Shown: positions 1-64,000, numbered from the stretch's first letter. The stretch is DNA of 64,000 bases from Pseudomonadota bacterium (GCA_026388315.1 JAPLKA010000053.1:1-64000); one strand, 5' to 3'. Numbers and translations: made by a program. The notes: generated from the letters alone by a model not told the origin.

Positions 1-410
1 CATTTCTTCACGTTATCAACATATTGAAACCAATGAAGACTTCAACCGTCACAAATACAAATCTCTACATATCAGGTCCTTGCCTGGATTCGTTGATAAC
101 TGAATGAAATGATCAAAGTCTTGACAGCGTGTTTTCTGTTCCTTTAGATTCCGGGCTTCTTCCTGTAACAAAGCATGGGGCATTTTTGTCGAATGGGCTA
201 TATTTCATTTGGCAATCAATACTCACATCGAGAATATTTCAGCTTTGATCCGTCGTTCCTGTAAATAATAAGCTTTAATGTTATGCAGCAAGCAATATAA
301 CATAATGATTTTAGGATTTTAATACTTGCCAATCCCTGTTGTGGTGCCCATATCCTACAGATATCATTCGTTTTATTTTCATAAGTTTTTATATAAGAAC
401 GTCATTGCCC
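1..410. other. Non-coding left edge of the window
   Basis: I see no convincing gene, RNA or repeat in this AT-rich stretch. It precedes the first integron-type cassette and could be the place where an integrase or attI site has decayed, but no integrase coding sequence is visible on either strand. Confidence 0.4.
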
Positions 411-440
411 TTGACAATACCGTCTGATAATCATAATAAT
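411..440 (+). promoter_or_regulatory. Sigma70-type promoter ahead of the first cassette
   Basis: TTGACA at 411-416 is followed after 18 bp by AATAAT at 435-440. It points into the cassette array, where an integron Pc promoter is expected. The next gene starts about 50 bp further on. Confidence 0.5.
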
Positions 441-469
441 TTAGAAATTATTGGTAGCAGCATATTAAT

Positions 470-476
470 TGTTATG
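470..476 (+). other. Upstream recombination point of cassette 1 (GTTATGA)
   Basis: GTTATGA is a GTTRRRY-type core site. It is the exact reverse complement of TCATAAC, the R'' box of the attC at the end of this cassette (1111-1117). That is what a circular cassette would require, because R' and R'' come from the two ends of the same cassette. No complete attC precedes it, so it may be the remains of attI or of an older attC. Confidence 0.55.
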
Positions 477-495
477 ACCAGACAAGGGAACGAAT

Positions 496-1098
496 ATGAA
501 AGCTCAATATGATCAGCTCATGAAGTCACTTGAAGACCTTCCCTTGAGCAAGGCTCTGCAAAAGACTCTTCGCGTCGGGCAAGAATTGAAAGACAATGAA
601 TTTGAAAAGTGGATTCGACTTGAACTCCATGGCTACTGGAATACCAATTCAGCGCTGAATGAAGATGTAGTGGTGCCTGAGTACCGAACTGTTGCTGGGT
701 ATTACACGGATGACTACGGAAGACAACATGTCTTTTCCGATTCCAATGCTGGTTTTATCAATGAAACACGCTTGAGATTCGGGGTGATTGAGATGGAGGG
801 AATGATCGGAGCAAAAGGCCCTTTAGCTTTCCGCGCCCCACAATTTGCCGAGATCATTCGCAACGAACTTGGGGCAGAGGTAACCACTTTCAATTTTAGT
901 CCAAAAACAGTTCCTGCTGTTTTGGAAGCCATTCGTACTGAACTCTCTGACCGTCTCATGTCAAGAAAAGACAAAATTCAGGAACAAGACCTTGAGACCC
1001 AAGGATCAAGAACGGAAGACGTGATTCAACTAAAACCCAATTTCTACGGCATAGGCGTCGATCTAAAAGCACTTTGGAGGAAGTTCAAGAAGTCATAA
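496..1098 (+). CDS. AbiTii-domain-like protein (cassette 1)
   Basis: This 200-residue soluble protein has at residues 10-47 the pattern of the AbiTii domain: a leucine-rich stretch, 'SKALQKTL', then 'DNEFEKWIRLELHGY', matching the family theme of 'LS.AL.KAL..A..L...E...W...ELNGY'. AbiTii domains occur in abortive-infection and other phage-defence proteins; the molecular action is unknown. The rest of the protein has no recognisable domain. The gene fills a cassette bounded by the core site at 470 and the attC at 1111-1174, the compact form expected of an integron cassette. Assignment rests on the N-terminal pattern only. Confidence 0.55.
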   Translation: MKAQYDQLMKSLEDLPLSKALQKTLRVGQELKDNEFEKWIRLELHGYWNTNSALNEDVVVPEYRTVAGYYTDDYGRQHVFSDSNAGFINETRLRFGVIEMEGMIGAKGPLAFRAPQFAEIIRNELGAEVTTFNFSPKTVPAVLEAIRTELSDRLMSRKDKIQEQDLETQGSRTEDVIQLKPNFYGIGVDLKALWRKFKKS

Positions 1099-1110
1099 AA
1101 GGGAGTGAAG

Positions 1111-1174
1111 TCATAACATACGACTCAGCTAACTCGGCCATAAAGCGGCCTCGTAGCTGAGCCGTATGTTATGC
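1111..1174 (+). repeat. attC recombination site 1
   Basis: The R'' box TCATAAC (1111-1117) and R' box GTTATGC (1168-1174) bracket an imperfect palindrome whose arms pair almost perfectly (CATAACATACG / CGTATGTTATG and CTCAGCTA / TAGCTGAG) with a few unpaired bases, as in integron 59-base elements. It lies 12 bp after the stop codon of the gene upstream. Confidence 0.8.
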
Positions 1175-1187
1175 TTTGAAATGAATA

Positions 1188-1217
1188 TTGACTGACATAT
1201 TTAAAGTACGTTATAAT
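1188..1217 (+). promoter_or_regulatory. Promoter and likely operator of the cassette toxin-antitoxin pair
   Basis: TTGACT (1188-1193), 18 bp, TATAAT (1212-1217). The -10 box is embedded in a direct repeat, GTACGTTA twice (1206 and 1218), a plausible binding site for the antitoxin. Having its own promoter is typical of toxin-antitoxin cassettes. Confidence 0.6.
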
Positions 1218-1242
1218 GTACGTTAATTATGTGAGGTGTCAT

Positions 1243-1524
1243 ATGAAAAGAGTTAGAGTCAACGAAGATATCAGACCAATGTCTGAGTTTCGCACCGGTA
1301 TTGCTTCCTTCCTTAAACAAATACACGACACTAAACGTCCCATGATCATCACGCAACACGGCAAAGGAGTTGCCGTTCTGCTCGATGCGGGCGAGTATGA
1401 GGCAATGCAGGAGAGGATAGAGTTGCTGCAGGACATACAGACATCCATCGGTCAGATTGAAGCTGGTCAGGGAGTGGATCATGACCAGGCCAAAAGGACT
1501 GTATTAAACCGGATCAGGAAATGA
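1243..1524 (+). CDS. Phd/YefM-type antitoxin (cassette 2)
   Basis: The 93-residue protein fits the Phd/YefM antitoxin fold: an N-terminal DNA-binding part ('VNEDIRPMSEFRTGIASFLKQ', of which 'RPMSEFR' is the usual core), then 'RPMIITQHGKGVAVLLDAGEYE', the classic strand-helix of the family, and a C-terminal tail that would wrap the toxin. I prefer the ATG at 1243 over the in-frame start at 1216 because GAGGTG lies just before it. The stop overlaps the toxin start in an ATGA, so the two are translationally coupled. It should neutralise the toxin and repress the promoter at 1188-1217. Confidence 0.85.
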   Translation: MKRVRVNEDIRPMSEFRTGIASFLKQIHDTKRPMIITQHGKGVAVLLDAGEYEAMQERIELLQDIQTSIGQIEAGQGVDHDQAKRTVLNRIRK

Positions 1525-1817
1525 AAATTATCTGGTCTCCTCTCGCAATAGACAGAGTATCAGAGATAGCCACATACATCGCCCAAGAGAATCCCGCTGC
1601 TGCAGAAAAGTGGGTGGACACGGTTTTTCGGAAGGTGGAAGACCTACAGAACTTCCCTGAAAGTGGCAGGGTCGTACCTGAAACCGAAATAAAAACCATA
1701 AGAGAGCTGATATACGGAAACTACCGACTGATTTACCGGCTTGAAGAGAAGAGGATTTCAGTGCTCACTGTTCGGCACGGAAAGCAGATCTTGCCGGTTG
1801 ATGAAATTACGGCATAA
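1521..1817 (+). CDS. RelE/ParE-family toxin (cassette 2)
   Basis: A 98-residue RelE/ParE-superfamily toxin: 'WSPLAIDRVSEIATYIAQENPAAA' helical start, 'FPESGRVVPE' and 'RELIYGNYRLIYRLEE' strands, and a C-terminal 'VLTVRHGKQILP'. The sequence is closer to ParE (gyrase poison) than to RelE (mRNA cleavage), but the target cannot be decided from sequence alone. It overlaps the antitoxin by 4 bp, and its stop codon overlaps the R'' box of the following attC (1812). Toxin-antitoxin cassettes are common in large integrons and are thought to stabilise arrays. Confidence 0.85.
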   Translation: MKIIWSPLAIDRVSEIATYIAQENPAAAEKWVDTVFRKVEDLQNFPESGRVVPETEIKTIRELIYGNYRLIYRLEEKRISVLTVRHGKQILPVDEITA

Positions 1818-1872
1818 CCAGTCGTTGCACCAAATCCGCGCCATGCGCGTCTCGGTGAACTTTTCGTTATGG
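1812..1872 (+). repeat. attC recombination site 2
   Basis: R'' GCATAAC (1812-1818) and R' GTTATGG (1866-1872) lie 61 bp apart end to end, with inner arms GTTGCACC / GGTGAAC and a GC-rich hairpin loop (GCGCCATGCGC). R'' is the reverse complement of the GTTATGC that opens this cassette at 1168, as expected. Confidence 0.75.
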
Positions 1873-3334
1873 TGCCATATCTAGTAGACAACAAAATTGG
1901 GGGTGTTGATTGAAAATTGAATCAATGGGGTTGATTGACTTCAAGCCGATTAAAAATCTGAGCCTGCGGAATTTAGGCAGCGCAGTTGTAATTGCTGGTG
2001 CGAATGGTTCTGGGAAGACCAGATTGAAGATGGCAATTGTGCAGACCCTACAGGGTGTTCCAGTTATGGACATGACGATTCTTGCCACTCGTGATGAGGA
2101 GAGAGAAGAAAAATATTTCAACGCAAGCAAGATTGAAATTAAGAAGGGTGTTCAGAATCCGGTTCTTAATAATTATATAAACAGTAGAAAGTACGGATCG
2201 GGAAAATATGTTGGATCGCTTGTGCAGATTGATTCAGATAGAAGTGTGCAGACCCTTAAATATGGTCAAGTCAATTGGCTGGGTGGAGACCCTGATGATT
2301 TAGATTCGCCAAGTAATTTCTATTTCAATACTTTCACGAATAGATGGCAGGAGTTTGTTACCTACATCCACCAAAAGTCTGCGGCTAGAGATAAGAAACT
2401 CGCGGAAGCCATGAAGGAAACCCCCGACCTTCTTGGAAGCGAAATCTTAAAAAAGCACCCAGATCCGTTTTTGAAATACAAAGAGATATTCACGTCAATC
2501 CTACCCGATAAGACACTGCTGGACATTACCCCGGCTTCTCCTGGAGAGTTTAAATATTCAGACGAATCAGGGCAGCCGTTGCCATTTTCATCCCTTAGTT
2601 CTGGTGAGCAAGAAGTAATAAAAGTCCTCTTTGACGTTGCAAGAAAAGATATTCGACATTCAGTGATAATTGTAGATGAGCCAGAATTGCATCTACATCC
2701 CACGTTGACGTTCAAACTCATTGAAACATTGAAAACCATTGGGGATCATACAAATCAGTTTATATTTCTAACGCATTCTCCCGATCTCATTTCCACCTAC
2801 TATTCAACTGGCGATGTCTACTTTATTGATCAGAAGGATAATGGCGGGAATCAGGCGCATAGGCTTAGTGATCTAGATCACGAGCACAAAGAAGTTGCTT
2901 TGCTTGTTGGTCAAAATCTAGGCATGTTCGCCGTAGGCAAAAAACTGGTGTTTGTAGAGGGGGAAAAATCTAGCATTGATCGTCTTTCCTATCAGAAGAT
3001 TGCGCTGACAATTGATCCGGAAATTAGAGTTCTTCCAGCAGGTTCTGTACTCAACATTATGACGCTCAATAATATTGAAGAGCAGATTAGAAAGGCAATA
3101 TTTGGAATTGATCTTTACATGATTAGAGATCGTGACGGCTTGAGTGATGAGCAAGTTTCAGTTCTGGAAAAGAACGGCAGGATCAAATGCCTTAAACGAA
3201 GGCACGTTGAAAACTACTTTTTAGATGATGAAGTCCTGTTCATGGTCGCCCAGCGACTGTATCTGATAGAGGGGAACCCCTCTCTAACCAGGGAATACAT
3301 TGCCGAGTCAACGAAGAAGATCGCAGAAAACTCA

Positions 3335-4417
3335 CTAGTGTAGTGTCTCAATAATGGCTTTACAATGATTCACTTTTTTAATAATCTCCTCCGCCTTTTT
3401 GGTCCAGACAAAAGGTTGGGGGTCCTCGTTATTGTAGCGTATGTATTCTTCTATGGCAATTACCAATTCCGGTACGCTTTTGAAGACTCCCCGGCGTATC
3501 CTTTTTCTCGTAATTTCCCCGAACCAGCGCTCTACCAGATTCAGCCATGATGAACTTGTAGGCGTGAAGTGGAGAACAAAACGGGGGTGTTTTTCGAGCC
3601 ACACCTTTACATTCGGGTGATTATGTGTTCCGTAGTTGTCCAGAATCAGATGGATATCCAAACCTTTAGGCACTTCCCGGTTAATCCTACGCATGAATTT
3701 CAAAAATTCAGTGTTCCTGTGCCGGGGATAACAGGAGCCGATGACCTTTCCCTCCAGAACATTCAGAGCGGCAAAAAGACAGGTGGTACCGTTCCGCTTG
3801 TAATCATGTGTCATCGTTCCACAGCGTCCTTTCTTCATTGGTAACCCCGGCTGTGTTCTGTCTAAGGCCTGAACCTGAGACTTTTCATCTACACAGAGCA
3901 CTACTGCTTTATCCGGTGGATTTAAGTAGACACCCACCACATCGGTCAGTTTTTCCACGAACCGCTTGTCTTTGGACAACTTGAAGGTTTCCACGCGATG
4001 CGGTTGCAATCCGTGGGCATCCCAGATACGCTGTACAGTCGTATGACTAACACCTTGTACTTTCGCCATCGTTCTCGTTGACCAGTGAGTCGAGTCTTTC
4101 GGGGTGGTATGCAGGGTGGCTTCCACAATGACATGAACTTTCTCTGGATCGAGCCGTCTTGAACTTATACCGTGGGGCGCATCTTCTGACAACCCTGAGG
4201 CGCCCTGTTCACGGAAACGGTTTGTCCACAAAATAACCGTTGGTCGAGAGGTCTCCAGTCTTTTGGCAATAGCGTTATGCGATATGCCTTCTGCCGCAAG
4301 CAAGCAGATACGGGAACGCAGGACCACTCTTTGAGGCGTCTTCTTCGCCCGAATCCAGGCTTCCAATACTTTTCGCTGTTCTTCCGTCATGATCAGTTTA
4401 TCGGCTGGTTTCCACAT
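3335..4417 (-). CDS. IS630-family transposase
   Basis: The 360-residue protein has an N-terminal helix-turn-helix region ('GISHNAIAKRLETSRPTVILW') and a DDE core: Asp in 'VLCVDEKSQ', Asp in 'LILDNYGTH' and Glu in 'SSWLNLVERWF', the hallmark of the IS630/Tc1-mariner superfamily. All catalytic residues are present, so it may be active. The stop codon TAG is made of the duplicated TA target plus the flanking base, so the exact C-terminus depends on the insertion site. It is transcribed against the gene it interrupts. Confidence 0.92.
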   Translation of the reverse strand: MWKPADKLIMTEEQRKVLEAWIRAKKTPQRVVLRSRICLLAAEGISHNAIAKRLETSRPTVILWTNRFREQGASGLSEDAPHGISSRRLDPEKVHVIVEATLHTTPKDSTHWSTRTMAKVQGVSHTTVQRIWDAHGLQPHRVETFKLSKDKRFVEKLTDVVGVYLNPPDKAVVLCVDEKSQVQALDRTQPGLPMKKGRCGTMTHDYKRNGTTCLFAALNVLEGKVIGSCYPRHRNTEFLKFMRRINREVPKGLDIHLILDNYGTHNHPNVKVWLEKHPRFVLHFTPTSSSWLNLVERWFGEITRKRIRRGVFKSVPELVIAIEEYIRYNNEDPQPFVWTKKAEEIIKKVNHCKAIIETLH

Positions 4418-4472
4418 GAAGAATTATAGCACAGCCAATGGTTATTGTAAACATAATACTGTTACACTACAC
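3338..4472 (-). mobile_element. IS630-family insertion sequence
   Basis: The element is 1135 bp, bounded by imperfect inverted repeats of about 30 bp that start GTGTAGTGT and share TTTACAAT further in. It is flanked by TA on both sides (3336-3337 and 4473-4474), the target duplication expected of this family. It carries one transposase gene and sits inside the ATPase-nuclease cassette gene. Confidence 0.9.
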
Positions 4473-4868
4473 TAGGATTTAACGTCTATAAGAATGTTAA
4501 GGATTATTTGAGCTTTAATCATTTTTTGCGATCTCCAACGGTTAAGTGCCTTGAAGCAAAGACGATAGATACGATTAAGGAGGAGATAGTAGCTTCGATC
4601 ACGTTAAACAGAAACGCCCTCGATAATGACATCAGCGATGAAGCCATCCGAGCTTGGGTAAGTGCAGAAGAATATAGGCTGAAAGAAAAACTGCTCAACG
4701 GGGGATGGCTCAATGACTTTCAAGGTAAATACATTTTTAGCCGGATATGCGGTGAAATCTTGAAGGCCGATCAGATCAGAGTACGTCATGCATACGTTGA
4801 TATTGCGCTGGCCGAAAAATCCAGTGTGCTTGCAGAGATAACGGAAATGTTTAAGGGGATGTGATGTT

Positions 4869-4930
4869 GCATAACGAATCGTTTCAGCGGACGCGCAAAA
4901 AGCCACGCGCCGCTGAACTCAAAGTTATGC
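4869..4930 (+). repeat. attC recombination site 3
   Basis: R'' GCATAAC (4869-4875) and R' GTTATGC (4924-4930) enclose the arms TTCAGCGG / CCGCTGAA and a GCGCG-containing apical hairpin; 62 bp in all. This is a textbook 59-base element, 4 bp after the stop of the split ATPase gene. Confidence 0.85.
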
Positions 4931-4953
4931 ATAAAGAACTCGGAGATTAATGA

Positions 4954-5772
4954 ATGAACATTATGGAAAACTTCTACCAAATAGCCTTCATTTTACTTAC
5001 TTCAGTGGGCGGCGCAGTGATAATAATAGCAGCTTTATCAACTTGGCTGGGGAAAGTATGGGCCAATAGAATTCTGGAATCAGACAAGGCTAAGTACACT
5101 CAAGAATTAGACAAAATTCGTCATCAGTTTCAAATCGAGTTTGATCAGCTATCTATTATCCACGAAAATCAAAAGTCTAGTTTTCAGCGCATGATCAAAG
5201 AATTGCACAAATCAATTAAATCTCTGGAACAAGCATATGATGAAGCTTGGCAACCCATAAGTGATAAACATTATGATGCATTAAAAGAAGTAATTATCGA
5301 AGAGTCTCTTTTTTTAGGTGCGGAAGGCGAAAAGGCCTTAAACATCTATCTAGATTTTTTGGGGAAAGCTGTATATTTCCCCGAAGATGAATCACAAGAT
5401 GATAAAACACTTAGAAACATATATGAATTTCTAAATTTTATGTCAGAAAGAATACGCGAATATTTCAGGAAAAGGATTGGTCTTTCCTCAGAAGCTAACC
5501 CACTTCTAGACATAAACTTAATTGCAGCTTGCATCTTAGTTAATGGTGTTCATTTCACAGGTACTAATTTCCCGACCAATCAAATCCTCCTATTCCAATA
5601 CGACATTTCTCCTTCATCGTTCGTCGAAAAGCTAAAGGAGAACATGAGTGCATTAAAGTCAGAACTGAACACACTCATCTCATGCATTGAGTCAGATCGT
5701 GACGAAGGTAAATACTCTTTTAGAGTTTTATCTGAAGCTCGTTACTATCTGAATTTATTTAACGAAGCATAA
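4954..5772 (+). CDS. Membrane-anchored coiled-coil protein of unknown function (cassette 4)
   Basis: I do not recognise this 272-residue protein. Residues 8-35 form one transmembrane helix ('IAFILLTSVGGAVIIIAAL'), followed by a long charged, probably coiled-coil segment (about 40-95) and a helical soluble domain in which 'FVNG'-like hydrophobic patches alternate with acidic stretches. The topology (single N-terminal helix, cytoplasmic helical body) resembles several orphan cassette and defence-associated membrane proteins, but there is no catalytic motif. GGAG at 4942-4945 supports the ATG at 4954. It fills the cassette between attC3 and attC4. Confidence 0.7.
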   Translation: MNIMENFYQIAFILLTSVGGAVIIIAALSTWLGKVWANRILESDKAKYTQELDKIRHQFQIEFDQLSIIHENQKSSFQRMIKELHKSIKSLEQAYDEAWQPISDKHYDALKEVIIEESLFLGAEGEKALNIYLDFLGKAVYFPEDESQDDKTLRNIYEFLNFMSERIREYFRKRIGLSSEANPLLDINLIAACILVNGVHFTGTNFPTNQILLFQYDISPSSFVEKLKENMSALKSELNTLISCIESDRDEGKYSFRVLSEARYYLNLFNEA

Positions 5773-5823
5773 CAAAAGCAATACAGCCGATCGCTAACAC
5801 TCCGGCTGATTTTTTCGTTATGC
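5767..5823 (+). repeat. attC recombination site 4 (end of array)
   Basis: R'' GCATAAC (5767-5773) overlaps the stop codon of the previous gene; R' GTTATGC is at 5817-5823; the inner arms are CAGCCG / CGGCTG. No further attC follows, and the next genes are on the opposite strand, so the cassette array ends here. Confidence 0.8.
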
Positions 5824-5864
5824 TTCGTTTCAATCGGTAATCCTTAGCATTTTATTTAACTGAA

Positions 5865-5948
5865 TCTATTTAGTTGTAGGTGCACAAAATAATTGGTAAT
5901 ATTAACTTTCTCACTGGTCATTTCTGCGCATTACCAAGTAAAAGATGC
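5865..5948 (+). repeat. Diverged ~80-bp repeat, copy 1
   Basis: TTAGTTGTAGGTG, then AAATAA, GGTAA, TCAT and TGC-CATT occur in the same order and spacing at 10629-10712. The two copies lie in direct orientation either side of the MazEF-like pair and sensor kinase. The nature of the repeat is unknown. Confidence 0.45.
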
Positions 5949-6105
5949 TACAAAAACACACCAGTCGCAAATCTCTACTTCAATAAATATAGCGCCCACG
6001 TTTAATGGAAAGGCCTAATGTAACAGAGGGTTACCGCAGAATTCTGATTATAAAGCACATTAGACAAAATATATACTTTTGTATAATTTTAATGAGATTA
6101 CCGAA

Positions 6106-6432
6106 TCACAGCGATAGCACTTGGCGCAGACCCTCTTCTATTTTTTCGAGATCGCCCGGTTTTAAGCTTCCCGCCTTTTGATGGAGTCTGCTTTTGTCTA
6201 TCGCGCGAAGTTGATCACATACCGCCACAACGTTCCGCCTGAGACATTCTACTTCAATGACCAGTGGGGGCCTTGGTGTGCCAGACGAAGAGAGGGGAAG
6301 TACGAGAACAGTTCTCCTGGCATCGTTAATGGGGGTAGCACCGATGAGAACACAGGGCCTTTGTTTTTTGATCTCTGAGCCTACCGCAGGGTCGAGATTC
6401 ACCCAGTAGATGTCACCACGCTTCAGGCTCAA
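6106..6432 (-). CDS. MazF/PemK-family toxin
   Basis: The core 'KRGDIYWVNLDPAVGSEIKKQRP' is the MazF signature (the Gly-Asp loop and the 'GSE..K.RPC' strand), followed by 'VLVLPLSS' and 'CDQLRAIDKSRL', which carry the usual RNA-binding residues. MazF proteins are sequence-specific mRNA interferases. I place the start at the TTG at 6432 because AGGAG lies six bases upstream; the longer frame to 6471 has no ribosome site. That gives 108 residues, the normal family length. It overlaps the antitoxin gene by 20 bp. Confidence 0.85.
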   Translation of the reverse strand: MSLKRGDIYWVNLDPAVGSEIKKQRPCVLIGATPINDARRTVLVLPLSSSGTPRPPLVIEVECLRRNVVAVCDQLRAIDKSRLHQKAGSLKPGDLEKIEEGLRQVLSL

Positions 6433-6646
6433 TGCCGTCTCCTGCAGTAACATCCCACGCCACCATGTCATTGTTTAATGCTTCATCCTTTTCAACTGCC
6501 AGGGCGCATTGAAAGAGCGCTTCTTCCCTGCGGCCGACCTCCTGTTCCAGGAGATCCATGACAACCTGACTCCGTTTTCTCGCCGGTATAACTGTTCTCA
6601 TACGTTTAATAAGGTCATTCGGCAGGGATACGAGTATTTTTTCCAT
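6413..6646 (-). CDS. Ribbon-helix-helix antitoxin paired with MazF-like toxin
   Basis: A 77-residue protein beginning 'MEKILVSLPNDLIKRM', typical of ribbon-helix-helix DNA-binding proteins, with 'KRSQVVMDLLEQEV' forming the second helix and an acidic C-terminal tail ending 'GIEPEAW' that would occupy the toxin groove. The ATG at 6646 has GGAG six bases upstream; the longer frame to 6700 runs across the promoter and is not credible. It precedes and overlaps the toxin gene, the standard antitoxin-first order, and should autorepress the promoter at 6659-6700. Confidence 0.8.
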   Translation of the reverse strand: MEKILVSLPNDLIKRMRTVIPARKRSQVVMDLLEQEVGRREEALFQCALAVEKDEALNNDMVAWDVTAGDGIEPEAW

Positions 6647-6658
6647 AACAACTCCTTT

Positions 6659-6700
6659 GTATATCTTATATAGTATATCTAATTTGCGCGCCCGGTGCAA
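6659..6700 (-). promoter_or_regulatory. Promoter and operator of the MazEF-like pair
   Basis: On the minus strand TTGCAC (6700-6695), 17 bp, TATACT (6677-6672). A direct repeat on the plus strand, GTATATCT at 6659 and 6673 separated by TATATA, covers the -10 box and is a plausible antitoxin operator. Confidence 0.6.
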
Positions 6701-7180
6701 CTACTATTTTGAACCAGTGGGTGCGAGCATACAGAAAAAAGCGTTTTTGCCCCAGCCCCAACATTTGTGCCACCAAGTGCGAATGAGTCCTTTTTTACCA
6801 CACCTCTCCGTTGAGCGCTCCTTCCTGAAATCCACACACACGGCCTTTTCAGTGTCATAGCGGCTTTCATGCGGTAATTAATGATCTGAAATGAACATTT
6901 CTTTAATTCACAAGGATATTATGCGATAATGATAATGAAGCACAACATGTGGTGCAAGATATGATCATGCTGGATTACAACAGAGGTGAGGTTTTTGTGT
7001 GGAGCAGGCGGAACATAAACCCAATCACAAACGAAAAGAAGGGTAGATGGAGAAGAAGTGTAAATAATGCGCTATGATGATGCCGAAAGAAAGAAAAGGA
7101 ATAAAACAAACGAATATAGTAAGAATTAACCGCTATTTTAATGTGAAAAATCTGAGCTACGTCTTTTCCGGGAGACCATC
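6701..7180. other. Non-coding region upstream of the sensor kinase
   Basis: I see no gene here. It must contain the control region of the sensor kinase, but I cannot identify a convincing promoter pair. A ribosome site GGGAGA lies just before the kinase start. Confidence 0.35.
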
Positions 7181-10100
7181 ATGAGCACCTCACCATCTGC
7201 CAACGCCGCCGGAACCAGCATTACATCCACTTTATTGCATACCATGCAATCCTCTCGATCGAACAGACGCATTGCTTGGATCGTGCTGCTGGTTGGTCTG
7301 ATGATTACCGCCATTGCAGCCTTGTACATGAAATCGAGCGTGGAAAGGATTGCGGAGCGTGATTTCACCTTTCAGTGCAACGAGATTCAAAATAAAATTA
7401 CAGAAAGACTTGATGACCATGCTCGTATCCTGCAGAGCGGTGCGGCGTTATTTAAGGTATCAGAAATGGTCACGCGCGAAAAATGGCATATTTTTACCCA
7501 ACACCAGAAGTTTGAGAAACAACTTCCCGGTATTCAGGGCATTGGTTTCTCGCTTCTGGTTCCGCGTGAAGATCTCACCCGACACGTTCAGGAAATACGC
7601 CGTGAAGGTTTCCCGGAGTACAAGCTGAAGCCGGATGGTAATCGTGAAGTTTATTCCTCCATCATCTATCTGGAGCCATTTTCCGGTCGCAACCTGCGGG
7701 CCTTTGGCTATGACATGTTCTCGGAACCGGTGCGCCGGTCAGCAATGGAACGGGCGCGGGATACGGATATGGCTGCGCTCTCCGGCAAAGTTACTTTGGT
7801 TCAGGAAGCCGGCGCCGAAGTTCAGGCAGGCACCCTGATGTATTTTCCGGTCTACCGCAAAGGCATGCCCATCGAAACGGTAGAACAGCGGCGTGCGGCA
7901 ATCTATGGATGGATCTACAGTCCCTACCGGATGAATGACCTGATGCAGGGAATACTTGGTGCCCGCAATCCGGAGAAAGAAAAACAGCTTTATCTTCAGG
8001 TCTTCGATGGTGCGCAGCCTTCTCCTCAAAGTCTGCTCTATGAAAGTCATCCTGCGGGGGCCAAGAAGCTCCGGCCCGAAGAGCGCTTTACCCGACAGAT
8101 TCCAGTTGATTTCAATGGTCAACACTGGACACTGCGCTTTACACAAACCGGCGGCGGACTCTTCGCGGCAGCTTACATAAGCGTATGGCTCACCATTCTC
8201 GGCGGTATGCTCATCACGTTGCTGCTGTCCGCCCTGATCCGTACTCTGCTGAACACCCGTGCCGAAGCGCAGCGTATAGCGGAGAACTTGACTGAGGAGT
8301 TGAGGGAGAGTGAGGAAAAATACCGCGTCATTTTCAACAACGAGATATACGCAATCTGTATCTTTGATCTTGAAACGCTCGCACTGCTCGACGTAAATGA
8401 TGCCTTCTCTCGTTTATACGGTTATGGCCGGGAAGAACTCATTTCCGGGATGACAATCCACGATATTACGGCGGAGCATAAAGTATCCGATGCAGCGACC
8501 AGACAGGCCGTCCGTGAGGGTACAATCTTTATTCCTCTGAGGTATCATCGGAAGAAAGATGGCACAGTATTCCCGGTCGAAATTGTTGGCGGCCCTTATT
8601 CGTGGATGGGGCGCAAGGTAATGTTTGCCCTTGCACATGATATTACCGAGCGCAAACGAATGGAAGATGCGCTGCTGAATAGCAAACAGCAATACGACAA
8701 CTTGGTCTCCAACGTCCCTGTGGGTGTTTACATTATGCGCAGTACACCGATTGGGGCCTTCGCATTCGAATACGTTAGCCCTCGGGTGGCGGAAATATTT
8801 AATGTGAGCGCTGAAAACTTTCTGGCAGACCCACAAGCCGGATTCCAACCGATACATCCGGATGATCTGGACGCTCTTGTGAAATTAAATCAGGAGCGAT
8901 TTCGACAACCGCAGCCATTCAATTGGGAAGGACGGGCTATAGTCAATGGAGCGGTTAAGTGGCTCAGCATCGCATCTTCTCCCGAACTGCTGGAAAATGG
9001 AGACGTATTGTGGCATGGGGTCATCGCTGACATCACCGAGGACAAGCGGACGGAAGAGGCTTTGCGGGAGAACGAAGCCCGGGCTAAGGCGATGTTTCAG
9101 GCCATTCCCGATTTGATGTTCCGTATGGATAGTCAGGGCGTTTTTCTGGACTACAAGGCAGACATCAGCGATCTTTATGCCCAATCCGAGCCAACCCTTG
9201 TCGGCAAACGCAACCGAGATATTACCCCGCCCGAATTTGCCGATTTAATTGACCGGAAAATCCGCGCTACATTAGAGACCGGTAGACTGCAAAGCTTTGA
9301 ATATCAGCTGCCCATTCTGGACCGGGGCATGCGGTACTATGAGGCACGCATGGTTGCCAGTGGTGCAGCCGAAGTGACTGCAATCGTGCGCGACATTACT
9401 GAGCACAAACGGACCGAAGAAGAGCTGCTCCGTACTCAAAAGCTGGAATCACTCGGCATCCTCGCTGGCGGCATTGCCCATGACTTCAACAATCTTATGA
9501 CGGTTGTCCTGGGGAATGTTCAACTGGCGATGATGGGACTACCGTCGAATCATACATCATACCCTCTCCTTCAGGCTGTTTTGCAATCTGCCGAACAGAC
9601 CAGGGATCTTACCAGCCGTCTCATCACCTTCTCAAAAGGAGGCTTTCCCATTAAGCAGATAAGTGATGTTTCGGGAGTCCTTCAGGAAGTAGTACGGAAG
9701 ATGGTCAGAAAAACTGGTGTCCGAGCCGCCTTCGACATTGAAAAAGACCTCTGGTCTGCTAAAGTGGATGAAAACCAGATAAGGCAGGTCTTTTATAACC
9801 TTACCATGAATGCCGTTGAAGCCATGCCCGAAGGAGGAACCCTCACGATACAGGCACAAAATACAAAAGTACACTCTTCAGACGGTCTCCCGTTAAAGGA
9901 AGGATCCCACCTCAGAATAACCTTTGCCGATAACGGTACGGGGATTGCCGAAGAAAACCTTGTCCTTATCTTTGATCCCTATTTTACAACAAAAGGTATG
10001 GGTAATCAGAAGGGGATGGGATTGGGCCTGTCAGTCTGTTATTCAGTGCTCAAGAAACACGATGGTCATATTGCTGTCACGTCTCGGCCGGGGGAAGGAA

Positions 10101-10567
10101 CCGCGTTCACCCTCTACCTCCCTGCACTGGCTGAAAAGGCTCATGCGGCGAAGATAGAACGAGTGGCACCACCTTCTTCTTCCCCGAACCGGGTGCTTCT
10201 CATGGAAGATGAGATACATGTCCGTGCATTGGAACGGGCCTTCCTGGAACGGCTGGGATATGAGGTGACGGAAACCGGAGATGGCCGGGAAGCCATTGAC
10301 TGTTACAAAGAGGCCCTTCTCTTGAACAATCCTTTTGACCTGGTGATTCTGGACCTTACGGTTCGTCAGGGTCTGGGCGGGCAGCTGACCATGGAGAGGC
10401 TGCTTAAGGAAGATCCATCCGTCAAGGCCATCATTGCCTCGGGCTACGTGGATGAACCGGTGATAGAACACTACAAAGACTACGGCTTCCGGGGGGCTCT
10501 GAAGAAACCTTTTAGTTTTGAAGAATTTGGTGAAATGGTAAAGAAGGTTATAGGTACAGAGCCATAG
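7181..10567 (+). CDS. Hybrid sensor histidine kinase (CHASE-PAS-PAS-PAS-HisKA-HATPase-REC)
   Basis: The 1128-residue protein has a transmembrane helix at about 30-50, a periplasmic CHASE-type domain (about 75-300), a second helix (about 328-352), three PAS domains (about 380-500, 505-620, 635-740), a HisKA domain with the H-box 'GGIAHDFNNLM', a HATPase domain ('NLTMNAVEAM', 'ADNGTGI', 'KGMGLGLSV') and a C-terminal receiver domain with Asp in 'DLVILDLTV'. It should sense an extracellular small molecule, possibly a cytokinin-like or peptide ligand, plus internal PAS signals, and pass phosphate on within the chain or to another protein. No response regulator or output gene is adjacent, so its target is unknown. 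Confidence 0.9.
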   Translation: MSTSPSANAAGTSITSTLLHTMQSSRSNRRIAWIVLLVGLMITAIAALYMKSSVERIAERDFTFQCNEIQNKITERLDDHARILQSGAALFKVSEMVTREKWHIFTQHQKFEKQLPGIQGIGFSLLVPREDLTRHVQEIRREGFPEYKLKPDGNREVYSSIIYLEPFSGRNLRAFGYDMFSEPVRRSAMERARDTDMAALSGKVTLVQEAGAEVQAGTLMYFPVYRKGMPIETVEQRRAAIYGWIYSPYRMNDLMQGILGARNPEKEKQLYLQVFDGAQPSPQSLLYESHPAGAKKLRPEERFTRQIPVDFNGQHWTLRFTQTGGGLFAAAYISVWLTILGGMLITLLLSALIRTLLNTRAEAQRIAENLTEELRESEEKYRVIFNNEIYAICIFDLETLALLDVNDAFSRLYGYGREELISGMTIHDITAEHKVSDAATRQAVREGTIFIPLRYHRKKDGTVFPVEIVGGPYSWMGRKVMFALAHDITERKRMEDALLNSKQQYDNLVSNVPVGVYIMRSTPIGAFAFEYVSPRVAEIFNVSAENFLADPQAGFQPIHPDDLDALVKLNQERFRQPQPFNWEGRAIVNGAVKWLSIASSPELLENGDVLWHGVIADITEDKRTEEALRENEARAKAMFQAIPDLMFRMDSQGVFLDYKADISDLYAQSEPTLVGKRNRDITPPEFADLIDRKIRATLETGRLQSFEYQLPILDRGMRYYEARMVASGAAEVTAIVRDITEHKRTEEELLRTQKLESLGILAGGIAHDFNNLMTVVLGNVQLAMMGLPSNHTSYPLLQAVLQSAEQTRDLTSRLITFSKGGFPIKQISDVSGVLQEVVRKMVRKTGVRAAFDIEKDLWSAKVDENQIRQVFYNLTMNAVEAMPEGGTLTIQAQNTKVHSSDGLPLKEGSHLRITFADNGTGIAEENLVLIFDPYFTTKGMGNQKGMGLGLSVCYSVLKKHDGHIAVTSRPGEGTAFTLYLPALAEKAHAAKIERVAPPSSSPNRVLLMEDEIHVRALERAFLERLGYEVTETGDGREAIDCYKEALLLNNPFDLVILDLTVRQGLGGQLTMERLLKEDPSVKAIIASGYVDEPVIEHYKDYGFRGALKKPFSFEEFGEMVKKVIGTEP

Positions 10568-10628
10568 AATATTCCCATTACAGGGGAGACTATTTCAAGT
10601 GGTAATGGTTGTTCTCCAACATTTATGA

Positions 10629-10712
10629 AACTATATTAGTTGTAGGTGTTCTAAATAACAGGTAAATTCCATTTTACCGTTCATAAATACTGCACATTGC
10701 GGGTAGAAGTAT
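10629..10712 (+). repeat. Diverged ~80-bp repeat, copy 2
   Basis: Second copy of the repeat seen at 5865-5948, again beginning TTAGTTGTAGGTG. It contains a short inverted repeat (GGTAAA..TTTACC). It separates the sensor kinase from the restriction operon, in a 400-bp stretch that otherwise holds only the promoter at 10879. Confidence 0.45.
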
Positions 10713-10878
10713 AGCACTTGTTGCCAGCCAATTTTCAGTGCACGTGGACTCCGGCTGTCTTCCCGAAAGCAGTAAAACGTCAACCTTGAAGAAATTGCTT
10801 GATTGCAAACCGTAATAAGCATGATTTACATATAACAAACATTGACGCCACGCCTCATCTTCTGCGGTCTTTATTAAC

Positions 10879-10907
10879 TTGACATATAAACCGACGTTTC
10901 CTATAGT
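10879..10907 (+). promoter_or_regulatory. Promoter of the type I restriction-modification operon
   Basis: TTGACA (10879-10884), 17 bp, TATAGT (10902-10907). The predicted start is about 60 bp before hsdM, next to the palindrome GCATATGC at 10910-10917. Confidence 0.65.
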
Positions 10908-10973
10908 TTGCATATGCAGAAACAATGAATATTTCAAATAAAATTGTGGACTAAATTGATGAGAGAATAATTG

Positions 10974-12449
10974 ATGACAAAAAAGGAACTTGAAACCTAC
11001 CTGTGGGATGCAGCCAATATTCTTCGTGGAATGATTGATGCTGCTGACTTTAAACAATATATTTTCCCTCTGCTGTTTTTTAAGCGTATTAGCGATGTAT
11101 GGGATGAGGAATATCAAATAGCTCTGAAAGAAAGCGAAAATGACCTCGACTATGCCGAGTTCCGTGAAAACCACCGGTTTCAGATACCAAAGGGTTGCCG
11201 TTGGGAAGATGTACGCAAGAAAACCGTTGATGTTGGCGCTGCTTTACAAAACGCATTGAACGGAATTGAAAAAGCCAATTTTGAAATGCTCCATGATGTT
11301 TTCGGTGATGCACAGTGGACGAATAAGCGCCGGATGAGCGATGAAAAGATGCTCGACCTTATTGAACATTTCAGCCGGATGGATTTAACTGTCAGCAATG
11401 TCCCTCACGACATCATGGGCGAAGGCTACGAATATCTTATAAAGAAATTTGCAGATGACAGCGGCCACACCGCAGCCGAGTTTTACACGAATCGTACCGT
11501 TGTAAAACTCATGACAGAGATTACCGACCCACAGCCTGGTGAGAGCATTGATGACCCTACGTGCGGAAGCGGGGGTATTTTGCTCTCAAGTGTTCTGCAT
11601 GTAAAAGAACAGGGAAAAGAATACCGGACATTAAAACTGTACGGACAGGAACTGAACCTGATGACCTCTGCAATTGCTCGTATCAATATGTTTATGCACA
11701 ATGTTGATGAATTTTTAATTGTGCAGGGTGATACCCTTGATAACCCGCAGATACTTGAAAATGATGAGCTGAAGCAGTTTGACGTAATCATGGCAAATCC
11801 GCCATACAGTGTTAAACGCTGGAATCAGCAAAAGTGGATGAACGACCCTTTTGGCCGCAATATCTGGGGAACACCACCGCAAGGCTGTGCTGATTATGCT
11901 TTTCAGCAGCATATAATGAAAAGCCTTAATCCCGTTACCGGCAGAAGCGTGGTTCTCTGGCCGCATGGCGTTTTGTTTAGAGATGCCGAAAGTGGTATAC
12001 GCAAGAAAATGATTGAGGAAGATTATGTTGATGCGGTGATTGGCTTGGGGAAAAACCTGTTTTACAACAGCAGTATGGAAAGTTGCTTGCTGGTATGCAG
12101 AATGAAAAAGCCTCCCGAGAGAAGAGGTAAAATAATTTTCATTGATGCCAAAGAGGAATTGCGGATTGAAAGAACCAATGCCTGGCTGGAACCTCAACAC
12201 ATTAAAAAGATTGCCGGTGCCTACTGGAAATTTGAAGATGCCGAAGGCTTTGCAAAAGTGGTGAGCAATAAGGACGTGCTGGAAAACAACGGCAATTTAA
12301 GCGTTCAATTGTATGTGAAGAAGGCGGAAATTGCGAACGAGCACGATACCAAAGATTTGATTGCGAAAGTCAAGAAAGGGCAAATGCAAATCAATGCTTC
12401 ACTGGATGAGCTTTTCCTGAAACTGAAAGATATCGGGATAGAAGTATGA
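10974..12449 (+). CDS. hsdM: Type I restriction-modification DNA methyltransferase subunit
   Basis: HsdM transfers methyl from S-adenosylmethionine to adenine N6 within the site chosen by HsdS. An N-terminal helical HsdM_N domain ('LWDAANILRGMIDAADFKQYIFPLLFFKRISD') is followed by the catalytic domain with motif I 'DPTCGSGGIL' and motif IV 'NPPY'. 491 residues is normal for the family. I start at the ATG at 10974, one codon after the TTG, because of the GAGAG upstream. It opens a four-gene operon in which every junction is an ATGA overlap. Confidence 0.95.
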   Translation: MTKKELETYLWDAANILRGMIDAADFKQYIFPLLFFKRISDVWDEEYQIALKESENDLDYAEFRENHRFQIPKGCRWEDVRKKTVDVGAALQNALNGIEKANFEMLHDVFGDAQWTNKRRMSDEKMLDLIEHFSRMDLTVSNVPHDIMGEGYEYLIKKFADDSGHTAAEFYTNRTVVKLMTEITDPQPGESIDDPTCGSGGILLSSVLHVKEQGKEYRTLKLYGQELNLMTSAIARINMFMHNVDEFLIVQGDTLDNPQILENDELKQFDVIMANPPYSVKRWNQQKWMNDPFGRNIWGTPPQGCADYAFQQHIMKSLNPVTGRSVVLWPHGVLFRDAESGIRKKMIEEDYVDAVIGLGKNLFYNSSMESCLLVCRMKKPPERRGKIIFIDAKEELRIERTNAWLEPQHIKKIAGAYWKFEDAEGFAKVVSNKDVLENNGNLSVQLYVKKAEIANEHDTKDLIAKVKKGQMQINASLDELFLKLKDIGIEV

Positions 12450-13525
12450 ATGAAAAGTTGACGACCAACAACCTCTATTCAAAAATTGCCGAACTCTTAA
12501 AGGCTGCAAAGCAGACGGTTGCGCGTGCTGTAAATCAAACCATGGTCTACACTTATTTTGAAATTGGCAGGATGATTGTTGAAGACGAACAACAAGGAAA
12601 ACAACGGGCTGCATATGGCAAGCAGGTATTGAAAGAGCTTTCAATGCGGCTTACAATAGATTTTGGCAAGGGATTTTCAGTTGAAAACCTTGATAGGATG
12701 CGTTTTTTCTATCAAGTATACTCTAAATCAATTTCGTCAACAGCGTTGACGAAATTTGGTGAAGGCGATATGCCCTCAGCATCTTTGCAGAAATCAGAGG
12801 GGTCAGCCGAACCGCAAACACCCCATTTTCGATTATCATGGTCGCACTACCTCAAACTTATGCGGATTGAGAACCCTGATGAACGTAACTTCTACGAAAT
12901 AGAATGTACTGCTAATAACTGGAGCTTGAAAGAACTGCAACGGCAATTTGACAGCGCATTGTATGAACGCCTGGCCTTGAGCAGGGACAAAGAAGGCATT
13001 AAGCAATTGGCGCAAAAGGGACATCTTATTGAAAACCCTTCTGATGCAATAAAAGATCCTTATATTTTAGAATTTCTTGGATTGCCCGAACATCACCATT
13101 ATTCCGAAACTGTTTTAGAACAGGAAATATTCAATAAGTTAGAGCATTTTCTGCTTGAACTCGGTAAGGGCTTTACTTTTGTCGGCAGGCAGGTTCGTTT
13201 TACTTTTGATGAAAAACATTTTCGTGTTGATCTTGTGTTTTATAACAGACTTTTAAAATGCTTTGTTCTGATTGATTTGAAAATCGGCGAGATTACTCAT
13301 CAGGACCTTGGGCAAATGCAGATGTATGTTAATTATTATGACCGTTTTGTAAGGCTGCCCGATGAAAACAAAACCATCGGCATTATCCTGTGCAAAGACA
13401 AAAGCCAGACATTAGTAGAAATAACCCTTCCGGAAGATAATGACCAGATATTCGCCAGCCGCTACCAAACCATATTGCCGGATAAGCAAGCATTTATTGA
13501 GCTTTTGAATGAAGGTGAAGCATGA
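12446..13525 (+). CDS. YhcG/DUF1016-family PD-(D/E)XK nuclease
   Basis: The 359-residue protein has the N-terminal DUF1016 helical domain (about 10-150, with 'VYTYFEIGRMIVEDEQQGKQRAAYG') and a C-terminal PDDEXK nuclease domain (about 195-345): 'FTFDEKHFRVDLVFYNRLLKCFVLIDLKIG' gives D-(x)n-(D/E)xK. Proteins of this family often sit inside type I restriction operons; their exact role is unsettled. The gene lies between hsdM and hsdS with 4-bp overlaps on both sides, so it is made with the complex. The hinge (about residues 95-130) is low-complexity and its DNA holds a perfect 12-bp inverted repeat. Confidence 0.85.
   Translation: MNEKLTTNNLYSKIAELLKAAKQTVARAVNQTMVYTYFEIGRMIVEDEQQGKQRAAYGKQVLKELSMRLTIDFGKGFSVENLDRMRFFYQVYSKSISSTALTKFGEGDMPSASLQKSEGSAEPQTPHFRLSWSHYLKLMRIENPDERNFYEIECTANNWSLKELQRQFDSALYERLALSRDKEGIKQLAQKGHLIENPSDAIKDPYILEFLGLPEHHHYSETVLEQEIFNKLEHFLLELGKGFTFVGRQVRFTFDEKHFRVDLVFYNRLLKCFVLIDLKIGEITHQDLGQMQMYVNYYDRFVRLPDENKTIGIILCKDKSQTLVEITLPEDNDQIFASRYQTILPDKQAFIELLNEGEA
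12730..12756. repeat. Perfect 12-bp inverted repeat inside the YhcG-family gene
   Basis: AATTTCGTCAAC and GTTGACGAAATT are separated by AGC. It encodes part of the serine/threonine-rich hinge between the two domains and would form a strong hairpin in the mRNA. Confidence 0.8.
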
Positions 13526-14703
13526 AGTTGAGGAAAGAGGAATGGAAAGAAGTTAAGATTGAACAAATTTGTGAGTTTGTAAGAGGACCATTTGGCGGCT
13601 CCTTAAAAAAAGAAATATTTGTAAAAGAAGGTTATGCTATTTACGAACAACAGCATGCGATTAATAATCAGTTTAATACTTTTCGATATTTCATTGATGA
13701 AAATAAATTCAATGAAATGAAAAGATTCCAAGTTTTAGAAGGCGATATTATCATGAGTTGTTCAGGGACTTTTGGTAAGATTGCTATTATTCCAAAAAAT
13801 ACAAGAAATGGAATTATTAATCAGGCGTTACTTAAACTCCGCTGTAAAAATGAACTTAATAATTCCTTTTTCCAAATTTGGCTTAATAGCCAAAGCTTTC
13901 AAAAAGAGGTTAATTCAAGTGTTCAAGGAACTGCGATAAAAAACATTGCATCAATTGCATTTTATAAACAAATTCAAATCCAGCTCCCGCCTCTCGAAGA
14001 GCAAAAACAAATCGCCGCCCTTTTTCAATCCATAGAAACCGCTATTGAGCAGGTGGAGGGACAGGAGAAGAAGTTAAACACGTTGCAAAAAACATTAAGT
14101 AATGGCTTGGTAAGCAAATCACCTGTTTGGGGGAATTTACTTTCAGATAAAAACTGTAATCTCTGCACGTTTGAGGATATAACTGATTGTATAGAAGAGC
14201 ACGATAAGAAGCCATTGAAAAGTGGAATTACCCGCTTTGTTGGCTTAGAATTTATTGAAGCAGAAAACTTCAATTTGCAAGGTTTTGGGGATATCGAAAA
14301 AGGCACAACCTTCACAAAGCGCTTCTCAAAAGGCGATGTATTATTTGGCAAACGCAGAGCCTATTTAAAGAAAGTTGCAGTTGCCGACTTTGATGGTATT
14401 TGTTCCAGTGACATTTTGGTTTTTAGAGCAAATAAAACAAAGATGTTGCCTGAATTATTGCCTTACTATGTTTCCTCGGAAACCTTCATAAATCATGCGG
14501 TCAGCACATCGGCAGGTTCTCTTTCACCAAGAACAAAATGGAACGATTTATCAGTCTTGGAAGTATCCATCCCCGACTTAAAAGCCCAAGAAAAGATTGT
14601 GGAAGTATTCCAGCAGTTACAACTAACACTGGATCAACTCAAACAGCAAAAAACAACTCTCAAAAACCTGAAACAAAAACTACTAAGCGAGATTTTAGGA
14701 TGA
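13522..14703 (+). CDS. hsdS: Type I restriction-modification specificity subunit
   Basis: HsdS chooses the bipartite DNA target for HsdM and HsdR. The 393 residues form two target-recognition domains (about 1-150 and 200-350), each followed by a coiled-coil spacer: 'LPPLEEQKQIAALFQSIETA' after the first and 'IPDLKAQEKIVEVFQQLQLT' after the second. This is the normal layout. The spacing helices are repeated in sequence, as usual for HsdS. The start overlaps the nuclease stop and the stop overlaps the hsdR start. Confidence 0.93.
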   Translation: MKLRKEEWKEVKIEQICEFVRGPFGGSLKKEIFVKEGYAIYEQQHAINNQFNTFRYFIDENKFNEMKRFQVLEGDIIMSCSGTFGKIAIIPKNTRNGIINQALLKLRCKNELNNSFFQIWLNSQSFQKEVNSSVQGTAIKNIASIAFYKQIQIQLPPLEEQKQIAALFQSIETAIEQVEGQEKKLNTLQKTLSNGLVSKSPVWGNLLSDKNCNLCTFEDITDCIEEHDKKPLKSGITRFVGLEFIEAENFNLQGFGDIEKGTTFTKRFSKGDVLFGKRRAYLKKVAVADFDGICSSDILVFRANKTKMLPELLPYYVSSETFINHAVSTSAGSLSPRTKWNDLSVLEVSIPDLKAQEKIVEVFQQLQLTLDQLKQQKTTLKNLKQKLLSEILG

Positions 14704-17681
14704 GTACATTTAGCGAACTTAACAGCGTAGAATATTTCATTATCCGCCAGCTTACCGGCATTAACCTGAATCAGGTTCAGCATGGTATGGTAAAGGAAGA
14801 CATTGTACCTTATAGCGAGAAGGCACAATGGAAATATGTCCAACCTGAATTGCTTTCAAGGGAAATTACCGATGTTTTTCTGGAAAAGGAATTAAAGGAA
14901 TCCCTGATCCGCCTCAATCCCGCAATAAAATCAAACCCTGAACGGGCCGAGGAAGTAATTCACAAACTTCGGGCTATTCTCATTGCTGTTGGCAATGTTG
15001 GCCTTGTACGGGCTAATGAAGAATTTGCTAAATGGTTACGGGAAGAAATCTCCATGCCTTTTGGCAAAAATAATGCACATGTAAATATTCGGCTGATAGA
15101 CTTTGAACAAATAGACAACAACTCTTTTTTGCTTACCAACCAATTTAAAATCAGAACCAGAGAAACAAAAATCCCCGACATTGTAATGTTTGTTAATGGT
15201 ATTCCGCTTGTTGTCGGTGAAACCAAAACACCGGTTCGACCGGCAATTAGCTGGTTGGATGGCGCACATGATATCCATGTCATTTATGAAAATGCGGTGC
15301 CTCAGCTTTTTGTACCAAACGTGCTCTCTTTTGCGACAGAGGGTAAAGAACTTTTTATTGGCGGAGTAAGAACACCGTTAGAATTATGGTCTCCCTGGCG
15401 GCTTGAGGATGAAAAAGATGAGATACATCATTTTGCCGGATTGCAGGATGTAGCCAAACAGATAACTCATTTGCTAAAACCTTCTACCTTGCTGGATATA
15501 TTACAATACTTCACCATTTACGCCACAAACAGCAAAAAGAAAAAAATAAAAGTCGTCTGTCGTTATCAGCACTACGAAGGCGCCAATACCATTGTTGAAC
15601 GAGTTAAAGAAGGTAAAATAAAGAAAGGTTTAATCTGGCATTTTCAAGGTTCCGGCAAATCATTGTTGATGCTGTTTGCCGCTCAAAAAATGCGAAAACA
15701 ACAGGAGCTTGGAAATCCCACTGTTATTATAGTGGTTGACAGAGTTGACCTCGACACGCAAATTACTGCAACTTTTAACACTGCCGAAGTTCCGAATATG
15801 GTAACAACCGACAATATTAAAGAACTGCATGACCTGTTGGAAAAAGATACCAGAAAAATCATCATCACCATGATTCATAAATTTAAAGATGCGTATCCTG
15901 ATATGAACAAGCGGGAAAATCTCATAGTGATGGTCGATGAGGCTCACAGAACGCAAGAAGGGGACCTTGGCCGCAAAATGAGAAACGCATTACCCAACGC
16001 CTTTCTTTTTGGGTTAACCGGAACGCCAATCAATAGAGCCGACAAAAATACTTTCTGGGCATTTGGAGCGGAAGAGGATAAGAACGGCTACCTGAGCCGA
16101 TATACTTTTCAAGATAGTATTCGTGACAACGCCACACTCCCTTTGCATTTTGAACCACGCTTGCCCGATTACCATATTGATAAAGAGAGCCTCGATATCG
16201 CTTTTAAAGAAATGGCAAACGACCTGAGCGAAGAAGACCAGAACAAACTCAGCCAAAAAGCCGCACAGATGGCTGTTTTTTTGAAGGCTCCGGAACGAGT
16301 GAAGACCATAGTTCAGGATATAGTGGAGCATTTTCAAAAGCATGTGGAGCCGGAAGGTTTTAAAGCAATGATTGTAACCCCTGACCGCTATGCCTGCGTC
16401 CAGTACAAAGAGGAACTGGACAAATTACTTTCCCCTGAATCCAGTATCGTTGTTATGAGCACTTCCGCCAATGATGATTTTGAGTTCAAGCAAAAGTTCG
16501 CAATGGACAGAAACCAGCAGGAAAAAGTAATTGAAAAATATAATAATTCAGATTCTCCGCTTAATTTCCTTATTGTCACTGCGAAACTACTAACAGGTTT
16601 TGATTCGCCCATTTTGCAAACGATATATCTGGATAAATCACTTAAAGACCATACGCTGCTGCAAGCAATTTGCCGAACAAACAGACTCTTTCCAAATAAA
16701 ACATTTGGACGAATAGTTGATTATTTTGGTGTTTTTGATGATACTGCGAGCGCCCTGGCATTCGATGAAGAATCGTTAAAAAAGGTCATCAGTAATCTTC
16801 AGGAACTAAGAAACAAACTACCCGAACAAATGACGCTTTGCTTATCTCATTTTGCGGGTTTAGATAGAACCATTGAGGGTTTTGAAGGCTTGCAAGCTGC
16901 ACAGGATTGTATTAGTTCAAACGAAAAAAAAGACGCTTTCGCAAAAGATTTTAGTTTATTATCAAGACTGTGGGAAGCACTTTCTCCAGATGACGTATTA
17001 AAAAATTATCAAAAGGATTACAAATGGCTTTCACAGGTTTACACCTCGGTTAAACCAGGTCCCGATGATAACGGAAGATTATTATGGCACGCTTTAGGCG
17101 CACAAACTACGGCACTTATCCATGAGCATATCCATGTTGACGGCATTACCCACGATATGGAAGAAATGGTTTTAGATGCCGATGTAATCGACAACTTAAT
17201 GAATAATAAAGACCCGAAAGATGCAGATAGAATTATTAAAATATTATCAGGTAGGCTGGGTATAAATAAAGGCAACCCAATTTTCAAAAAGTTAAGTGAA
17301 CGACTTGAAGCATTGAGAGACAAGGCCGAAAAAGGTTTAATCAACAGCATTGAATTTATTAAACAACTTTGCGAAATTGCAAAAGAAACTTTGCAGGCTG
17401 AAAAACAAAAAGATAGCGGCGAAAAGCAAAAATCAGCAAAAGCGGCATTAACGGAATTATTCCTTGAACTTAAAACAGATAAAACACCGGCCATAGTTGA
17501 AAGAATAGTAAACGACATTGATGAGATTGTTCGTTTAGTCCGCTTTGACGGTTGGCAAAATACTATACCCGGTGAAAGAGAAGTTCAAAGAGCATTACGC
17601 AAAACATTGTTGAAATATCAATTACACAAAGAAGAAGAACTGTTTAATAAATCGTACGAGTATATTAAGGAATATTACTGA
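14700..17681 (+). CDS. hsdR: Type I restriction enzyme, motor/nuclease subunit
   Basis: HsdR translocates DNA using ATP and cleaves it. The N-terminal nuclease domain has the PD-(D/E)XK pattern ('KIPDIVMFVNGIPLVVGETKTP'); the SF2 helicase part has Walker A 'FQGSGKSLL', 'MVDEAHRTQ' (DEAH box), 'LFGLTGTP' and the arginine-finger region 'QAICRTNRLFP'. I choose ATG 14700, which overlaps the hsdS stop (ATGA); a longer in-frame reading from 14538 lies wholly inside hsdS. This gives 993 residues, normal for the family. All four operon genes look intact. Confidence 0.95.
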   Translation: MSTFSELNSVEYFIIRQLTGINLNQVQHGMVKEDIVPYSEKAQWKYVQPELLSREITDVFLEKELKESLIRLNPAIKSNPERAEEVIHKLRAILIAVGNVGLVRANEEFAKWLREEISMPFGKNNAHVNIRLIDFEQIDNNSFLLTNQFKIRTRETKIPDIVMFVNGIPLVVGETKTPVRPAISWLDGAHDIHVIYENAVPQLFVPNVLSFATEGKELFIGGVRTPLELWSPWRLEDEKDEIHHFAGLQDVAKQITHLLKPSTLLDILQYFTIYATNSKKKKIKVVCRYQHYEGANTIVERVKEGKIKKGLIWHFQGSGKSLLMLFAAQKMRKQQELGNPTVIIVVDRVDLDTQITATFNTAEVPNMVTTDNIKELHDLLEKDTRKIIITMIHKFKDAYPDMNKRENLIVMVDEAHRTQEGDLGRKMRNALPNAFLFGLTGTPINRADKNTFWAFGAEEDKNGYLSRYTFQDSIRDNATLPLHFEPRLPDYHIDKESLDIAFKEMANDLSEEDQNKLSQKAAQMAVFLKAPERVKTIVQDIVEHFQKHVEPEGFKAMIVTPDRYACVQYKEELDKLLSPESSIVVMSTSANDDFEFKQKFAMDRNQQEKVIEKYNNSDSPLNFLIVTAKLLTGFDSPILQTIYLDKSLKDHTLLQAICRTNRLFPNKTFGRIVDYFGVFDDTASALAFDEESLKKVISNLQELRNKLPEQMTLCLSHFAGLDRTIEGFEGLQAAQDCISSNEKKDAFAKDFSLLSRLWEALSPDDVLKNYQKDYKWLSQVYTSVKPGPDDNGRLLWHALGAQTTALIHEHIHVDGITHDMEEMVLDADVIDNLMNNKDPKDADRIIKILSGRLGINKGNPIFKKLSERLEALRDKAEKGLINSIEFIKQLCEIAKETLQAEKQKDSGEKQKSAKAALTELFLELKTDKTPAIVERIVNDIDEIVRLVRFDGWQNTIPGEREVQRALRKTLLKYQLHKEEELFNKSYEYIKEYY

Positions 17682-18378
17682 GTCAAACTCAACATCCTTT
17701 CGAATGGTAATCCTCACCCCATAATGAGCTATGGAGGGAAAGCATACTTAACTAACTGATCTTACAGAACAAAACATACTTTGTTACGTATAGGGCGATC
17801 AAAGCTGCTACACATTAAACTTCTGCCGGATTGCAGAAACAATACTCATGAGATATGTTTATAAGATCAATGTTTGCTTTGGGGGCGATTATTGATTCGA
17901 TTGCCCGGTTTTGCTGCCTCCGCCATGTTATTGTTCCTGCCCCCGCATAAATGTCAGCACGGTTTTAATATCATAGCGGTTCGTTTTTTCGCCACCATTT
18001 CTTGTTTTACGCATGGAATGTTTGTCGGTTGAGAGATTCTGTTTATGCCCCAGTGATTAAGGCAACTCATGTGCATGTTAACTTCATTCATCCCTGGCAA
18101 CGAATGTCCACGGTGTTGCCGTTTCTCTCTCTCCTTTCACTGTGATTTTTCTCTCTCTATACTCTATAGAGTATATAAGGGGTATAGGGGGGTCTTAGAG
18201 TGTGGCATGGAATACATTGGAATCATTACATAAATGGCCATTTTCCGAACCCTTGAAATCCACATGCTGTGGAATAATCTTCCACATGCTGTGGAATATT
18301 GTTTTTACACTATATCATCAATGATTCCACCTTAGTACCCTCTAAAAAGTGATCATTAATAAATATTGTCCGGGGTTT
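17682..18378. other. Non-coding region, possible replication origin
   Basis: About 700 bp with no convincing gene. It holds one copy of GTTACGTATAG (17783-17793), an AT-rich palindrome (ACTCTATAGAGT near 18170) and the 22-bp iteron-like repeats at 18260-18299. Its position beside a replication-initiator-like gene suggests an origin. Two tiny minus-strand frames near 17930-18015 have ATG starts but no other support. Confidence 0.4.
18260..18299. repeat. Two 22-bp iteron-like direct repeats, each an inverted repeat
   Basis: CCACATGCTGTGG occurs at 18260-18272 and 18282-18294, exactly 22 bp (two helical turns) apart, each followed by AATA. Each unit is itself CCACA-TGC-TGTGG. Direct repeats of this length next to an initiator gene are typical plasmid iterons. 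Confidence 0.6.
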
Positions 18379-19095
18379 TTACCGAGCGTGTCTCTGGATA
18401 TGAATCAGCTTGTAGCTATCTTTCCTAATCTCATAACCTTGGACAACGTTAGCATTTTTAAGTTCATCAAGCGCCTTTATGAGGCTCCTTTTGGCAACAT
18501 CTCTCCTGTGTGCCCTCAGGACGATGCGTTCCATAAGTATATCTTCTGAAAAAAGACTCCCGGAATTACATGATAGGAAGGAATAGAGGTTCTTTGCCGT
18601 CCGTGAGAGACTTACATAGAGCGACAAGTTGAGCCTCCATGAGTTCTTCAGACACGCCACGTAGAATTGGTAGTTCCAGGTAACGGATATCCACCCTGTA
18701 CGCATATCGTACACAACCTCATGTATGAGTCCCGTGATCAGCACCGTCTGCGTGACACGGGATATGGAGGTAACAGTCAAACTCCTCATTCTTTTCAGCG
18801 AATTAAGGATAAACTGGTCGTTATGACACCTCGTCATCTTTCTGATCTCGTGGATGTGGACGGATGATATAATGAGGGAATCTGAGAGTTTTTTGACCTT
18901 TTGGTGCTGGGAGAGGTACAGCAGTACATAGAGTTTCTCAAGATCGTCCGGAGTTATGTATTCCACGCACTCGTAAATGATCGTTCCCCTCTTCGTATGG
19001 TGGGTGATCCGCATCGCCCCCCGGCCCCGCTTGGGACAGGCGGGAGGGTATTTCACAATCTTGGCGTAAAGGGAAACCAGCCGGTGTTTAGGCAT
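18379..19095 (-). CDS. Replication-initiator-like protein (RepC/winged-helix type)
   Basis: A basic 238-residue protein with no catalytic motif. Its last part, 'RDVAKRSLIKALDELKNANVVQGYEIRKDS', looks like the winged-helix wing of IncQ RepC-type initiators, and the middle part has repeated helices. The gene is last in a tightly packed minus-strand operon after a primase, a RecA-fold helicase and a small protein, the order of an IncQ-like repB-repA-repC set. Together with the iterons just beyond its stop codon, this supports an initiator role. The assignment depends mostly on context. Confidence 0.55.
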   Translation of the reverse strand: MPKHRLVSLYAKIVKYPPACPKRGRGAMRITHHTKRGTIIYECVEYITPDDLEKLYVLLYLSQHQKVKKLSDSLIISSVHIHEIRKMTRCHNDQFILNSLKRMRSLTVTSISRVTQTVLITGLIHEVVYDMRTGWISVTWNYQFYVACLKNSWRLNLSLYVSLSRTAKNLYSFLSCNSGSLFSEDILMERIVLRAHRRDVAKRSLIKALDELKNANVVQGYEIRKDSYKLIHIQRHAR

Positions 19096-19267
19096 GTTGC
19101 CGTGGTCTTCCTTTCCGTCTTTTCTCTGCCGTCTGATCGGCCCCGAATCGCTGATCGAGCACCCTCATGATATCAAGGATAATATATTGAACAATCTTAT
19201 TTTCCACGTTCATGTCGTACACCTTCACACCGTCTTCATAGATGATTATTGACATATGTTTTTCCAT
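19088..19267 (-). CDS. Small protein with AT-hook-like tail
   Basis: A 59-residue frame, ATG at 19267, that overlaps the helicase gene by 22 bp at its start and the initiator gene by 8 bp at its end. The N-terminal half is hydrophobic/acidic and probably dimerising ('NKIVQYIILDIMRVLDQRFG'); the C-terminus is 'EKRRKGRPRQHA', a GRPR AT-hook-like motif. In IncQ plasmids a small autoregulator sits at a similar place. Overlap on both sides argues that it is real; the function is a guess. Confidence 0.55.
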   Translation of the reverse strand: MEKHMSIIIYEDGVKVYDMNVENKIVQYIILDIMRVLDQRFGADQTAEKRRKGRPRQHA

Positions 19268-20058
19268 TTCCGCGGCCTCCCCTGTTTCTTCATGCTGACC
19301 GGTGCAATATCCTCGCAGACGGTGAAGAACCCGTTGCGGAATGCAAGTGTCGTTTGCATTTTATCGGGAGAGTAATTGTTCTTCACAGTTATGAGCGTTT
19401 TATCTGCAAGCATGAGATGGACCCGGGAATTCTCTACCCATGCAGAACTCCCCCTTGCCCATGAGCGGTGGTCACCCTCGCCATTGACACCGTTCTTGGT
19501 GTGGTGGTGTACGATCAGTAAGGATGGAGCGAGCATCTTCGTAAAACGGTAAAACTGGGCGGCATACTCGCTTCTGTTCTCCTCGGCAATGAAAGAAACG
19601 AGGGGATCGATAATGACAAGATCGGGCCTCCAGTCTTTACAGTGGCTGCGAATCTCACCAAAGACACTTGTTGTCTTGAAGGATTGGGCATCAAGGAGGA
19701 CTGAGGGACAGTCCGTAAGATGAATGCATTTAAAATAAGCAAAGCGGGAGGACGGATCTTCGGTAATTCCGTGCATAGTCATCAGTGAGGTCATGGTGTC
19801 TCTTGCCCTTTTTCGAAATACCTGAACCGGGTCTTCTCCATTCAGGTAGAGCACTCGTGAATGGACCATCTTCCTTTCGAGGAACGGGACATTCATAGAC
19901 AGGGACAGACCGAGCTGGAGCGCGAAATAGCTCTTACCCGATCCCCCCGGTGCGGTAAGGAGGGTGACTCCCCCCTCGTGGATAATGCCCTCGATCAGCC
20001 ACATCGCGTCTTCGATCCCGTTGGCCGCGAGGATATCTGCAATGGTATCAATTTTCAC
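19246..20058 (-). CDS. RepA-like hexameric helicase (RecA-fold ATPase)
   Basis: 270 residues with Walker A 'LTAPGGSGKSYFALQ' near the N-terminus, 'VLYLNGEDP' and Walker B 'PDLVIIDPLVSF', then 'LLIVHHHTKNG', the pattern of the AAA_25/RepA family of plasmid and phage replicative helicases (RSF1010 RepA type). The protein ends 'KKQGRPRKWKN', again an AT-hook-like GRPRK. The start codon overlaps the stop of the primase gene (ATGA). It would unwind DNA at the origin for the primase. Confidence 0.8.
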   Translation of the reverse strand: MKIDTIADILAANGIEDAMWLIEGIIHEGGVTLLTAPGGSGKSYFALQLGLSLSMNVPFLERKMVHSRVLYLNGEDPVQVFRKRARDTMTSLMTMHGITEDPSSRFAYFKCIHLTDCPSVLLDAQSFKTTSVFGEIRSHCKDWRPDLVIIDPLVSFIAEENRSEYAAQFYRFTKMLAPSLLIVHHHTKNGVNGEGDHRSWARGSSAWVENSRVHLMLADKTLITVKNNYSPDKMQTTLAFRNGFFTVCEDIAPVSMKKQGRPRKWKNICQ

Positions 20059-20867
20059 GGGAACGCCCCCTTTGTATTCTGTCGGTGCCTCTCCTGGACA
20101 TAGCTAACCGCTTTTCCGACTGTCTTTTTTGCATATGACTCCACATTGTCTTTGTCTGTTTTTCTCTTCTCGATCAGGTAGTCGATGCACTGGCCCGGGG
20201 TTTTCTGTCTTTTGGCGAGACGGTAGATGATCTCTGCCATGTCCTCCTCTGACCTGCTTTTGTAAGAACCGGAATAAACATGGGATTCCGGCACCCCGTT
20301 TTGCACGTGGAAGCAAGAGGGGTTGTACCGCAGCGAAGGATTGAATTTTACGAGCCCGACAAAGGAATTCCTCTTATGATTCTTGAAATTAGCCACCCGC
20401 AGTATACGGGAGATATCGTGGACGTAATCGATCCGTCGGGCTGGGTATGCCATCTGGAACTTATTGCGTATAAGCCTGTTGAGAGCCTCTGTCTCTCTTA
20501 TGCTCATGACCTCGGAGAGTAGCCAGTAGAAATGGTGTTTTCCCGGGCTGCTCCGGACGATTATCGATGGTTCGGGGAGGTTAACCGCATTTAGGTCGAC
20601 AGGGAAGTCAAGCTCGCACCAGAGGGTGTCCTGTGTGTCCTCGTAGCCTTCTTTCCTTCTGTTTCTTGAACCGTGCTTCAGCCTGCCTGTCGTGGTATAT
20701 ACGTTATACCCTTTGGAGTTCATGAAACGAAAATACGGTCTGTACTTTTCGTATTCGCCGGCGGCAAATATCCGGGTAATACATTCCCCGGTAAGTTCAT
20801 GGATAAGGACGCAGGCGATTCTGTCCTTACCTGAGAAGCGGGTCATAAAGATGCAATCATCATCCAT
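20055..20867 (-). CDS. RepB-type DNA primase
   Basis: A 270-residue protein with the RepB primase pattern: 'MNSKGYNVYTTTGRLK', 'DTLWCELDFP' (metal-binding acidic pair), 'PSIIVRSSPGKHHFYWLL' and 'RILRVANFKNHK'. RepB-family primases make primers at IncQ-like origins and in some phage satellites. It is the first gene of the four-gene replication operon and overlaps the helicase gene by 4 bp. No relaxase domain is present, unlike RSF1010 MobA/RepB. Confidence 0.75.
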   Translation of the reverse strand: MDDDCIFMTRFSGKDRIACVLIHELTGECITRIFAAGEYEKYRPYFRFMNSKGYNVYTTTGRLKHGSRNRRKEGYEDTQDTLWCELDFPVDLNAVNLPEPSIIVRSSPGKHHFYWLLSEVMSIRETEALNRLIRNKFQMAYPARRIDYVHDISRILRVANFKNHKRNSFVGLVKFNPSLRYNPSCFHVQNGVPESHVYSGSYKSRSEEDMAEIIYRLAKRQKTPGQCIDYLIEKRKTDKDNVESYAKKTVGKAVSYVQERHRQNTKGAFP

Positions 20868-20961
20868 ATCCGTATATTACTTCTTTCCGGAAGGATGGTT
20901 GCTCAAATGTTTTTGGAAACTGCTGAATGTTGTCTGTGTATGTTTGGCTTATTTTGTTTTT

Positions 20962-21392
20962 TCAGTTCGACGATGGAATAATAACGGATGATTTTGAGGA
21001 GGTCATTTGAGTCTGGACGATAAGAAAATGGAGAAAGGCAATGATGGATGCCATCCTGGTCCTCACCGTCGAAATATTCATGCCCCGGTCCTGCTCATGC
21101 TCAATAAAGGCTTCGAGGTCAGAACGTTCGATCTCCTTAAGATCACTTTTACCCGACTTTCCATAAAAGTCGAGGAAGGACAATACTGAAGTGAAAGAAC
21201 TGTTGATTGTCCGAGCCTTGTGGTTTATGCGCCACTTGTGGCGCATGTAGTTCTCAAAATGCTCTTTCCCGGGGACCTCCAGATGGGAGAGCTTCTCAAA
21301 GATCCTGTCGATATGGGTCTGTGGATTACATTGGTCGCGTACGCCTCGAAATTACCGCTTGGTCTACTGAAACTCTGTTTTGTCTGGGTCAT
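20962..21392 (-). pseudogene. Tyrosine recombinase (integrase) remnant
   Basis: The frame from 21246 encodes the N-terminal SAM-like core-binding domain of a phage-type integrase ('KSDLKEIERSDLEAFIEHEQ' and 'NISTVRTRMASIIAFLHFL'). A better start, ATG 21392 after AGGAGGAG, is in another frame; one single-base shift near 21325 would join the two ('NFEAYATN' to 'THIDRIFEKLSHLEV'). The whole catalytic domain with the R-H-R-Y residues is absent. It lies 400 bp from the tRNA fragment and is probably what is left of the island's integrase. Confidence 0.7.
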
Positions 21393-21468
21393 TTCTCCTC
21401 CTTTTCTTTTGAGAAAAGCAGAATAAATAATGACCCTTAGACGTTCTATTGGTCAGTAAAGAAATTGT

Positions 21469-21502
21469 GTTACGTATAGGTAGGTGCAGTTGTTACGTAT
21501 AG
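21469..21502. repeat. Two GTTACGTATAG repeats; a third at 17783
   Basis: GTTACGTATAG occurs at 21469-21479 and 21492-21502 (23 bp apart), and once more at 17783-17793 on the other side of the replication genes. They may be arm-type integrase sites or iterons. The surrounding stretch 21447-21762 has no gene; it also has an inverted repeat TAGGCGGT / ACCGCCTA at 21581-21588 and 21613-21620. Confidence 0.6.
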
Positions 21503-21762
21503 TTGTTGTAAATACACACAGAGGGCTTTACCCACGCAGGAATGTCGGTAAAAACAATAGCCCTATGTTGCTATTTGCCGTAGGCGGTTATGCGAGTTCT
21601 GAGAGAGAAAGCACCGCCTATTTCTAAGCAGGGGGGTGCTTGATGATGTTGCCGTTTATTTTCTAACAAATTTGTGCCTAAAATTGTGCCCACTGTGCCT
21701 CTGATACCTCAAATAATCCAACGCAATCCAAAGATGAAAATAGGCATATTCTCTTAATATCC

Positions 21763-21791
21763 TTGACAATAGCCGTTTTGCGTGCTTTAAT
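21763..21791 (+). promoter_or_regulatory. Promoter abutting the tRNA-Leu fragment
   Basis: TTGACA (21763-21768), 17 bp, TTTAAT (21786-21791). The predicted transcription start falls at about 21798, exactly at the first base that matches tRNA-Leu. Confidence 0.5.
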
Positions 21792-21798
21792 GGTTTCG

Positions 21799-21854
21799 AC
21801 TCAAAATCCGGTGAGGGCAACCTCATGCGGGTTCGATTCCCGCCTTCGGCACCA
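21799..21854 (+). tRNA. 3' fragment of tRNA-Leu(CAA), island attachment site
   Basis: GACTCAAAATCC gives the anticodon loop (CTCAAAA), followed by a long variable arm (GGTGAGGGCAACCTCATGC), a perfect T arm (GCGGG..TTCGATT..CCCGC) and the acceptor strand CTTCGGC-A-CCA. No D arm or 5' acceptor strand (GCCGAAG) lies upstream and the 5' anticodon stem does not pair, so the gene is only a half. This is the scar left by integration into the anticodon loop; the intact gene should be at the other end of the island, outside the window. Confidence 0.8.
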
Positions 21855-21983
21855 TAAAATCAGCAGTCAGCAATCAGCTTTTTGGCATAATACCAACATC
21901 AATCCAAAGGGCTTTTTTTCATAATGCCTCACCATAACACTAATCCGTTGCCAATAGCAGAAAGACAGGGCAAGTATAAGGTC

Positions 21984-22025
21984 TATGTTCCCCGGGACGC
22001 CATATCGTTTTTCTCGGGGAACATA
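21984..22025. repeat. Long perfect hairpin between tRNA fragment and small RNA
   Basis: TATGTTCCCCG and CGGGGAACATA form an 11-bp perfect stem with a 20-base loop. There is no T tract, so it is not an obvious terminator. Its role is unknown. Confidence 0.55.
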
Positions 22026-22062
22026 AATTAAAATAGGAGAGACAAAATATATAATTATGTTG

Positions 22063-22159
22063 TATAATATATCAGGCTGGTTCCGGCAATTCCCCCCCCT
22101 GTAAAGAAATGCCGCCCAGCTCGCCACGGTACGTTATACGTATCGTGGCTCCTTTTTTT
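22063..22159 (+). ncRNA. Candidate small RNA with a C8 loop, upstream of HU
   Basis: A -10 box TATAAT (22063-22068, weak -35) would start an RNA near 22075. The first stem-loop is GCUGG (22076-22080) with CCAGC (22116-22120) and CGGCA (22084-22088) with UGCCG (22110-22114); its 21-base loop contains eight consecutive C. The second hairpin is a strong terminator. Loop bases CCCCCUGUA (22095-22103) can pair with UAUAGGGGG (22251-22259), the ribosome site of HU, over 9 bp with one G-U. It could be a free small RNA or an attenuated leader of the HU gene. Confidence 0.5.
22123..22159 (+). terminator. Rho-independent terminator of the candidate small RNA
   Basis: A 12-bp hairpin (GCCACGGTACGT / TACGTATCGTGGC with one G-T pair and a 3-base loop), followed by TCC and seven T. 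It is one of the strongest terminators in the window. Confidence 0.8.
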
Positions 22160-22264
22160 CACAAAAATATTTTAAATTTTTACTAAATTGCTCTTGTATC
22201 CAGTATGCAAATAATATATTGTATAAAAAGGCTTTATAAACAATAACCTATATAGGGGGCGTAC

Positions 22265-22540
22265 ATGACAAAAGCAGAACTTATCGGGAAGGTTGCAGCA
22301 GATGCAAAAATTTCAAAAGCAGCAGCAGCAAAGGCTTTAGGCTCATTTATTGATGCTGTCAAATCATCGCTCAAGAAAGGTGAAAAGGTAACACTTATCG
22401 GTTTCGGTAGCTTCTCTGTATCTCAAAGAAAGGCAAGGAAAGGGAGAAATCCACAGACAGGAAAGGCTATCAAGATACCGGCAAAAAAGGTACCAAAATT
22501 TGCAGCAGGAAAGGCCTTTAAGGAAGCAGTAAAGAAATAG
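22265..22540 (+). CDS. HU-family DNA-binding protein
   Basis: This 91-residue protein has the complete HU/IHF fold: '[25 protein letters not shown]' helices, '[29 protein letters not shown]' (the strand leading to the DNA-binding arm, with the RNPQTG core) and '[15 protein letters not shown]'. HU bends and compacts DNA. The ribosome site GGGGG at 22255-22259 is unusually G-rich and complementary to the C8 loop of the RNA just upstream. It has no partner gene in the same operon. Confidence 0.95.
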
Positions 22541-22550
22541 TTTATTTTTG

Positions 22551-22577
22551 AAGGGTCCGGTATCAGGCTGGGCCCTT
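22551..22577 (+). terminator. Hairpin after HU, possible terminator
   Basis: AAGGGTCC pairs with GGGCCCTT around an 11-base loop (one G-U pair). There is only a short T run after it, so termination strength is uncertain. Confidence 0.45.
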
Positions 22578-22681
22578 TCATACCCCCTCCATAATAATAA
22601 TTTTTTGAATTTACCTTTTTCGTCATTTGAAGTATGTTTGTAATCTGGAAATTGGTTATTATAGATATGGAGGCATAAAAA

Positions 22682-23161
22682 ATGTGGAACTGGAAACACC
22701 TTTTTGAAGATAAGGAACTGGTCTGTTATTGTGATATTGATAATATAACCGACCCGAATGCCGATGAAGACAGCATCTATGTATCGGCAGACTGCTATTA
22801 TGTGATACCGAAAAGGACTGCAGCGTGGATGATGTTTTTTATCAAAAACGAAGGCACTATTAACCGCTACAGAGAGCAAAGAAAGAGCATGGGTCTCTCC
22901 ATAGAGGGCTACGAAAACTTCAATAATGTCATCTGTCTTGTGGAGCTGGATTCGGAAAATTATCTGTACAGGGTTATCCCTGCAGGAGATTACGATAGAG
23001 ATGGAAATGAACTGTGTGCATCAACAATAATCGGAAAGAAATCCTTCCTAAAAGGGATGAAAGGGGAATGGGCACTTATACAGAAAGGAAAAACCCATAA
23101 ATCTATCTTTGCCCTCTTCCGTTTTGTATACGGGCCGGGCAAAGAAGCAACCGGCATATAG
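22682..23161 (+). CDS. Hypothetical protein, 159 residues
   Basis: I do not recognise this protein. It is soluble, with no signal peptide; 'CDIDNITDPNADEDSIYVSADCYYVIPKR' is an acidic strand-rich opening and the rest alternates strand and helix. TATGGAGG upstream of the ATG supports the start. It is followed after 6 bp by a small cysteine-rich protein, so the two may be co-transcribed. Confidence 0.7.
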   Translation: MWNWKHLFEDKELVCYCDIDNITDPNADEDSIYVSADCYYVIPKRTAAWMMFFIKNEGTINRYREQRKSMGLSIEGYENFNNVICLVELDSENYLYRVIPAGDYDRDGNELCASTIIGKKSFLKGMKGEWALIQKGKTHKSIFALFRFVYGPGKEATGI

Positions 23162-23167
23162 TGTTTT

Positions 23168-23374
23168 GTGGAGCAGAAAACGCCGCATATCGATTGTCGT
23201 ACATGTCAGCATTTCTATGTAACGTGGGATAAAAGGTTCCCGAAGGGCTGTAAGGCCATGGGATTCAAATGCCGTGAGATGCCTTCTCTTGCAGTCTTTA
23301 AATCTTCCGGTGTTCAATGTCTCTACTATGAAGTGAAAGAAACAAAAAGCAGCGACCTCGCTAATCATTCCTGA
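23168..23374 (+). CDS. Small cysteine-rich protein (likely metal-binding)
   Basis: A 68-residue protein with a GTG start. Four cysteines in the order 'CRTCQHFYVTW' ... 'KGCKAMGFKC' and the phrase 'FKSSGVQCLYYE' are typical of a small conserved family of zinc-ribbon-like proteins found in anaerobes, whose function is unknown. It follows the hypothetical protein by 6 bp. Its end overlaps the 3' end of the cyclase gene on the other strand by 14 bp. Confidence 0.65.
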   Translation: MEQKTPHIDCRTCQHFYVTWDKRFPKGCKAMGFKCREMPSLAVFKSSGVQCLYYEVKETKSSDLANHS

Positions 23375-26054
23375 TGAGGTCTTTGATAGCAATAAACAAT
23401 GGGATGCAAAGGCCGAGAGCCCCCCCTCCGATAAAAAATAATTTCTGATAAAAACGCACGTTAGAGATCGGCGATACATCGAGCCGTAAAAGCACAACAT
23501 TAAGGTAATACGCAAAAAGGGGGAAAATAAAAAACCCTATAACGAGCACGATCGATAAGGATATTAGACTGCATTTGGCAAACCTGAAAAAACTCTGCAT
23601 GCATTGTTTCAGATAATACAAATTTTCGAATTTTGACTCCACATGTTTTAATTCATCAGATAGTTCGTCACACACCGATTCGTACTCATCGAACCTTTCG
23701 TGTGAGATTGACTTCATGGCCTCCAACACTCTATCAAACTTTTCTGAAATAATCTGCAATTGATTCCGGTAAGACCCTGCCAGCCTCTGATATGTATATG
23801 TATCAACGAATTCAAGGTCTTTTTTGACGCGAATATCAAGGAGATGGACCGATGCAGTAAGCGCCTTTTTCCTTTCTTTAAAAAGATCTCTGCACTTTGA
23901 GGTAATGAGACTGCAATAATCTGCGGCATCTAAATAGCCAAAATAACTGTTCAGGGCAAGCGTATTTTTAACTTTTAGAAATAGTGACTGAATTTCTGCA
24001 ACTGACTGTTTATCGTGCATTTCCTTCGACCCTGCATATTCATTTTCAGCTACCGGTAAAAGAGATGTGGCATCTTCCTTCGCCCTCCTGAACAAGATGA
24101 TCATTTGGGGTATGATAAAGTCGCTGTAGGGTATAAGCTCCGGGTCCATATAGGCATACATAAAATATTCCCTGTTATTTTGGATGAGTTTTATGAGCCG
24201 TTGAATTGCCAGAGTTTCTTCCCGTTGCTGAAACTTAATGATAATATCCATGTATACAGCATCAATACAATGCGGATTTTTTAAAAGTATATCGCCTATC
24301 ATTTTTGATGCATCACGGGGTTTGTTATTCAGAACATAAAGACGGGCAATAAGAAGCTGTATAAAGGTTTTGTGTACACCCATTTTTACATGGGAGAGGG
24401 CTGTATCAAAATAGCTCTCTGCACGAACAAAATCGCTCTTTTCGATACAGAAATACCCCAGAATACAATATACCCTGAAATCATCCGGCTTGTTTTCAAG
24501 TACCTTCCTGAGGGTGGATTCTGCCTTATCGAGATCGGATATGCGCAAAGAGTCCTGTGCAAGCCATACCAACCCTCCTTGCGTCTCGCTTTTATCCTCC
24601 CGGACAACAAGCCAGTCTTCGCCGGTGGCATTCCATATGGCCCTGAAAAAACGGAGTTGATACACCCTCGTTAGCTCATAAAAACTATAATACGGGAGTT
24701 TTATCGATGTATCCGGATTCTTCTCTTCGTCCTCTTTCACTGCATCGGGGTTGGCCTCTTCTGAGAGAAACAGTTTTAAAAAGAGTTCATTTATAACTTT
24801 CAAAGAGAGATACCCCAATCTGTTAAGAGCATGGGTAATATCGGGCAAGTTTTTCGAGGGGCAATCCGTGCACATGTGCTTTCTGCTCCCGCAGTAATAA
24901 CAAGGGTCATAAGGACCCCGCACAAGTGCATTCCCGTAAGGGAACATTTCTATTTCAGCCTTTTTCTCTTCCCCTGGAGAGACCACCCTATAGAATATCC
25001 TCCCGCCGATCCCTTCAGAGACCTGAACAATAGGAACATTTTCAAAGTTTTTTATTATGTGATAAGCATCTTCTGAAAAGTTGATGTCTCCGGGTATTAT
25101 CTCTTCCTGGTTAGCGTGGTAGCCATTCGATATAAGGTCATCTTCTGAAAAGTCGTAACTCACATCAATAACGATTTGAACGGGGAAAGGGGTCTGCTGT
25201 CCAGCTTCTTCCAGTTTGTCTGATATGAAATCCCTGATACCTGCCGCCACGCCATTGGCTGATCCAGCTTCTGTGAAAAACATCATGATAGATTTATCCG
25301 GAAATACCTTTTTTTTTTTTTTTTTCCCTTCCCACAATGCATTCTCTGCCATGGTAAAATCTTCCCAGATTGTATTAAATTTACTATCACCCAATACCGT
25401 TACAGGACGGGCATAGAGCATAATACTGGTTGCAGGATTCAATTCAACCGCTTCGTCCCAGAAAACCCTGTAGACAATAAGACCGTCCGGGATATTTTTT
25501 CTGTCCCAGTTGGGTAATAAATCGAAATGGACAAGAGGCACATCTTTAACAAGATCGTAGACCTCGTGGGATATATAAACTTGATCGCCACGGGCAAGGC
25601 TTGTTAGTTTTGATGCCACGTTGACCACGTCCCCATATATATCTTCTTTCTCAACAATAACACTCCCATAATGAATACCGACCCTCACATGCATCTGACC
25701 GGCAGTGTCACCCTTTCCGTTCTCCATCTGATATCTTTGCTGCATTTTAATGGCTGCCTTAAACGCCTCTGCGGGATAGAGGAAATAGGCCATGATAGAA
25801 TCGCCAATGAGTTTTATGACCTTCCCGCCATGCCCGGCAATGACTGATGAGGCGATATCGTGATGGCTGCGAAGCATATCTCTCCCGAGCTTATCCCCAT
25901 GGGCCTTGAAATAGTCTGTGGAACCGACAATATCCGTAAAGAGAACGGCAATTTTTACCATCGGGTCCTCAGGGCAGTGCTGTACGAGGGACTGGAGATC
26001 TGTTTTGAAGTGTTTTTCCGGTGGGTATGCGTAAGTATTCATGGATGCATACAT
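23361..26054 (-). CDS. Class III adenylate/guanylate cyclase with TPR region and membrane anchor
   Basis: The 897-residue protein has an N-terminal cyclase catalytic domain (about 30-200; metal-binding 'VLFTDIVGSTDYF' and 'KLIGDSIMAYF', 'IYGDVVNVASKL', where the usual transition-state Arg is Lys). A middle region carries a C-x2-C-x4-H-x-C-x2-C knuckle ('CYYCGSRKHMCTDC'); then come TPR-like helices (about 490-640), a coiled coil, and two C-terminal membrane helices. It should make cyclic nucleotides at the membrane. After residue 240 the gene has a run of 17 A (25325-25309), giving six lysines, which is prone to slippage. The substrate (ATP or GTP) cannot be told. Confidence 0.85.
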   Translation of the reverse strand: MYASMNTYAYPPEKHFKTDLQSLVQHCPEDPMVKIAVLFTDIVGSTDYFKAHGDKLGRDMLRSHHDIASSVIAGHGGKVIKLIGDSIMAYFLYPAEAFKAAIKMQQRYQMENGKGDTAGQMHVRVGIHYGSVIVEKEDIYGDVVNVASKLTSLARGDQVYISHEVYDLVKDVPLVHFDLLPNWDRKNIPDGLIVYRVFWDEAVELNPATSIMLYARPVTVLGDSKFNTIWEDFTMAENALWEGKKKKKKVFPDKSIMMFFTEAGSANGVAAGIRDFISDKLEEAGQQTPFPVQIVIDVSYDFSEDDLISNGYHANQEEIIPGDINFSEDAYHIIKNFENVPIVQVSEGIGGRIFYRVVSPGEEKKAEIEMFPYGNALVRGPYDPCYYCGSRKHMCTDCPSKNLPDITHALNRLGYLSLKVINELFLKLFLSEEANPDAVKEDEEKNPDTSIKLPYYSFYELTRVYQLRFFRAIWNATGEDWLVVREDKSETQGGLVWLAQDSLRISDLDKAESTLRKVLENKPDDFRVYCILGYFCIEKSDFVRAESYFDTALSHVKMGVHKTFIQLLIARLYVLNNKPRDASKMIGDILLKNPHCIDAVYMDIIIKFQQREETLAIQRLIKLIQNNREYFMYAYMDPELIPYSDFIIPQMIILFRRAKEDATSLLPVAENEYAGSKEMHDKQSVAEIQSLFLKVKNTLALNSYFGYLDAADYCSLITSKCRDLFKERKKALTASVHLLDIRVKKDLEFVDTYTYQRLAGSYRNQLQIISEKFDRVLEAMKSISHERFDEYESVCDELSDELKHVESKFENLYYLKQCMQSFFRFAKCSLISLSIVLVIGFFIFPLFAYYLNVVLLRLDVSPISNVRFYQKLFFIGGGALGLCIPLFIAIKDLIRND
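25309..25325. repeat. A17/T17 homopolymer inside the cyclase gene
   Basis: Seventeen T on the plus strand (A on the coding strand) encode 'KKKKKK' between the cyclase and middle domains. A change of one base would shift the frame and remove everything after the catalytic domain. Confidence 0.9.
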
Positions 26055-26147
26055 CTGTTATCGCATAATTCTACTTTTTCTTTAATGCAAGGAAGGGTGA
26101 GCGTTCAGGCCCACCCCTTGCGGATTTAGTCTTGATAGCTTAATCGG

Positions 26148-28496
26148 CTAAGCGAGACAAATATCTATCGCTTCATCCATCTTTTCGATGAATGTAAACT
26201 GCATATTTTCCTTGATACTTTCCGGCACCTCTTCAAGGTCTTTTTCGTTCAGTTTAGGCAGGACAACATTCCTTATACCTGCCCTCCTTGCTGCCAGCAC
26301 CTTCTGCTTTATTCCTCCTACAGGCAATACAAGCCCTCTGAGGGTTATCTCTCCTGTCATTGCAACGTCATTCCTCACAAGCTTGTCCGTAAGTAAGGAA
26401 ACAAGCGATACAAGCATCGTTACACCTGCAGATGGCCCATCCTTTGGTATTCCGCCCTGCGGGACATGGATATGGATATCATTTTTCTCAAAGAAATCTT
26501 CAGCAATCTCATAATCTGCCGCCTTGCTCCGTATATAGCTCAGGGCAGCCTGGGCCGACTCCTTCATCACATCTCCGAGCTGACCGGTAAGGGACAGAGC
26601 GCCCTTACCCCTCATCTTTGTGGACTCGATAAAGAGAATATCGCCACCCGTCGGTGTCCATGCAAGCCCGGTAGCAACTCCGGAATATTTTGTCCTCTCG
26701 GCAACTTCTGAGAAAACTTTTATAGGTCCGAGGTATCCGTGGATGCTGCCTGCTGTAACTACCTTCTTTTCAGTATCCCCTTCTGCCACATTTTTTGCAA
26801 CAGCCCGGCATATTGCGGCAATCTCCCTTTCCAGGTTTCTTACCCCTGATTCTCTTGTGTATGAACGGATAATGATCTTAATGGCTTCATCCGCAAACTC
26901 GATCCAATCTTCGTTCAAACCATGTTCTTTTATCTCCTTCGGGATCAGGAACTGCCTTGATATCATAAGCTTTTCCTCTTCGGTATAGCCAGGCAGCTCA
27001 AGGACCTCCATCCTGTCCTTCAGGGCAGGGGGTATCGGGTCAAGCTGGTTCGCCGTTGCGATAAACATCACCTTGGACAGGTCAAAAGGCACTTCAAGGT
27101 AATGGTCGCTGAAAGAAAAGTTCTGTTCCGGGTCTAATACCTCAAGTAAGGCGCTCGAAGGATCACCTCTGAAATCCATTCCAATCTTATCTACCTCGTC
27201 AAGCATGAACACCGGGTTATTTGAGCCTGTCTTTTTAATACCCTGTATAATCCTCCCAGGCAATGCCCCGACATAGGTTCTTCTGTGTCCCCTGATCTCC
27301 GCCTCATCCCTTATGCCGCCCAGGGATATCCTCATGAACTTCCTGCCAAGAGCCCGGGCGATGGACTTGCCAAGGGATGTTTTACCAACCCCCGGCGGCC
27401 CGACAAAACAGAGGATGGGGCCCTTCATGTCCGATTTCAATTTTCTCACAGCAAGGTATTCAAGGATCCTTTTTTTTACCTTTTCGAGGTCATAATGGTC
27501 TTCATTAAGGATGATATTAGCGGCTTCAATGTCGAGATTGTCTTCAGTATTTATTGACCATGGCACTTCCGTGAGCCAATCAAGGTATGTCCGTGAAACA
27601 GTATATTCTGCTGACATGGTACTCATTTTGGAGAGCCTGTCGAGCTCTTTTTCTGCAACCTTCCTGGCTTCGGGCGGCATGTTTGCTTCTGTGATCTTCT
27701 TCCTCAACTCATCTATCTCTGTAAATTTGTCGTCTGTTTCGCCAAGTTCCTTCTGGATAGCCTTCAGCTGCTCTCTCAGATAGTACTCCCTCTGGGTCTT
27801 GTCGATACCTTCTTTCACATTGGTCTGTATCCTGCTGCTTAATTCAAGGGTTTCTACTTCCCTGTTCAGAAAAATAGTGATCTTCTTAAGTCTCTCTTTC
27901 AAATCAATCTTTTCAAGTATCTCTTGTTTCTCCACTACACTGATGTTGATGGTCGATGCAATGAGGTCTGCCAGATTTCCGGGGTGCTCCACTTTTGTTG
28001 CAATATGAGATAGCTCAGATGAGAGATATGGCGCCATTTCTACAGCCTTTTTATAGAGGTTTTTCAGATTGAGATACATGGCATCCACCTCTATATCCTT
28101 CTGATAATCTTCAAAAATAGGAAGGATTTTCGCCCTCAGATGGGGTTCTCTCTGGCTGAACTCGATAAGTTTAAACCTGGACAGGCCCTGTACCACGATC
28201 CGTTGGCTCCCGTCAACCATTTTTACCATCTTCATAATGGTTGCAATAGTGCCAACGGTGTGAAGGTCTTCAATGCCCGGTTCCTCTATATCGGGATTTT
28301 TCTGGGTTATGATCCCGATCATTTTATCCCCGTTCATAACATCATCAATAAGCCTTATTGAGCGCTCTCTGCCAACGATGAGTGGCATAACAAGGTCGGG
28401 GAATGCAACGGTCCCGCGGAGCGACAGAATGGGCAGCTCCGCAGGATAAAATATTCTGTCTTTAATACTTTTGTCGTTTCTAAAACCAATTACCAT
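26148..28496 (-). CDS. lon: ATP-dependent protease Lon
   Basis: Lon unfolds and degrades damaged and regulatory proteins in the cytoplasm. The 782 residues have the N-terminal substrate domain ('LPILSLRGTVAFPDLVMPL'), AAA+ module with Walker A 'GPPGVGKTSLGKSI' and Walker B 'NPVFMLDEVDKI', and protease domain with the catalytic Ser in 'PKDGPSAGVTM' and Lys in 'GGIKQKVLAARRAGI'. Normal full length. It starts 10 bp after dnaK ends and must be transcribed with it, an arrangement that joins chaperone and protease in one heat-shock unit. Confidence 0.98.
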   Translation of the reverse strand: MVIGFRNDKSIKDRIFYPAELPILSLRGTVAFPDLVMPLIVGRERSIRLIDDVMNGDKMIGIITQKNPDIEEPGIEDLHTVGTIATIMKMVKMVDGSQRIVVQGLSRFKLIEFSQREPHLRAKILPIFEDYQKDIEVDAMYLNLKNLYKKAVEMAPYLSSELSHIATKVEHPGNLADLIASTINISVVEKQEILEKIDLKERLKKITIFLNREVETLELSSRIQTNVKEGIDKTQREYYLREQLKAIQKELGETDDKFTEIDELRKKITEANMPPEARKVAEKELDRLSKMSTMSAEYTVSRTYLDWLTEVPWSINTEDNLDIEAANIILNEDHYDLEKVKKRILEYLAVRKLKSDMKGPILCFVGPPGVGKTSLGKSIARALGRKFMRISLGGIRDEAEIRGHRRTYVGALPGRIIQGIKKTGSNNPVFMLDEVDKIGMDFRGDPSSALLEVLDPEQNFSFSDHYLEVPFDLSKVMFIATANQLDPIPPALKDRMEVLELPGYTEEEKLMISRQFLIPKEIKEHGLNEDWIEFADEAIKIIIRSYTRESGVRNLEREIAAICRAVAKNVAEGDTEKKVVTAGSIHGYLGPIKVFSEVAERTKYSGVATGLAWTPTGGDILFIESTKMRGKGALSLTGQLGDVMKESAQAALSYIRSKAADYEIAEDFFEKNDIHIHVPQGGIPKDGPSAGVTMLVSLVSLLTDKLVRNDVAMTGEITLRGLVLPVGGIKQKVLAARRAGIRNVVLPKLNEKDLEEVPESIKENMQFTFIEKMDEAIDICLA

Positions 28497-28506
28497 TAAG
28501 CGCCCC

Positions 28507-30426
28507 CTATTTCTTCACATCCTCAAATTCAGCATCTACAACGTCATCATCACCTTTACGGCCTCCCTGTTGTGCCCCCTGCTCTCCGGCACCCTGTCCG
28601 TCAGGCCCTCTTGGACCCGTTTCGGCAGTCTTCTTATACAAGGTCTCCGCAAGCTTGTGTGAAGCCTTCGTGAGGTCATCAATTGCCCGCTTCATCCTAT
28701 CCGGATCACCGCTCTTTAATGCATCCCTACCGGAGGACAACGCATCTTCCAGGGTTTTAGCGTCATCGCCCGGCAGTTTATCCCTGTTTTCATTTAATGT
28801 CTTTTCTGTCGAGTAAATAAGGTTATCGAGCTGGTTTTTCGTCTCAATTTCCTGCTTTCTCTTTCTATCCTCTTCGGCATGCAATTCAGCATCCTTCACC
28901 AAATTTTTTATTTCTTCCTCATTGAGGCCTGTTGATGCGGTAATCCTGATATTCTGTTCCTTTCCGGTAGCCATATCTTTTGCCATGACATGGAGTATGC
29001 CGTTGGCGTCTATATCAAATGTCACCTCTATCTGTGGAATTCCCCTCGGCGCCGCCGGAAGACCAACGAGCTGGAATCTTCCCAGTGTCCTGTTGTCTCT
29101 GGCTAATTCCCTCTCGCCCTGCAAAATATGGATTTCAACGGTTGTCTGACTGTCTTCAGCGGTGGTGAATATCTGGCTCTTCTTTGTGGGTATTGTGGTA
29201 TTCCTCTCAATAACCTTTGTCATTACACCACCTAAAGTCTCGATACCAAGCGAGAGAGGGGTCACATCGAGAAGCAGCACATCTTTCACCTCACCAGCTA
29301 AAACACCGGCCTGTACCGCTGCACCGAGCGCCACAACCTCGTCGGGGTTTACGCCCCTGTGGGGTTCTCTTCCAAAGAAGCTTTTCACAATTTCCTGAAC
29401 CTTCGGTATCCTCGTAGAACCACCCACAAGAACAACTTCATCTATCTTGTCCTTGCTCAGTTTTGCATCCTCAAGTGCCCTTTTGCATGGTCCGATGGTT
29501 TTCTGGATAATATCATCAGCAAGCTGCTCAAGCTCTGCCCTTCTCAGCTTCATGTTGAGGTGCTTCGGACCCGCACTGTCGGCAGTGATAAAGGGAAGAT
29601 TTATCTCTGTTTCAATTGCCGTGGAAAGCTCAATCTTTGCCCTTTCCCCTGCTTCCCTAAGTCTCTGCAACGCCATCCGGTCTTTTGAGAGGTCTATGCC
29701 CTGATCTTTCTTAAACTCAGAGACAATCCATTCAATAACCTTCTGGTCAATATCGTCACCACCAAGGTGGGTATCGCCATTTGTTGATTTTACTTCAACA
29801 ACATTATCACCCACTTCGAGGATTGAAACATCGAAAGTGCCGCCACCAAAGTCATAAACCGCTATGGTCTCATCCTTCTTCTTGTCAAGTCCGTAAGCAA
29901 GGGCAGATGCCGTGGGCTCATTGATAATACGGAGAACATTGAGACCCGCTATCCTTCCGGCATCTTTTGTAGCCTGCCTCTGAGAGTCGTTGAAATATGC
30001 AGGAACCGTAATAACCGCATCTTCTATTGTCTGGCCGAGATAAGCCTCTGCGGATTTTCTGAGCTTTTGAAGCACGAAGGCGGAAATTTCCTGCGGTGTA
30101 TACTGTTTGCCTCTTACTTCAACCCTCACATTCCCTTCCTGGTCTGCCACAACCTTATACGGGACAGTCTTGATCTCTCCCTGTACCTCACTGAATCTTC
30201 TTCCCACAAATCTCTTGATAGAAAAAACCGTGTTTTCCGGGTTTGTGATGGCCTGCCTTTTTGCAGTCTGGCCGACCAGTATCTCGCCATCTTTGGTGAA
30301 AGCAACAACACTTGGCGTTAATCTGCTTCCTTCCTCATTTATGATAATTTTCGGCTCTCCGCCCTCCATAATTGCTACAACAGAGTTGGTGGTACCGAGG
30401 TCAATCCCTATCACTTTTTTAGCCAT
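28507..30426 (-). CDS. dnaK: Molecular chaperone DnaK (Hsp70)
   Basis: DnaK binds exposed hydrophobic segments of proteins in an ATP cycle driven by DnaJ and GrpE. The 639 residues include the nucleotide-binding domain ('[12 protein letters not shown]', '[13 protein letters not shown]', '[12 protein letters not shown]'), the peptide-binding domain and the C-terminal lid ending '[11 protein letters not shown]'. GGAGG precedes the ATG. grpE and dnaJ are not adjacent; lon follows instead. Confidence 0.98.
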
Positions 30427-30467
30427 GTTTGTATCCTCCCCGAATATAATAAGATTAATTTTACTTA

Positions 30468-30496
30468 AATATAATGTCCCTGTGGGGGGTTGTCAA
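30468..30496 (-). promoter_or_regulatory. Promoter of dnaK-lon
   Basis: On the minus strand TTGACA (30496-30491), 17 bp, TATATT (30473-30468). It is a sigma70-like promoter about 35 bp before dnaK. I see no CIRCE repeat and no clear sigma32 box. Confidence 0.6.
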
Positions 30497-30558
30497 TGTC
30501 ACGAGGGTAATAAAAAGAGTTCGGGGTTATGAGCTCGGAGCAAACAACCTGATGCCGG

Positions 30559-31377
30559 TCAACGGATACCCGTCTTTACATTTTTATACACAAGCGTTGA
30601 GATGAAGAAGAGGAAGTTAAGTATGACAATGGTTGCCCCTGCGGGAAGGTCCATGACAAAGGAGATGAATATCCCCAAAACAACAGAGAGGACGCCCGCC
30701 ACAACAGACAGGACAATCGTTAATTTAAAACCCTTCGCCATCTGTAGTGCTGTAACGGGCGGAAGCACAAGGAGCGCCGATATGAGCATAACCCCCACCA
30801 TTTTCATGGCAAGAACGACTGTGACAGCAGTGAGCAGGACAAGCATCATATTTATTCTCTCTGTTTTTATCCCGGACACACTGGCCGATTCCTCATCAAA
30901 GGTTACCGAGAGGAGCTCATGATAGAAGCAGAGGATTACAATGAGAAGTGCTAAGGAAAGTACAATAGAAATGAACACTTCCGCTGTACTGATGGAAAGG
31001 ATATTTCCAAAGAGATAACTGAAGAGGTCCACATTAAATCCCCCGGCAGCGCTTGCAATAATGACCCCGATGGCAATACCGAGAGAAGATACGATACCGA
31101 TGGCAGAATCCCCGTAAAGGCGAGCCTTTGCTATCAGTTTAAGTATCCCTATGGAACTCGCCATTACAATGGGTATCGCTATGTAAACGGGATAAAACCT
31201 CAAAAGCAGACCTATGGCAACACCCCCGAATGTGACATGGGCAAGACCGTCCCCGATTAACGAAAGACGTCTCAGGACAAGAAATACCCCCAGCGTTGAG
31301 CACAGAATTGCAATGAAAGAACCGGCGATCAACGCCCTCTGGATAAAACCGTGGCTTAGGAGATCAAGTATGTCCAT
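30559..31377 (-). CDS. znuB: Metal ABC transporter permease (ZnuB-like)
   Basis: 272 residues with eight or so membrane helices in the ABC-3 (ZnuB/MntB) pattern, including 'SLIGDGLAHVTFGGVAIGLLL' and 'MLISALLVLPPVTALQMAKGF'. It is the membrane channel of a zinc (or manganese) importer; ZnuC and ZnuA are encoded upstream on the same strand. The metal is inferred to be zinc from the His-rich binding protein. Confidence 0.88.
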   Translation of the reverse strand: MDILDLLSHGFIQRALIAGSFIAILCSTLGVFLVLRRLSLIGDGLAHVTFGGVAIGLLLRFYPVYIAIPIVMASSIGILKLIAKARLYGDSAIGIVSSLGIAIGVIIASAAGGFNVDLFSYLFGNILSISTAEVFISIVLSLALLIVILCFYHELLSVTFDEESASVSGIKTERINMMLVLLTAVTVVLAMKMVGVMLISALLVLPPVTALQMAKGFKLTIVLSVVAGVLSVVLGIFISFVMDLPAGATIVILNFLFFISTLVYKNVKTGIR

Positions 31378-31436
31378 ATATCGATTGCGGATTGCGGATT
31401 CTATTCAATTTCTTGCCTTTTAACTTTTCGACATCA

Positions 31437-31454
31437 CGCAGGCTGAAGCCTGCG
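31437..31454. repeat. Intergenic palindrome between the transporter genes
   Basis: CGCAGGCT-GA-AGCCTGCG is a perfect 8-bp hairpin followed by GCTACC; this palindrome type occurs in many copies in related genomes. The 125-bp gap also holds a small repeat GATTGCG and the word AACTCATAACTCA, which look like repeat debris. Confidence 0.65.
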
Positions 31455-31502
31455 GCTACCAGTCTCCCGCCTTTTAACTCATAACTCATAACTCAACACT
31501 CA

Positions 31503-32270
31503 TCACGGGTTTACCGTATCGTGTCTGTGGCATATCAGGTGCTGTGAATATTCACCAAAATAGCCGGACATTTCATTGGAAGAGCAGAATGCATCAAAGC
31601 TCCCGTAAAAAATTGCCTTCTTATCGAGATAGAGAAGTTTTGAAGCATATTTCCCAATGGTTCCAATATCATGTGTAATAATAACAATGGTAATCTTTTT
31701 CTGCTCATTGAGGGTTGTGAGAATACTGAAAAATTTCTCTCTTGTTTCAGGGTCAAGCGCTGTTGTCGGTTCATCGAGTATAAGCAGTTCCGGCTCACAG
31801 GCCATAGCCTTGGCGATAAGAACCCTCTGCTGCTGCCCTCCGGAAAGTTCCCCGATAAGCTCATCCCTGATATCTGATACATCCATTAACGACAGGGCGC
31901 TATTGATAGCCGGCTCATCGGATTTATTAATGTTTTTCGGGTATTTCTTCCTTGAAAGTAATCCCAGCGATACAATTTCCTTTACCGTTGCAGGGAAATG
32001 AGGGTTAAAAGAATTGATCTTCTGGGGCAAGTAGCCCACCTTATACCAGTCCCCGAAACTGAGCGGATTCGACCCGAAAAGGGATATCGTACCCTTGCTT
32101 GGTTTGAAAAAGCCGAGGATCAGCTTTATCAATGTTGTCTTGCCGGAGCCGTTGGGGCCCACAATCCCGAGATAATCCCCGGCCTCGAGATGAAATGAAA
32201 TATCAGACAACACCTCAATGGAATTATACTGGAAACAGAGGTTTTCGGCGGAAACGATGTTTAAGGACAT
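31503..32270 (-). CDS. znuC: Metal ABC transporter ATPase (ZnuC-like)
   Basis: 255 residues with Walker A 'GPNGSGKTTLIKL', signature 'ELSGGQQQRVLIAKA', Walker B 'LLILDEPTTALDP' and the switch histidine 'ITHD', all intact. It powers the ZnuB channel. It overlaps the binding-protein gene by 10 bp at its start, and a 125-bp gap with repeat-like sequence separates it from znuB. Confidence 0.9.
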   Translation of the reverse strand: MSLNIVSAENLCFQYNSIEVLSDISFHLEAGDYLGIVGPNGSGKTTLIKLILGFFKPSKGTISLFGSNPLSFGDWYKVGYLPQKINSFNPHFPATVKEIVSLGLLSRKKYPKNINKSDEPAINSALSLMDVSDIRDELIGELSGGQQQRVLIAKAMACEPELLILDEPTTALDPETREKFFSILTTLNEQKKITIVIITHDIGTIGKYASKLLYLDKKAIFYGSFDAFCSSNEMSGYFGEYSQHLICHRHDTVNP

Positions 32271-33277
32271 CCAAGTCCCTTTTGCAAACTTTTAAGGTTA
32301 TCTTCCATTATACTCAGAAACGTGATCCTTCTGTCCATTTCCTCTTTACTCACATTGTGGGCGCCGTGGATCTTGAGTAAAACTGCGCCCGTCTCCTTTG
32401 ATACAACTTCTGCAACCCTGGGGGTAATAAGTTCTTCGTAATATATATACTTTATGTCATAGGTCTTCAACATTTTCTTGAGTTCAGTAATACGTCTTGG
32501 TGTTGGTTCTGCGTCCGGCGATCCTTTATAGGCCGCCATATAATGCAGGTCATATCTCTTTGCGAGATAACCGAAGGCAAAATGGCCGCCATGGATAAAG
32601 ACCTTCTGTTTGCATGATGAAAGAGTATCCCTGTATTTCTTATCAATTTCGCCCAACTTTGCCTTGTATGCCTCTGCATTTTTCGTGTAGTAATCCCTGT
32701 TTGCCGGATCCTTCCGGGATAACCCTTCAAGGATATTATCCACCATTTTCTGTGCGTGTGCGATATCGAGCCATATATGAGGATCGAGTTTTCCGTGCCC
32801 ATGTTTCTCTTTATGCCCGTGGTCATCAGTATCATCGCCGCTTTCGCGGAGGGTAATCCCCCTGCTTGCATCCACAACAAGGAGATTCTTGTTGTCAATA
32901 CCTTTCAAGACATTCTCAATCCAGGGTTCCATATACCTTCCCGTATAAATCAACAGGCCGGCTGAATTTATTCTGAGGATATCACCCGGTTTAGGCTCAA
33001 AGCTATGGGCTTCCACGCCTGGAGGGAGAAGAAGGGTAATATTCGCTTTATCGCCTGCCACATTTCTCGTAAAATCATAAACAGGAAACAGGGTCGTAAT
33101 GACCTGAAGCCTTTGCTGTTCCGCTGGTGTCTGTTCCTTTTTCTGGCATCCCGTTACGACAAAAAACATCGTTACCGCAACGCATATAACGCACAAAAGA
33201 ACCCCGGCTTTAAAAGGTAAGCAGTTTGTTTCTCTTAACTTCTCACCTTCCCAACTTCTTATCTTCCGCCCTTCCAT
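32261..33277 (-). CDS. znuA: Zinc-binding lipoprotein of the ABC importer (ZnuA-like)
   Basis: A periplasmic lipoprotein: hydrophobic helix ending in the lipobox 'VVTGC' (Cys about residue 43), then the cluster A-1 fold with 'PPGVEAHSFEPKPGDI', the histidine loop 'DDTDDHGHKEKHGHGKLDPHIW', 'FIHGGHFAFGYLAKRY' and 'IKYIYYEELITPRVAEV'. The His-rich loop is characteristic of zinc-binding members. The start at 33277 lies inside the end of thrC (19-bp overlap); a shorter start closer to the lipobox is possible. Confidence 0.88.
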   Translation of the reverse strand: MEGRKIRSWEGEKLRETNCLPFKAGVLLCVICVAVTMFFVVTGCQKKEQTPAEQQRLQVITTLFPVYDFTRNVAGDKANITLLLPPGVEAHSFEPKPGDILRINSAGLLIYTGRYMEPWIENVLKGIDNKNLLVVDASRGITLRESGDDTDDHGHKEKHGHGKLDPHIWLDIAHAQKMVDNILEGLSRKDPANRDYYTKNAEAYKAKLGEIDKKYRDTLSSCKQKVFIHGGHFAFGYLAKRYDLHYMAAYKGSPDAEPTPRRITELKKMLKTYDIKYIYYEELITPRVAEVVSKETGAVLLKIHGAHNVSKEEMDRRITFLSIMEDNLKSLQKGLGCP

Positions 33278-34725
33278 ATCTCCCTTACCTTCGCCTTAGC
33301 TTCTTCAATCTGACCATTACTCAGTTGCAACCCCTGCGATGTATATTCCGGATTGGCCTCAATACAGCAAACCCTTTCCTCCAGGGTCGTCTGTCTTTTC
33401 ATGCCGGGAGGCAGTTCCGGGATAATACCGATTGCCTTTTCAACGTCTTCCGGGAACTTGCCCGGGTCAGCAGTCTCGTAAATCACCGCAGTCTGGTCAT
33501 GACGCCCGTTTAAAAATATCTCTAATGATTTCCAGCCCACAGCGCCGTGGGGATCGAGGATTACCCCATATTTTTCGTAGACAAATTTCATCGTTTCGTA
33601 GTGAAGGGGATTATTAACCCCTATTGAAAAGATATCCCTTCTCATGTTCTCCATATCAGGCATTCTATCGATGATACCGGGCCTGACAACCTGTCCGGTT
33701 GAAGGGTCTCTCTCGTCATAGAGGTGCCCACCATAGAAATCAATCAGCCGTGCCAGGTTGCTGGGATGAGAGACAATCATGGCTGAGGAGGGCGATTTAA
33801 TTGAAGGTCTTACCACATATTCACCGCTTGAAAGAAAATCGGGGAATTCCGTATTCTCGTTCACACCACAAATTATTTTTTTGACAGGAAGCCCCATCTG
33901 CCTTGCGATAATCGTTCCCATCATGTCGCCGAAATTCCCCGAAGGCACACTGGTAATAAATTCTCCAGCCTTTTCATCGGTAAGCCTTGAATAGGCATAA
34001 AAAGGGTATACAGCCTGCGGCAATAACCTTCCAAGGCTGATAGAGTTGGCAGAGGTAAATCTCTCTCTGTCACCAAATATTTCTCCGGCAAGCGGTTGGT
34101 CAGCGAGAACATTTTTAGCCAGGGACTGGCAGACATCAAAATCACCATTTACCTCAAAGGCATAAATGTTACCGCCAAGGGTCGTCATCTGCCTTCTCTG
34201 ACCTTCGCTTATGGATCCTTTAGGGAAAAATACAATATTATCAATGCTATCAAGGCCATAGAGGGCATCGGCTACAGCGCCGCCGGTATCCCCGCTCGTT
34301 GCCACAACAACGACCCTCCGCAGGCCCCTCTTGCCGAGAAAATAATTGAGCGCCCTTCCGAAAAATCGGGCGGCATAGTCTTTAAAGGAGTATGTCGGCC
34401 CCTGTGTGAGCCACATGATGTGAGTGCCGCCGATAACATGCTGCACTAAAGTCGGTATTTTATCTTCCCGGTATGCATCGTCGAGAAGCAGCCTTAACTG
34501 CTCCGCCGGTATCTCAGACCAGAGATAAGGGTACAATATCTCAAAGGCTATCTCAGCATAAGACATGGTGCGCATGCCTTTTATTGTCTCTGAATCCAAT
34601 ACCGGTACTTCATTTCGTGCAATCATGTATAAGCCATAATCCGAGGCCATACCCTTCAAAAGGGCTGTTTCAAAATTAACCCTTTCACCGGGATTGTTCG
34701 TGCTATAGTAAGTAACTTTTTTCAT
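33259..34725 (-). CDS. thrC: Threonine synthase
   Basis: ThrC converts O-phosphohomoserine to threonine with PLP. 488 residues, with N-terminal domain 'YYSTNNPGERVNFETALLKGM', PLP lysine in 'QGPTYSFKDYAARFF', phosphate loop 'VVATSGDTGGAVADALYG' and 'SVPSGNFGDMMGTIIARQMG'. This is the longer class found in proteobacteria. It begins 220 bp downstream of structured element A and is followed by the zinc importer genes. Confidence 0.95.
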   Translation of the reverse strand: MKKVTYYSTNNPGERVNFETALLKGMASDYGLYMIARNEVPVLDSETIKGMRTMSYAEIAFEILYPYLWSEIPAEQLRLLLDDAYREDKIPTLVQHVIGGTHIMWLTQGPTYSFKDYAARFFGRALNYFLGKRGLRRVVVVATSGDTGGAVADALYGLDSIDNIVFFPKGSISEGQRRQMTTLGGNIYAFEVNGDFDVCQSLAKNVLADQPLAGEIFGDRERFTSANSISLGRLLPQAVYPFYAYSRLTDEKAGEFITSVPSGNFGDMMGTIIARQMGLPVKKIICGVNENTEFPDFLSSGEYVVRPSIKSPSSAMIVSHPSNLARLIDFYGGHLYDERDPSTGQVVRPGIIDRMPDMENMRRDIFSIGVNNPLHYETMKFVYEKYGVILDPHGAVGWKSLEIFLNGRHDQTAVIYETADPGKFPEDVEKAIGIIPELPPGMKRQTTLEERVCCIEANPEYTSQGLQLSNGQIEEAKAKVREIWKGGR

Positions 34726-34943
34726 AATTTCCTCATGTGCAACGACTTAACCCCGATAAACGGGATAAGTAAGTTTACAAAACTGTTTTCTGCCAAAAAA
34801 ATGCAGAAAACAGTTTTTAGCTTACTAAGATACACGATATGAATGATTTTTTCAACCGGAGGTTCAAAGCTTAAAGAACCAATATATAAATTGGGGGTCA
34901 CCCATTTTTTCAGAGTAATTCCGGCAGAAGCACCCCTATTTTC

Positions 34944-35191
34944 TTTTATTTTGCCGCCCGCTTCGCTCGACAAATACGGACAAGAGCAGACGAATACCGA
35001 TGAACAGTCTTTTTGATAGCCGGCGACACTGCCGCCTATAATATATTCAGCCCTAACGGGCGAATATATTATATTTTCACTCTGCCCGGAGGGCATGGAG
35101 CATATCGGGTGCCAGGTCGGCAGCCGATATAATAAAACCGTCCAGCTTTTGTCTGCGTCCGTCTGCGGCTAAATAAAAAAAGTTTTTCATG
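34944..35191 (-). repeat. Multi-hairpin element, copy A (type II)
   Basis: Read on the minus strand it opens with ATGAAAAACTTTTTTTATTTAG, passes through hairpins 1 (ATATCGG..CCGATAT), 2 (GCCCTCCGGGC), 3 (CGCCCGTTAGGGC) and 4 (GGCGGC..GTCGCC) and ends with GAGCGAAGCGGGCGGCAAAAT. It lies between the DUF308 gene and thrC, in their orientation, 220 bp before the thrC start. A short frame that reads through it (34722-35096) is a repeat product, not a gene. Confidence 0.85.
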
Positions 35192-35199
35192 TCTTCCGA

Positions 35200-35757
35200 T
35201 TATGCTATTCCAGAGGCCTTCTTTACAGCAAAAGCGGCAGAAATCCACCCGAATCCGGCAAACAATGTATCAATGCCCAAAAAGAATCCAATCACCCAAA
35301 GTCCCGAAACAGGCCACTGGCCATAAATCATAAAGCCTAATATTATCGAGATGATGCCATTCGCTAATATGATCCCCCAACCGCTATGCGGCTTCAACTG
35401 GAATGAAAGGACTACTTTTGAGATTCCGTTTGCAATGAGCAATACCGCAATCAGGAATGTCAGGCCAAGCACCCCGGCAACAGGGTCTGTAACAAGAAAG
35501 ATACCGGCAATCACAGAAATGATGCCGAGAAAAAGCGACCACACCCATCCCTTGTCACGGGAAAAAAGGGCATGAACGATATGGATAATCCCCTGGATAA
35601 GTAACATAACTCCGAAAAAGGTAGCGGCCAGAATTGTTGCCACTGCCGGCGCTCCGAGCAGGATAAACCCTGCGATGACCAGAATCACACCGTATACGAG
35701 GTACCACGCCCAGTTTTTCTTCAAATTTGTTATTGAGCTGTTCTGTAAATCCATCAT
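35200..35757 (-). CDS. DUF308/HdeD-family membrane protein
   Basis: 185 residues forming six hydrophobic helices with the HdeD pattern ('WAWYLVYGVILVIAGFILLGAPAVAT', 'GVMLLIQGIIHIVHALFSR', 'GIISVIAGIFLVTDPVAGVLGL'). HdeD-type proteins are linked to acid-stress tolerance in enterobacteria; elsewhere the role is unknown. It ends 9 bp before structured element A. Upstream lies the ParB-like remnant with element B. Confidence 0.85.
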   Translation of the reverse strand: MMDLQNSSITNLKKNWAWYLVYGVILVIAGFILLGAPAVATILAATFFGVMLLIQGIIHIVHALFSRDKGWVWSLFLGIISVIAGIFLVTDPVAGVLGLTFLIAVLLIANGISKVVLSFQLKPHSGWGIILANGIISIILGFMIYGQWPVSGLWVIGFFLGIDTLFAGFGWISAAFAVKKASGIA

Positions 35758-35763
35758 TCCTCC

Positions 35764-36069
35764 TCATTCATTTATTTTTGATCCCCATGCTCCTTTTCTT
35801 AATTCTCCTGCAATTTTAATTAATTTGCAAGTTAAAAACCTTGCCCGGATTGCTGCCTGAATCTTATCGGAAAGTTTTAAAAGTGAAATCACTCTATGCA
35901 AGGTCTGTATTGACTTTCCGGAGATTATAATAATTGCTCTCACTGTGAGAGCAATTTCCTCCGATACGTCTTCGAACTTCAGGTTGTAGTTTCTGTCTGT
36001 ATTGTGCCCGGGCAGTTTCAGGGAAAAATACCTTTTTGCCGCCCGCTTGCGCTCGACAAAGACGGACAA
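35764..36069 (-). pseudogene. ParB-like gene remnant
   Basis: The frame encodes 'ISGKSIQTLHRVISLLKLSDKIQAAIRA', which aligns directly with 'ITGKSINTLFNGLSLLKLSTEIQAKIRA' of the intact ParB-like protein at 39824-40771, and 'EDVSEEIALTVRAIII' with 'EDLSDKIAPTFGAIVE'. The N-terminal ParB nuclease-like domain and the C-terminus are gone; the first 20 or so residues come from element B. It is a decayed second copy of that gene. Confidence 0.75.
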
Positions 36070-36161
36070 CAGCGGACAAGAGATTGTGTTTTTTGCCCCG
36101 CCGACAATGGCGGGCCAAAACTCTCAGCCCTTACGGGCGAATACATCTTATCATTTCACAG
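36033..36161 (-). repeat. Multi-hairpin element, copy B (type I, 5'-truncated)
   Basis: Minus strand: it starts near hairpin 3 (CGCCCGTAAGGGC, a GUAA loop), has hairpin 4 of type I (CCCGCC-ATTGTC-GGCGGG) and ends with GAGCGCAAGCGGGCGGCAAAA (a GCAA loop). Hairpins 1 and 2 are missing. It directly precedes the ParB-like remnant, as copy C precedes the intact ParB-like gene. Confidence 0.8.
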
Positions 36162-36169
36162 GTAAAAAC

Positions 36170-36390
36170 AGCACTTTAAGCTAATTTTATTGGTTTTTTG
36201 GCTTAATGCATTTTTTCAACTCAATGCTCAAAACAGCCTTTACGGTTTGGTCCGACCCCAATCGGATCCATTGGCACGTACCGTAATGATGGTAGTAAGC
36301 ACTTTGGAAACGGGACTTCAAAGCAACCTTTCCTTGACTGTCGTCTGATTATCCGGTAAATTCTTCTTATGCTTACAATAGGGTGCAACC
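36170..36390. promoter_or_regulatory. Upstream region of the methyltransferase gene
   Basis: No gene is seen. A possible promoter is TTGACT, 17 bp, TAAATT ending about 40 bp before the methyltransferase start. The rest shows no structure I can name. Confidence 0.35.
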
Positions 36391-38598
36391 TTGATCGAAA
36401 AGTCATTTGACGTTCCCTTTATCGCCGATCTGGCTCTGCGCGAGAAGCAGATACAGCAGAACTACCGCCCCATCATAGCTGTCCATAAATGGTTCGCACG
36501 GCGGCCCGGTACACTGTTTCGGGGTCTCCTTCTGTCAGAGTTTGTTCCTGAAAATCTTGCAGAATCTTTTTTTGAGAGTAACAGCCTGAAGGGGTTACGA
36601 GTGTTTGATCCCTTCATGGGTGGAGGAACCCCTCTCATAGAGGCCAACCGCATGGGTTGCGACATTATCGGCTGCGACATCAACCCCATGGCGTACTGGA
36701 TTGTACGGCAGGAGATAGGCTATCTGGATATTCATGCTTACTCACAAGCAGCCGTTAACCTCCGTGTCAAGTTGGAAGACAAAGTGGGCGGGTTTTATAG
36801 GACTCGATGCCTCATTTGTGGATCGCAGGAAGCTCATGTGAAGTACTTCATATGGGTCAAAACTCTTCGCTGTATCGACTGCAACAATGTATTCGACCTT
36901 TTCCCTGGATATGTCCTGGCGGAGAATCGTCGCCATCCCGCACATGTCTTTATCTGTCCCAAGTGTGGTGAACTAAACGAGATTCAGGAGCCAAAGCACC
37001 CTGGGACTTGCCACGCCTGCAACACCCGCTTGCAGTCATCCGGTCCTGCGAGCCGGAATCGTTGTAAGTGTCCTCACTGTGGGGTCACCAATACTTATCC
37101 TCTCTCCTCAGCAGGGCCACCAGTGCACCGGATGGTAGCGATTGAGTACACCTGCCCCTCCTGTAAACCCGAGCACAAGGGGAGATTTTTCAAAAAACCG
37201 GATGCCGAGGACCTTGAGAAATATCATGCAGCGTCTACGCAAATAGCCCCAGCGGAGATGACCTATGTCCCCGATGATGATATACCCCACGGAGATGAAA
37301 CCGATCGTCTTCTTCGGTGGGGCTATCGCAGGTACCGGGAGATGTTTAACGGTAGGCAGCTTTTGGGGCTTGAGTTGAGTTGCCGGGCAATTTCTGAGCA
37401 GCCTGACGAACATATTCGTAATGCCCTCGCAACCAATTTGTCGGACCTTCTCAGGTATCAGAACATGCTCTGCCGTTACGATGCCATGGCCTTGAAATCA
37501 CTTGACATATTTTCGGTCCATGGTTTTCCCGTCGGGCTCTTAGCTTGTGAATCTAACCTTCTCGGCATTGTTAGCGATACCAATATAAACATAGGAAGCG
37601 GCGGATGGTCCAACATTGTCGACAAGTATCACCGGGCAAAAGCCTACTGTCAGAACATATTTGAAATAAGGCATCGGGACGGCAGGAAGGTCTTCGTGCC
37701 GCTGAAGCACGAGTGGATCGGCGAAACACGACACCCTTGGAATGGTGCCGACAAAAGGCAGGTAAACCTTCATTGTGGAAGTTCTACCTCCTTCGAACTG
37801 CCAGCGGGATCCGTAGACGCAGTTCTCACTGATCCGCCATATTTTACCAATGTCCAGTACGCTGAATTGATGGATTTCTGCTATGTGTGGTTAAGACGCT
37901 TAGCCGTAAATGCCGGCAATAATTTCGACAAGTTTACCACAAGGGATAAAAACGAACTCACCGGCAATACCACAATGCAAAAGGGTCTTACGCATTTCAC
38001 TGAGGGGCTCTCCGCTGCCTTCGTCAAGGCAGCGGGAGCCTTGAAACCTGGCGGACCCTTTGCCTTTACGTACCACCACAACACCATCGACGCCTATTTA
38101 CCCGTCGCTGTGGCAATCCTTGATGCCGGCCTGAAATGTTCCGCTTCAATTCCTTGTCCGGCGGAAATGGGCGCATCAATTCACATAAATGGCACTGGAT
38201 CTTCTATTGTGGACACTATTTTTGTGTGCAGGTCAAAAGGGATGATCTCCCGCCGGAGCCTGGCGTTCACGCCTTCTGAAATTGCCCGTCTAGTGGAGGC
38301 TGATCTGGCCAATCTTCGGATTGCCGGTCTTAAACCCACACGGGGCGACATAAGATGTTTGACTTACGGCCATTTGATCCGCATGGCAATCTGGACCCTT
38401 AAGGAGACATGGGATCATTCCTTGTCTATAGGAGAGAAGCTTGATACTGTGTCCGCGGCGACCGAGGCGCTGGGCAGTTGGCCCGAAGTGGAGGAATGCT
38501 TCTCGGATGATGTGGCTACGGCACCCAGGCAGCAAAAATGGGTTGTTGCAGAAACCCCAACAGCATATGAGGTGACCGCCGATGATCTATCCTTTTGA
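36391..38598 (+). CDS. DNA adenine methyltransferase with zinc ribbons (DUF1156-like)
   Basis: 735 residues: N-terminal 'NYRPIIAVHKWFARRPGTLF', SAM-binding 'FDPFMGGGTPLIEANRMG', six C-x2-C knuckles between about 140 and 260 (for example 'RCLICGS', 'LRCIDCN', 'FICPKCGE', 'CPHCGVTN', 'CPSCKPEH'), and catalytic motif IV 'DPPYFTNVQYAEL' near residue 485. It should methylate adenine in DNA, with the zinc ribbons contributing to DNA or protein binding. The start is a TTG after AGGGTG. The endonuclease-like gene follows with a 17-bp overlap, so the pair is a type II-like restriction-modification system. Confidence 0.8.
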   Translation: MIEKSFDVPFIADLALREKQIQQNYRPIIAVHKWFARRPGTLFRGLLLSEFVPENLAESFFESNSLKGLRVFDPFMGGGTPLIEANRMGCDIIGCDINPMAYWIVRQEIGYLDIHAYSQAAVNLRVKLEDKVGGFYRTRCLICGSQEAHVKYFIWVKTLRCIDCNNVFDLFPGYVLAENRRHPAHVFICPKCGELNEIQEPKHPGTCHACNTRLQSSGPASRNRCKCPHCGVTNTYPLSSAGPPVHRMVAIEYTCPSCKPEHKGRFFKKPDAEDLEKYHAASTQIAPAEMTYVPDDDIPHGDETDRLLRWGYRRYREMFNGRQLLGLELSCRAISEQPDEHIRNALATNLSDLLRYQNMLCRYDAMALKSLDIFSVHGFPVGLLACESNLLGIVSDTNINIGSGGWSNIVDKYHRAKAYCQNIFEIRHRDGRKVFVPLKHEWIGETRHPWNGADKRQVNLHCGSSTSFELPAGSVDAVLTDPPYFTNVQYAELMDFCYVWLRRLAVNAGNNFDKFTTRDKNELTGNTTMQKGLTHFTEGLSAAFVKAAGALKPGGPFAFTYHHNTIDAYLPVAVAILDAGLKCSASIPCPAEMGASIHINGTGSSIVDTIFVCRSKGMISRRSLAFTPSEIARLVEADLANLRIAGLKPTRGDIRCLTYGHLIRMAIWTLKETWDHSLSIGEKLDTVSAATEALGSWPEVEECFSDDVATAPRQQKWVVAETPTAYEVTADDLSF

Positions 38599-39607
38599 AG
38601 TTCCTTTTGAAGACCTTGAGACAGACTTGGATTCCTTCGCAATCACCATCTTTTCCCTCCTCCAATCTGAATTTCTCGTCCTGCCGAAGGGTGTTGGTTT
38701 TGTTGATTATACCTCTTTTGAAAAGGGGTATGAAGTGCTGAAAAGAGTGACTGCTGAATTTCAGAAAGTTACCCTGGAGTCCGTGGCGGAGGCTGTTTCT
38801 GAGAACCCTGTGGTGATGATTGTGATTAGGACCGTGCTGGGATTCACCCCGCCGGAATGGGCATACATCGCGACACAGCGAACAGACGTTGAAGTGAGTC
38901 AGGGATTTGCTCGGAGCTTAGATCGCAGCATTCGTATGCAGAGGTTTGATTTTTCGAGGTCCGGCATCACCGCCCGTAATCGTATTCTGGCGCTCATCGA
39001 AACGGCCTGTGCCTTACTTAATACTTCTGTTCCGTACGTGGAGCCCGACAAGTTGCATCGGCTCGAAAAGGCTGACACCCGTGAGGGCTTGGTTTCGATC
39101 AAGTCTCTTGCCCGCATGGGAGCGCCATATGCGATGCTTCTTTATGAGCGTTTCCTCGGGCGGCCCTTCGCAGGACACAGAGATTCTGTTTCCGAACTGG
39201 TCGGCGACAGCCTCGAATCGGCCATAGAAGATGTACTGGCAAAGGCTGGAGTAAGCTACAGGAAGACAAAGCGGGCAGAACACATTCCGGGATTCGATCA
39301 GGCCCCGGACTTCATAATTCCGAGCGAGTTCAATCCACAAGTGGTGATAGAGGCCAAACTGACCGAAGATGATGGCACGGCCCGGGATAAAGTGACGCGC
39401 ATTCAGCATCTGTCGGAATTGAGCCAGCCCGGTGGGAAGGGGACTCCTAAATTCGAAGTCATAGCCTGTATCGGCGGACGTGGGTTTGGCGTACGTCGTG
39501 AGGACATGAGAAAGCTGCTCATCGCCACACGAGGCAAAGTATTTACTCTTCGGACCCTACAGAACCTTGTTGAAAACACCCGTATAAAGGAATTCAAATC
39601 TATTTGA
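38582..39607 (+). CDS. Restriction endonuclease, PD-(D/E)XK
   Basis: 341 residues. The C-terminal third has the nuclease core: 'SELVGDSLESAIEDVL' helix with an acidic residue, 'PDFIIPSEFNPQVVIEAKLTEDDG' giving PD-(x)n-EAK, and a following basic helix 'ARDKVTRIQHL'. The N-terminal two thirds ('FAITIFSLLQSEFLVLPKG' and so on) resemble no domain I can name and may recognise DNA. The overlap with the methyltransferase gene indicates a matched restriction-modification pair. The recognition site is unknown. Confidence 0.75.
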   Translation: MIYPFEVPFEDLETDLDSFAITIFSLLQSEFLVLPKGVGFVDYTSFEKGYEVLKRVTAEFQKVTLESVAEAVSENPVVMIVIRTVLGFTPPEWAYIATQRTDVEVSQGFARSLDRSIRMQRFDFSRSGITARNRILALIETACALLNTSVPYVEPDKLHRLEKADTREGLVSIKSLARMGAPYAMLLYERFLGRPFAGHRDSVSELVGDSLESAIEDVLAKAGVSYRKTKRAEHIPGFDQAPDFIIPSEFNPQVVIEAKLTEDDGTARDKVTRIQHLSELSQPGGKGTPKFEVIACIGGRGFGVRREDMRKLLIATRGKVFTLRTLQNLVENTRIKEFKSI

Positions 39608-39823
39608 GAGGCAAGCGGGGGCGTAAGCGCGCTGTTTGAGGTGCCATCAAGACCCCAAGTTACAAGCTACTTCCATCACAAGGGTTAGCATAACAGTAAG
39701 AGTAAGGGGTGTGGAGAGGAAAATGTATGGTTGCAAGACCTGGCCCCAAGTGTTTTTTCCGGCTACTATTCACAGTAACTCGTAATTGGTAATTGGTTTG
39801 ACGAATCACAGCCTTTTCACTTT

Positions 39824-40771
39824 TCACACCATTGGCTTCTTAACTGGCTTTTTCTTTTCCGGCGGAGGTTCCGGGGCAATCGGTATCCGCAGTTCCACTA
39901 AAGCACAGAAGACTCGCAGCTCATCAAGAAGCGCCTGAAGGTCAGTTTTTGTGTATTTTTTGGCGCCCATCTCAATGTGTGACTCTACGGATCGTAAGAC
40001 GGCAACCTGCTTCGTTATGGATGGGAGCTTTATGACGCCTGGGTTTGGTTTGAGTTTCTTCCATGCCGTAAGCATCTTCTCCAGTGTGATGTAGGTTACC
40101 GGCGTCTTCATGACGGCCTCAAAAATCTTATCACGATCCGGACAATCGAGGTTAGCTGCGAAGAGATAACCCTGAGAGACAGGCAGGTTTCCTGCCCGGA
40201 TTTTGGCTTGAATTTCAGTAGAAAGTTTTAAAAGTGATAGCCCGTTAAACAGCGTATTTATTGACTTTCCGGTGATTTCGACAATTGCCCCAAATGTTGG
40301 GGCAATTTTATCAGACAGATCCTCGGACCTCCGCTTGTAGCTTACCAGGTCACTCATAAGGCTGTCCACATCGTACCCCTTATCCGGGTGTCTTGCCTGA
40401 ATAAAAGAGAGTATCCCTTTGGCTTGATCCATGGGATTCAGGTCCTCCCGCTGAAGGTTCTCTGTCAGTTGAAGTGCTATAGTTTCACCTGATTCCTTAC
40501 CTGCTTCCATGATCCGTACCGGTACTAATTCAAGTTCGAGTTGCCGGGCTGCTTCCAGACGTCTCTCTCCACAGATGAGGGTATATGAGTCACCGTCTCC
40601 TTTTGTTACAAGGAGAGGCTCTAAGATGCCTTTGTCTTTGATTGATTGCATGAGTGACTTGAACGAGTCGGCTTCGATATTAATATTCGATCGTACCTGT
40701 TCCAGCACCACGATATTCCCGATGGGAATGTACAAAAACTCAGGATTTGCACTCGTTTTCTTCGTCGCCAT
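39824..40771 (-). CDS. ParB/Srx-fold DNA-binding protein
   Basis: 315 residues. The N-terminal ParB/sulfiredoxin domain is complete ('IPIGNIVVLEQVRSNI', 'LICGERRLEAARQL' with the GERR box, 'QLTENLQREDLNPMDQAKG'), followed by a helix-turn-helix region ('EITGKSINTLFNGLSLLKL') and a C-terminal tail 'PPPEKKKPVKKPMV'. There is no ParA in the window, so this is not a chromosomal partition gene; it is more like solitary ParB proteins of mobile elements. Element C ends 26 bp before its start. A decayed copy with element B lies at 35.8-36.1 kb in the same orientation. Confidence 0.85.
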   Translation of the reverse strand: MATKKTSANPEFLYIPIGNIVVLEQVRSNINIEADSFKSLMQSIKDKGILEPLLVTKGDGDSYTLICGERRLEAARQLELELVPVRIMEAGKESGETIALQLTENLQREDLNPMDQAKGILSFIQARHPDKGYDVDSLMSDLVSYKRRSEDLSDKIAPTFGAIVEITGKSINTLFNGLSLLKLSTEIQAKIRAGNLPVSQGYLFAANLDCPDRDKIFEAVMKTPVTYITLEKMLTAWKKLKPNPGVIKLPSITKQVAVLRSVESHIEMGAKKYTKTDLQALLDELRVFCALVELRIPIAPEPPPEKKKPVKKPMV

Positions 40772-40797
40772 ATTATTTCCTCCCCTTTTTAAATTCC

Positions 40798-41060
40798 GGT
40801 TTTATCAAAACCTTTATTTTGCCGCCCGCTTACGCTCGACAAATGCGAAAAAGAGCGGACGAATACCGATGAACAGTCCTTTTGATAGCCGGCGACATTG
40901 CCGCCTATCAAATATTCAGCCCTCACGGGCGAATATTACATTTTCACTCTGCCCGAAGGGCATGGAGTATATCGGGTGCCAAGTCGGCAGCCGATATAAA
41001 ATACTGTCCAGCTTTTGTCTGCGTCCGTCTGTGGCTAAATAAAAAAGGTTTTTCAAAGGA
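40798..41060 (-). repeat. Multi-hairpin element, copy C (type II)
   Basis: Minus strand: it starts GAAAAACCTTTTTTATTTAG, has hairpins 1-3 (hairpin 3 loop GTGA), hairpin 4 of type II (GGCGGCAATGTCGCC), then GAGCGTAAGCGGGCGGCAAAAT (a GUAA loop) and closes with GGTTTTGATAAAACC. The closing mini-hairpin is 26 bp before the ParB-like start codon. Confidence 0.85.
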
Positions 41061-41150
41061 GGCCTGCCACGGCTTCGCCTAGCAGTGACATCGGGAAGAA
41101 AGTTCCTCACATTGCGAACCCTTGAATCCTCGACCCTTCGAACCCTTTTT

Positions 41151-42587
41151 CTACGTTCCCAATCCCAGCTTCTTCAAAGCCACGTTAGCAGCCACAAGAA
41201 TGGGGTCCCATACCGTTGCAAAAGGCGGGGCATAACCAAGGTCAAGCCGTGACACATCCTCGATGGTCATCTTCCCGTACAAACAGGCAGCGAGGGTATC
41301 AATCCTGTGAGCAACCCCCTCTTCACCGGCCATCTGCGCCCCCAACAGTTTCCCCGTCCCCTTTTCCACCACATAGGTAACGGTGATGGGTTTGCCTGAC
41401 GGGTAAGCGCTGCTTCTCGACCTTCCTTTCACTGTAGAAACCAGGAAATTATATCCCTCGCGCTCCGCTTCCACGGACGTAAGGCCTGTGCGGGCTACTT
41501 CGAGGTCAAAAATCTTTGTTACTGCTGTCCCCACTACTCCTTCAAAGGCATGGTTCGCGCCTGCTGCATTCTCTCCGGCGATCCTTCCCTGCTTATTCGC
41601 TGTAGTGCCAAGGGGGATGTACACCTTTTTCCCTGTCACGTTATGTAAGGCCTCGGCACAATCGCCGGCTGCATAAACATCCGGTATGTTCGTGCGGAGG
41701 TATTCGTCAACCTTTATGGCCCCGTTCGCTCCGAGTTCAACCCCCGCTTCTTTTGCAAGTTTGGTGTTCGGGCGTGCCCCGATGGACAGCAACACAAAAT
41801 CTGCTTCAAATTCGCCTTTATCGGTAATGACCTTTGTCACTTGTCCGCTTTGTCCTTTAAAACCTTCAACGGATGTTTCTCTGTAAAGCTTCACCCCCTC
41901 AGCATTTATCTTTTCTTCCACAATTGCGGTAATGCTCGTATCCATTGTACCCAGGACACGGTCCATCTTCTCGATAACAGTGACTTCAACGCCCCTTTTT
42001 CTCAATGACTCACACATCTCCATCCCTATGTATCCACCACCCACAATAACTGCCTTCATGGCGCGCCTTTCAGCCCCGAAACGGTTGATATAAAGGCATT
42101 CCGGCGAACCCACGCAGACCTGGAAGGAACCCCAGTCATCGATAAACTTCTTGATCTCTATGCCATCAACAAGCGTCCTGATCGTAAAGACATGCTGTAA
42201 ATCAATGCCGGGAAGGGGCGGCACAACAGGCAGGCCGCCTGTTGCAATGACCAGTTTGTCGTAGGAGATAGACGTTTCAATACCCTTTTCAAGATCCTTT
42301 ACGCGGACATCTTTTTTATTGAAATCGACCGCAACTGCTTCATGGCGAAGCATAACCCGTATATCACGCTCTTCTTCTGCAACCTTCGGTGTGAGTGAAA
42401 TAAGCTGATTAAAATCTTTCACATCGTCAGATATGTAATAAGGAAGGCTGCAGGCGCCGTACGATATAAAGTAGTCCTTCTCCAGCACAAGGGCCTCGGC
42501 ATCCGGCTTCATCCGTTTGTAACTGCTCGCCGCGCTCATCCCAGCCGCAACCCCGCCTATCACCACCAGTTTTTCTCTGTTATTCAT
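41151..42587 (-). CDS. FAD/NAD(P)-dependent CoA-disulfide-reductase/NADH-oxidase-like enzyme
   Basis: 478 residues of the pyridine nucleotide-disulfide oxidoreductase family: FAD site 'VVIGGVAAGMSAASSYKRM', redox cysteine in 'SYGACSLPYYISD' (the single-Cys arrangement of CoA-disulfide reductase and NADH oxidase), NAD site 'VIVGGGYIGMEM' and 'VYAAGDCAE'. Near residue 170 it has an unusual insertion ('VGSPECLYINRFGAERR'). It lies downstream of two YeeE/YedE proteins and probably works in persulfide or polysulfide handling. Element D ends 22 bp before the start codon. Confidence 0.88.
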   Translation of the reverse strand: MNNREKLVVIGGVAAGMSAASSYKRMKPDAEALVLEKDYFISYGACSLPYYISDDVKDFNQLISLTPKVAEEERDIRVMLRHEAVAVDFNKKDVRVKDLEKGIETSISYDKLVIATGGLPVVPPLPGIDLQHVFTIRTLVDGIEIKKFIDDWGSFQVCVGSPECLYINRFGAERRAMKAVIVGGGYIGMEMCESLRKRGVEVTVIEKMDRVLGTMDTSITAIVEEKINAEGVKLYRETSVEGFKGQSGQVTKVITDKGEFEADFVLLSIGARPNTKLAKEAGVELGANGAIKVDEYLRTNIPDVYAAGDCAEALHNVTGKKVYIPLGTTANKQGRIAGENAAGANHAFEGVVGTAVTKIFDLEVARTGLTSVEAEREGYNFLVSTVKGRSRSSAYPSGKPITVTYVVEKGTGKLLGAQMAGEEGVAHRIDTLAACLYGKMTIEDVSRLDLGYAPPFATVWDPILVAANVALKKLGLGT

Positions 42588-42609
42588 AAATACCTCTCAG
42601 CCTATATTG

Positions 42610-42861
42610 GCGTTTTGTCAAAATCTATATTTTGCCGCCCGCTTCGCTCGACAAAGACGAACAGGAGCGGACAAGAGATTCTGTTTTTTTGCCCCGCCGA
42701 CAATGGCGGGCCAAAACTTTCAGCCCTCACGGGCGAATATTACATTTTCACTCTGCCCGAAGGGCATGGGGTATATCGGGTGCCAAGTCGGCAGCCGATA
42801 TAAAATACTGTCCGGCTTTTGTCCGATCTTGTCTGCGGCTGAATAAAAAAGGTTTTTCATG
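42610..42861 (-). repeat. Multi-hairpin element, copy D (type I)
   Basis: Minus strand: ATGAAAAACCTTTTTTATTCAG, hairpins 1, 2 (GCCCTTCGGGC) and 3 (loop GTGA), hairpin 4 of type I (CCCGCC-ATTGTC-GGCGGG), GAGCGAAGCGGGCGGCAAAAT and the closing GTTTTGACAAAACG-type mini-hairpin, 22 bp before the oxidoreductase gene. The upstream flank AAACACATGAAAAAC is identical to that of copy E. Confidence 0.85.
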
Positions 42862-42894
42862 TGTTTCCTGCCAATATCTCCAGTGTTTAACTTC

Positions 42895-43422
42895 TCATCT
42901 GCCGGTTTTTTCAAACCACCTGAACATGAAAACACCGCCGACAACAAAGATGACAATAACAATCCAGTGATTTATTCCTAATATCTGAGGGATGGTGATC
43001 TTTCCGAAATCTCCCCATTTCAATACAGTATTCTTAAACGCCGGATACATTTCGGCAAATATGGCAGCGCCGGCAAGCATACCGATGATACCCCATACGG
43101 CATCCCATCTCCCTTCACCAAGGGCGCCCATTTGGGTTCCAGGGCAGTAACCGAGCAATCCCCAGCCGATACCGAATATAAGCCCGCCGAGAATGTTCCC
43201 GCCGAGAACTGTTGGTTTTATGGAGAGTTTTGCTACGCCAAGGTCTTTTAAAAGGTAGACCCCCACCATTGCCACAAGTATCGTTGTAAACATGAATTTC
43301 ACGATGGTCATATCAATGAGGCGAAGGGCTCCGATCTGTTTGTCATAGCGGATAACACGCCCTTTCTGCATAAGAAACCCGAAGACCATGCCTGTTATCA
43401 ATCCATAGATAAGCTCACTCAT
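42895..43422 (-). CDS. YeeE/YedE-family membrane protein, second half-protein
   Basis: 175 residues with about five membrane helices and the family cysteine motif 'WGLLGYCPGTQMGALGEGRWDAVWG'. YeeE/YedE proteins transport thiosulfate or related sulfur or selenium compounds. Here the usual long protein is split in two. The ATG at 43422 overlaps the UGA stop of the preceding half-protein in an ATGA, so translation of this gene is coupled to readthrough of the in-frame UGA upstream. Confidence 0.88.
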   Translation of the reverse strand: MSELIYGLITGMVFGFLMQKGRVIRYDKQIGALRLIDMTIVKFMFTTILVAMVGVYLLKDLGVAKLSIKPTVLGGNILGGLIFGIGWGLLGYCPGTQMGALGEGRWDAVWGIIGMLAGAAIFAEMYPAFKNTVLKWGDFGKITIPQILGINHWIVIVIFVVGGVFMFRWFEKTGR

Positions 43423-43946
43423 GCTTTGTCACCTCCTCTGTAAAGGATGCTGGCAACAATAACACCACCGATAAAGAAACATATTAATGAAATATACCCG
43501 CTTACCGCTAACTGGAGCGAACCGCTCAGTCCATGACCGCTCGGTCACCCGTCTGCAAGGCGCGCACCGAACATGGCAATGGCGCCGCCTGCAAATGCCA
43601 CAATAGCCCTTTTTCCTTTATCAGGTCCGAAACGGCTCTCCCACATCGTCGGTACAGCCTGCCACCGGAAGCTTTTGGAAGTGGTCGATGCAATGGCGGA
43701 ACCGATAAAAATGCCTATGACAAAGAGAAACTGCCAGTCGATTTTTGGAAGCTCCTTCTTGAAATACTCCATCCCGGCAACCCGTTCCGCATTGAACACC
43801 TTTTCAATATATCCCGCAGAACGGACAAAGGTAGTTGATGTCCCCACATACTTGCCGGTAAACCATACAGAGAACACGAGGAGCAGTCCTGTCAAAGCAC
43901 CGGCCAGATAGGGGTTCCAGCCTCCCGGTTCCTGTTTATCTTCCAT
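43419..43946 (-). CDS. YeeE/YedE-family predicted selenoprotein, first half-protein
   Basis: The frame from ATG 43946 meets TGA at 43547-43545 after 'FGARLADG' and continues with 'PSGHGLSGSLQLAVSGYISL' and two more hydrophobic stretches to 43419. In the family this position is a conserved Cys ('GCxSGHGxSG'), so the UGA most likely encodes selenocysteine, residue 134 of 175. A bSECIS-like hairpin starts 12 bases after the UGA with its loop 22 bases after it. The real stop overlaps the next gene (ATGA), which argues that the frame is used. Sulfur or selenium transport is inferred from the family. Selenocysteine machinery genes are outside the window. Confidence 0.8.
43510..43532 (-). promoter_or_regulatory. 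bSECIS-like hairpin after the in-frame UGA
   Basis: Minus strand: GACUGAGCG pairs with CGCU-CCAGUU (one bulged C, one G-U) closing a loop GUU. The loop begins with G, as bacterial SECIS elements require, and is 22 bases after the UGA, inside the accepted range of about 16-37. Confidence 0.75.
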
Positions 43947-43986
43947 AGAGCACCTCCTTTTATGGATTCGTTATAATTATAACTAT

Positions 43987-44050
43987 TCTATAGCAATCAG
44001 TAAAAAAAGTGTCAAGAAAAGTTGACATAGGGAGGGGCTTTTCATATACT
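43987..44050. promoter_or_regulatory. Divergent promoters for the YeeE operon and the serine hydrolase
   Basis: Minus strand: TTGACA (44015-44010), 17 bp, TATAGA (43992-43987). Plus strand: TTGACA (44022-44027), 17 bp, TATACT (44045-44050). The two -35 boxes are back to back, TGTCAA-gaaaag-TTGACA, so binding of polymerase or a regulator at one must affect the other. A palindrome GTTATAATTATAAC lies just beyond the minus-strand start. Confidence 0.7.
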
Positions 44051-44107
44051 CCCTTAAAGATTGCAACAACAGAACACAGAGGCTGTTATCATTTACAGGA
44101 GATATAC

Positions 44108-45610
44108 ATGGCCTTCAAAATACATTATCCTTTCATCTATGGAATTTTATTGTCTCTTGTGCTTTTCTTCGGAGGCGCCCGGGCAATGAGCGCCCCTCTT
44201 CATTCCGCATCATATGCAGATCCCGGGAATCAGGAGTCCCTGCTCAAATGGAAACCGAAAATAGATGAGATTGTCCGTCCTGCCTTTGAATCGGAACGTA
44301 CCGCAGGTATCGTAGTGGGTGTAGCTGAGGGAAACAGCACATTCTTCATTGGATATGGCAGCACAAACCTCAGGGGCGGTAAGATGCCTGACGAAAATAC
44401 TATTTTTGAGATCGGCTCTGTCACCAAAGTATTCACCGGCATCATGCTTGCGAAAAAGGTTCTGGAACATAAGGTGGCCCTCGATGATCCTGTCCGGAAA
44501 TTATTACCGGCTTACTTCCGTATACCGAGATTCGGCGACAGAGAAATAACGTTACTCGATCTTTCCACCCATTATTCCGGACTTCCCAGGCTACCGGCAA
44601 ACATGAACCTTGAATACATTGCCAATCCTTACAAGAACTACACAGGGTATAAAATGCGCGAATTTTTAGCCGGTTGCAAACTTCCACGGGAACCTGGAAC
44701 AGTATGGGAATACAGCAACCTTGGCGTAGGGCTTCTCGGCTATGCGCTCGGGGTCAAATCGAACACCACATATAAACGGATGGTCCTGTCGGAGATTTGC
44801 GGCCCCTTGAAGCTCAAAGATACCCGTTTCCGTCTCAACGAAGAGCAATTATCGCGCTTTGCCCAAGGCTACAATGCGGACCTTGAGAAGACAGCTCACT
44901 GGGATTTCGACGTTATAGCGCCTGCCGGCGGACTCCGCTCAACGGCAGCAGATATGCTGAAATTCGCCTCCGCCCATCTCAAAGACAACGGAATCCTCTC
45001 CCAGTCAATGGCAATGGCTGCCAGACCATATCGTAAATCTGGTTTACCTGACAACGATATGGGGCTCGGCTGGATCATCATGCATAAAGGAGAATTTGAT
45101 ATTCTCTGGCATAATGGCGGCACAGGCGGTTTTTCGAGTTTCATTGCCATCAATAAGGCAAAGAACGTCTCCCTCGTTGTCCTTTCCAACACGTCGGCAG
45201 CAACCAGCAGTGTTGTTGATGATATAGCCGGCTCCATCATGAAATGTCTCCTGGGACTACCATATGAAATACCGAAGTGGCCAAAGGAGATTAAGATTGA
45301 CCAGAAACTGCTCGACACCTATACAGGCAATTATGAACTTACATCAAAAAGCGACCAGACGGCATCAGGCGCAACAGAGAAGGTCCGTCTTACCCTTACG
45401 CGCGAAGCAAACAGGATCGTTTTTACTCAGGACCGGAAAGTAATCTACAAGGTTTACCCTGAATCAGAGACACGGTTTTTTGCCAAACTTATCCCGCTGA
45501 CAGTCACATTTTTAAAAGGTAAAACAGACCATGCAGCACAGATGACCATCAGGGTTCACAAGGAAGAGTCGGAGTGGAGGCAAATCCCTGCCCCGCAGGA
45601 GAAACGATGA
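44108..45610 (+). CDS. Secreted serine hydrolase, class C beta-lactamase fold
   Basis: 500 residues with a signal peptide ('FIYGILLSLVLFFGGARAMSA'), the catalytic 'SVTK' (Ser-x-x-Lys) near residue 115, 'YSN' as the second motif and 'HNGGTGG' as the third. This is the family of beta-lactamase-like esterases and D,D-peptidases (PF00144); true beta-lactamase activity is not implied. A C-terminal lipocalin-like domain (about 410-500) follows. The ATG at 44108 has AGGAGA before it. The next small gene overlaps by 4 bp. Confidence 0.88.
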   Translation: MAFKIHYPFIYGILLSLVLFFGGARAMSAPLHSASYADPGNQESLLKWKPKIDEIVRPAFESERTAGIVVGVAEGNSTFFIGYGSTNLRGGKMPDENTIFEIGSVTKVFTGIMLAKKVLEHKVALDDPVRKLLPAYFRIPRFGDREITLLDLSTHYSGLPRLPANMNLEYIANPYKNYTGYKMREFLAGCKLPREPGTVWEYSNLGVGLLGYALGVKSNTTYKRMVLSEICGPLKLKDTRFRLNEEQLSRFAQGYNADLEKTAHWDFDVIAPAGGLRSTAADMLKFASAHLKDNGILSQSMAMAARPYRKSGLPDNDMGLGWIIMHKGEFDILWHNGGTGGFSSFIAINKAKNVSLVVLSNTSAATSSVVDDIAGSIMKCLLGLPYEIPKWPKEIKIDQKLLDTYTGNYELTSKSDQTASGATEKVRLTLTREANRIVFTQDRKVIYKVYPESETRFFAKLIPLTVTFLKGKTDHAAQMTIRVHKEESEWRQIPAPQEKR

Positions 45611-45903
45611 AATCTAATGTAACCTCGTCGCTTTTTGACCGATTGAGCAGCTACTGGAAAGCGCTCAAAGAGGTCTTTTACGGTATGACTGTCCACGAGA
45701 TGCATATGGGGTTCAAGAAAGAGAAAAATGATTTAAATAATCTTTTTATGCTCGTGGTCTTTGGAGACCTGGCAGGCCTCCCGCTCCTCCCGCCTTATTA
45801 CTCGATGAGACTTTTGCCTTATATCGTTCCCCACATCGCACAATGGAAAAGAAGTGTCCTGCGGGAAAAAGATATCACTGACATCATAACAGCGGATATT
45901 TAA
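45607..45903 (+). CDS. Small hypothetical protein coupled to the serine hydrolase
   Basis: 98 residues, ATG overlapping the hydrolase stop in an ATGA. 'HMGFKKEKNDLNNLFMLVVFGDLAGLPLLPPYY' has one hydrophobic stretch with prolines, perhaps membrane-associated. I do not recognise the family. The coupling suggests a partner of the hydrolase. Confidence 0.65.
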   Translation: MKSNVTSSLFDRLSSYWKALKEVFYGMTVHEMHMGFKKEKNDLNNLFMLVVFGDLAGLPLLPPYYSMRLLPYIVPHIAQWKRSVLREKDITDIITADI

Positions 45904-45955
45904 GCAGATTTAAAAAATCTATATAAATACATCCTAAAGTATAATCTAAAATTTC

Positions 45956-46003
45956 TTGACAAAGCCTTTGTTTAGTATAATAATGAAAATGGTAATCATT
46001 ATC
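45956..46003 (+). promoter_or_regulatory. Promoter and Fur box of the fur-like gene
   Basis: TTGACA (45956-45961) is followed by TATAAT (45976-45981, short 14-bp spacing). At 45985-46003 the sequence matches the 19-bp Fur consensus (GATAATGATAATCATTATC) at 17 positions. It suggests iron-dependent autoregulation. Confidence 0.7.
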
Positions 46004-46058
46004 AATATAGTGTTTGATATGTTGCATAGTGCTTTACACTCAGGTGGTCACGATAGTA

Positions 46059-46511
46059 GTGAACAATAAATTAAAAGATAGCGGTTACAGAACAACAACA
46101 GGACGTAAGACTATCCTGGATGTGCTGACAAACACAGAAGGGCATCTTAGCGCTGAAGACATTTACCTGAAAGCGCACCCAATTTACCCTTCTATAGGAC
46201 TGGCATCGGTATACAGGACGTTAGAAATTCTGGTTAATGTGGGTCTGGTTCACAAATTCGATTTTAAGGATCGGAAAGCGCGTTATGAGTTAGCAGAAGG
46301 ACCGGGAGGCAAAAGGCATCATCATCACCTTATATGTACAGGGTGCAGCCAAGTCATCGACTATAAAGATTTTAGTCCTGAAGAACTGGAGCTCCTAAAA
46401 AGAGTAGAAGAAGGGCTATACAAAAGATACGATTTCAAAATCACAAACCACGTTATTCAGTTTTATGGGACTTGCGCTGAGTGTAGAAATAGGGAGAAGG
46501 GTGTACGATAG
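46059..46511 (+). CDS. fur: Fur-family metalloregulator
   Basis: 150 residues with the winged-helix domain ('LKDSGYRTTTGRKTILDVL', 'YPSIGLASVYRTLEIL') and the metal domain 'HHHHLICTGCSQVIDYKD' and 'CAECR'. Fur-family proteins sense Fe(II), Zn(II) or peroxide. The Fur box in its own promoter and the four-histidine stretch fit Fur or PerR more than Zur. The GTG at 46059 is my preferred start because it aligns with the family N-terminus; the TTG at 46014 is possible. A small exported protein gene follows. Confidence 0.88.
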   Translation: MNNKLKDSGYRTTTGRKTILDVLTNTEGHLSAEDIYLKAHPIYPSIGLASVYRTLEILVNVGLVHKFDFKDRKARYELAEGPGGKRHHHHLICTGCSQVIDYKDFSPEELELLKRVEEGLYKRYDFKITNHVIQFYGTCAECRNREKGVR

Positions 46512-46590
46512 GATCGATGGGCGGGAAAGTCGAATGGCGGTGGATAAGTGACGGGCTTTTGTAACTACTACATCATTGAAAGGAGGATTT

Positions 46591-46914
46591 ATGAAACGAT
46601 CAAAGAGATTTTTGGTTCTTGCATTTTGTGTGCTCACATTGTTCATGTTGGAAGGTGTGGCAGCCGGTTATTCGGAGAATGAAATCACGGTCAAAGGGTC
46701 TGTCTATGGATCGGCGTGGGATGACAAAGGAGCTGCCACCGCTGTTTCAATTTTGACTATCGAAGGTGACGAATTATTTGTGGTTCATACTCCTGTTGGC
46801 GATGAATTGTTGAAGCTGGTGGAGCAGAATGTAAAAGTGACAGGAGCAGTCTTGCTTGACAAGGCAGGAAAGAAGAACTTCACTGTTTACAAATACGAAG
46901 TTTTGTTCAACTAA
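46591..46914 (+). CDS. Small exported protein of unknown function
   Basis: 107 residues with a clear signal peptide ('RFLVLAFCVLTLFMLEGVAAGYSE') and a short strand-rich mature part that looks like a small OB-like barrel ('ITVKGSVYGSAWDDKG', 'VKVTGAVLLDKAGKK'). AGGAGG seven bases before ATG 46591 fixes the start. It is between fur and the Tat MBL protein, all on the same strand. No function is known to me. Confidence 0.75.
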   Translation: MKRSKRFLVLAFCVLTLFMLEGVAAGYSENEITVKGSVYGSAWDDKGAATAVSILTIEGDELFVVHTPVGDELLKLVEQNVKVTGAVLLDKAGKKNFTVYKYEVLFN

Positions 46915-47037
46915 AAACAAATGAACGGGAACGGTCTCATAAATGGCCAAACAACTTATGATCTCTGAAGCAAGGAACCTTAGAACAGGTAAGTAATGAA
47001 AAACGCACATATTGAATGAAAAAAGGAGGAAGAAGTC

Positions 47038-48111
47038 ATGAATAGAAGAGATTTTTTGAAAGACATGGTGGCTGCTGGAGCAGCCATCACTGTTGCCAGC
47101 ACAAGCATAGGACCGCTTATCAAAAAAGGGTATGCTGCACAAAAAAAAGAAGACATCGGTCAATGCAAATCCGTCAAGGTAACCTGCGTTTCTGAAACAG
47201 CCTGGTTTGATTCCGCCCGTATGTTGCAGGACATCAAGGACACCGGAGGTGCTATGGTATCGAGCTACGCCCATCCCTGGACCCAGGATAACCTGGGTGG
47301 CTATTCTGCCCTATTAGAGGTAGAGCAGCTCGACGGCTCAAAACACACGATCCTCATGGATACAAACTGGAGACAGGACTGGTGTGATTACGTATTCCAA
47401 AAATCGGGTGTTGATAAACTGCTTGAAAACAAAAAAATTGATATCATGGTTATCACGCACGAACATCACGACCACTACTGGGGGATTAAATCAACGCTGA
47501 AAAGGTGGCAGAAGGTTCCTCTCGTGATCCCCAGCACATTCTATCCGGAAGGGAAAGCGCTTCTGGCAGGAAAGTACAAGAATGATATTGCGAAGGTGGA
47601 TAATGACATTCCCCACACAGGTCCTCTTGAAGTGCTCGGTCCTGACAGGCTGTTGAAACTCTATCCCGGTGTAGCAGTGAAGATGTTTGACCTGCCTATC
47701 ATGAATAGGGTACGGGGTGAGCAGAACTTCTACTTCAATATAAAGGACAAGGGAATTGTGACGGTAACGGGTTGCTGCCATGCAGGTGTTATCAACCTTA
47801 TGACATGGGCTCAACGAAATATCGAAGGCGCAAAACCATATGGTTGTTACGGCGGTCTCCATATCGCTGCCTTTGAGAACTGGGATCCGAAATTTGATGA
47901 TATCATCAAAGGCGTGAAGAAGCTGAACCTGGCGAAATTAGGGTGCAACCACTGCACAGGCTGGGTGTGGGCTCAGAAAGCGCGGACTGAAGGCCTTCCA
48001 ATTGTTCTCGGGACTCAGAAATACAAAGAGTATAAAAGAACGCCAACAACAGGACCAGGTGCGAAAGAAAACGTTTATCTAAGGAACGGTGATGTGATCG
48101 TATTCTCATAA
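47038..48111 (+). CDS. Tat-exported metallo-beta-lactamase-fold protein 1
   Basis: 357 residues starting with a twin-arginine signal ('MNRRDFLKDMVAAGAAITVAS'), so it folds in the cytoplasm before export. The metal site is 'THEHHDHYWG' (HxHxDH type), with 'VTGCCHAGVIN' and 'GCNHCTGW' later in the chain, a layout seen in the 7,8-dihydropterin-6-methyl-phosphate synthase-like group of MBL proteins. The substrate is unknown. AGGAGG precedes the start. It is followed by a 10-TM protein. Confidence 0.85.
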   Translation: MNRRDFLKDMVAAGAAITVASTSIGPLIKKGYAAQKKEDIGQCKSVKVTCVSETAWFDSARMLQDIKDTGGAMVSSYAHPWTQDNLGGYSALLEVEQLDGSKHTILMDTNWRQDWCDYVFQKSGVDKLLENKKIDIMVITHEHHDHYWGIKSTLKRWQKVPLVIPSTFYPEGKALLAGKYKNDIAKVDNDIPHTGPLEVLGPDRLLKLYPGVAVKMFDLPIMNRVRGEQNFYFNIKDKGIVTVTGCCHAGVINLMTWAQRNIEGAKPYGCYGGLHIAAFENWDPKFDDIIKGVKKLNLAKLGCNHCTGWVWAQKARTEGLPIVLGTQKYKEYKRTPTTGPGAKENVYLRNGDVIVFS

Positions 48112-48167
48112 TAAAAATATGTGGGTAGCAAACGGATACAGCACATCCACAGGAAAGGAGATATTAT

Positions 48168-49412
48168 ATGTCATCTGAACCGGAAACAAGTATGCTCAGT
48201 AACCGACAGAACAAAAGTGTTATACCGCAACCGTGGGCAGGGATCATAAACCTTGCGCTCATCCTTGTAATATCAGAGATCGTCTGGTATTTCCTCTTTT
48301 CTCCCGGGGGACCCGTCAGTCTCTATACCCCAAATGTAGGGCTTTCTCTTGTCATCACGATCCTCATGGTAATACATTGGGGCCTGGATGCCTTTGACTT
48401 CTGGCCCTTCAGCCGTAGCTTCATTGAGAAGGGGAATGTGATTGCCAAGGGTTTTTCGCTCTTCGTCTTCTACGTCGCCATCGGCATAATCGTAATGTTT
48501 GGCATATACTACAATGTAATCGGCCGTTTTGGGGCAATCTTTTTCAGCGGCCCCCAGCTTGTTGCAAGCGGGGGTTTAGGTCAGTACTCTCAGACGGCCT
48601 TCGAGACCGGATGCTACGCACAGATTATGATGAATACGTGTATCATTTTTTTCACCATCCTCTGGCTGACCGGTTTCGGCTATGCCCCCTGGAACAGTTG
48701 TGGAAAGCTAACACAAGCCTTTTCTGTCTGGGTGATTTGTCTCCTGTTGGCAGTGATTGCCTTTGTGTTTCTCTTTTTCCCCCATATCGCCTACATGTTT
48801 TATCCTGCCCAGACCTTCATGGCCGCCCCTCCGTGGTGGACAAACTGGTCAATGACGCAGAGCAGCCTTTTTCACTTCGGCTGGATAGTACCCTCTCTCG
48901 TTCTTCTGTACTGGACGAGAATGCTGTGGGAGGGCAGACCATTTTCCCTTATAAAAACAACCTGGGTGCGTGGCATAGTAACGACAATCTCCGTTACGGT
49001 AACTGGCATTATACTCATGCTGGTGGCAAACTCCATTATGAGCTGGTATTTTGGAACTGAAGCCATCGAGGGCGGCATGACTACAGAGCAGCCGGCATGG
49101 CGCTGGAACCATGTGGCAGAAATGGCCATGTTTATGCAGACGGCGGCGGCGATCCTCTACTACTACTTTGATAACTGGCCGACAAAGTTAACCCTGCCCG
49201 TGAGGGCTGCCGTAAGAACTCTCATAGCCGTAATAGGTGGTCTTGTGATAGCCAAGCTGTATTGTGTCATCGGACCTTCGCTTCTCAACATCGTACCCGG
49301 TCTTGGACAGGAGGGTGACACATCCCTTGCCTGGACAGTAATGTTCTTGATACTGGTGATTTCACATGCCGTATTTTTCGATGGATTTCCAGTCAAAAAG
49401 AGGGCTGGGTAA
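48168..49412 (+). CDS. Integral membrane protein with about 10 helices, unknown function
   Basis: 414 residues, nearly all hydrophobic: I count ten membrane helices, beginning 'WAGIINLALILVISEIVWYF' and ending 'MFLILVISHAVFFDGF'. There is no ATPase or redox motif and no family I can name. It lies 57 bp after one Tat MBL protein, and a twin-arginine-like unknown gene and a second Tat MBL protein follow; these four genes run on the same strand and probably form one exported pathway. Confidence 0.75.
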   Translation: MSSEPETSMLSNRQNKSVIPQPWAGIINLALILVISEIVWYFLFSPGGPVSLYTPNVGLSLVITILMVIHWGLDAFDFWPFSRSFIEKGNVIAKGFSLFVFYVAIGIIVMFGIYYNVIGRFGAIFFSGPQLVASGGLGQYSQTAFETGCYAQIMMNTCIIFFTILWLTGFGYAPWNSCGKLTQAFSVWVICLLLAVIAFVFLFFPHIAYMFYPAQTFMAAPPWWTNWSMTQSSLFHFGWIVPSLVLLYWTRMLWEGRPFSLIKTTWVRGIVTTISVTVTGIILMLVANSIMSWYFGTEAIEGGMTTEQPAWRWNHVAEMAMFMQTAAAILYYYFDNWPTKLTLPVRAAVRTLIAVIGGLVIAKLYCVIGPSLLNIVPGLGQEGDTSLAWTVMFLILVISHAVFFDGFPVKKRAG

Positions 49413-49435
49413 AGTTACATCAAGAGAGGCCGTGG

Positions 49436-50713
49436 ATGGATAAGCAGGGAGTCGTCTCGCGCAGAGATTTTTTTAGCACATTACTGAAAGATGCAATGAA
49501 GACCGTGGCAGGGTTTAAAAAAGAATGCGGTGAGAAGGATGGGATTACATTAGCCATGGAGGGATTCGAAAACCTTCCCATTGCATCGACCTATCCATGG
49601 GAGCTCTTTGAGGATGAAGCAAAGCGGTTAGGTATCGACTACCAGAAACTGGGCAAGGTAGAGGCCATCAAACGTATTATTGCCCACCAATTAAGACAAA
49701 ACCCCCCGGACTGTAAGTCTGATGCAACAGACAAAACACCAGAAGTGCTTCTTCGCATCGATCCTGTCACCGAAATCCATGCTATATTCGATAGCATCTT
49801 CAGAATTATTATCCCCAGCGATTCGGCAAGAAGCTTCTTCAAGATTAAAGGGATAAGCGAAAAATTGGCAGGAGACCCCGGTTGGTACCTCTGGTTTGAG
49901 GACAGGCCGGGGGCGTACCTGCTCGAATTAGTTGAAGCAGGAAGTCCACAAAGATTTACAGCAGAAGAGAACGGCTACACTTTGAAGAACTGTTTTTCAG
50001 GTCATTTTCAAATAAAGTATTTTCCTGACGTTTGTGACACCGGACTGCTTGAAAAATTCTCTTTCTCCGAACAGATTGTCAGGGATAGTGATTTCTTCAA
50101 TGATACTGGTACGCCTACTTTTGAGGCAAGCCTTACAATCAACGACACACTCTTTCTTGTAGGGAATCTTGATGTATTGCAGAGTCCCGATAAAGAATTT
50201 ACTGAATTCTTTCTTAGTGCACCTGATCACTGGGTTACGCGCCATCTCGAAGGATTTGAAATGATCGACAAGAGCGGGAGCAACGCTGTGATCATGGCAC
50301 CGGGGGAAACCGACAGGGACACACCCGCATGGGAATTATCATGGTATTTGCTGGACAAGCTGATAACGATTTTTTGCAATGTGAATAAAACCGTACCAGT
50401 CTGCACTGCAATATTTGAGAAGGAAGGCAAGTCCTTTGAGATAGACGGGAATAAAATCGTATCAGAAAAACCGGAACCAACTATCAAGGAGTTCGGCCTT
50501 ATTGCGGCTCTTACGGCTGCAGACAAAGCATGTGAAGCGGTGTTTGACACTGATGAATGCGCAACTCAACTCAAGGGCCATGATTTCCCCACGGAAGTTT
50601 TGTTAGCTGGCATGCAGAAGGGTATGCCTACAACGGATAGGGATTGGATAAATTCTCACTGGTGGCATGCCCACCACATAGATGTGTCCCTTGAAGACGC
50701 GGTACCCTGCTGA
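49436..50713 (+). CDS. Hypothetical protein, 425 residues
   Basis: I do not recognise this protein. It starts 'MDKQGVVSRRDFFSTLLKDAMKT', an RRDFF phrase that resembles a Tat motif but has no hydrophobic helix after it, so export is doubtful. The centre ('IDPVTEIHAIFDSIFRIIIP', 'WYLWFEDRPGAYLLELV') looks like a strand-rich lipid- or ligand-binding fold. A His-rich end ('HWWHAHHIDVSLED') could bind metal. It lies 23 bp after the membrane protein. Confidence 0.65.
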   Translation: MDKQGVVSRRDFFSTLLKDAMKTVAGFKKECGEKDGITLAMEGFENLPIASTYPWELFEDEAKRLGIDYQKLGKVEAIKRIIAHQLRQNPPDCKSDATDKTPEVLLRIDPVTEIHAIFDSIFRIIIPSDSARSFFKIKGISEKLAGDPGWYLWFEDRPGAYLLELVEAGSPQRFTAEENGYTLKNCFSGHFQIKYFPDVCDTGLLEKFSFSEQIVRDSDFFNDTGTPTFEASLTINDTLFLVGNLDVLQSPDKEFTEFFLSAPDHWVTRHLEGFEMIDKSGSNAVIMAPGETDRDTPAWELSWYLLDKLITIFCNVNKTVPVCTAIFEKEGKSFEIDGNKIVSEKPEPTIKEFGLIAALTAADKACEAVFDTDECATQLKGHDFPTEVLLAGMQKGMPTTDRDWINSHWWHAHHIDVSLEDAVPC

Positions 50714-50838
50714 CTATCCGGGGATCACCTGTAAGGCTTACAGGTGCAAAGAAGGTTCTCTGTCTTTCAGAATTTTACGTGATTTTGCCTTAGACTACCT
50801 AAAAGAATTTATGAAATACTTTAAGAGGGGGTGTTTTT

Positions 50839-51894
50839 TTGTTAAAAGAGATGAATAGAAGAGAGTTTTTGAAATCATCTGCTATCGCGGGTACTGTATT
50901 GATTTCAGGGGACCTTTTGAAAGGGCAAAGCACAGCAGCCCATGGGTCTATAAAAATTCCAGAAGCTGAAAAGATCACGGTCACGATTATAACCGATAAT
51001 TATTACGACGCACTCAGGCCAGATTATAAAATCGCCAAAAGATATAACATAAAACCTGGCGCTCCGATTGAAAACATAAATCTTCACGCTGAACATGGCC
51101 TGGCTTATCACGTCGAAACGGAAATGAATGGCCGTACCCACTCGTTCCTGTTCGATTATGGGATAGATTCCCAGAGTATCAGTAGAAACATGGAGCTTTT
51201 GAATATTGATTTCAAGACATTGGAAGCCCTCGGGCTAAGCCATGGCCATTTTGACCATTGGGGGGCTCTGGTTGCACTCCTCATATCCCAAAGAGAAAAT
51301 ATCCGTAAGGGGATCCCTCTGCATGTCGGAGAGGAAACCTTTGTCGAACGATTTATAAAAACACCTGCCGGCCTTGTCAGTCTTGGGCAACTAAAAAAAG
51401 AGAACATAGAGGGCTTGGGCATTAAGGTCATTGAGAACAAAAATCCCGCTCAGATTGTCCCCGGAGCCTATTTGACAGGGAAAATTGAAAGGACCACAGA
51501 TTATGAAAAAGGCTCCCCGTTCCTGTTGATAAAAAGAGGGGATAAAGCAGAGCAGGACAACTTTATGGGAGAACAGGCTGTGGTATTAAATGCAAAAGGG
51601 AAGGGATTGGTTGTGCTTTCCGGCTGCGCTCATACAGGGATTGTCAATGCAGTGAAACACGCCCAAAAGATTACCGGAATTGATAAGGTATATGCCGTAA
51701 TGGGAGGGTTCCATCTGACCGGGGCCAAGCCCGAGATAATTCAGAAGACTGTTGCAGATATCAAGACTGCCGCTCCAGAGTATATCGTCCCCACGCATTG
51801 TACAGGATTCGAAGCTATTGCATTGTTTGCTAAGGAAATGCCAAAGCAGTTTATATTGAATACTGCGGGGACAAAGTATGTTATAGCAGCATGA
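50839..51894 (+). CDS. Tat-exported metallo-beta-lactamase-fold protein 2
   Basis: 351 residues, second MBL-fold protein of the cluster: twin-arginine signal 'MNRREFLKSSAIAGTVLISG', metal site 'LSHGHFDHWGAL' (HxHxDH), 'LSGCAHTGIVNA' and 'PTHCTGFEA'. This is the COG1237-like branch. The ATG at 50851 (MNRREFLK) may be the true start rather than the TTG at 50839. It is only weakly similar to the protein at 47038, so the two are not a recent duplication. Confidence 0.85.
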   Translation: MLKEMNRREFLKSSAIAGTVLISGDLLKGQSTAAHGSIKIPEAEKITVTIITDNYYDALRPDYKIAKRYNIKPGAPIENINLHAEHGLAYHVETEMNGRTHSFLFDYGIDSQSISRNMELLNIDFKTLEALGLSHGHFDHWGALVALLISQRENIRKGIPLHVGEETFVERFIKTPAGLVSLGQLKKENIEGLGIKVIENKNPAQIVPGAYLTGKIERTTDYEKGSPFLLIKRGDKAEQDNFMGEQAVVLNAKGKGLVVLSGCAHTGIVNAVKHAQKITGIDKVYAVMGGFHLTGAKPEIIQKTVADIKTAAPEYIVPTHCTGFEAIALFAKEMPKQFILNTAGTKYVIAA

Positions 51895-51904
51895 ACATTA
51901 AAGT

Positions 51905-52158
51905 AAGGACGGTTTTTTCGTCCTTTGATGTACCCCTCACAATACCGTTATGTATAAGGAGCATACCTCTAATACCAATTTGGATTCAAAGATAGCACCC
52001 GGAGGGTACCCGGGCGACAAGGAGGAGGCGACGGAGGCGTACATTTTAGTAAGTCGAGGAGATGACGACGAAGGCAACAAAGTTATATGAATGAAGGTGA
52101 ATTGGTATAACGATTCGGGGTGGGCATTTTCTTTAATTTCTCTCACCCACTCATCCAT
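51905..52158 (-). pseudogene. MoaE-like gene remnant split by a MITE
   Basis: Minus strand: 'MDEWVREIKENAHPES' (from 52158) and, after a 141-bp insertion, 'GMLLIHNGIVRGTSKDEK'. Both match the intact protein at 56586-56936 ('MVDEWIKEIKGRCDPESLG' and 'GMILVHNGVVRATSKEGK'). The remainder of the gene is missing. It is a dead copy of the MoaE-like gene. Confidence 0.8.
51970..52110. mobile_element. 141-bp MITE-like insertion
   Basis: The ends TAATACCAATTTG and, inverted, TTATACCAATTCA form a terminal inverted repeat; the inside is GC-rich and encodes nothing sensible. It sits cleanly inside the MoaE-like remnant. The TA at each end is consistent with a TA-targeting (IS630/Tc1-type) relative, but I cannot fix the duplication to the base. 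Confidence 0.75.
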
Positions 52159-52239
52159 AATAACAATTCTCTTTTGTTCACAAGCTGCAATTTTTATTAT
52201 ATAAAAGCCTCAGGGAGTCCAGAAATTAGTAAGGAACAC

Positions 52240-52268
52240 TTGACATTTTATGAGCATATGCTTATAAT
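52240..52268 (+). promoter_or_regulatory. Consensus promoter with palindrome, ahead of DUF134
   Basis: TTGACA (52240-52245), 17 bp, TATAAT (52263-52268), perfect in both boxes. The spacer contains the palindrome AGCATATGCT, a likely operator. The predicted transcription start, about 52275, coincides with the first codon of the DUF134 reading frame. Confidence 0.8.
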
Positions 52269-52274
52269 ATACCC

Positions 52275-52556
52275 ATCTCGAGACCAAAGAAGTGCAGATG
52301 TATTAACTGTTCGCCCAATAGTTCTTATTTTAAACCAAAGGGCATCCCACTTGTTCAGCTTGAAGAGGTCTTCTTAAGCCTGGATGAATTAGAGACAATA
52401 CGTCTTGCCGATTACGAAGGATTCTATCACGAGAAGGCAGCGGAACAGATGAATATCTCCAGGGCGACATTCGGGCGCATTTTAGATGGTGCAAGACGTA
52501 AAGTTGCCGACGCCATCATGAATGGAAAGGCGCTCCAAATAGGAGCAGTGAAATAG
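52275..52556 (+). CDS. DUF134 protein with no canonical start codon
   Basis: The frame encodes 'SRPKKCRCINCSPNSSYFKP' then 'LDELETIRLADYEGFYHEKAAEQMNISRATFGRIL', the DUF134 family (small Cys-containing helix-turn-helix proteins next to NifX-like genes). Homologues begin 'MSRPKKCRC' or similar; here the aligned codon is ATC (52275), which is also the predicted transcription start. The frame is closed upstream by a TGA at 52251 and has no in-frame ATG, GTG or TTG until far inside. A leaderless message starting with AUC, a start mutation or a sequencing error are the options. The next gene is NifX-like. Confidence 0.65.
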   Translation: MSRPKKCRCINCSPNSSYFKPKGIPLVQLEEVFLSLDELETIRLADYEGFYHEKAAEQMNISRATFGRILDGARRKVADAIMNGKALQIGAVK

Positions 52557-52583
52557 CTTGCACGGCAAGCGAGAGGGGAAGTT

Positions 52584-52604
52584 TCTTCGAGCTTTGCTCG
52601 AAGA
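52584..52604. repeat. Hairpin between DUF134 and NifX-like genes
   Basis: TCTTCGAGC-TTT-GCTCGAAGA, a perfect 9-bp stem without a T tract. The surrounding 110 bp also has CTTGC..CAAG words. It may be an RNA processing or stability element. Confidence 0.6.
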
Positions 52605-52662
52605 GGGGGCGACGCAAGCCCCGGTAATAGAAACAACCAATAAAAACAGCGGAGGTTAATCA

Positions 52663-53037
52663 ATGAAAGTATGTTTTGCAGTACAAAATGACGAAGGTAT
52701 CGACAGCACCGTATTCAACCATTTCGGTTCTGCGCCATCATTTATTGTTGTCGATACGGAGTTTCAAAAGGCAGTAAGCATAAACAACAGCGATATGGGT
52801 CATGCCCATGGTGCATGCAGCCCGCTTAAGGCGATCGGAGGACAGGCTGTAGACGCAGTCGTTGTCGGCGGTATAGGGGCAGGGGCTTTAATGAAACTCA
52901 ATGCAGACGGGATAAAGGTCTTCAGGTCTGTTGCCAGCACAGTAAAAGGCAATCTCGACTTGTTAACAGAGAATAAGCTCCCCGAACTCACTATGCACCA
53001 AACATGCAAAGGGCATCAGGGCGGATGCGGGCACTAA
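52663..53037 (+). CDS. NifX/NifB-type dinitrogenase iron-molybdenum cofactor domain protein
   Basis: 124 residues of the NifX/YjeE-like family: 'CFAVQNDEGIDSTVFNHFGSAPSFIVVD', 'GGIGAGALMKLNADGIKVFR' and a C-terminal Cys/His tail 'HQTCKGHQGGCGH'. In anaerobes such proteins bind iron-sulfur or molybdenum-sulfur clusters and are not limited to nitrogen fixation. Its neighbours (DUF134 upstream, FmdB-like downstream) form a conserved trio whose function is unclear. The histidine-cysteine tail suggests metal binding. Confidence 0.85.
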   Translation: MKVCFAVQNDEGIDSTVFNHFGSAPSFIVVDTEFQKAVSINNSDMGHAHGACSPLKAIGGQAVDAVVVGGIGAGALMKLNADGIKVFRSVASTVKGNLDLLTENKLPELTMHQTCKGHQGGCGH

Positions 53038-53100
53038 GAATTGAGAATTGAGAATGAAGAGTAAAAAGACATAAACGGCTTGAATAAGCAGGAGGACAAC

Positions 53101-53334
53101 ATGCCAATATATGAATATAAATGTAAAGATTGCGGCGGGGTAAGCGAATTCATAGTGTTCGGAAAGGATGATGAATTGCACTGTAAATCGTGCAATAGTG
53201 AAAATCTTGAAAAACTGTTATCAGCCCACAATACGACAAGCTCGGGCAGCAGCTTTATGTCAGGCGGTCCGGCGGGAGGCTGCTGTGGTGCGCCTAATTC
53301 CTGCGGGAGTCCGGGTAGTTGCTGCGGAGGGTAA
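53101..53334 (+). CDS. FmdB-like zinc ribbon protein
   Basis: 77 residues starting 'MPIYEYKCKDCGG', with a second pair 'LHCKSCNS' making a C4 zinc ribbon, then a glycine/cysteine-rich tail ('CCGAPNSCGSPGSCCGG') that may bind additional metal. The ATG at 53101 follows AGGAGG; the longer frame from 53080 is not needed. FmdB-type proteins are thought to regulate or assist metal-enzyme genes. Confidence 0.8.
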   Translation: MPIYEYKCKDCGGVSEFIVFGKDDELHCKSCNSENLEKLLSAHNTTSSGSSFMSGGPAGGCCGAPNSCGSPGSCCGG

Positions 53335-53390
53335 CATCAAATAAGGGGTTTAGGGTCATACAAAATGGACGATTTTAATACATCAGAGGT

Positions 53391-54086
53391 GTGACAATGA
53401 ACGGTGAACCCGTAGAGCCTGACGAATATCTAAGGCCTACCGCGGCAATCGATTCAGGCCACGGGATGATCAGTCATATTGCCGGTGAGCTGACATCTAC
53501 ACTGGCAAGTGATCCGGAAAAAGCTCGCGCACTCTTCTATTTTGTGAGGGACCGGCTCCATTACAGTGTCTATATGATTTCAACCAGGTTCGAGGATTTT
53601 GTGGCCAGCACGGTCCTGGCGCGGGGAAGGGGTTACTGTGTCCAGAAGACCGTCCTCCTTGCCGCCCTCGCACGGGCAGCCGGCATCCCTTCAAGACTTG
53701 TCTTCGCCAGGATAAAAAACCACAAGGCGCCACGGGAATTGATTGCCCAGACAGGTCTCGATGTGTTTCCAAGTCACGGGTATACCCAACTCCTCCTTGA
53801 AGGAAGATGGGTAAGCGTAACACCTGCATTTGACAGGGATCTGTGTGTGAAAAGCGGTGTCCCTGTCGTCGAATTCGATGGCATTCATGACGCGCCCCTT
53901 GCCCCACAAGACCTTGCAGGCAATCCCTATATCGAGTACATTGAAAAATACGAACCCCAGGCCGATCTTCCCTTTGAATGGCTTCGAGGAAAGCTTGTAC
54001 CCATCTGGGGTGAAAAACTCGCCTGGCTTACCCTTGAAGACGCAAAAGGCCACAAGATGCCGTCGGGGTATGTATTTGAAGGTTGA
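53391..54086 (+). CDS. Transglutaminase-like protein
   Basis: 231 residues of the transglutaminase-like fold: 'FYFVRDRLHYSVY', catalytic Cys in 'ARGRGYCVQKTVLLAALARA', 'GIPSRLVFAR' and the His and Asp in 'SHGYTQLLLEGRWVSVTPAFDRD'. Such proteins act as peptidases or amidases. It has no signal peptide. The GTG at 53391 or the ATG at 53397 are both possible starts. Confidence 0.85.
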   Translation: MTMNGEPVEPDEYLRPTAAIDSGHGMISHIAGELTSTLASDPEKARALFYFVRDRLHYSVYMISTRFEDFVASTVLARGRGYCVQKTVLLAALARAAGIPSRLVFARIKNHKAPRELIAQTGLDVFPSHGYTQLLLEGRWVSVTPAFDRDLCVKSGVPVVEFDGIHDAPLAPQDLAGNPYIEYIEKYEPQADLPFEWLRGKLVPIWGEKLAWLTLEDAKGHKMPSGYVFEG

Positions 54087-54244
54087 GCAGTTCATTTTAC
54101 ATCCCGGTTCGTTTTTTTATTTCTTTTAATAAACAGTGAAATATTCCTCAGGAACATAATACAGCTTTGCTATTATAGACTGTACGTGGGGGATTGTATT
54201 ATTCCATCATGGAAAAGTTTCCAATCGTGTGTTATATTTAATTT

Positions 54245-55459
54245 ATGAAAAGAATATACTTTGACCATTCAGCAACAACACCGGTTGACAACAGGGTGCT
54301 CGATGCCATGCTCCCTTATTTTGCCGAGCAATTCGGGAATCCCTCGTCAGTCCTCATCGAAGAAGGCGGAATACCCCATAAAGCAGTTGGTGAAGCCCGT
54401 GAAAAGATAGCGCGTCTTGTGGGAGCCGAACAGGACGAGATTATCTTTACTGCATCCGCTACAGAAGCGAATAATCTGGCCATAAAGGGGTTGGCACTGG
54501 CAAACAGAGACAAGGGAAAGAGAATCCTCTTTTCAGATATTGAGCATTTTTCGATTATGAACCAGGCAGATTTCATGAGAAATCTCGGATTTGAGATCGA
54601 TTTTATAAGGGTTGACAATTACGGTGTCATCGACATGGAGGACCTGAAGAAAAAGGTTACCGATGGGACGGTCCTTGTTTCGGTGATGCATGCGAACCTT
54701 GAGATAGGAACTATTGAACCTGTCAGAGAGATCGCTTCATTTTTGAAAGAGCGCGGCGTCATTTTTCATTCCGATGGCGCTGGAACATCCGGGAGGATTC
54801 CGGTCAGCGTAAATGACCTTGGCATTGACACAATGACCATATCCCCCCATCAATTTTATGGACCCAAGGGGATTGCAGCCCTTTATCTGAGGAAGGGTGT
54901 GGGACTTGCCTCAATTATTCAGGGCGGTTTTCAGGAAATGGGTTACCGTGCAGGTACTGAAAATATTCCCGGCATTGTGGGATTTGGCGAAGCTGCCCGT
55001 CTTGCAATGGAAGAGATGGACGAGAGGGTACAGAAATTGACGATGCTCGGGAGAAGGTTATGGGACGGGCTTGCATCCTCAATAGATTATCTCCATTTTA
55101 CCGGACACCCCACACAGAGATTGCCGGGACATGTAAGCTTCTGGATTGAGTTTGTAGAGGGAGAATCTTTGCTGTTATGGCTTAACTTAAACAGTATTGC
55201 TTCGGCGAGCGGGAGCGCATGTGCATCAAACATGATGGCGGTTGACGAAACAGGGCTGAAGGCATCGCATGTACTCACGGCAGTGGGGGTTCCACCGGAA
55301 ATCTGTCATGGTTCCATCACGTTCAGCCTGGGGAAAGACAATACCATGGATGAAGTAGAGCACCTGCTTTCTGTAATTCCAGGGATTGTGAAGAGGCTGA
55401 GAGACATGTCACCCTTGTACGCCTCGTTTAAACAGCAGCAAAAAGAACATGATAAATAA
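54245..55459 (+). CDS. NifS-like cysteine desulfurase, PLP lysine replaced
   Basis: 404 residues of the NifS/IscS family: 'DHSATTPVD', 'ATEANNLAIKG', 'HSDGAGTSGRIPV' and catalytic Cys in 'ASGSACAS'. At the place of the PLP-binding lysine, usually 'HKxYGPKG', it reads 'SPHQFYGPKG', so Gln stands where Lys should be. If this is right the protein could not form the internal aldimine in the usual way; it may use another lysine or have another role. It is followed 32 bp later by an IscU-type scaffold that looks intact. Confidence 0.85.
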   Translation: MKRIYFDHSATTPVDNRVLDAMLPYFAEQFGNPSSVLIEEGGIPHKAVGEAREKIARLVGAEQDEIIFTASATEANNLAIKGLALANRDKGKRILFSDIEHFSIMNQADFMRNLGFEIDFIRVDNYGVIDMEDLKKKVTDGTVLVSVMHANLEIGTIEPVREIASFLKERGVIFHSDGAGTSGRIPVSVNDLGIDTMTISPHQFYGPKGIAALYLRKGVGLASIIQGGFQEMGYRAGTENIPGIVGFGEAARLAMEEMDERVQKLTMLGRRLWDGLASSIDYLHFTGHPTQRLPGHVSFWIEFVEGESLLLWLNLNSIASASGSACASNMMAVDETGLKASHVLTAVGVPPEICHGSITFSLGKDNTMDEVEHLLSVIPGIVKRLRDMSPLYASFKQQQKEHDK

Positions 55460-55491
55460 AGCAGGACCCTAAAGACAAAGGAGGTAATATA

Positions 55492-55869
55492 ATGCCAGGA
55501 CCTTACAGTGATAAAGTAATGGACCATTTTATGAACCCGAGAAATATGGGAGAGATAGAAGACGCCGACGGTGTTGGTGAAGTTGGCAATCCGGCCTGTG
55601 GTGATGTAATGAAATTGTTCCTGAAAATTGAAAACGATAGGATAGTGGATGTGAAGTTTAAAACCTTTGGGTGCGGAGCAGCCATCGCCTCGAGCAGTAT
55701 GACAACAGAGCTTATAAAAGGCAAAACCATTGACGAGGCCCTGAAGTTGTCCAACCAGGCTGTTGCCGAGGCACTGGGTGGCCTGCCCCCGGCAAAAGAG
55801 CATTGCTCGGTCCTGGCAGAAGATGCCCTGAAGGCAGCGTTAGAGGATTATAAGAAGAAAAAGGGGTAG
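55492..55869 (+). CDS. IscU/NifU-type iron-sulfur scaffold
   Basis: 125 residues. The three cluster cysteines are in place: 'NPACGD' (with the ligand Asp), 'FGCGAAIASSS' and 'KEHCSVLAEDAL'. It builds Fe-S clusters from sulfur delivered by a desulfurase. It lies directly downstream of the NifS-like gene, with GGAGG before the ATG. The protein starts 'MPGPYSDKVMDHFMNPRNMG', typical of the family. Confidence 0.93.
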   Translation: MPGPYSDKVMDHFMNPRNMGEIEDADGVGEVGNPACGDVMKLFLKIENDRIVDVKFKTFGCGAAIASSSMTTELIKGKTIDEALKLSNQAVAEALGGLPPAKEHCSVLAEDALKAALEDYKKKKG

Positions 55870-55892
55870 AAAATAAGATAGGGCAAGCCTTA

Positions 55893-55911
55893 GTCCTGCC
55901 GAAGGCGGGAC
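55893..55911. terminator. Hairpin after the iron-sulfur operon
   Basis: GTCCTGCC-GAA-GGCGGGAC (one G-T pair) followed 10 bp later by a second small hairpin GCGA-AT-CGC and AAAAAA. It is a possible terminator for either strand. Confidence 0.45.
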
Positions 55912-55962
55912 ATTGCGAATCGCAAAAAAGTTAAAAGGGTGAAGCAGTTATATAGGAGAAAG

Positions 55963-56424
55963 ATGAAAACAAAAACGAAAAAGGGAACCATCCTGATATT
56001 TATTTTATTAATAGCATTGTTCAGCATGCCCCTCTATGCAAAAGACGATAAAGTCCAGCCAAAGGAATATGGCGTTTACATAAAGACGCAGAAATCATTG
56101 GTCAGGTTGATGCCCAACATGGTTTTTGATGAAAGGGGGGTATTTTATATTGAGAGTAACAACCCTGCGCGTTTTGTCTTGAAAGACATAGGATATTTTA
56201 TCATTTATGGACAATATGAAACGAACGTCCTTACCTTTAACTCCCTTCTTTTTTTTCAGCCGTCCCCTCTTGGTAAACAGAGATATATTTTTGGAAAGGA
56301 CATTGATATTACTGTAAAAAAACAGGGCACAGATTTATATTCTGTTAAGCAGAAAGGCTTGCTAAGCAGGGGTTATTATTGCCTCTGGATCAACGATACG
56401 GTCTGGGATTTTATAATCGAATGA
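55963..56424 (+). CDS. Exported hypothetical protein
   Basis: 153 residues with a signal peptide ('KKGTILIFILLIALFSMPLYA'), then a strand-rich mature domain. AGGAG six bases before ATG 55963 favours this start over the upstream 55939. I do not recognise the family. Confidence 0.65.
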   Translation: MKTKTKKGTILIFILLIALFSMPLYAKDDKVQPKEYGVYIKTQKSLVRLMPNMVFDERGVFYIESNNPARFVLKDIGYFIIYGQYETNVLTFNSLLFFQPSPLGKQRYIFGKDIDITVKKQGTDLYSVKQKGLLSRGYYCLWINDTVWDFIIE

Positions 56425-56439
56425 TATAGCGATCAGCCT

Positions 56440-56535
56440 GACCGTTCAAACAGATTGAACCGCTTAAACGGTTAAAACAGCCCGAACTAATTGAACGGCT
56501 TGAACGGTTTTATCGGCTTGAACGGTTCATTCGGA
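56440..56535 (+). repeat. Decaying tandem repeats
   Basis: Variants of a unit like TTGAACGG(C/T)T occur at least six times in about 95 bp, for example TTGAACCGC, TTAAACGG, CTTGAACGG and TTGAACGGTT. They lie between two convergent genes. Confidence 0.55.
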
Positions 56536-56585
56536 GCCTCCCCCTCATGCCCGCTTATGCTCGCAACAAAGATTCCATGCTCTTT

Positions 56586-56936
56586 TTAAAACATCTCCTC
56601 TTCCCTGACGATTTCTTTCTTGATTTTCGAAAGCAGTTCCTGGAGAACAGGTAACACATCCGTTCTGAACCTTCCCGCAACGAGGACATACATAATATCG
56701 TCTCCGATGCTCAGTGTGCCTTCATTAATCCACACCTTGACCGCTGTTATCCCATCCTTTTTTTTCATCTCATCGATACATACTGACAGCTCAGCCCTGT
56801 CAAAGGAAAGCTTCATACCCTTTACCGGTTTTCCCTCCTTTGAAGTTGCCCTTACAACGCCATTGTGTACAAGGATCATGCCTAATGATTCCGGGTCACA
56901 CCGCCCTTTGATTTCCTTTATCCACTCATCTACCAT
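56586..56936 (-). CDS. MoaE-like molybdopterin synthase large-subunit homologue
   Basis: 116 residues. 'MVDEWIKEIKGRCDPESLGMILVHNGVVRATSKEGKPVKGM' and 'KVWINEGTLSIGDDIMYVLVAGRFRTDVLPVLQELLSKIKKE' have the MoaE layout. The usual C-terminal 'PIWKKE' with the reactive lysines is only partly present ('KIKKEIVREEE'), so catalytic activity is not sure. There is no MoaD in the window. A decayed copy lies at 51905-52158. Confidence 0.75.
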   Translation of the reverse strand: MVDEWIKEIKGRCDPESLGMILVHNGVVRATSKEGKPVKGMKLSFDRAELSVCIDEMKKKDGITAVKVWINEGTLSIGDDIMYVLVAGRFRTDVLPVLQELLSKIKKEIVREEEMF

Positions 56937-57107
56937 GATGCCCTCCCCATTGAACAGATTTATTCCTTTTCTAAGGAAATATTATACCAATTTCTACCGG
57001 ATATTTCCGTTTTCCAGATAATAAATAATTGTGAATCATTGAAAATATAAAACGTATATTATATTATTACACCCGGTGCTTCTTATTAAAAAGGTAATGT
57101 CAAAAAA

Positions 57108-57369
57108 CACATGAAAAACTTTTTTTATTTAGTCGCAGACGGACGCAGACAAAGGCTGGACAGTATTTTATATCGGCTGCCGCCCTGGCATCCGATATAC
57201 TCCATGCCCTTCGGGCAGAGTGGTAATGTAATATATTCCCCCGTTAGGGCTGAAAGTTTTGGCCCGCCATTGTCGGCGGGGCAAAAAAACAGAATCTCTT
57301 GTCCGCTCTTGTCCGTCTTTGTCGAGCGAAGCGGGCGGCAAAATTATTATAGAGGTTTTGACAAAACGA
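57108..57369 (+). repeat. Multi-hairpin element, copy E (type I)
   Basis: Plus strand: ACATGAAAAACTTTTTTTATT, hairpins 1, 2 (GCCCTTCGGGC), 3 (loop GTTA, one stem base changed) and type I hairpin 4 (CCCGCC-ATTGTC-GGCGGG), GAGCGAAGCGGGCGGCAAAAT and closing GGTTTTGACAAAACG 24 bp before the FMN reductase gene. The frame 57111-57380 through it is a repeat product. Confidence 0.85.
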
Positions 57370-57393
57370 TTAAAAAGTAGGGGAGGGATTATA

Positions 57394-57936
57394 ATGAAAA
57401 CGGTTATTCTTTTTGGAAGCCCAAGAAAGGATGGCAACACGGCTCAGCTTACCGGTGCATTCTCACGAGGTTTGAAGGAAAAAGGCTGCGATGTAAGAAC
57501 GATCTATTTGAATGACATTAACATAAGGCCCTGCCAGGGTTGCCTTACCTGTCTGCCAAAGGGTATATGCAAGATCAACGATGACATGAAGGACATTCGT
57601 AAATACATTACAGAATCAGACCTTATCGTATACGCCACACCCGTCTACTGGTTTGCACCCTCCAGCCAGTTGAAGCTCGTCATCGACAGGTCGATATCTT
57701 TCTTCGATACGGAATATAATTCACGTATCAAGGGTAAAAAGGCTGTTACCATCATGACATGTGCCGACGAAAACAGCGATACCTTCTCCCCCTCAAAAGA
57801 CATGTTCAGGAGAACTTTTGAACTTCTCGGCATATCATATGCCGGAAGCGTTGAGGATACCGGGTGTACAGAAAAAGGCGTTGTGAAAGATGAGTCTATG
57901 GAAAAGGCCGTAAAACTTGCAGAATCTCTCATATGA
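57394..57936 (+). CDS. NADPH-dependent FMN reductase-like flavoprotein
   Basis: 180 residues: FMN-binding loop 'GSPRKDGNTAQLTGAF', 'CQGCLTCLPKGICKINDDM' with a CxxCxxC-type Cys cluster and 'YATPVYWFAPSSQLKLVIDR'. It should reduce flavin or quinone-like substrates; the cysteines suggest an iron-sulfur or thiol function. I use ATG 57394 after GGGAGG; the longer frame from 57259 runs through repeat E. Its end overlaps the next gene (ATGA). Confidence 0.88.
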   Translation: MKTVILFGSPRKDGNTAQLTGAFSRGLKEKGCDVRTIYLNDINIRPCQGCLTCLPKGICKINDDMKDIRKYITESDLIVYATPVYWFAPSSQLKLVIDRSISFFDTEYNSRIKGKKAVTIMTCADENSDTFSPSKDMFRRTFELLGISYAGSVEDTGCTEKGVVKDESMEKAVKLAESLI

Positions 57937-58661
57937 CGCCGGACAAACTTACTTACTTCACCTCGAAAAAGGTGGGGAAGGCCATCTGGGATTACCAGAT
58001 GCTGAAAGCAGGTGACAGGGTATTGATGGCTGTTTCAGGAGGAAAGGACAGCCTGTGCCTCCTGCGCATCATGAAGGAGAGAATAAAATTCGTTCCTTTC
58101 GACTACGAAGTTATTGCATGTTATGTCGATATGGGGTTTGAGTGGGTCAATAAGGATACTCTGATCGAGCATTTCAAAAAGGAATCCATACCGTACATCA
58201 TTGCACAACCCCCCGAGAACTGGAATAAAGAGGAAGGCTTTGACTGTTTCTGGTGCAGTTGGAACAGAAGAAAATCCCTTTTCGACCTTGCACGCGAGAG
58301 GGGGTTTACAAAAATCGTCTTTGCCCACCATATGGACGACATCATTGAAACAATGCTTTTAAACCTCTTTTTCAATGGTGAGATTGCCACAATGACACCT
58401 TATCAGGAGATGTTCGGCGGTGAACTGGCAATCATAAGGCCACTCGCCTATGTGGAGGAAAAAGAAATTACCCGGCTTGCATCCATGCTTGCATTGCCGG
58501 TCGTTTCATCTGAATGCCCGAATGGCAGTACATCAAAAAGAACCCTTGTAAAAGGCATAATCCAGGAACTGGAAAAACACAACAAAAACGTGAAAAAGAA
58601 TATCTTCAGAAGTATAAAAAGGGTTAGACAGGGACATCTCCTGGATCATACAGATAGTTAG
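57933..58661 (+). CDS. TtcA-like tRNA 2-thiocytidine/PP-loop protein
   Basis: 242 residues with the PP-loop 'AVSGGKDSLCLL' and the cysteines 'CFWCSWNRR' (CxxC) and 'SSECPNG', which would hold the Fe-S cluster of TtcA-type enzymes that thiolate tRNA bases. It overlaps the flavoprotein gene by 4 bp. The combination with a redox flavoprotein fits sulfur transfer. The exact base modified is not clear. Confidence 0.85.
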   Translation: MTPDKLTYFTSKKVGKAIWDYQMLKAGDRVLMAVSGGKDSLCLLRIMKERIKFVPFDYEVIACYVDMGFEWVNKDTLIEHFKKESIPYIIAQPPENWNKEEGFDCFWCSWNRRKSLFDLARERGFTKIVFAHHMDDIIETMLLNLFFNGEIATMTPYQEMFGGELAIIRPLAYVEEKEITRLASMLALPVVSSECPNGSTSKRTLVKGIIQELEKHNKNVKKNIFRSIKRVRQGHLLDHTDS

Positions 58662-58683
58662 ACATTTCTAATAAGCATACATA

Positions 58684-60018
58684 TTATTTATTGGGGCGGG
58701 GAGGCTCTCCTTTCATGCCATCGAGTATTTTCAGAAGATTCGCCGCTTCTCTTGAGTTTATGCCATATCTGGAAATCGCCTTCTCAAAATGGGTTCTCGC
58801 TAAATCAAGCCTTCCGTTTTCCAGATAAAACCTTCCGAGATATTCATACCCCCTCGCCTCCTGACCTTTCCCCCCCAGAAGCATCCCGTACCGGTAATAG
58901 ATTTCAGGGTATACATTCCCATATCGTAATATCTGACCAAGAATATCTATCGCCATATCTCTGTCGCCGGTGCCTTCGTATGCCTTTGCAAGGTAAAACC
59001 TGGATGCAGGATACGTTTCATACTTCAGCACCACCGCTGCTTCTTTGAACCTGTGGGCATCCACCAGCATCTCACCAAGAAACATATTTTTATACGGTGA
59101 ATTCATCTCCATTATTATATCTACCGACTTATCGGCATCACCCTTTGCTGCATACATGAGTGAGGCGCCGTAAATATTTACAGGATCGGTTTTGTCCTTA
59201 ACATACTTGTTTATCCATATATCTTCAGAACTGCCCCGTGCATCTTTGTGGAGAATCTTGGCCCGTGCTACCAGATAGGGGAAAAAAGCCGTATCGATAT
59301 CTATATTTTTTCGTTGCCACATGTTTTCGAGTTTTATAATTCTTTCCTCATGATAAGGGTGGGTCAACAAATATTGAGGAAGAACCTTATCCCCACCCCC
59401 AGCCCTCAGTTTCCGTAAAAAATCCGCTGTGCCAAGACCGCCATATCCGGTCTTGTCAGCCATGACAGAGCCTACCCTATCGGCTTCTTCTTCGTCTTCG
59501 CGTGAATATTTCAGGGAAAGTGCCTGGGAAGACCCCATTCCCATGGTGAGTATTGCACCTTTTGCCTTCGGATCAGGGATAAGTATCGCTGCAAGCAAAG
59601 ATGCAATCGATGCAATATTAATAAACTTCTCTTTTTCAACTCTTTTGGCTATATGACGTTTCGATACATGGGCAAATTCGTGTGCTAATACGCCTGCAAG
59701 CTCCTCTTCCTTGTCGCACATCCCGATGAGACCCATAGTAATAAATACATAGCCGCCAATTGTTGCAAAGGCATCCGCTGTTTGGGCATCGATGATTGTT
59801 AATGTTATGGGGAAAGCTAACGTTGCATTGCTTTCAAGCCTATCCTTTATTGTCTTCACATAAACGGAGATATATGGATCATTATTGACAGGCACAGACC
59901 TTGCGATCTCAAGAAATACCTCTTTCCCGTATTTTTTTTCCTCTTCTATGGTTAACCCGAAAAGCGTAAAGGGGAATGAGAGTAAAAGCAGGATTAATAC
60001 GGGGAATTTAAACTTCAT
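58684..60018 (-). CDS. Exported M48 metallopeptidase with TPR repeats
   Basis: 444 residues: signal peptide ('FPVLILLLLSFPFTLFG'), zinc motif 'HEFAHVSKRHIAK' with the third ligand in 'EEDEEEADRVGSVMADKTGYG', then TPR-type helices to the end. This is the BepA/YfgC-like layout, a periplasmic protease that assists outer-membrane protein assembly. It ends close to the carboxypeptidase gene on the same strand. Confidence 0.9.
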   Translation of the reverse strand: MKFKFPVLILLLLSFPFTLFGLTIEEEKKYGKEVFLEIARSVPVNNDPYISVYVKTIKDRLESNATLAFPITLTIIDAQTADAFATIGGYVFITMGLIGMCDKEEELAGVLAHEFAHVSKRHIAKRVEKEKFINIASIASLLAAILIPDPKAKGAILTMGMGSSQALSLKYSREDEEEADRVGSVMADKTGYGGLGTADFLRKLRAGGGDKVLPQYLLTHPYHEERIIKLENMWQRKNIDIDTAFFPYLVARAKILHKDARGSSEDIWINKYVKDKTDPVNIYGASLMYAAKGDADKSVDIIMEMNSPYKNMFLGEMLVDAHRFKEAAVVLKYETYPASRFYLAKAYEGTGDRDMAIDILGQILRYGNVYPEIYYRYGMLLGGKGQEARGYEYLGRFYLENGRLDLARTHFEKAISRYGINSREAANLLKILDGMKGEPPRPNK

Positions 60019-60026
60019 TGAGCTGC

Positions 60027-61010
60027 TTAGGCTTTAGTTTTATTTTTCTTTGTTGACTTTGACTTTTTTGCCTTTTTTTTCGCAACCGGTTTTTTCTCTT
60101 TTTTCTCTTTGTATGAAGTAAGCTTGACAGGACACGATTTTGCTAATCTTATTTCCCTGTCGGAGGGAAGTTGCTCATAGAGGTTTTTTAAAATATTAAC
60201 AGCGTCACCCCATAAATTATTGCTGCCAAGGAGAGCGAGGATATACACCTTTTCATCTTTTTCGAAAGCCCCCACATAACAATGCCTTGACATCCTTGTA
60301 AAACCTGTTTTTCCGGCAATGGCAGGTTCAAAACAGAATAAAAACCTGTTGTGGTTTTTGTACCGTACATTCCTTGTCCCTTCCTGAAATAAAAAATATT
60401 TCGTTGCAGCGATCTCCTTAAATCTCTCGCTTGACAGTGCGTACCTCATTATAAGTGCAAGGTCATAAGCGGTTGTATACTGATTATTGACAAAGAGGCC
60501 TGAAGCATTCTTGAAGTGTGTGTTGTATGCACCTATCTCCTGGGCCTTATTATTCATCATGCCGGCAAAACCGGTTTCGTCCCCGCCCACATGGACAGCG
60601 AGTGTATAAGCAGCATCGTTTGCAGATTCGACCATTGTGCCTTTTATCAGGTCAATAGCTTTATATTCCCTGCCCGGCGAAAGGCTCAATTTTGAAGCAG
60701 GTATTGAAAGCACCTTGCCATCTGCTTTTACTATCTCATAACCGTTCAGTTTTTCCAGTGCCACTATTGTTGTCATGACCTTTGTTGTGCTTGCAGGAGC
60801 AAGCCTTTTGTGATAATCCCTGCCTGAGATGACCTGAAACGAGTCTTTTTCTACAAGGATATATGAAGGGGCTGTGATGGTATCGTTCGCCACTGCACAG
60901 AGGGGGAAGAGTAACAGAACAATAGCAAGGAGGTGGATCATTGATTCTTTATATACCATGTAATTGCGTTTGACAACAAACTTTTTCTTTTGTTTTAACG
61001 TATAAGCCAT
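60027..61010 (-). CDS. D-alanyl-D-alanine carboxypeptidase (PBP5 family)
   Basis: 327 residues with a signal peptide; active site 'APASTTKVMT' (Ser-x-x-Lys), 'SAN' motif and 'KTGFT' as third motif. It trims pentapeptides of peptidoglycan. Unusually, the C-terminus is a run of lysines ('KKEKKPVAKKKAKKSKSTKK') in place of the amphipathic anchor of PBP5. A start at 60959 would also fit; neither has a clear ribosome site. Confidence 0.85.
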   Translation of the reverse strand: MAYTLKQKKKFVVKRNYMVYKESMIHLLAIVLLLFPLCAVANDTITAPSYILVEKDSFQVISGRDYHKRLAPASTTKVMTTIVALEKLNGYEIVKADGKVLSIPASKLSLSPGREYKAIDLIKGTMVESANDAAYTLAVHVGGDETGFAGMMNNKAQEIGAYNTHFKNASGLFVNNQYTTAYDLALIMRYALSSERFKEIAATKYFLFQEGTRNVRYKNHNRFLFCFEPAIAGKTGFTRMSRHCYVGAFEKDEKVYILALLGSNNLWGDAVNILKNLYEQLPSDREIRLAKSCPVKLTSYKEKKEKKPVAKKKAKKSKSTKKNKTKA

Positions 61011-61245
61011 TGGAGATAAGGTAATCAGTAATACTGGATACCGGATAAAATCTGTTTTATTTGTTTGATTGGTTTAATTGGTCTTATTAGTTAAAACCAA
61101 TAGAGTGGCTTAATCCAGCATCCGCGTCCGTTTCCCACGAAAATGACACTTTATGAGATAATTCTTTTTAGTATTGACACACCTTCTTCTTCCTGTTAGC
61201 TTTTTATAATTAAACCTTTGTAATAAAAAATCAGAAGGGGGCTAT

Positions 61246-61461
61246 ATGAAGTCTGAAGGAAGGGTAGCAAGAATAACAGAGGTTGTTGCAGGTTCTCCCG
61301 TAAGTTTTGAAGATGCAATAACCGCAGGATTCAAACGTGCTTCTAAAACATTAAGAGGTATAAGCGGCTTAAAAGTCAAGGACTACCGCTGTAAGGTCGA
61401 AGATGGAAAAATCGTAGAGTACAGGGTTACCCTTGAAGTAATTTTTGTACTGGAAAGTTAA
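61246..61461 (+). CDS. Dodecin
   Basis: 71 residues matching dodecin: 'ARITEVVAGSPVSFEDAITAGFKRASKTLRGISGLKVKDY' and 'YRVTLEVIFVLE'. Dodecins form 12-mers that store flavins or CoA. AGGGGG precedes the ATG. The region 61011-61245 upstream has no gene I can see. It ends inside the glycosyltransferase gene on the other strand (35-bp overlap). Confidence 0.88.
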   Translation: MKSEGRVARITEVVAGSPVSFEDAITAGFKRASKTLRGISGLKVKDYRCKVEDGKIVEYRVTLEVIFVLES

Positions 61462-62410
61462 TACGCAATCCGCCTTTTTCGGGGCGTCCTCTCATATGCC
61501 AGACCAATAAACGAAAATAGTATTTATATTTCATCCTCGCCCTCCCGGTAATGAGGAGAAAAGGCAACACACTGTAAACCATGAGTATCAGAAAACATTT
61601 TAAAAACCTTATAAAACTGAAGATGGAATAGTATAAAGAAGTGTGATGTTTTTTGATAAATTTGTTAAGGGATATATTGTATTCAATCCTCCCTTCGATC
61701 CAGGATTGCCCCACTGTCTTTCCCTGTAAATGTATCACCCTCGCACTGGGAAAAAAAATAATCCTTTGACCCTCCTCCCTGATCCTCAAGCATAAATCCG
61801 TCTCCTCAAGAAAAAAGAAAAATCGCTCGTCAAATCCCCCGGTCAGTTCAAGGGCCTTTCTCCTTACCACTATCGCCGCACCAATAAGCGAGTCCACTTC
61901 AATCGGGGCAGAATATGTTCTGTTCCTGCGCGCATATCTGGCAGGAAACATAAGTTCCAGAATAGATTTTGGTATTACCTCGAGAAGCAGAGTAGGTCTG
62001 TACGCAAAAGAACGTTGCGGCTTCATGTCAGGGTAGACGAGCTGAGGGCCGCAAATGCCCGTATCCCCCTGCTCATCCATGAATTTCAGCATCTTTAGCA
62101 TTTCACCCTCTATTATGAGGGTATCGGAATTCAAGAAAAGGATATATTCGCCCGTTGAATGCGTGATGCCCAGATTGGCTGACACTGAAAAACCCTTGTT
62201 TTCCTCGTTTCTTACGAAGATTGCGCCGGAGAATTCACTTTTCGCCATCTCGTCTGTTCCATCGATTGAGGCATTATCAATAATGATTATCTCTTTGAGA
62301 TAAGGCTGAAGCGAACCGTCATGCGTTATGGAATGCAGGAGTGCTTTTAATAATTCTTTCGTATCTTTTGTTATAATGACGATGGATATGGCGGATTTAA
62401 TTTCATTCAC
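61427..62410 (-). CDS. Family 2 glycosyltransferase
   Basis: 327 residues: 'ISIVIITKDTKELLKALLHSI' nucleotide-binding start, 'IIDNASIDGTDEMAKSEF', metal-binding 'YILFLNSDTLI' and 'LIGAAIVVRRKALELTGGFDERFFFFLEETDLCLRIRE', a rhamnosyltransferase-like GT2. Hydrophobic helices near the C-terminus ('FLKCFLILMVYSVLPFLLI') suggest membrane attachment. It follows iorA directly. The sugar is unknown. Confidence 0.88.
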   Translation of the reverse strand: MNEIKSAISIVIITKDTKELLKALLHSITHDGSLQPYLKEIIIIDNASIDGTDEMAKSEFSGAIFVRNEENKGFSVSANLGITHSTGEYILFLNSDTLIIEGEMLKMLKFMDEQGDTGICGPQLVYPDMKPQRSFAYRPTLLLEVIPKSILELMFPARYARRNRTYSAPIEVDSLIGAAIVVRRKALELTGGFDERFFFFLEETDLCLRIREEGQRIIFFPSARVIHLQGKTVGQSWIEGRIEYNISLNKFIKKHHTSLYYSIFSFIRFLKCFLILMVYSVLPFLLITGRARMKYKYYFRLLVWHMRGRPEKGGLRINFPVQKLLQG

Positions 62411-64000
62411 CTATTTATTTTGCCCCTTGCGAGGCCTTTTCATTGCACATACGAGCAGACACATGCCGCACCGTGTGCAAAGCCCTTCATCGACAGTAAC
62501 CTTCCGTTTTTCATCATTAAAAATGAGGGCAGGACAATCAAAAAGTTTGATGCAGCTCTTGCACCCTATGCAGTCCTGCTCGATATTGATTGTATCAAGC
62601 AATGCCTCGTGTTTTCCCTTTGCAGAAAGGAGGCACTCCCTTCTCGCAATAATCACAGCAGGTTTATGTGCAGAATGGTTGTCTAATACAAGGTAGGCGT
62701 GCGCTTCTCTGATCGTTTCTACCATAAGGGGTATGCTATAGGGGTCTATGATTTTCAAGAAATCAATACCAAAACCTCTAACCATATCCTCTATTTTAAT
62801 CGAATGTGTTTTTACGCCATCTGCTGTCATTCCTGTCTGCGGTGTTGGCTGCATGCCTGTCATGGCAGTGGTGCTGTTGTCCATGATTACAAGAATGAAC
62901 CTCTTCCCCGTCTTCGTTGCATCATAGAGAGGTTCAAGACCGGCGTGAAAAAATGTGGAATCGCCAATCGATGCAATGATGGGGGTGAAGGTTTCATCCT
63001 GATTGCAGGCATTATAGAAACCTGAGGCAAGGTTCACCCCCCCGCCCATATCAATACAGGTATCAACGGCCCCCATGGAAATACCAAGCGTGTAACATCC
63101 TATATCACCAGGAAAAATCGCCTCAGGAGAGGCATATCGCATGGCAAAGAATGATGCCCTGTGAGGGCAGCCAGCGCAAAGCCTGGGTGGTCTTGGGGGG
63201 AACCTGATCTCCTTCAATGCCTCTTCTATGGAATAGTCAGGGAAAAATGTTCTCTCTTCCATCCCCATTTCCTCAACAATCTGCTCGATAATGCCTCTTA
63301 TAATGTCATATGTAAGTTCTCCAGCCCCAGGGACATAACCATTTCTCCTCCCGAAGACCTTATTCCCCCTGTGGATCATCGCTTCCAATACACTGTCAGT
63401 TTCTTCGAGTACCAGGACTCTACCGGCGTTGTCCACAAAATCATAGATATCCGGGTCAACAGGGTTGACCTTAATGACCTTGTAGATGGGTATTCGCTGG
63501 GTCAAATTGAGTTCAAAAATAACATCCATGGCAATGGAAAAACTCATACCGGAAGCCACGATACCAAATTTAGCGGATAGCGGGTAGCTGGATGCTGATG
63601 AGTGATTGAGTGATTGAGTGATTGAGTGATTTGGATGCCCTCCGTTCTCTCTCTTCCCCTTGACCCCTTGACCCCTTGACCCCTTGACCCCTGCTTCACC
63701 GATTCCTTCATTTAATGCCACCTTTCGTGTGCCTATCTGGTACAGGGTAATATTTTCTCTCGCATGGCTCACCCTGTGGGTAGACCTTACGATTACGGGG
63801 ACCTTATGTTCATAAGAATATTCCATTGCGTAATAGGCAACATCACCTGCTTCCTTCGCGGAAGAAGGGTCAAGCACGGGGATGTTTAACAATGTGGCAA
63901 TAAGTCTTGTATCCTGTTCGGTCTGGGAAGATTGAGGCCCCGGGTCATCACAACAAATAATAACGAGCCCGCCTTTAATCTTTTTCCGCCTTGCACCAAG
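62411..64000 (-). CDS. iorA: Indolepyruvate:ferredoxin oxidoreductase, alpha subunit (partial)
   Basis: The enzyme decarboxylates aryl pyruvates with CoA and ferredoxin. The frame stays open to the window edge, so the N-terminus is missing; the first visible residues are 'GARRKKIKGGLVIICCDDPG'. Seen are the TPP-binding part ('GCYTLGISMG', 'ASIGDSTFFHAG') and a 2[4Fe-4S] ferredoxin domain ('CIGCKSCIKLFDCP', 'CTRCGMCLLVC'). Between about 120 and 170 of the visible part there is a low-complexity insertion encoded by two 8-bp tandem repeats. iorB is not seen. Confidence 0.93.
   Translation of the reverse strand, partial: LGARRKKIKGGLVIICCDDPGPQSSQTEQDTRLIATLLNIPVLDPSSAKEAGDVAYYAMEYSYEHKVPVIVRSTHRVSHARENITLYQIGTRKVALNEGIGEAGVKGSRGQGVKGKRENGGHPNHSITQSLNHSSASSYPLSAKFGIVASGMSFSIAMDVIFELNLTQRIPIYKVIKVNPVDPDIYDFVDNAGRVLVLEETDSVLEAMIHRGNKVFGRRNGYVPGAGELTYDIIRGIIEQIVEEMGMEERTFFPDYSIEEALKEIRFPPRPPRLCAGCPHRASFFAMRYASPEAIFPGDIGCYTLGISMGAVDTCIDMGGGVNLASGFYNACNQDETFTPIIASIGDSTFFHAGLEPLYDATKTGKRFILVIMDNSTTAMTGMQPTPQTGMTADGVKTHSIKIEDMVRGFGIDFLKIIDPYSIPLMVETIREAHAYLVLDNHSAHKPAVIIARRECLLSAKGKHEALLDTINIEQDCIGCKSCIKLFDCPALIFNDEKRKVTVDEGLCTRCGMCLLVCAMKRPRKGQNK
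63600..63691. repeat. Two 8-bp tandem repeats inside iorA
   Basis: GAGTGATT four times at 63600-63631 and CCCCTTGA four times plus a partial unit at 63656-63691. They encode the phrases 'NHSITQSLNHS' and 'GVKGSRGQGVKG' in frame. Gain or loss of one unit would shift the frame of an essential-looking enzyme. Confidence 0.85.

Follow-up and report, generated by a model that had tools for sequence, protein, structure and literature searches.

Integrase-less cassette arrays are common and are usually taken for decayed or misplaced debris. The array described here raises the question of whether such a locus can instead be what is left, in working order, of an integron. The window (the whole stretch of DNA analyzed, 64,000 nt) comprises bases 1–64000 of contig C53 (70,647 bp), so that window position 1 is the start of the contig; the source genome, that of a sediment bacterium, comprises 3.80 Mb in 131 contigs. 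Judged from its sequence, the locus is an integron cassette array with genuine attC sites, all in one orientation, behind a conserved leader. Most probably, the locus represents a sedentary integron array whose adjacent integrase gene (intI) was lost while its attI site and cassette promoter were kept.

Four attC sites and the genes between them

Earlier scans based on folding were either too strict or too permissive, and attC sites were therefore sought with a scan for R and L boxes together with a covariance model. Rfam has no match within the window, so we built our own model (R1), trained on 13 attC sites that all come from other genomes of the phylum. The scan, which looks for R and L boxes that pair and leave one base bulged, returned, among sites of at most 75 nt scoring 13.15 or higher, exactly four in the 64-kb window, where order-2 Markov shuffles lead one to expect 0.08. 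R1 matched the same four places and nothing else in the window. The sites and the cassettes that they close, the latter given between recombination points, are as follows.

472–1168, plus strand: cassette 1
496–1098, plus strand: AbiTii-family protein, 200 aa (PF18864; PADLOC AbiTii, 1.5e-16)
1111–1174, plus strand: attC 1 (R1 20.9 bits on both strands, E = 3.6e-3)
1169–1866, plus strand: cassette 2
1240–1524, plus strand: Phd/YefM antitoxin (PF02604, 8.8e-20)
1521–1817, plus strand: ParE/RelE-type toxin (PF05016, 6.7e-20; TIGR02385 above its cut-off)
1812–1872, plus strand: attC 2 (R1 36.0 bits, E = 2.7e-7)
1867–4924, plus strand: cassette 3, enlarged by an IS630 insertion
1910–3337, plus strand: 5' part of a fused AriAB-like (PARIS) ATPase-nuclease gene (PADLOC AriAB PDLC02981, 9.2e-45; AAA_21, AAA_15)
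3338–4472, minus strand: IS630-family insertion sequence, 1,135 bp (NF033545, 2e-80; terminal inverted repeats)
3335–4417, minus strand: IS630 transposase ORF
4475–4864, plus strand: 3' part of the AriAB-like gene (same model, positions 589–658, 2.9e-7)
4869–4930, plus strand: attC 3 (R1 43.6 bits, E = 2.3e-9)
4925–5817, plus strand: cassette 4
4954–5772, plus strand: cassette 4 protein, an orphan membrane/coiled-coil protein of 272 aa (hydrophobic N-terminal stretch, coiled-coil-like matches, no known family)
5767–5823, plus strand: attC 4 (R1 40.9 bits, E = 1.2e-8)
5822–5885, plus strand: conserved sequence of about 60 bp right after the last core (right end of the array)

The R'' boxes of sites 1 to 4 read TCATAAC, GCATAAC, GCATAAC and GCATAAC, and the cores that open cassettes 1 to 4 read GTTATGA, GTTATGC, GTTATGG and GTTATGC. 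Each R'' box is thus complementary to the core opening its own cassette at 7, 7, 6 and 7 of 7 bases. The original prediction had placed four attC sites of one orientation at these positions, had described the pairing of R'' with the opening core as exact in cassettes 1, 2 and 4 and one base off in cassette 3, and had proposed a covariance search as its check; model, scan and shuffles bear all of this out.

The first site is atypical and counts against our reading of the locus. Three of the four sites carry the usual extrahelical base in L''; attC 1 is a near-perfect palindrome without one (bottom-strand fold, z = −8.8), is the weakest of the four under R1, and scores equally on both strands, so that the choice of strand at this site may be poor. 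Its weakness would also suit the notion that the four sites arose as hairpins by chance and that their gene order is a coincidence. That notion has next to no probability in our estimation and was rejected, given E-values down to 2.3e-9, the shuffles, the restriction to four sites of a single orientation in 64 kb, and a matching R'' and core at every site.

Cassette 1 contains a single gene, whose product exceeds the Pfam gathering score of the AbiTii family (51.6 versus 27.6 bits; E = 1.7e-13); a full AbiT system would comprise a partner, AbiTi, and an abortive infection phenotype. It differs from described AbiTii, as far as its sequence tells, in standing alone in an integron cassette, and it has no further match among the 395 genomes of the phylum. 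In cassette 2, an antitoxin and a toxin of known families lie side by side as a type II toxin-antitoxin system (YefM/ParE). Cassette 3 carried a relative of the PARIS anti-phage system in its fused form, an AriA ABC-type ATPase joined to an AriB part. Residues 173–450 of the 5' part align to positions 263–534 of model PDLC02981, and the two halves are collinear on that profile. The reading frame is not intact; IS630 splits the gene between two copies of the target TA (3336–3337 and 4473–4474). The frame of the AriAB-like gene runs on across the TA, and the 3' part is in frame with the 5' part. Split in this way, the gene is presumably inactive.

The protein of cassette 4 has no Pfam match above cut-off and no significant match among the defence profiles, where it finds a weak, partial LeoBC match at 6.6e-4; a sequence search of the PDB gave weak, coiled-coil-like matches only. 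Relatives of its N-terminal part occur in three genomes (G191, G346 and G126), too few for a useful alignment. Two of these three relatives, in the distant genomes G346 and G126, sit among attC sites, which points to a cassette-borne family.

The payload had been called defence-like as a whole, with cassettes 1 and 4 the likeliest undescribed defence genes and the ATPase-nuclease taken as intact. Cassettes 1 to 3 do match defence-related profiles (AbiTii, PhdYefM/ParE, AriAB). Cassette 1 nevertheless turns out to belong to a described family and the cassette 3 gene to be broken, and nothing above cut-off supports a defence role for cassette 4. The four genes were nowhere found together without attC sites: cassette 1 is unmatched in the 395 genomes, and the cassette 4 relatives lie near attC in two of three cases. 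The likely role of the array is that of a stock of phage-defence and array-stabilizing genes. In Vibrio, integrons were reportedly recognized in 2025 as stores of anti-phage genes, a view to which this payload adds.

The leader and the distribution of integrase genes

Cassette 1 is preceded by a conserved region whose parts are listed here.

155–471, plus strand: conserved, Pc-attI-like, non-coding leader that stops at the recombination point G471^T472
411–440, plus strand: predicted sigma-70 promoter TTGACA-18-AATAAT, candidate Pc, 11/12 consensus matches
437–477, plus strand: attI-like core ending ..GGTAGCAGCATATTAATTG^TTATGA, from the identity profile over 16 leaders

By blastn, copies of the leader are found in two further contigs of the source genome (C75 and C9, 76%–80% identical) and, in pieces, in five relatives (G286, G224, G152, G300 and G308, 75%–79% identical). 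In a DNA search with window positions 1–475, the copies in C75, C9 and the five relatives end at 469–474; leader conservation stops exactly at G471^T472. Aligned leaders have in common a TTGACA-17/18-TAATA-like promoter, with a conserved −10 region around the candidate Pc, and a final segment AAATTATAGSTWGCAGCAKATTAATTG^TT. A search with the exact motif yielded 15 copies, spread over 6 of the 39 genomes of the family, against none for a reversed-pattern control, and none outside the family among the 395 genomes of the phylum. Mean pairwise identity over 16 leaders is 0.70–0.93 across the 40 nt that precede the cut, a value inflated at TTGACA and the final ~15 nt, which belonged to the search pattern, and 0.28–0.31 from 8 nt past the cut; the BLAST alignments behind that pattern were constrained by neither element. 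In all 16 leaders the seven bases that follow fit GTTRRRY at 5–7 of 7 positions. The named relatives with the leader are metagenome-assembled genomes (Syntrophus sp., an uncultured delta proteobacterium and a Proteobacteria bacterium); Syntrophus belongs to the Syntrophales, Thermodesulfobacteriota.

Downstream of the leader, attC sites are present in eight of the 14 cases with usable sequence. Their absence, as far as detectable, behind the other six counts against our reading and means that the leader might in part be a general mobile promoter. In G152 (contig C242), three cassettes stand between a leader and a gene opening TTAGACC..ATAACACGATGAATCAG; in G308 (contig C23), this same gene lies directly behind the leader. 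On the evidence of these sequences, the two represent a single kind of docking point, once filled and once empty. A type IIG restriction enzyme is also found behind a leader in G152. Within the source genome, contigs C75 and C109 overlap at a leader and give another array with leader, cassettes and right end; the right-end sequence itself has copies of 95%–100% identity in C43 and C109, and weaker ones in G097 (contig C30) and G300 (contig C222). As a separate observation, weak C-terminal recombinase fragments occur 4–8 kb downstream of two leaders (L178 and L172).

No intI match was obtained in window positions 1–480 or elsewhere in the window, the left side being bounded by the contig end; this boundary counts against our reading. 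To this extent the original prediction of an array without an integrase stands; the genome itself does encode one intact integron integrase, of 482 aa, on contig C46 (370 bits). That gene is divergent from its own array, which reaches the end of its contig and whose cassettes include the defence genes Shedu SduA, PDC-S31, HEPN and HigBA. Over the whole genome, attC matches number about 35 and are spread across at least 17 contigs; several leader arrays without intI are also present. Three fragments of C46-type intI lie on contigs C125, C128 and C105, where attI-like or attC sites occur as well; read from sequence, they show an apparent decay of intI within this genome.

The leader itself is found next to integrase genes in two relatives. 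In G224 (contig C45) it sits immediately upstream of a broken intI, the two being divergent; in G125 (contig C101) about 150 bp separate a leader of the form TTGACA..TATTAATTG^TT from an intact intI, again divergent. Integrase genes in the opposite arrangement (G201, G097 and contig C53 of G224) also precede a ACTTAATTG^TT site. Because the same leader type lies, in the two relatives, between a cassette side and a divergent intI, we infer that it represents the attI/Pc region of integrons in this family. No full intI was found beside leaders in contig interiors. Of the six genomes with the leader, four lack an intI above cut-off in their incomplete assemblies, which counts against this reading.

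Origin of the array

The retention of the leader, also beside divergent intI in the two relatives, leads us to read the array as an integron minus its integrase gene. Most likely, a promoter-attI leader flanked by a divergent intI was the ancestral layout of the family's integrons; several copies would then have lost intI while promoter, attI and cassettes stayed in place. Transcription would start in the leader, from the TTGACA at 411, with cassette 1 read first, and probably continues to this day through the cassettes that follow. An integrase made elsewhere, such as the IntI of C46, may act in trans or may formerly have done so; the different attI-like sequence beside the C46 intI (..GAATAACTTG^TT) counts against trans action on the leader. 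That other cassette arrays of this bacterium and its relatives open with the same leader suggests that such arrays can keep working once the intI gene is gone.

Two other origins deserve consideration. Off-target capture, in which IntI inserted cassettes at a native, attG-like promoter that merely contained G^TT, would make the leader a repeated host or mobile promoter. The dispersal of the leader over differing gene neighborhoods is in keeping with this, as are the genes without detectable attC behind some leaders (G224 contig C79, G152 contig C176 and G286 contig C156). We nonetheless regard it as improbable, since the same leader type adjoins divergent intI in G224 and G125, every leader is succeeded by a core of the cassette type, conservation goes precisely as far as the cut, and attG insertion in Escherichia coli is reported to be broadly distributed over many loci (PMC12444791). 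The array might also be a piece of the C46 integron, split off by assembly gaps or rearrangement, its leader then being an internal promoter region. The C46 array reaches a contig end and C53 begins at one, in compatible orientations; attC 1 and attC 4 of the window have loop sequence in common with attC sites of C46; and C53 opens with 141 bp that recur identically at the end of C39 and at the start of C32, an assembly-repeat signature. Against such a fragmented superintegron, the leader arrays C9, C13 and C75 joined to C109 are contig-interior, with ordinary genes and no intI upstream, leaders of the same family occupy unrelated loci in other genera, and the attI region of C46 is unlike the leader. 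To us it seems a little more improbable still. A plain continuation of the C46 array, which the orientation would allow, was likewise rejected in view of the leader and of the other arrays that have one.

A more far-reaching reading is that of a distributed integron, in which several dispersed docking platforms without intI, having a promoter and an attI-like site apiece, are served in trans. This is a tentative and rather doubtful proposal. Were it true, a single distant integrase would fill and shuffle the platforms, and the first cassettes of several arrays would be expressed together. More generally, a conserved leader heads several arrays in different genera, for the most part with no intI close by, and this is an argument that some integrase-less arrays may be maintained, expressed platforms. 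The leader offers a testable signature for such platforms, and a route to attI sites beyond the familiar classes of integron, for which descriptions of attI are poor (PMC9024848).

Comparison with known systems

Clusters of attC sites lacking integron-integrases (CALINs, as defined for IntegronFinder; PMC9024848) have been traced to three routes: off-target insertion, loss of intI, and rearrangement (PMC8618304). In Xanthomonas they have been described at fixed loci (PMC12444791), and loss of intI has been described for Treponema phagedenis (PMC3607928). CALINs and the loss of intI are thus already known. In the open literature that we searched (PMC), we found no report of a conserved promoter-attI leader present in several copies at the head of arrays without intI.

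The original prediction of a CALIN holds in that the locus has at least two attC sites by covariance model (four) and no neighboring intI, in a genome that also has an intact intI and array elsewhere. It falls short in that the array is more than a plain CALIN, since a putative attI/promoter leader has been retained, conserved and recurring at several arrays in the genome and across genera. Sedentary chromosomal integrons of the Vibrio and Xanthomonas type resemble it in their attC cassettes, attI-like site, Pc-like promoter, and payload of toxin-antitoxin and defence genes. As a complete integron the locus would have a putative attI, by homology of its leader to intI-adjacent leaders, and a predicted Pc; it has no intI in cis, and there are several short arrays in place of one large one. 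In T. phagedenis attC cassettes likewise remain after the loss of intI; here, unlike there, where attI was not analyzed (PMC3607928), a leader persists and is common to several arrays.

A palindromic non-coding element at apparent attC or attI cores

Eight full copies of a strongly palindromic element of ~128 bp, devoid of any ORF, are found in this genome, three of them on C46, the contig that carries the sole intact integron integrase. The sequence (TTCTCCCGG..CCCCGA) gives an RNA fold of -83 kcal/mol.

Copies of the ~128-bp palindromic element
C46: 4673-4805; 7934-8066; 1955-2087
C54: 68837
C84: 9393
C105: 35052
C125: 26650
C128: 20366

Each copy starts immediately 3' of the G in an apparent attC or attI core. 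Because its own R'' and R' boxes match, the element looks, from its sequence, like a hyper-mobile non-coding cassette in which A replaces G at the cut.

Integrase remnants and other recombinases

N-terminal fragments of a C46-type integrase lie near an attI-like site or array on three further contigs and, judged by sequence, are leftovers of additional integrons.

Integrase fragments (local coordinates by locus label)
C125 (L135:4342-4416)
C128 (L136:8732-8857)
C105 (L139:251-505)

Tyrosine recombinase genes also occur in tandem on C20 and C15, and these are possibly recombinase-in-trio-like elements.

Surroundings of the window array

The contig start coincides with an assembly branch, and on C39 a half attC-like sequence stands just ahead of the shared stretch.

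Window features outside the cassettes
1-141: identical with the C39 end and C32 start
5822-5885: conserved ~60 bp right behind the last core, also present in C43, C109 and relatives
6106-6655 (-): MazF/PemK-type toxin, outside the array; likely antitoxin gene upstream
6816-6944: intergenic repeat; several contigs, and also relatives, carry copies at 73-80%
10971-17681: Type I restriction-modification locus, 5 kb away from the array, with a PDC-S02 (PD-DExK) gene inserted within it
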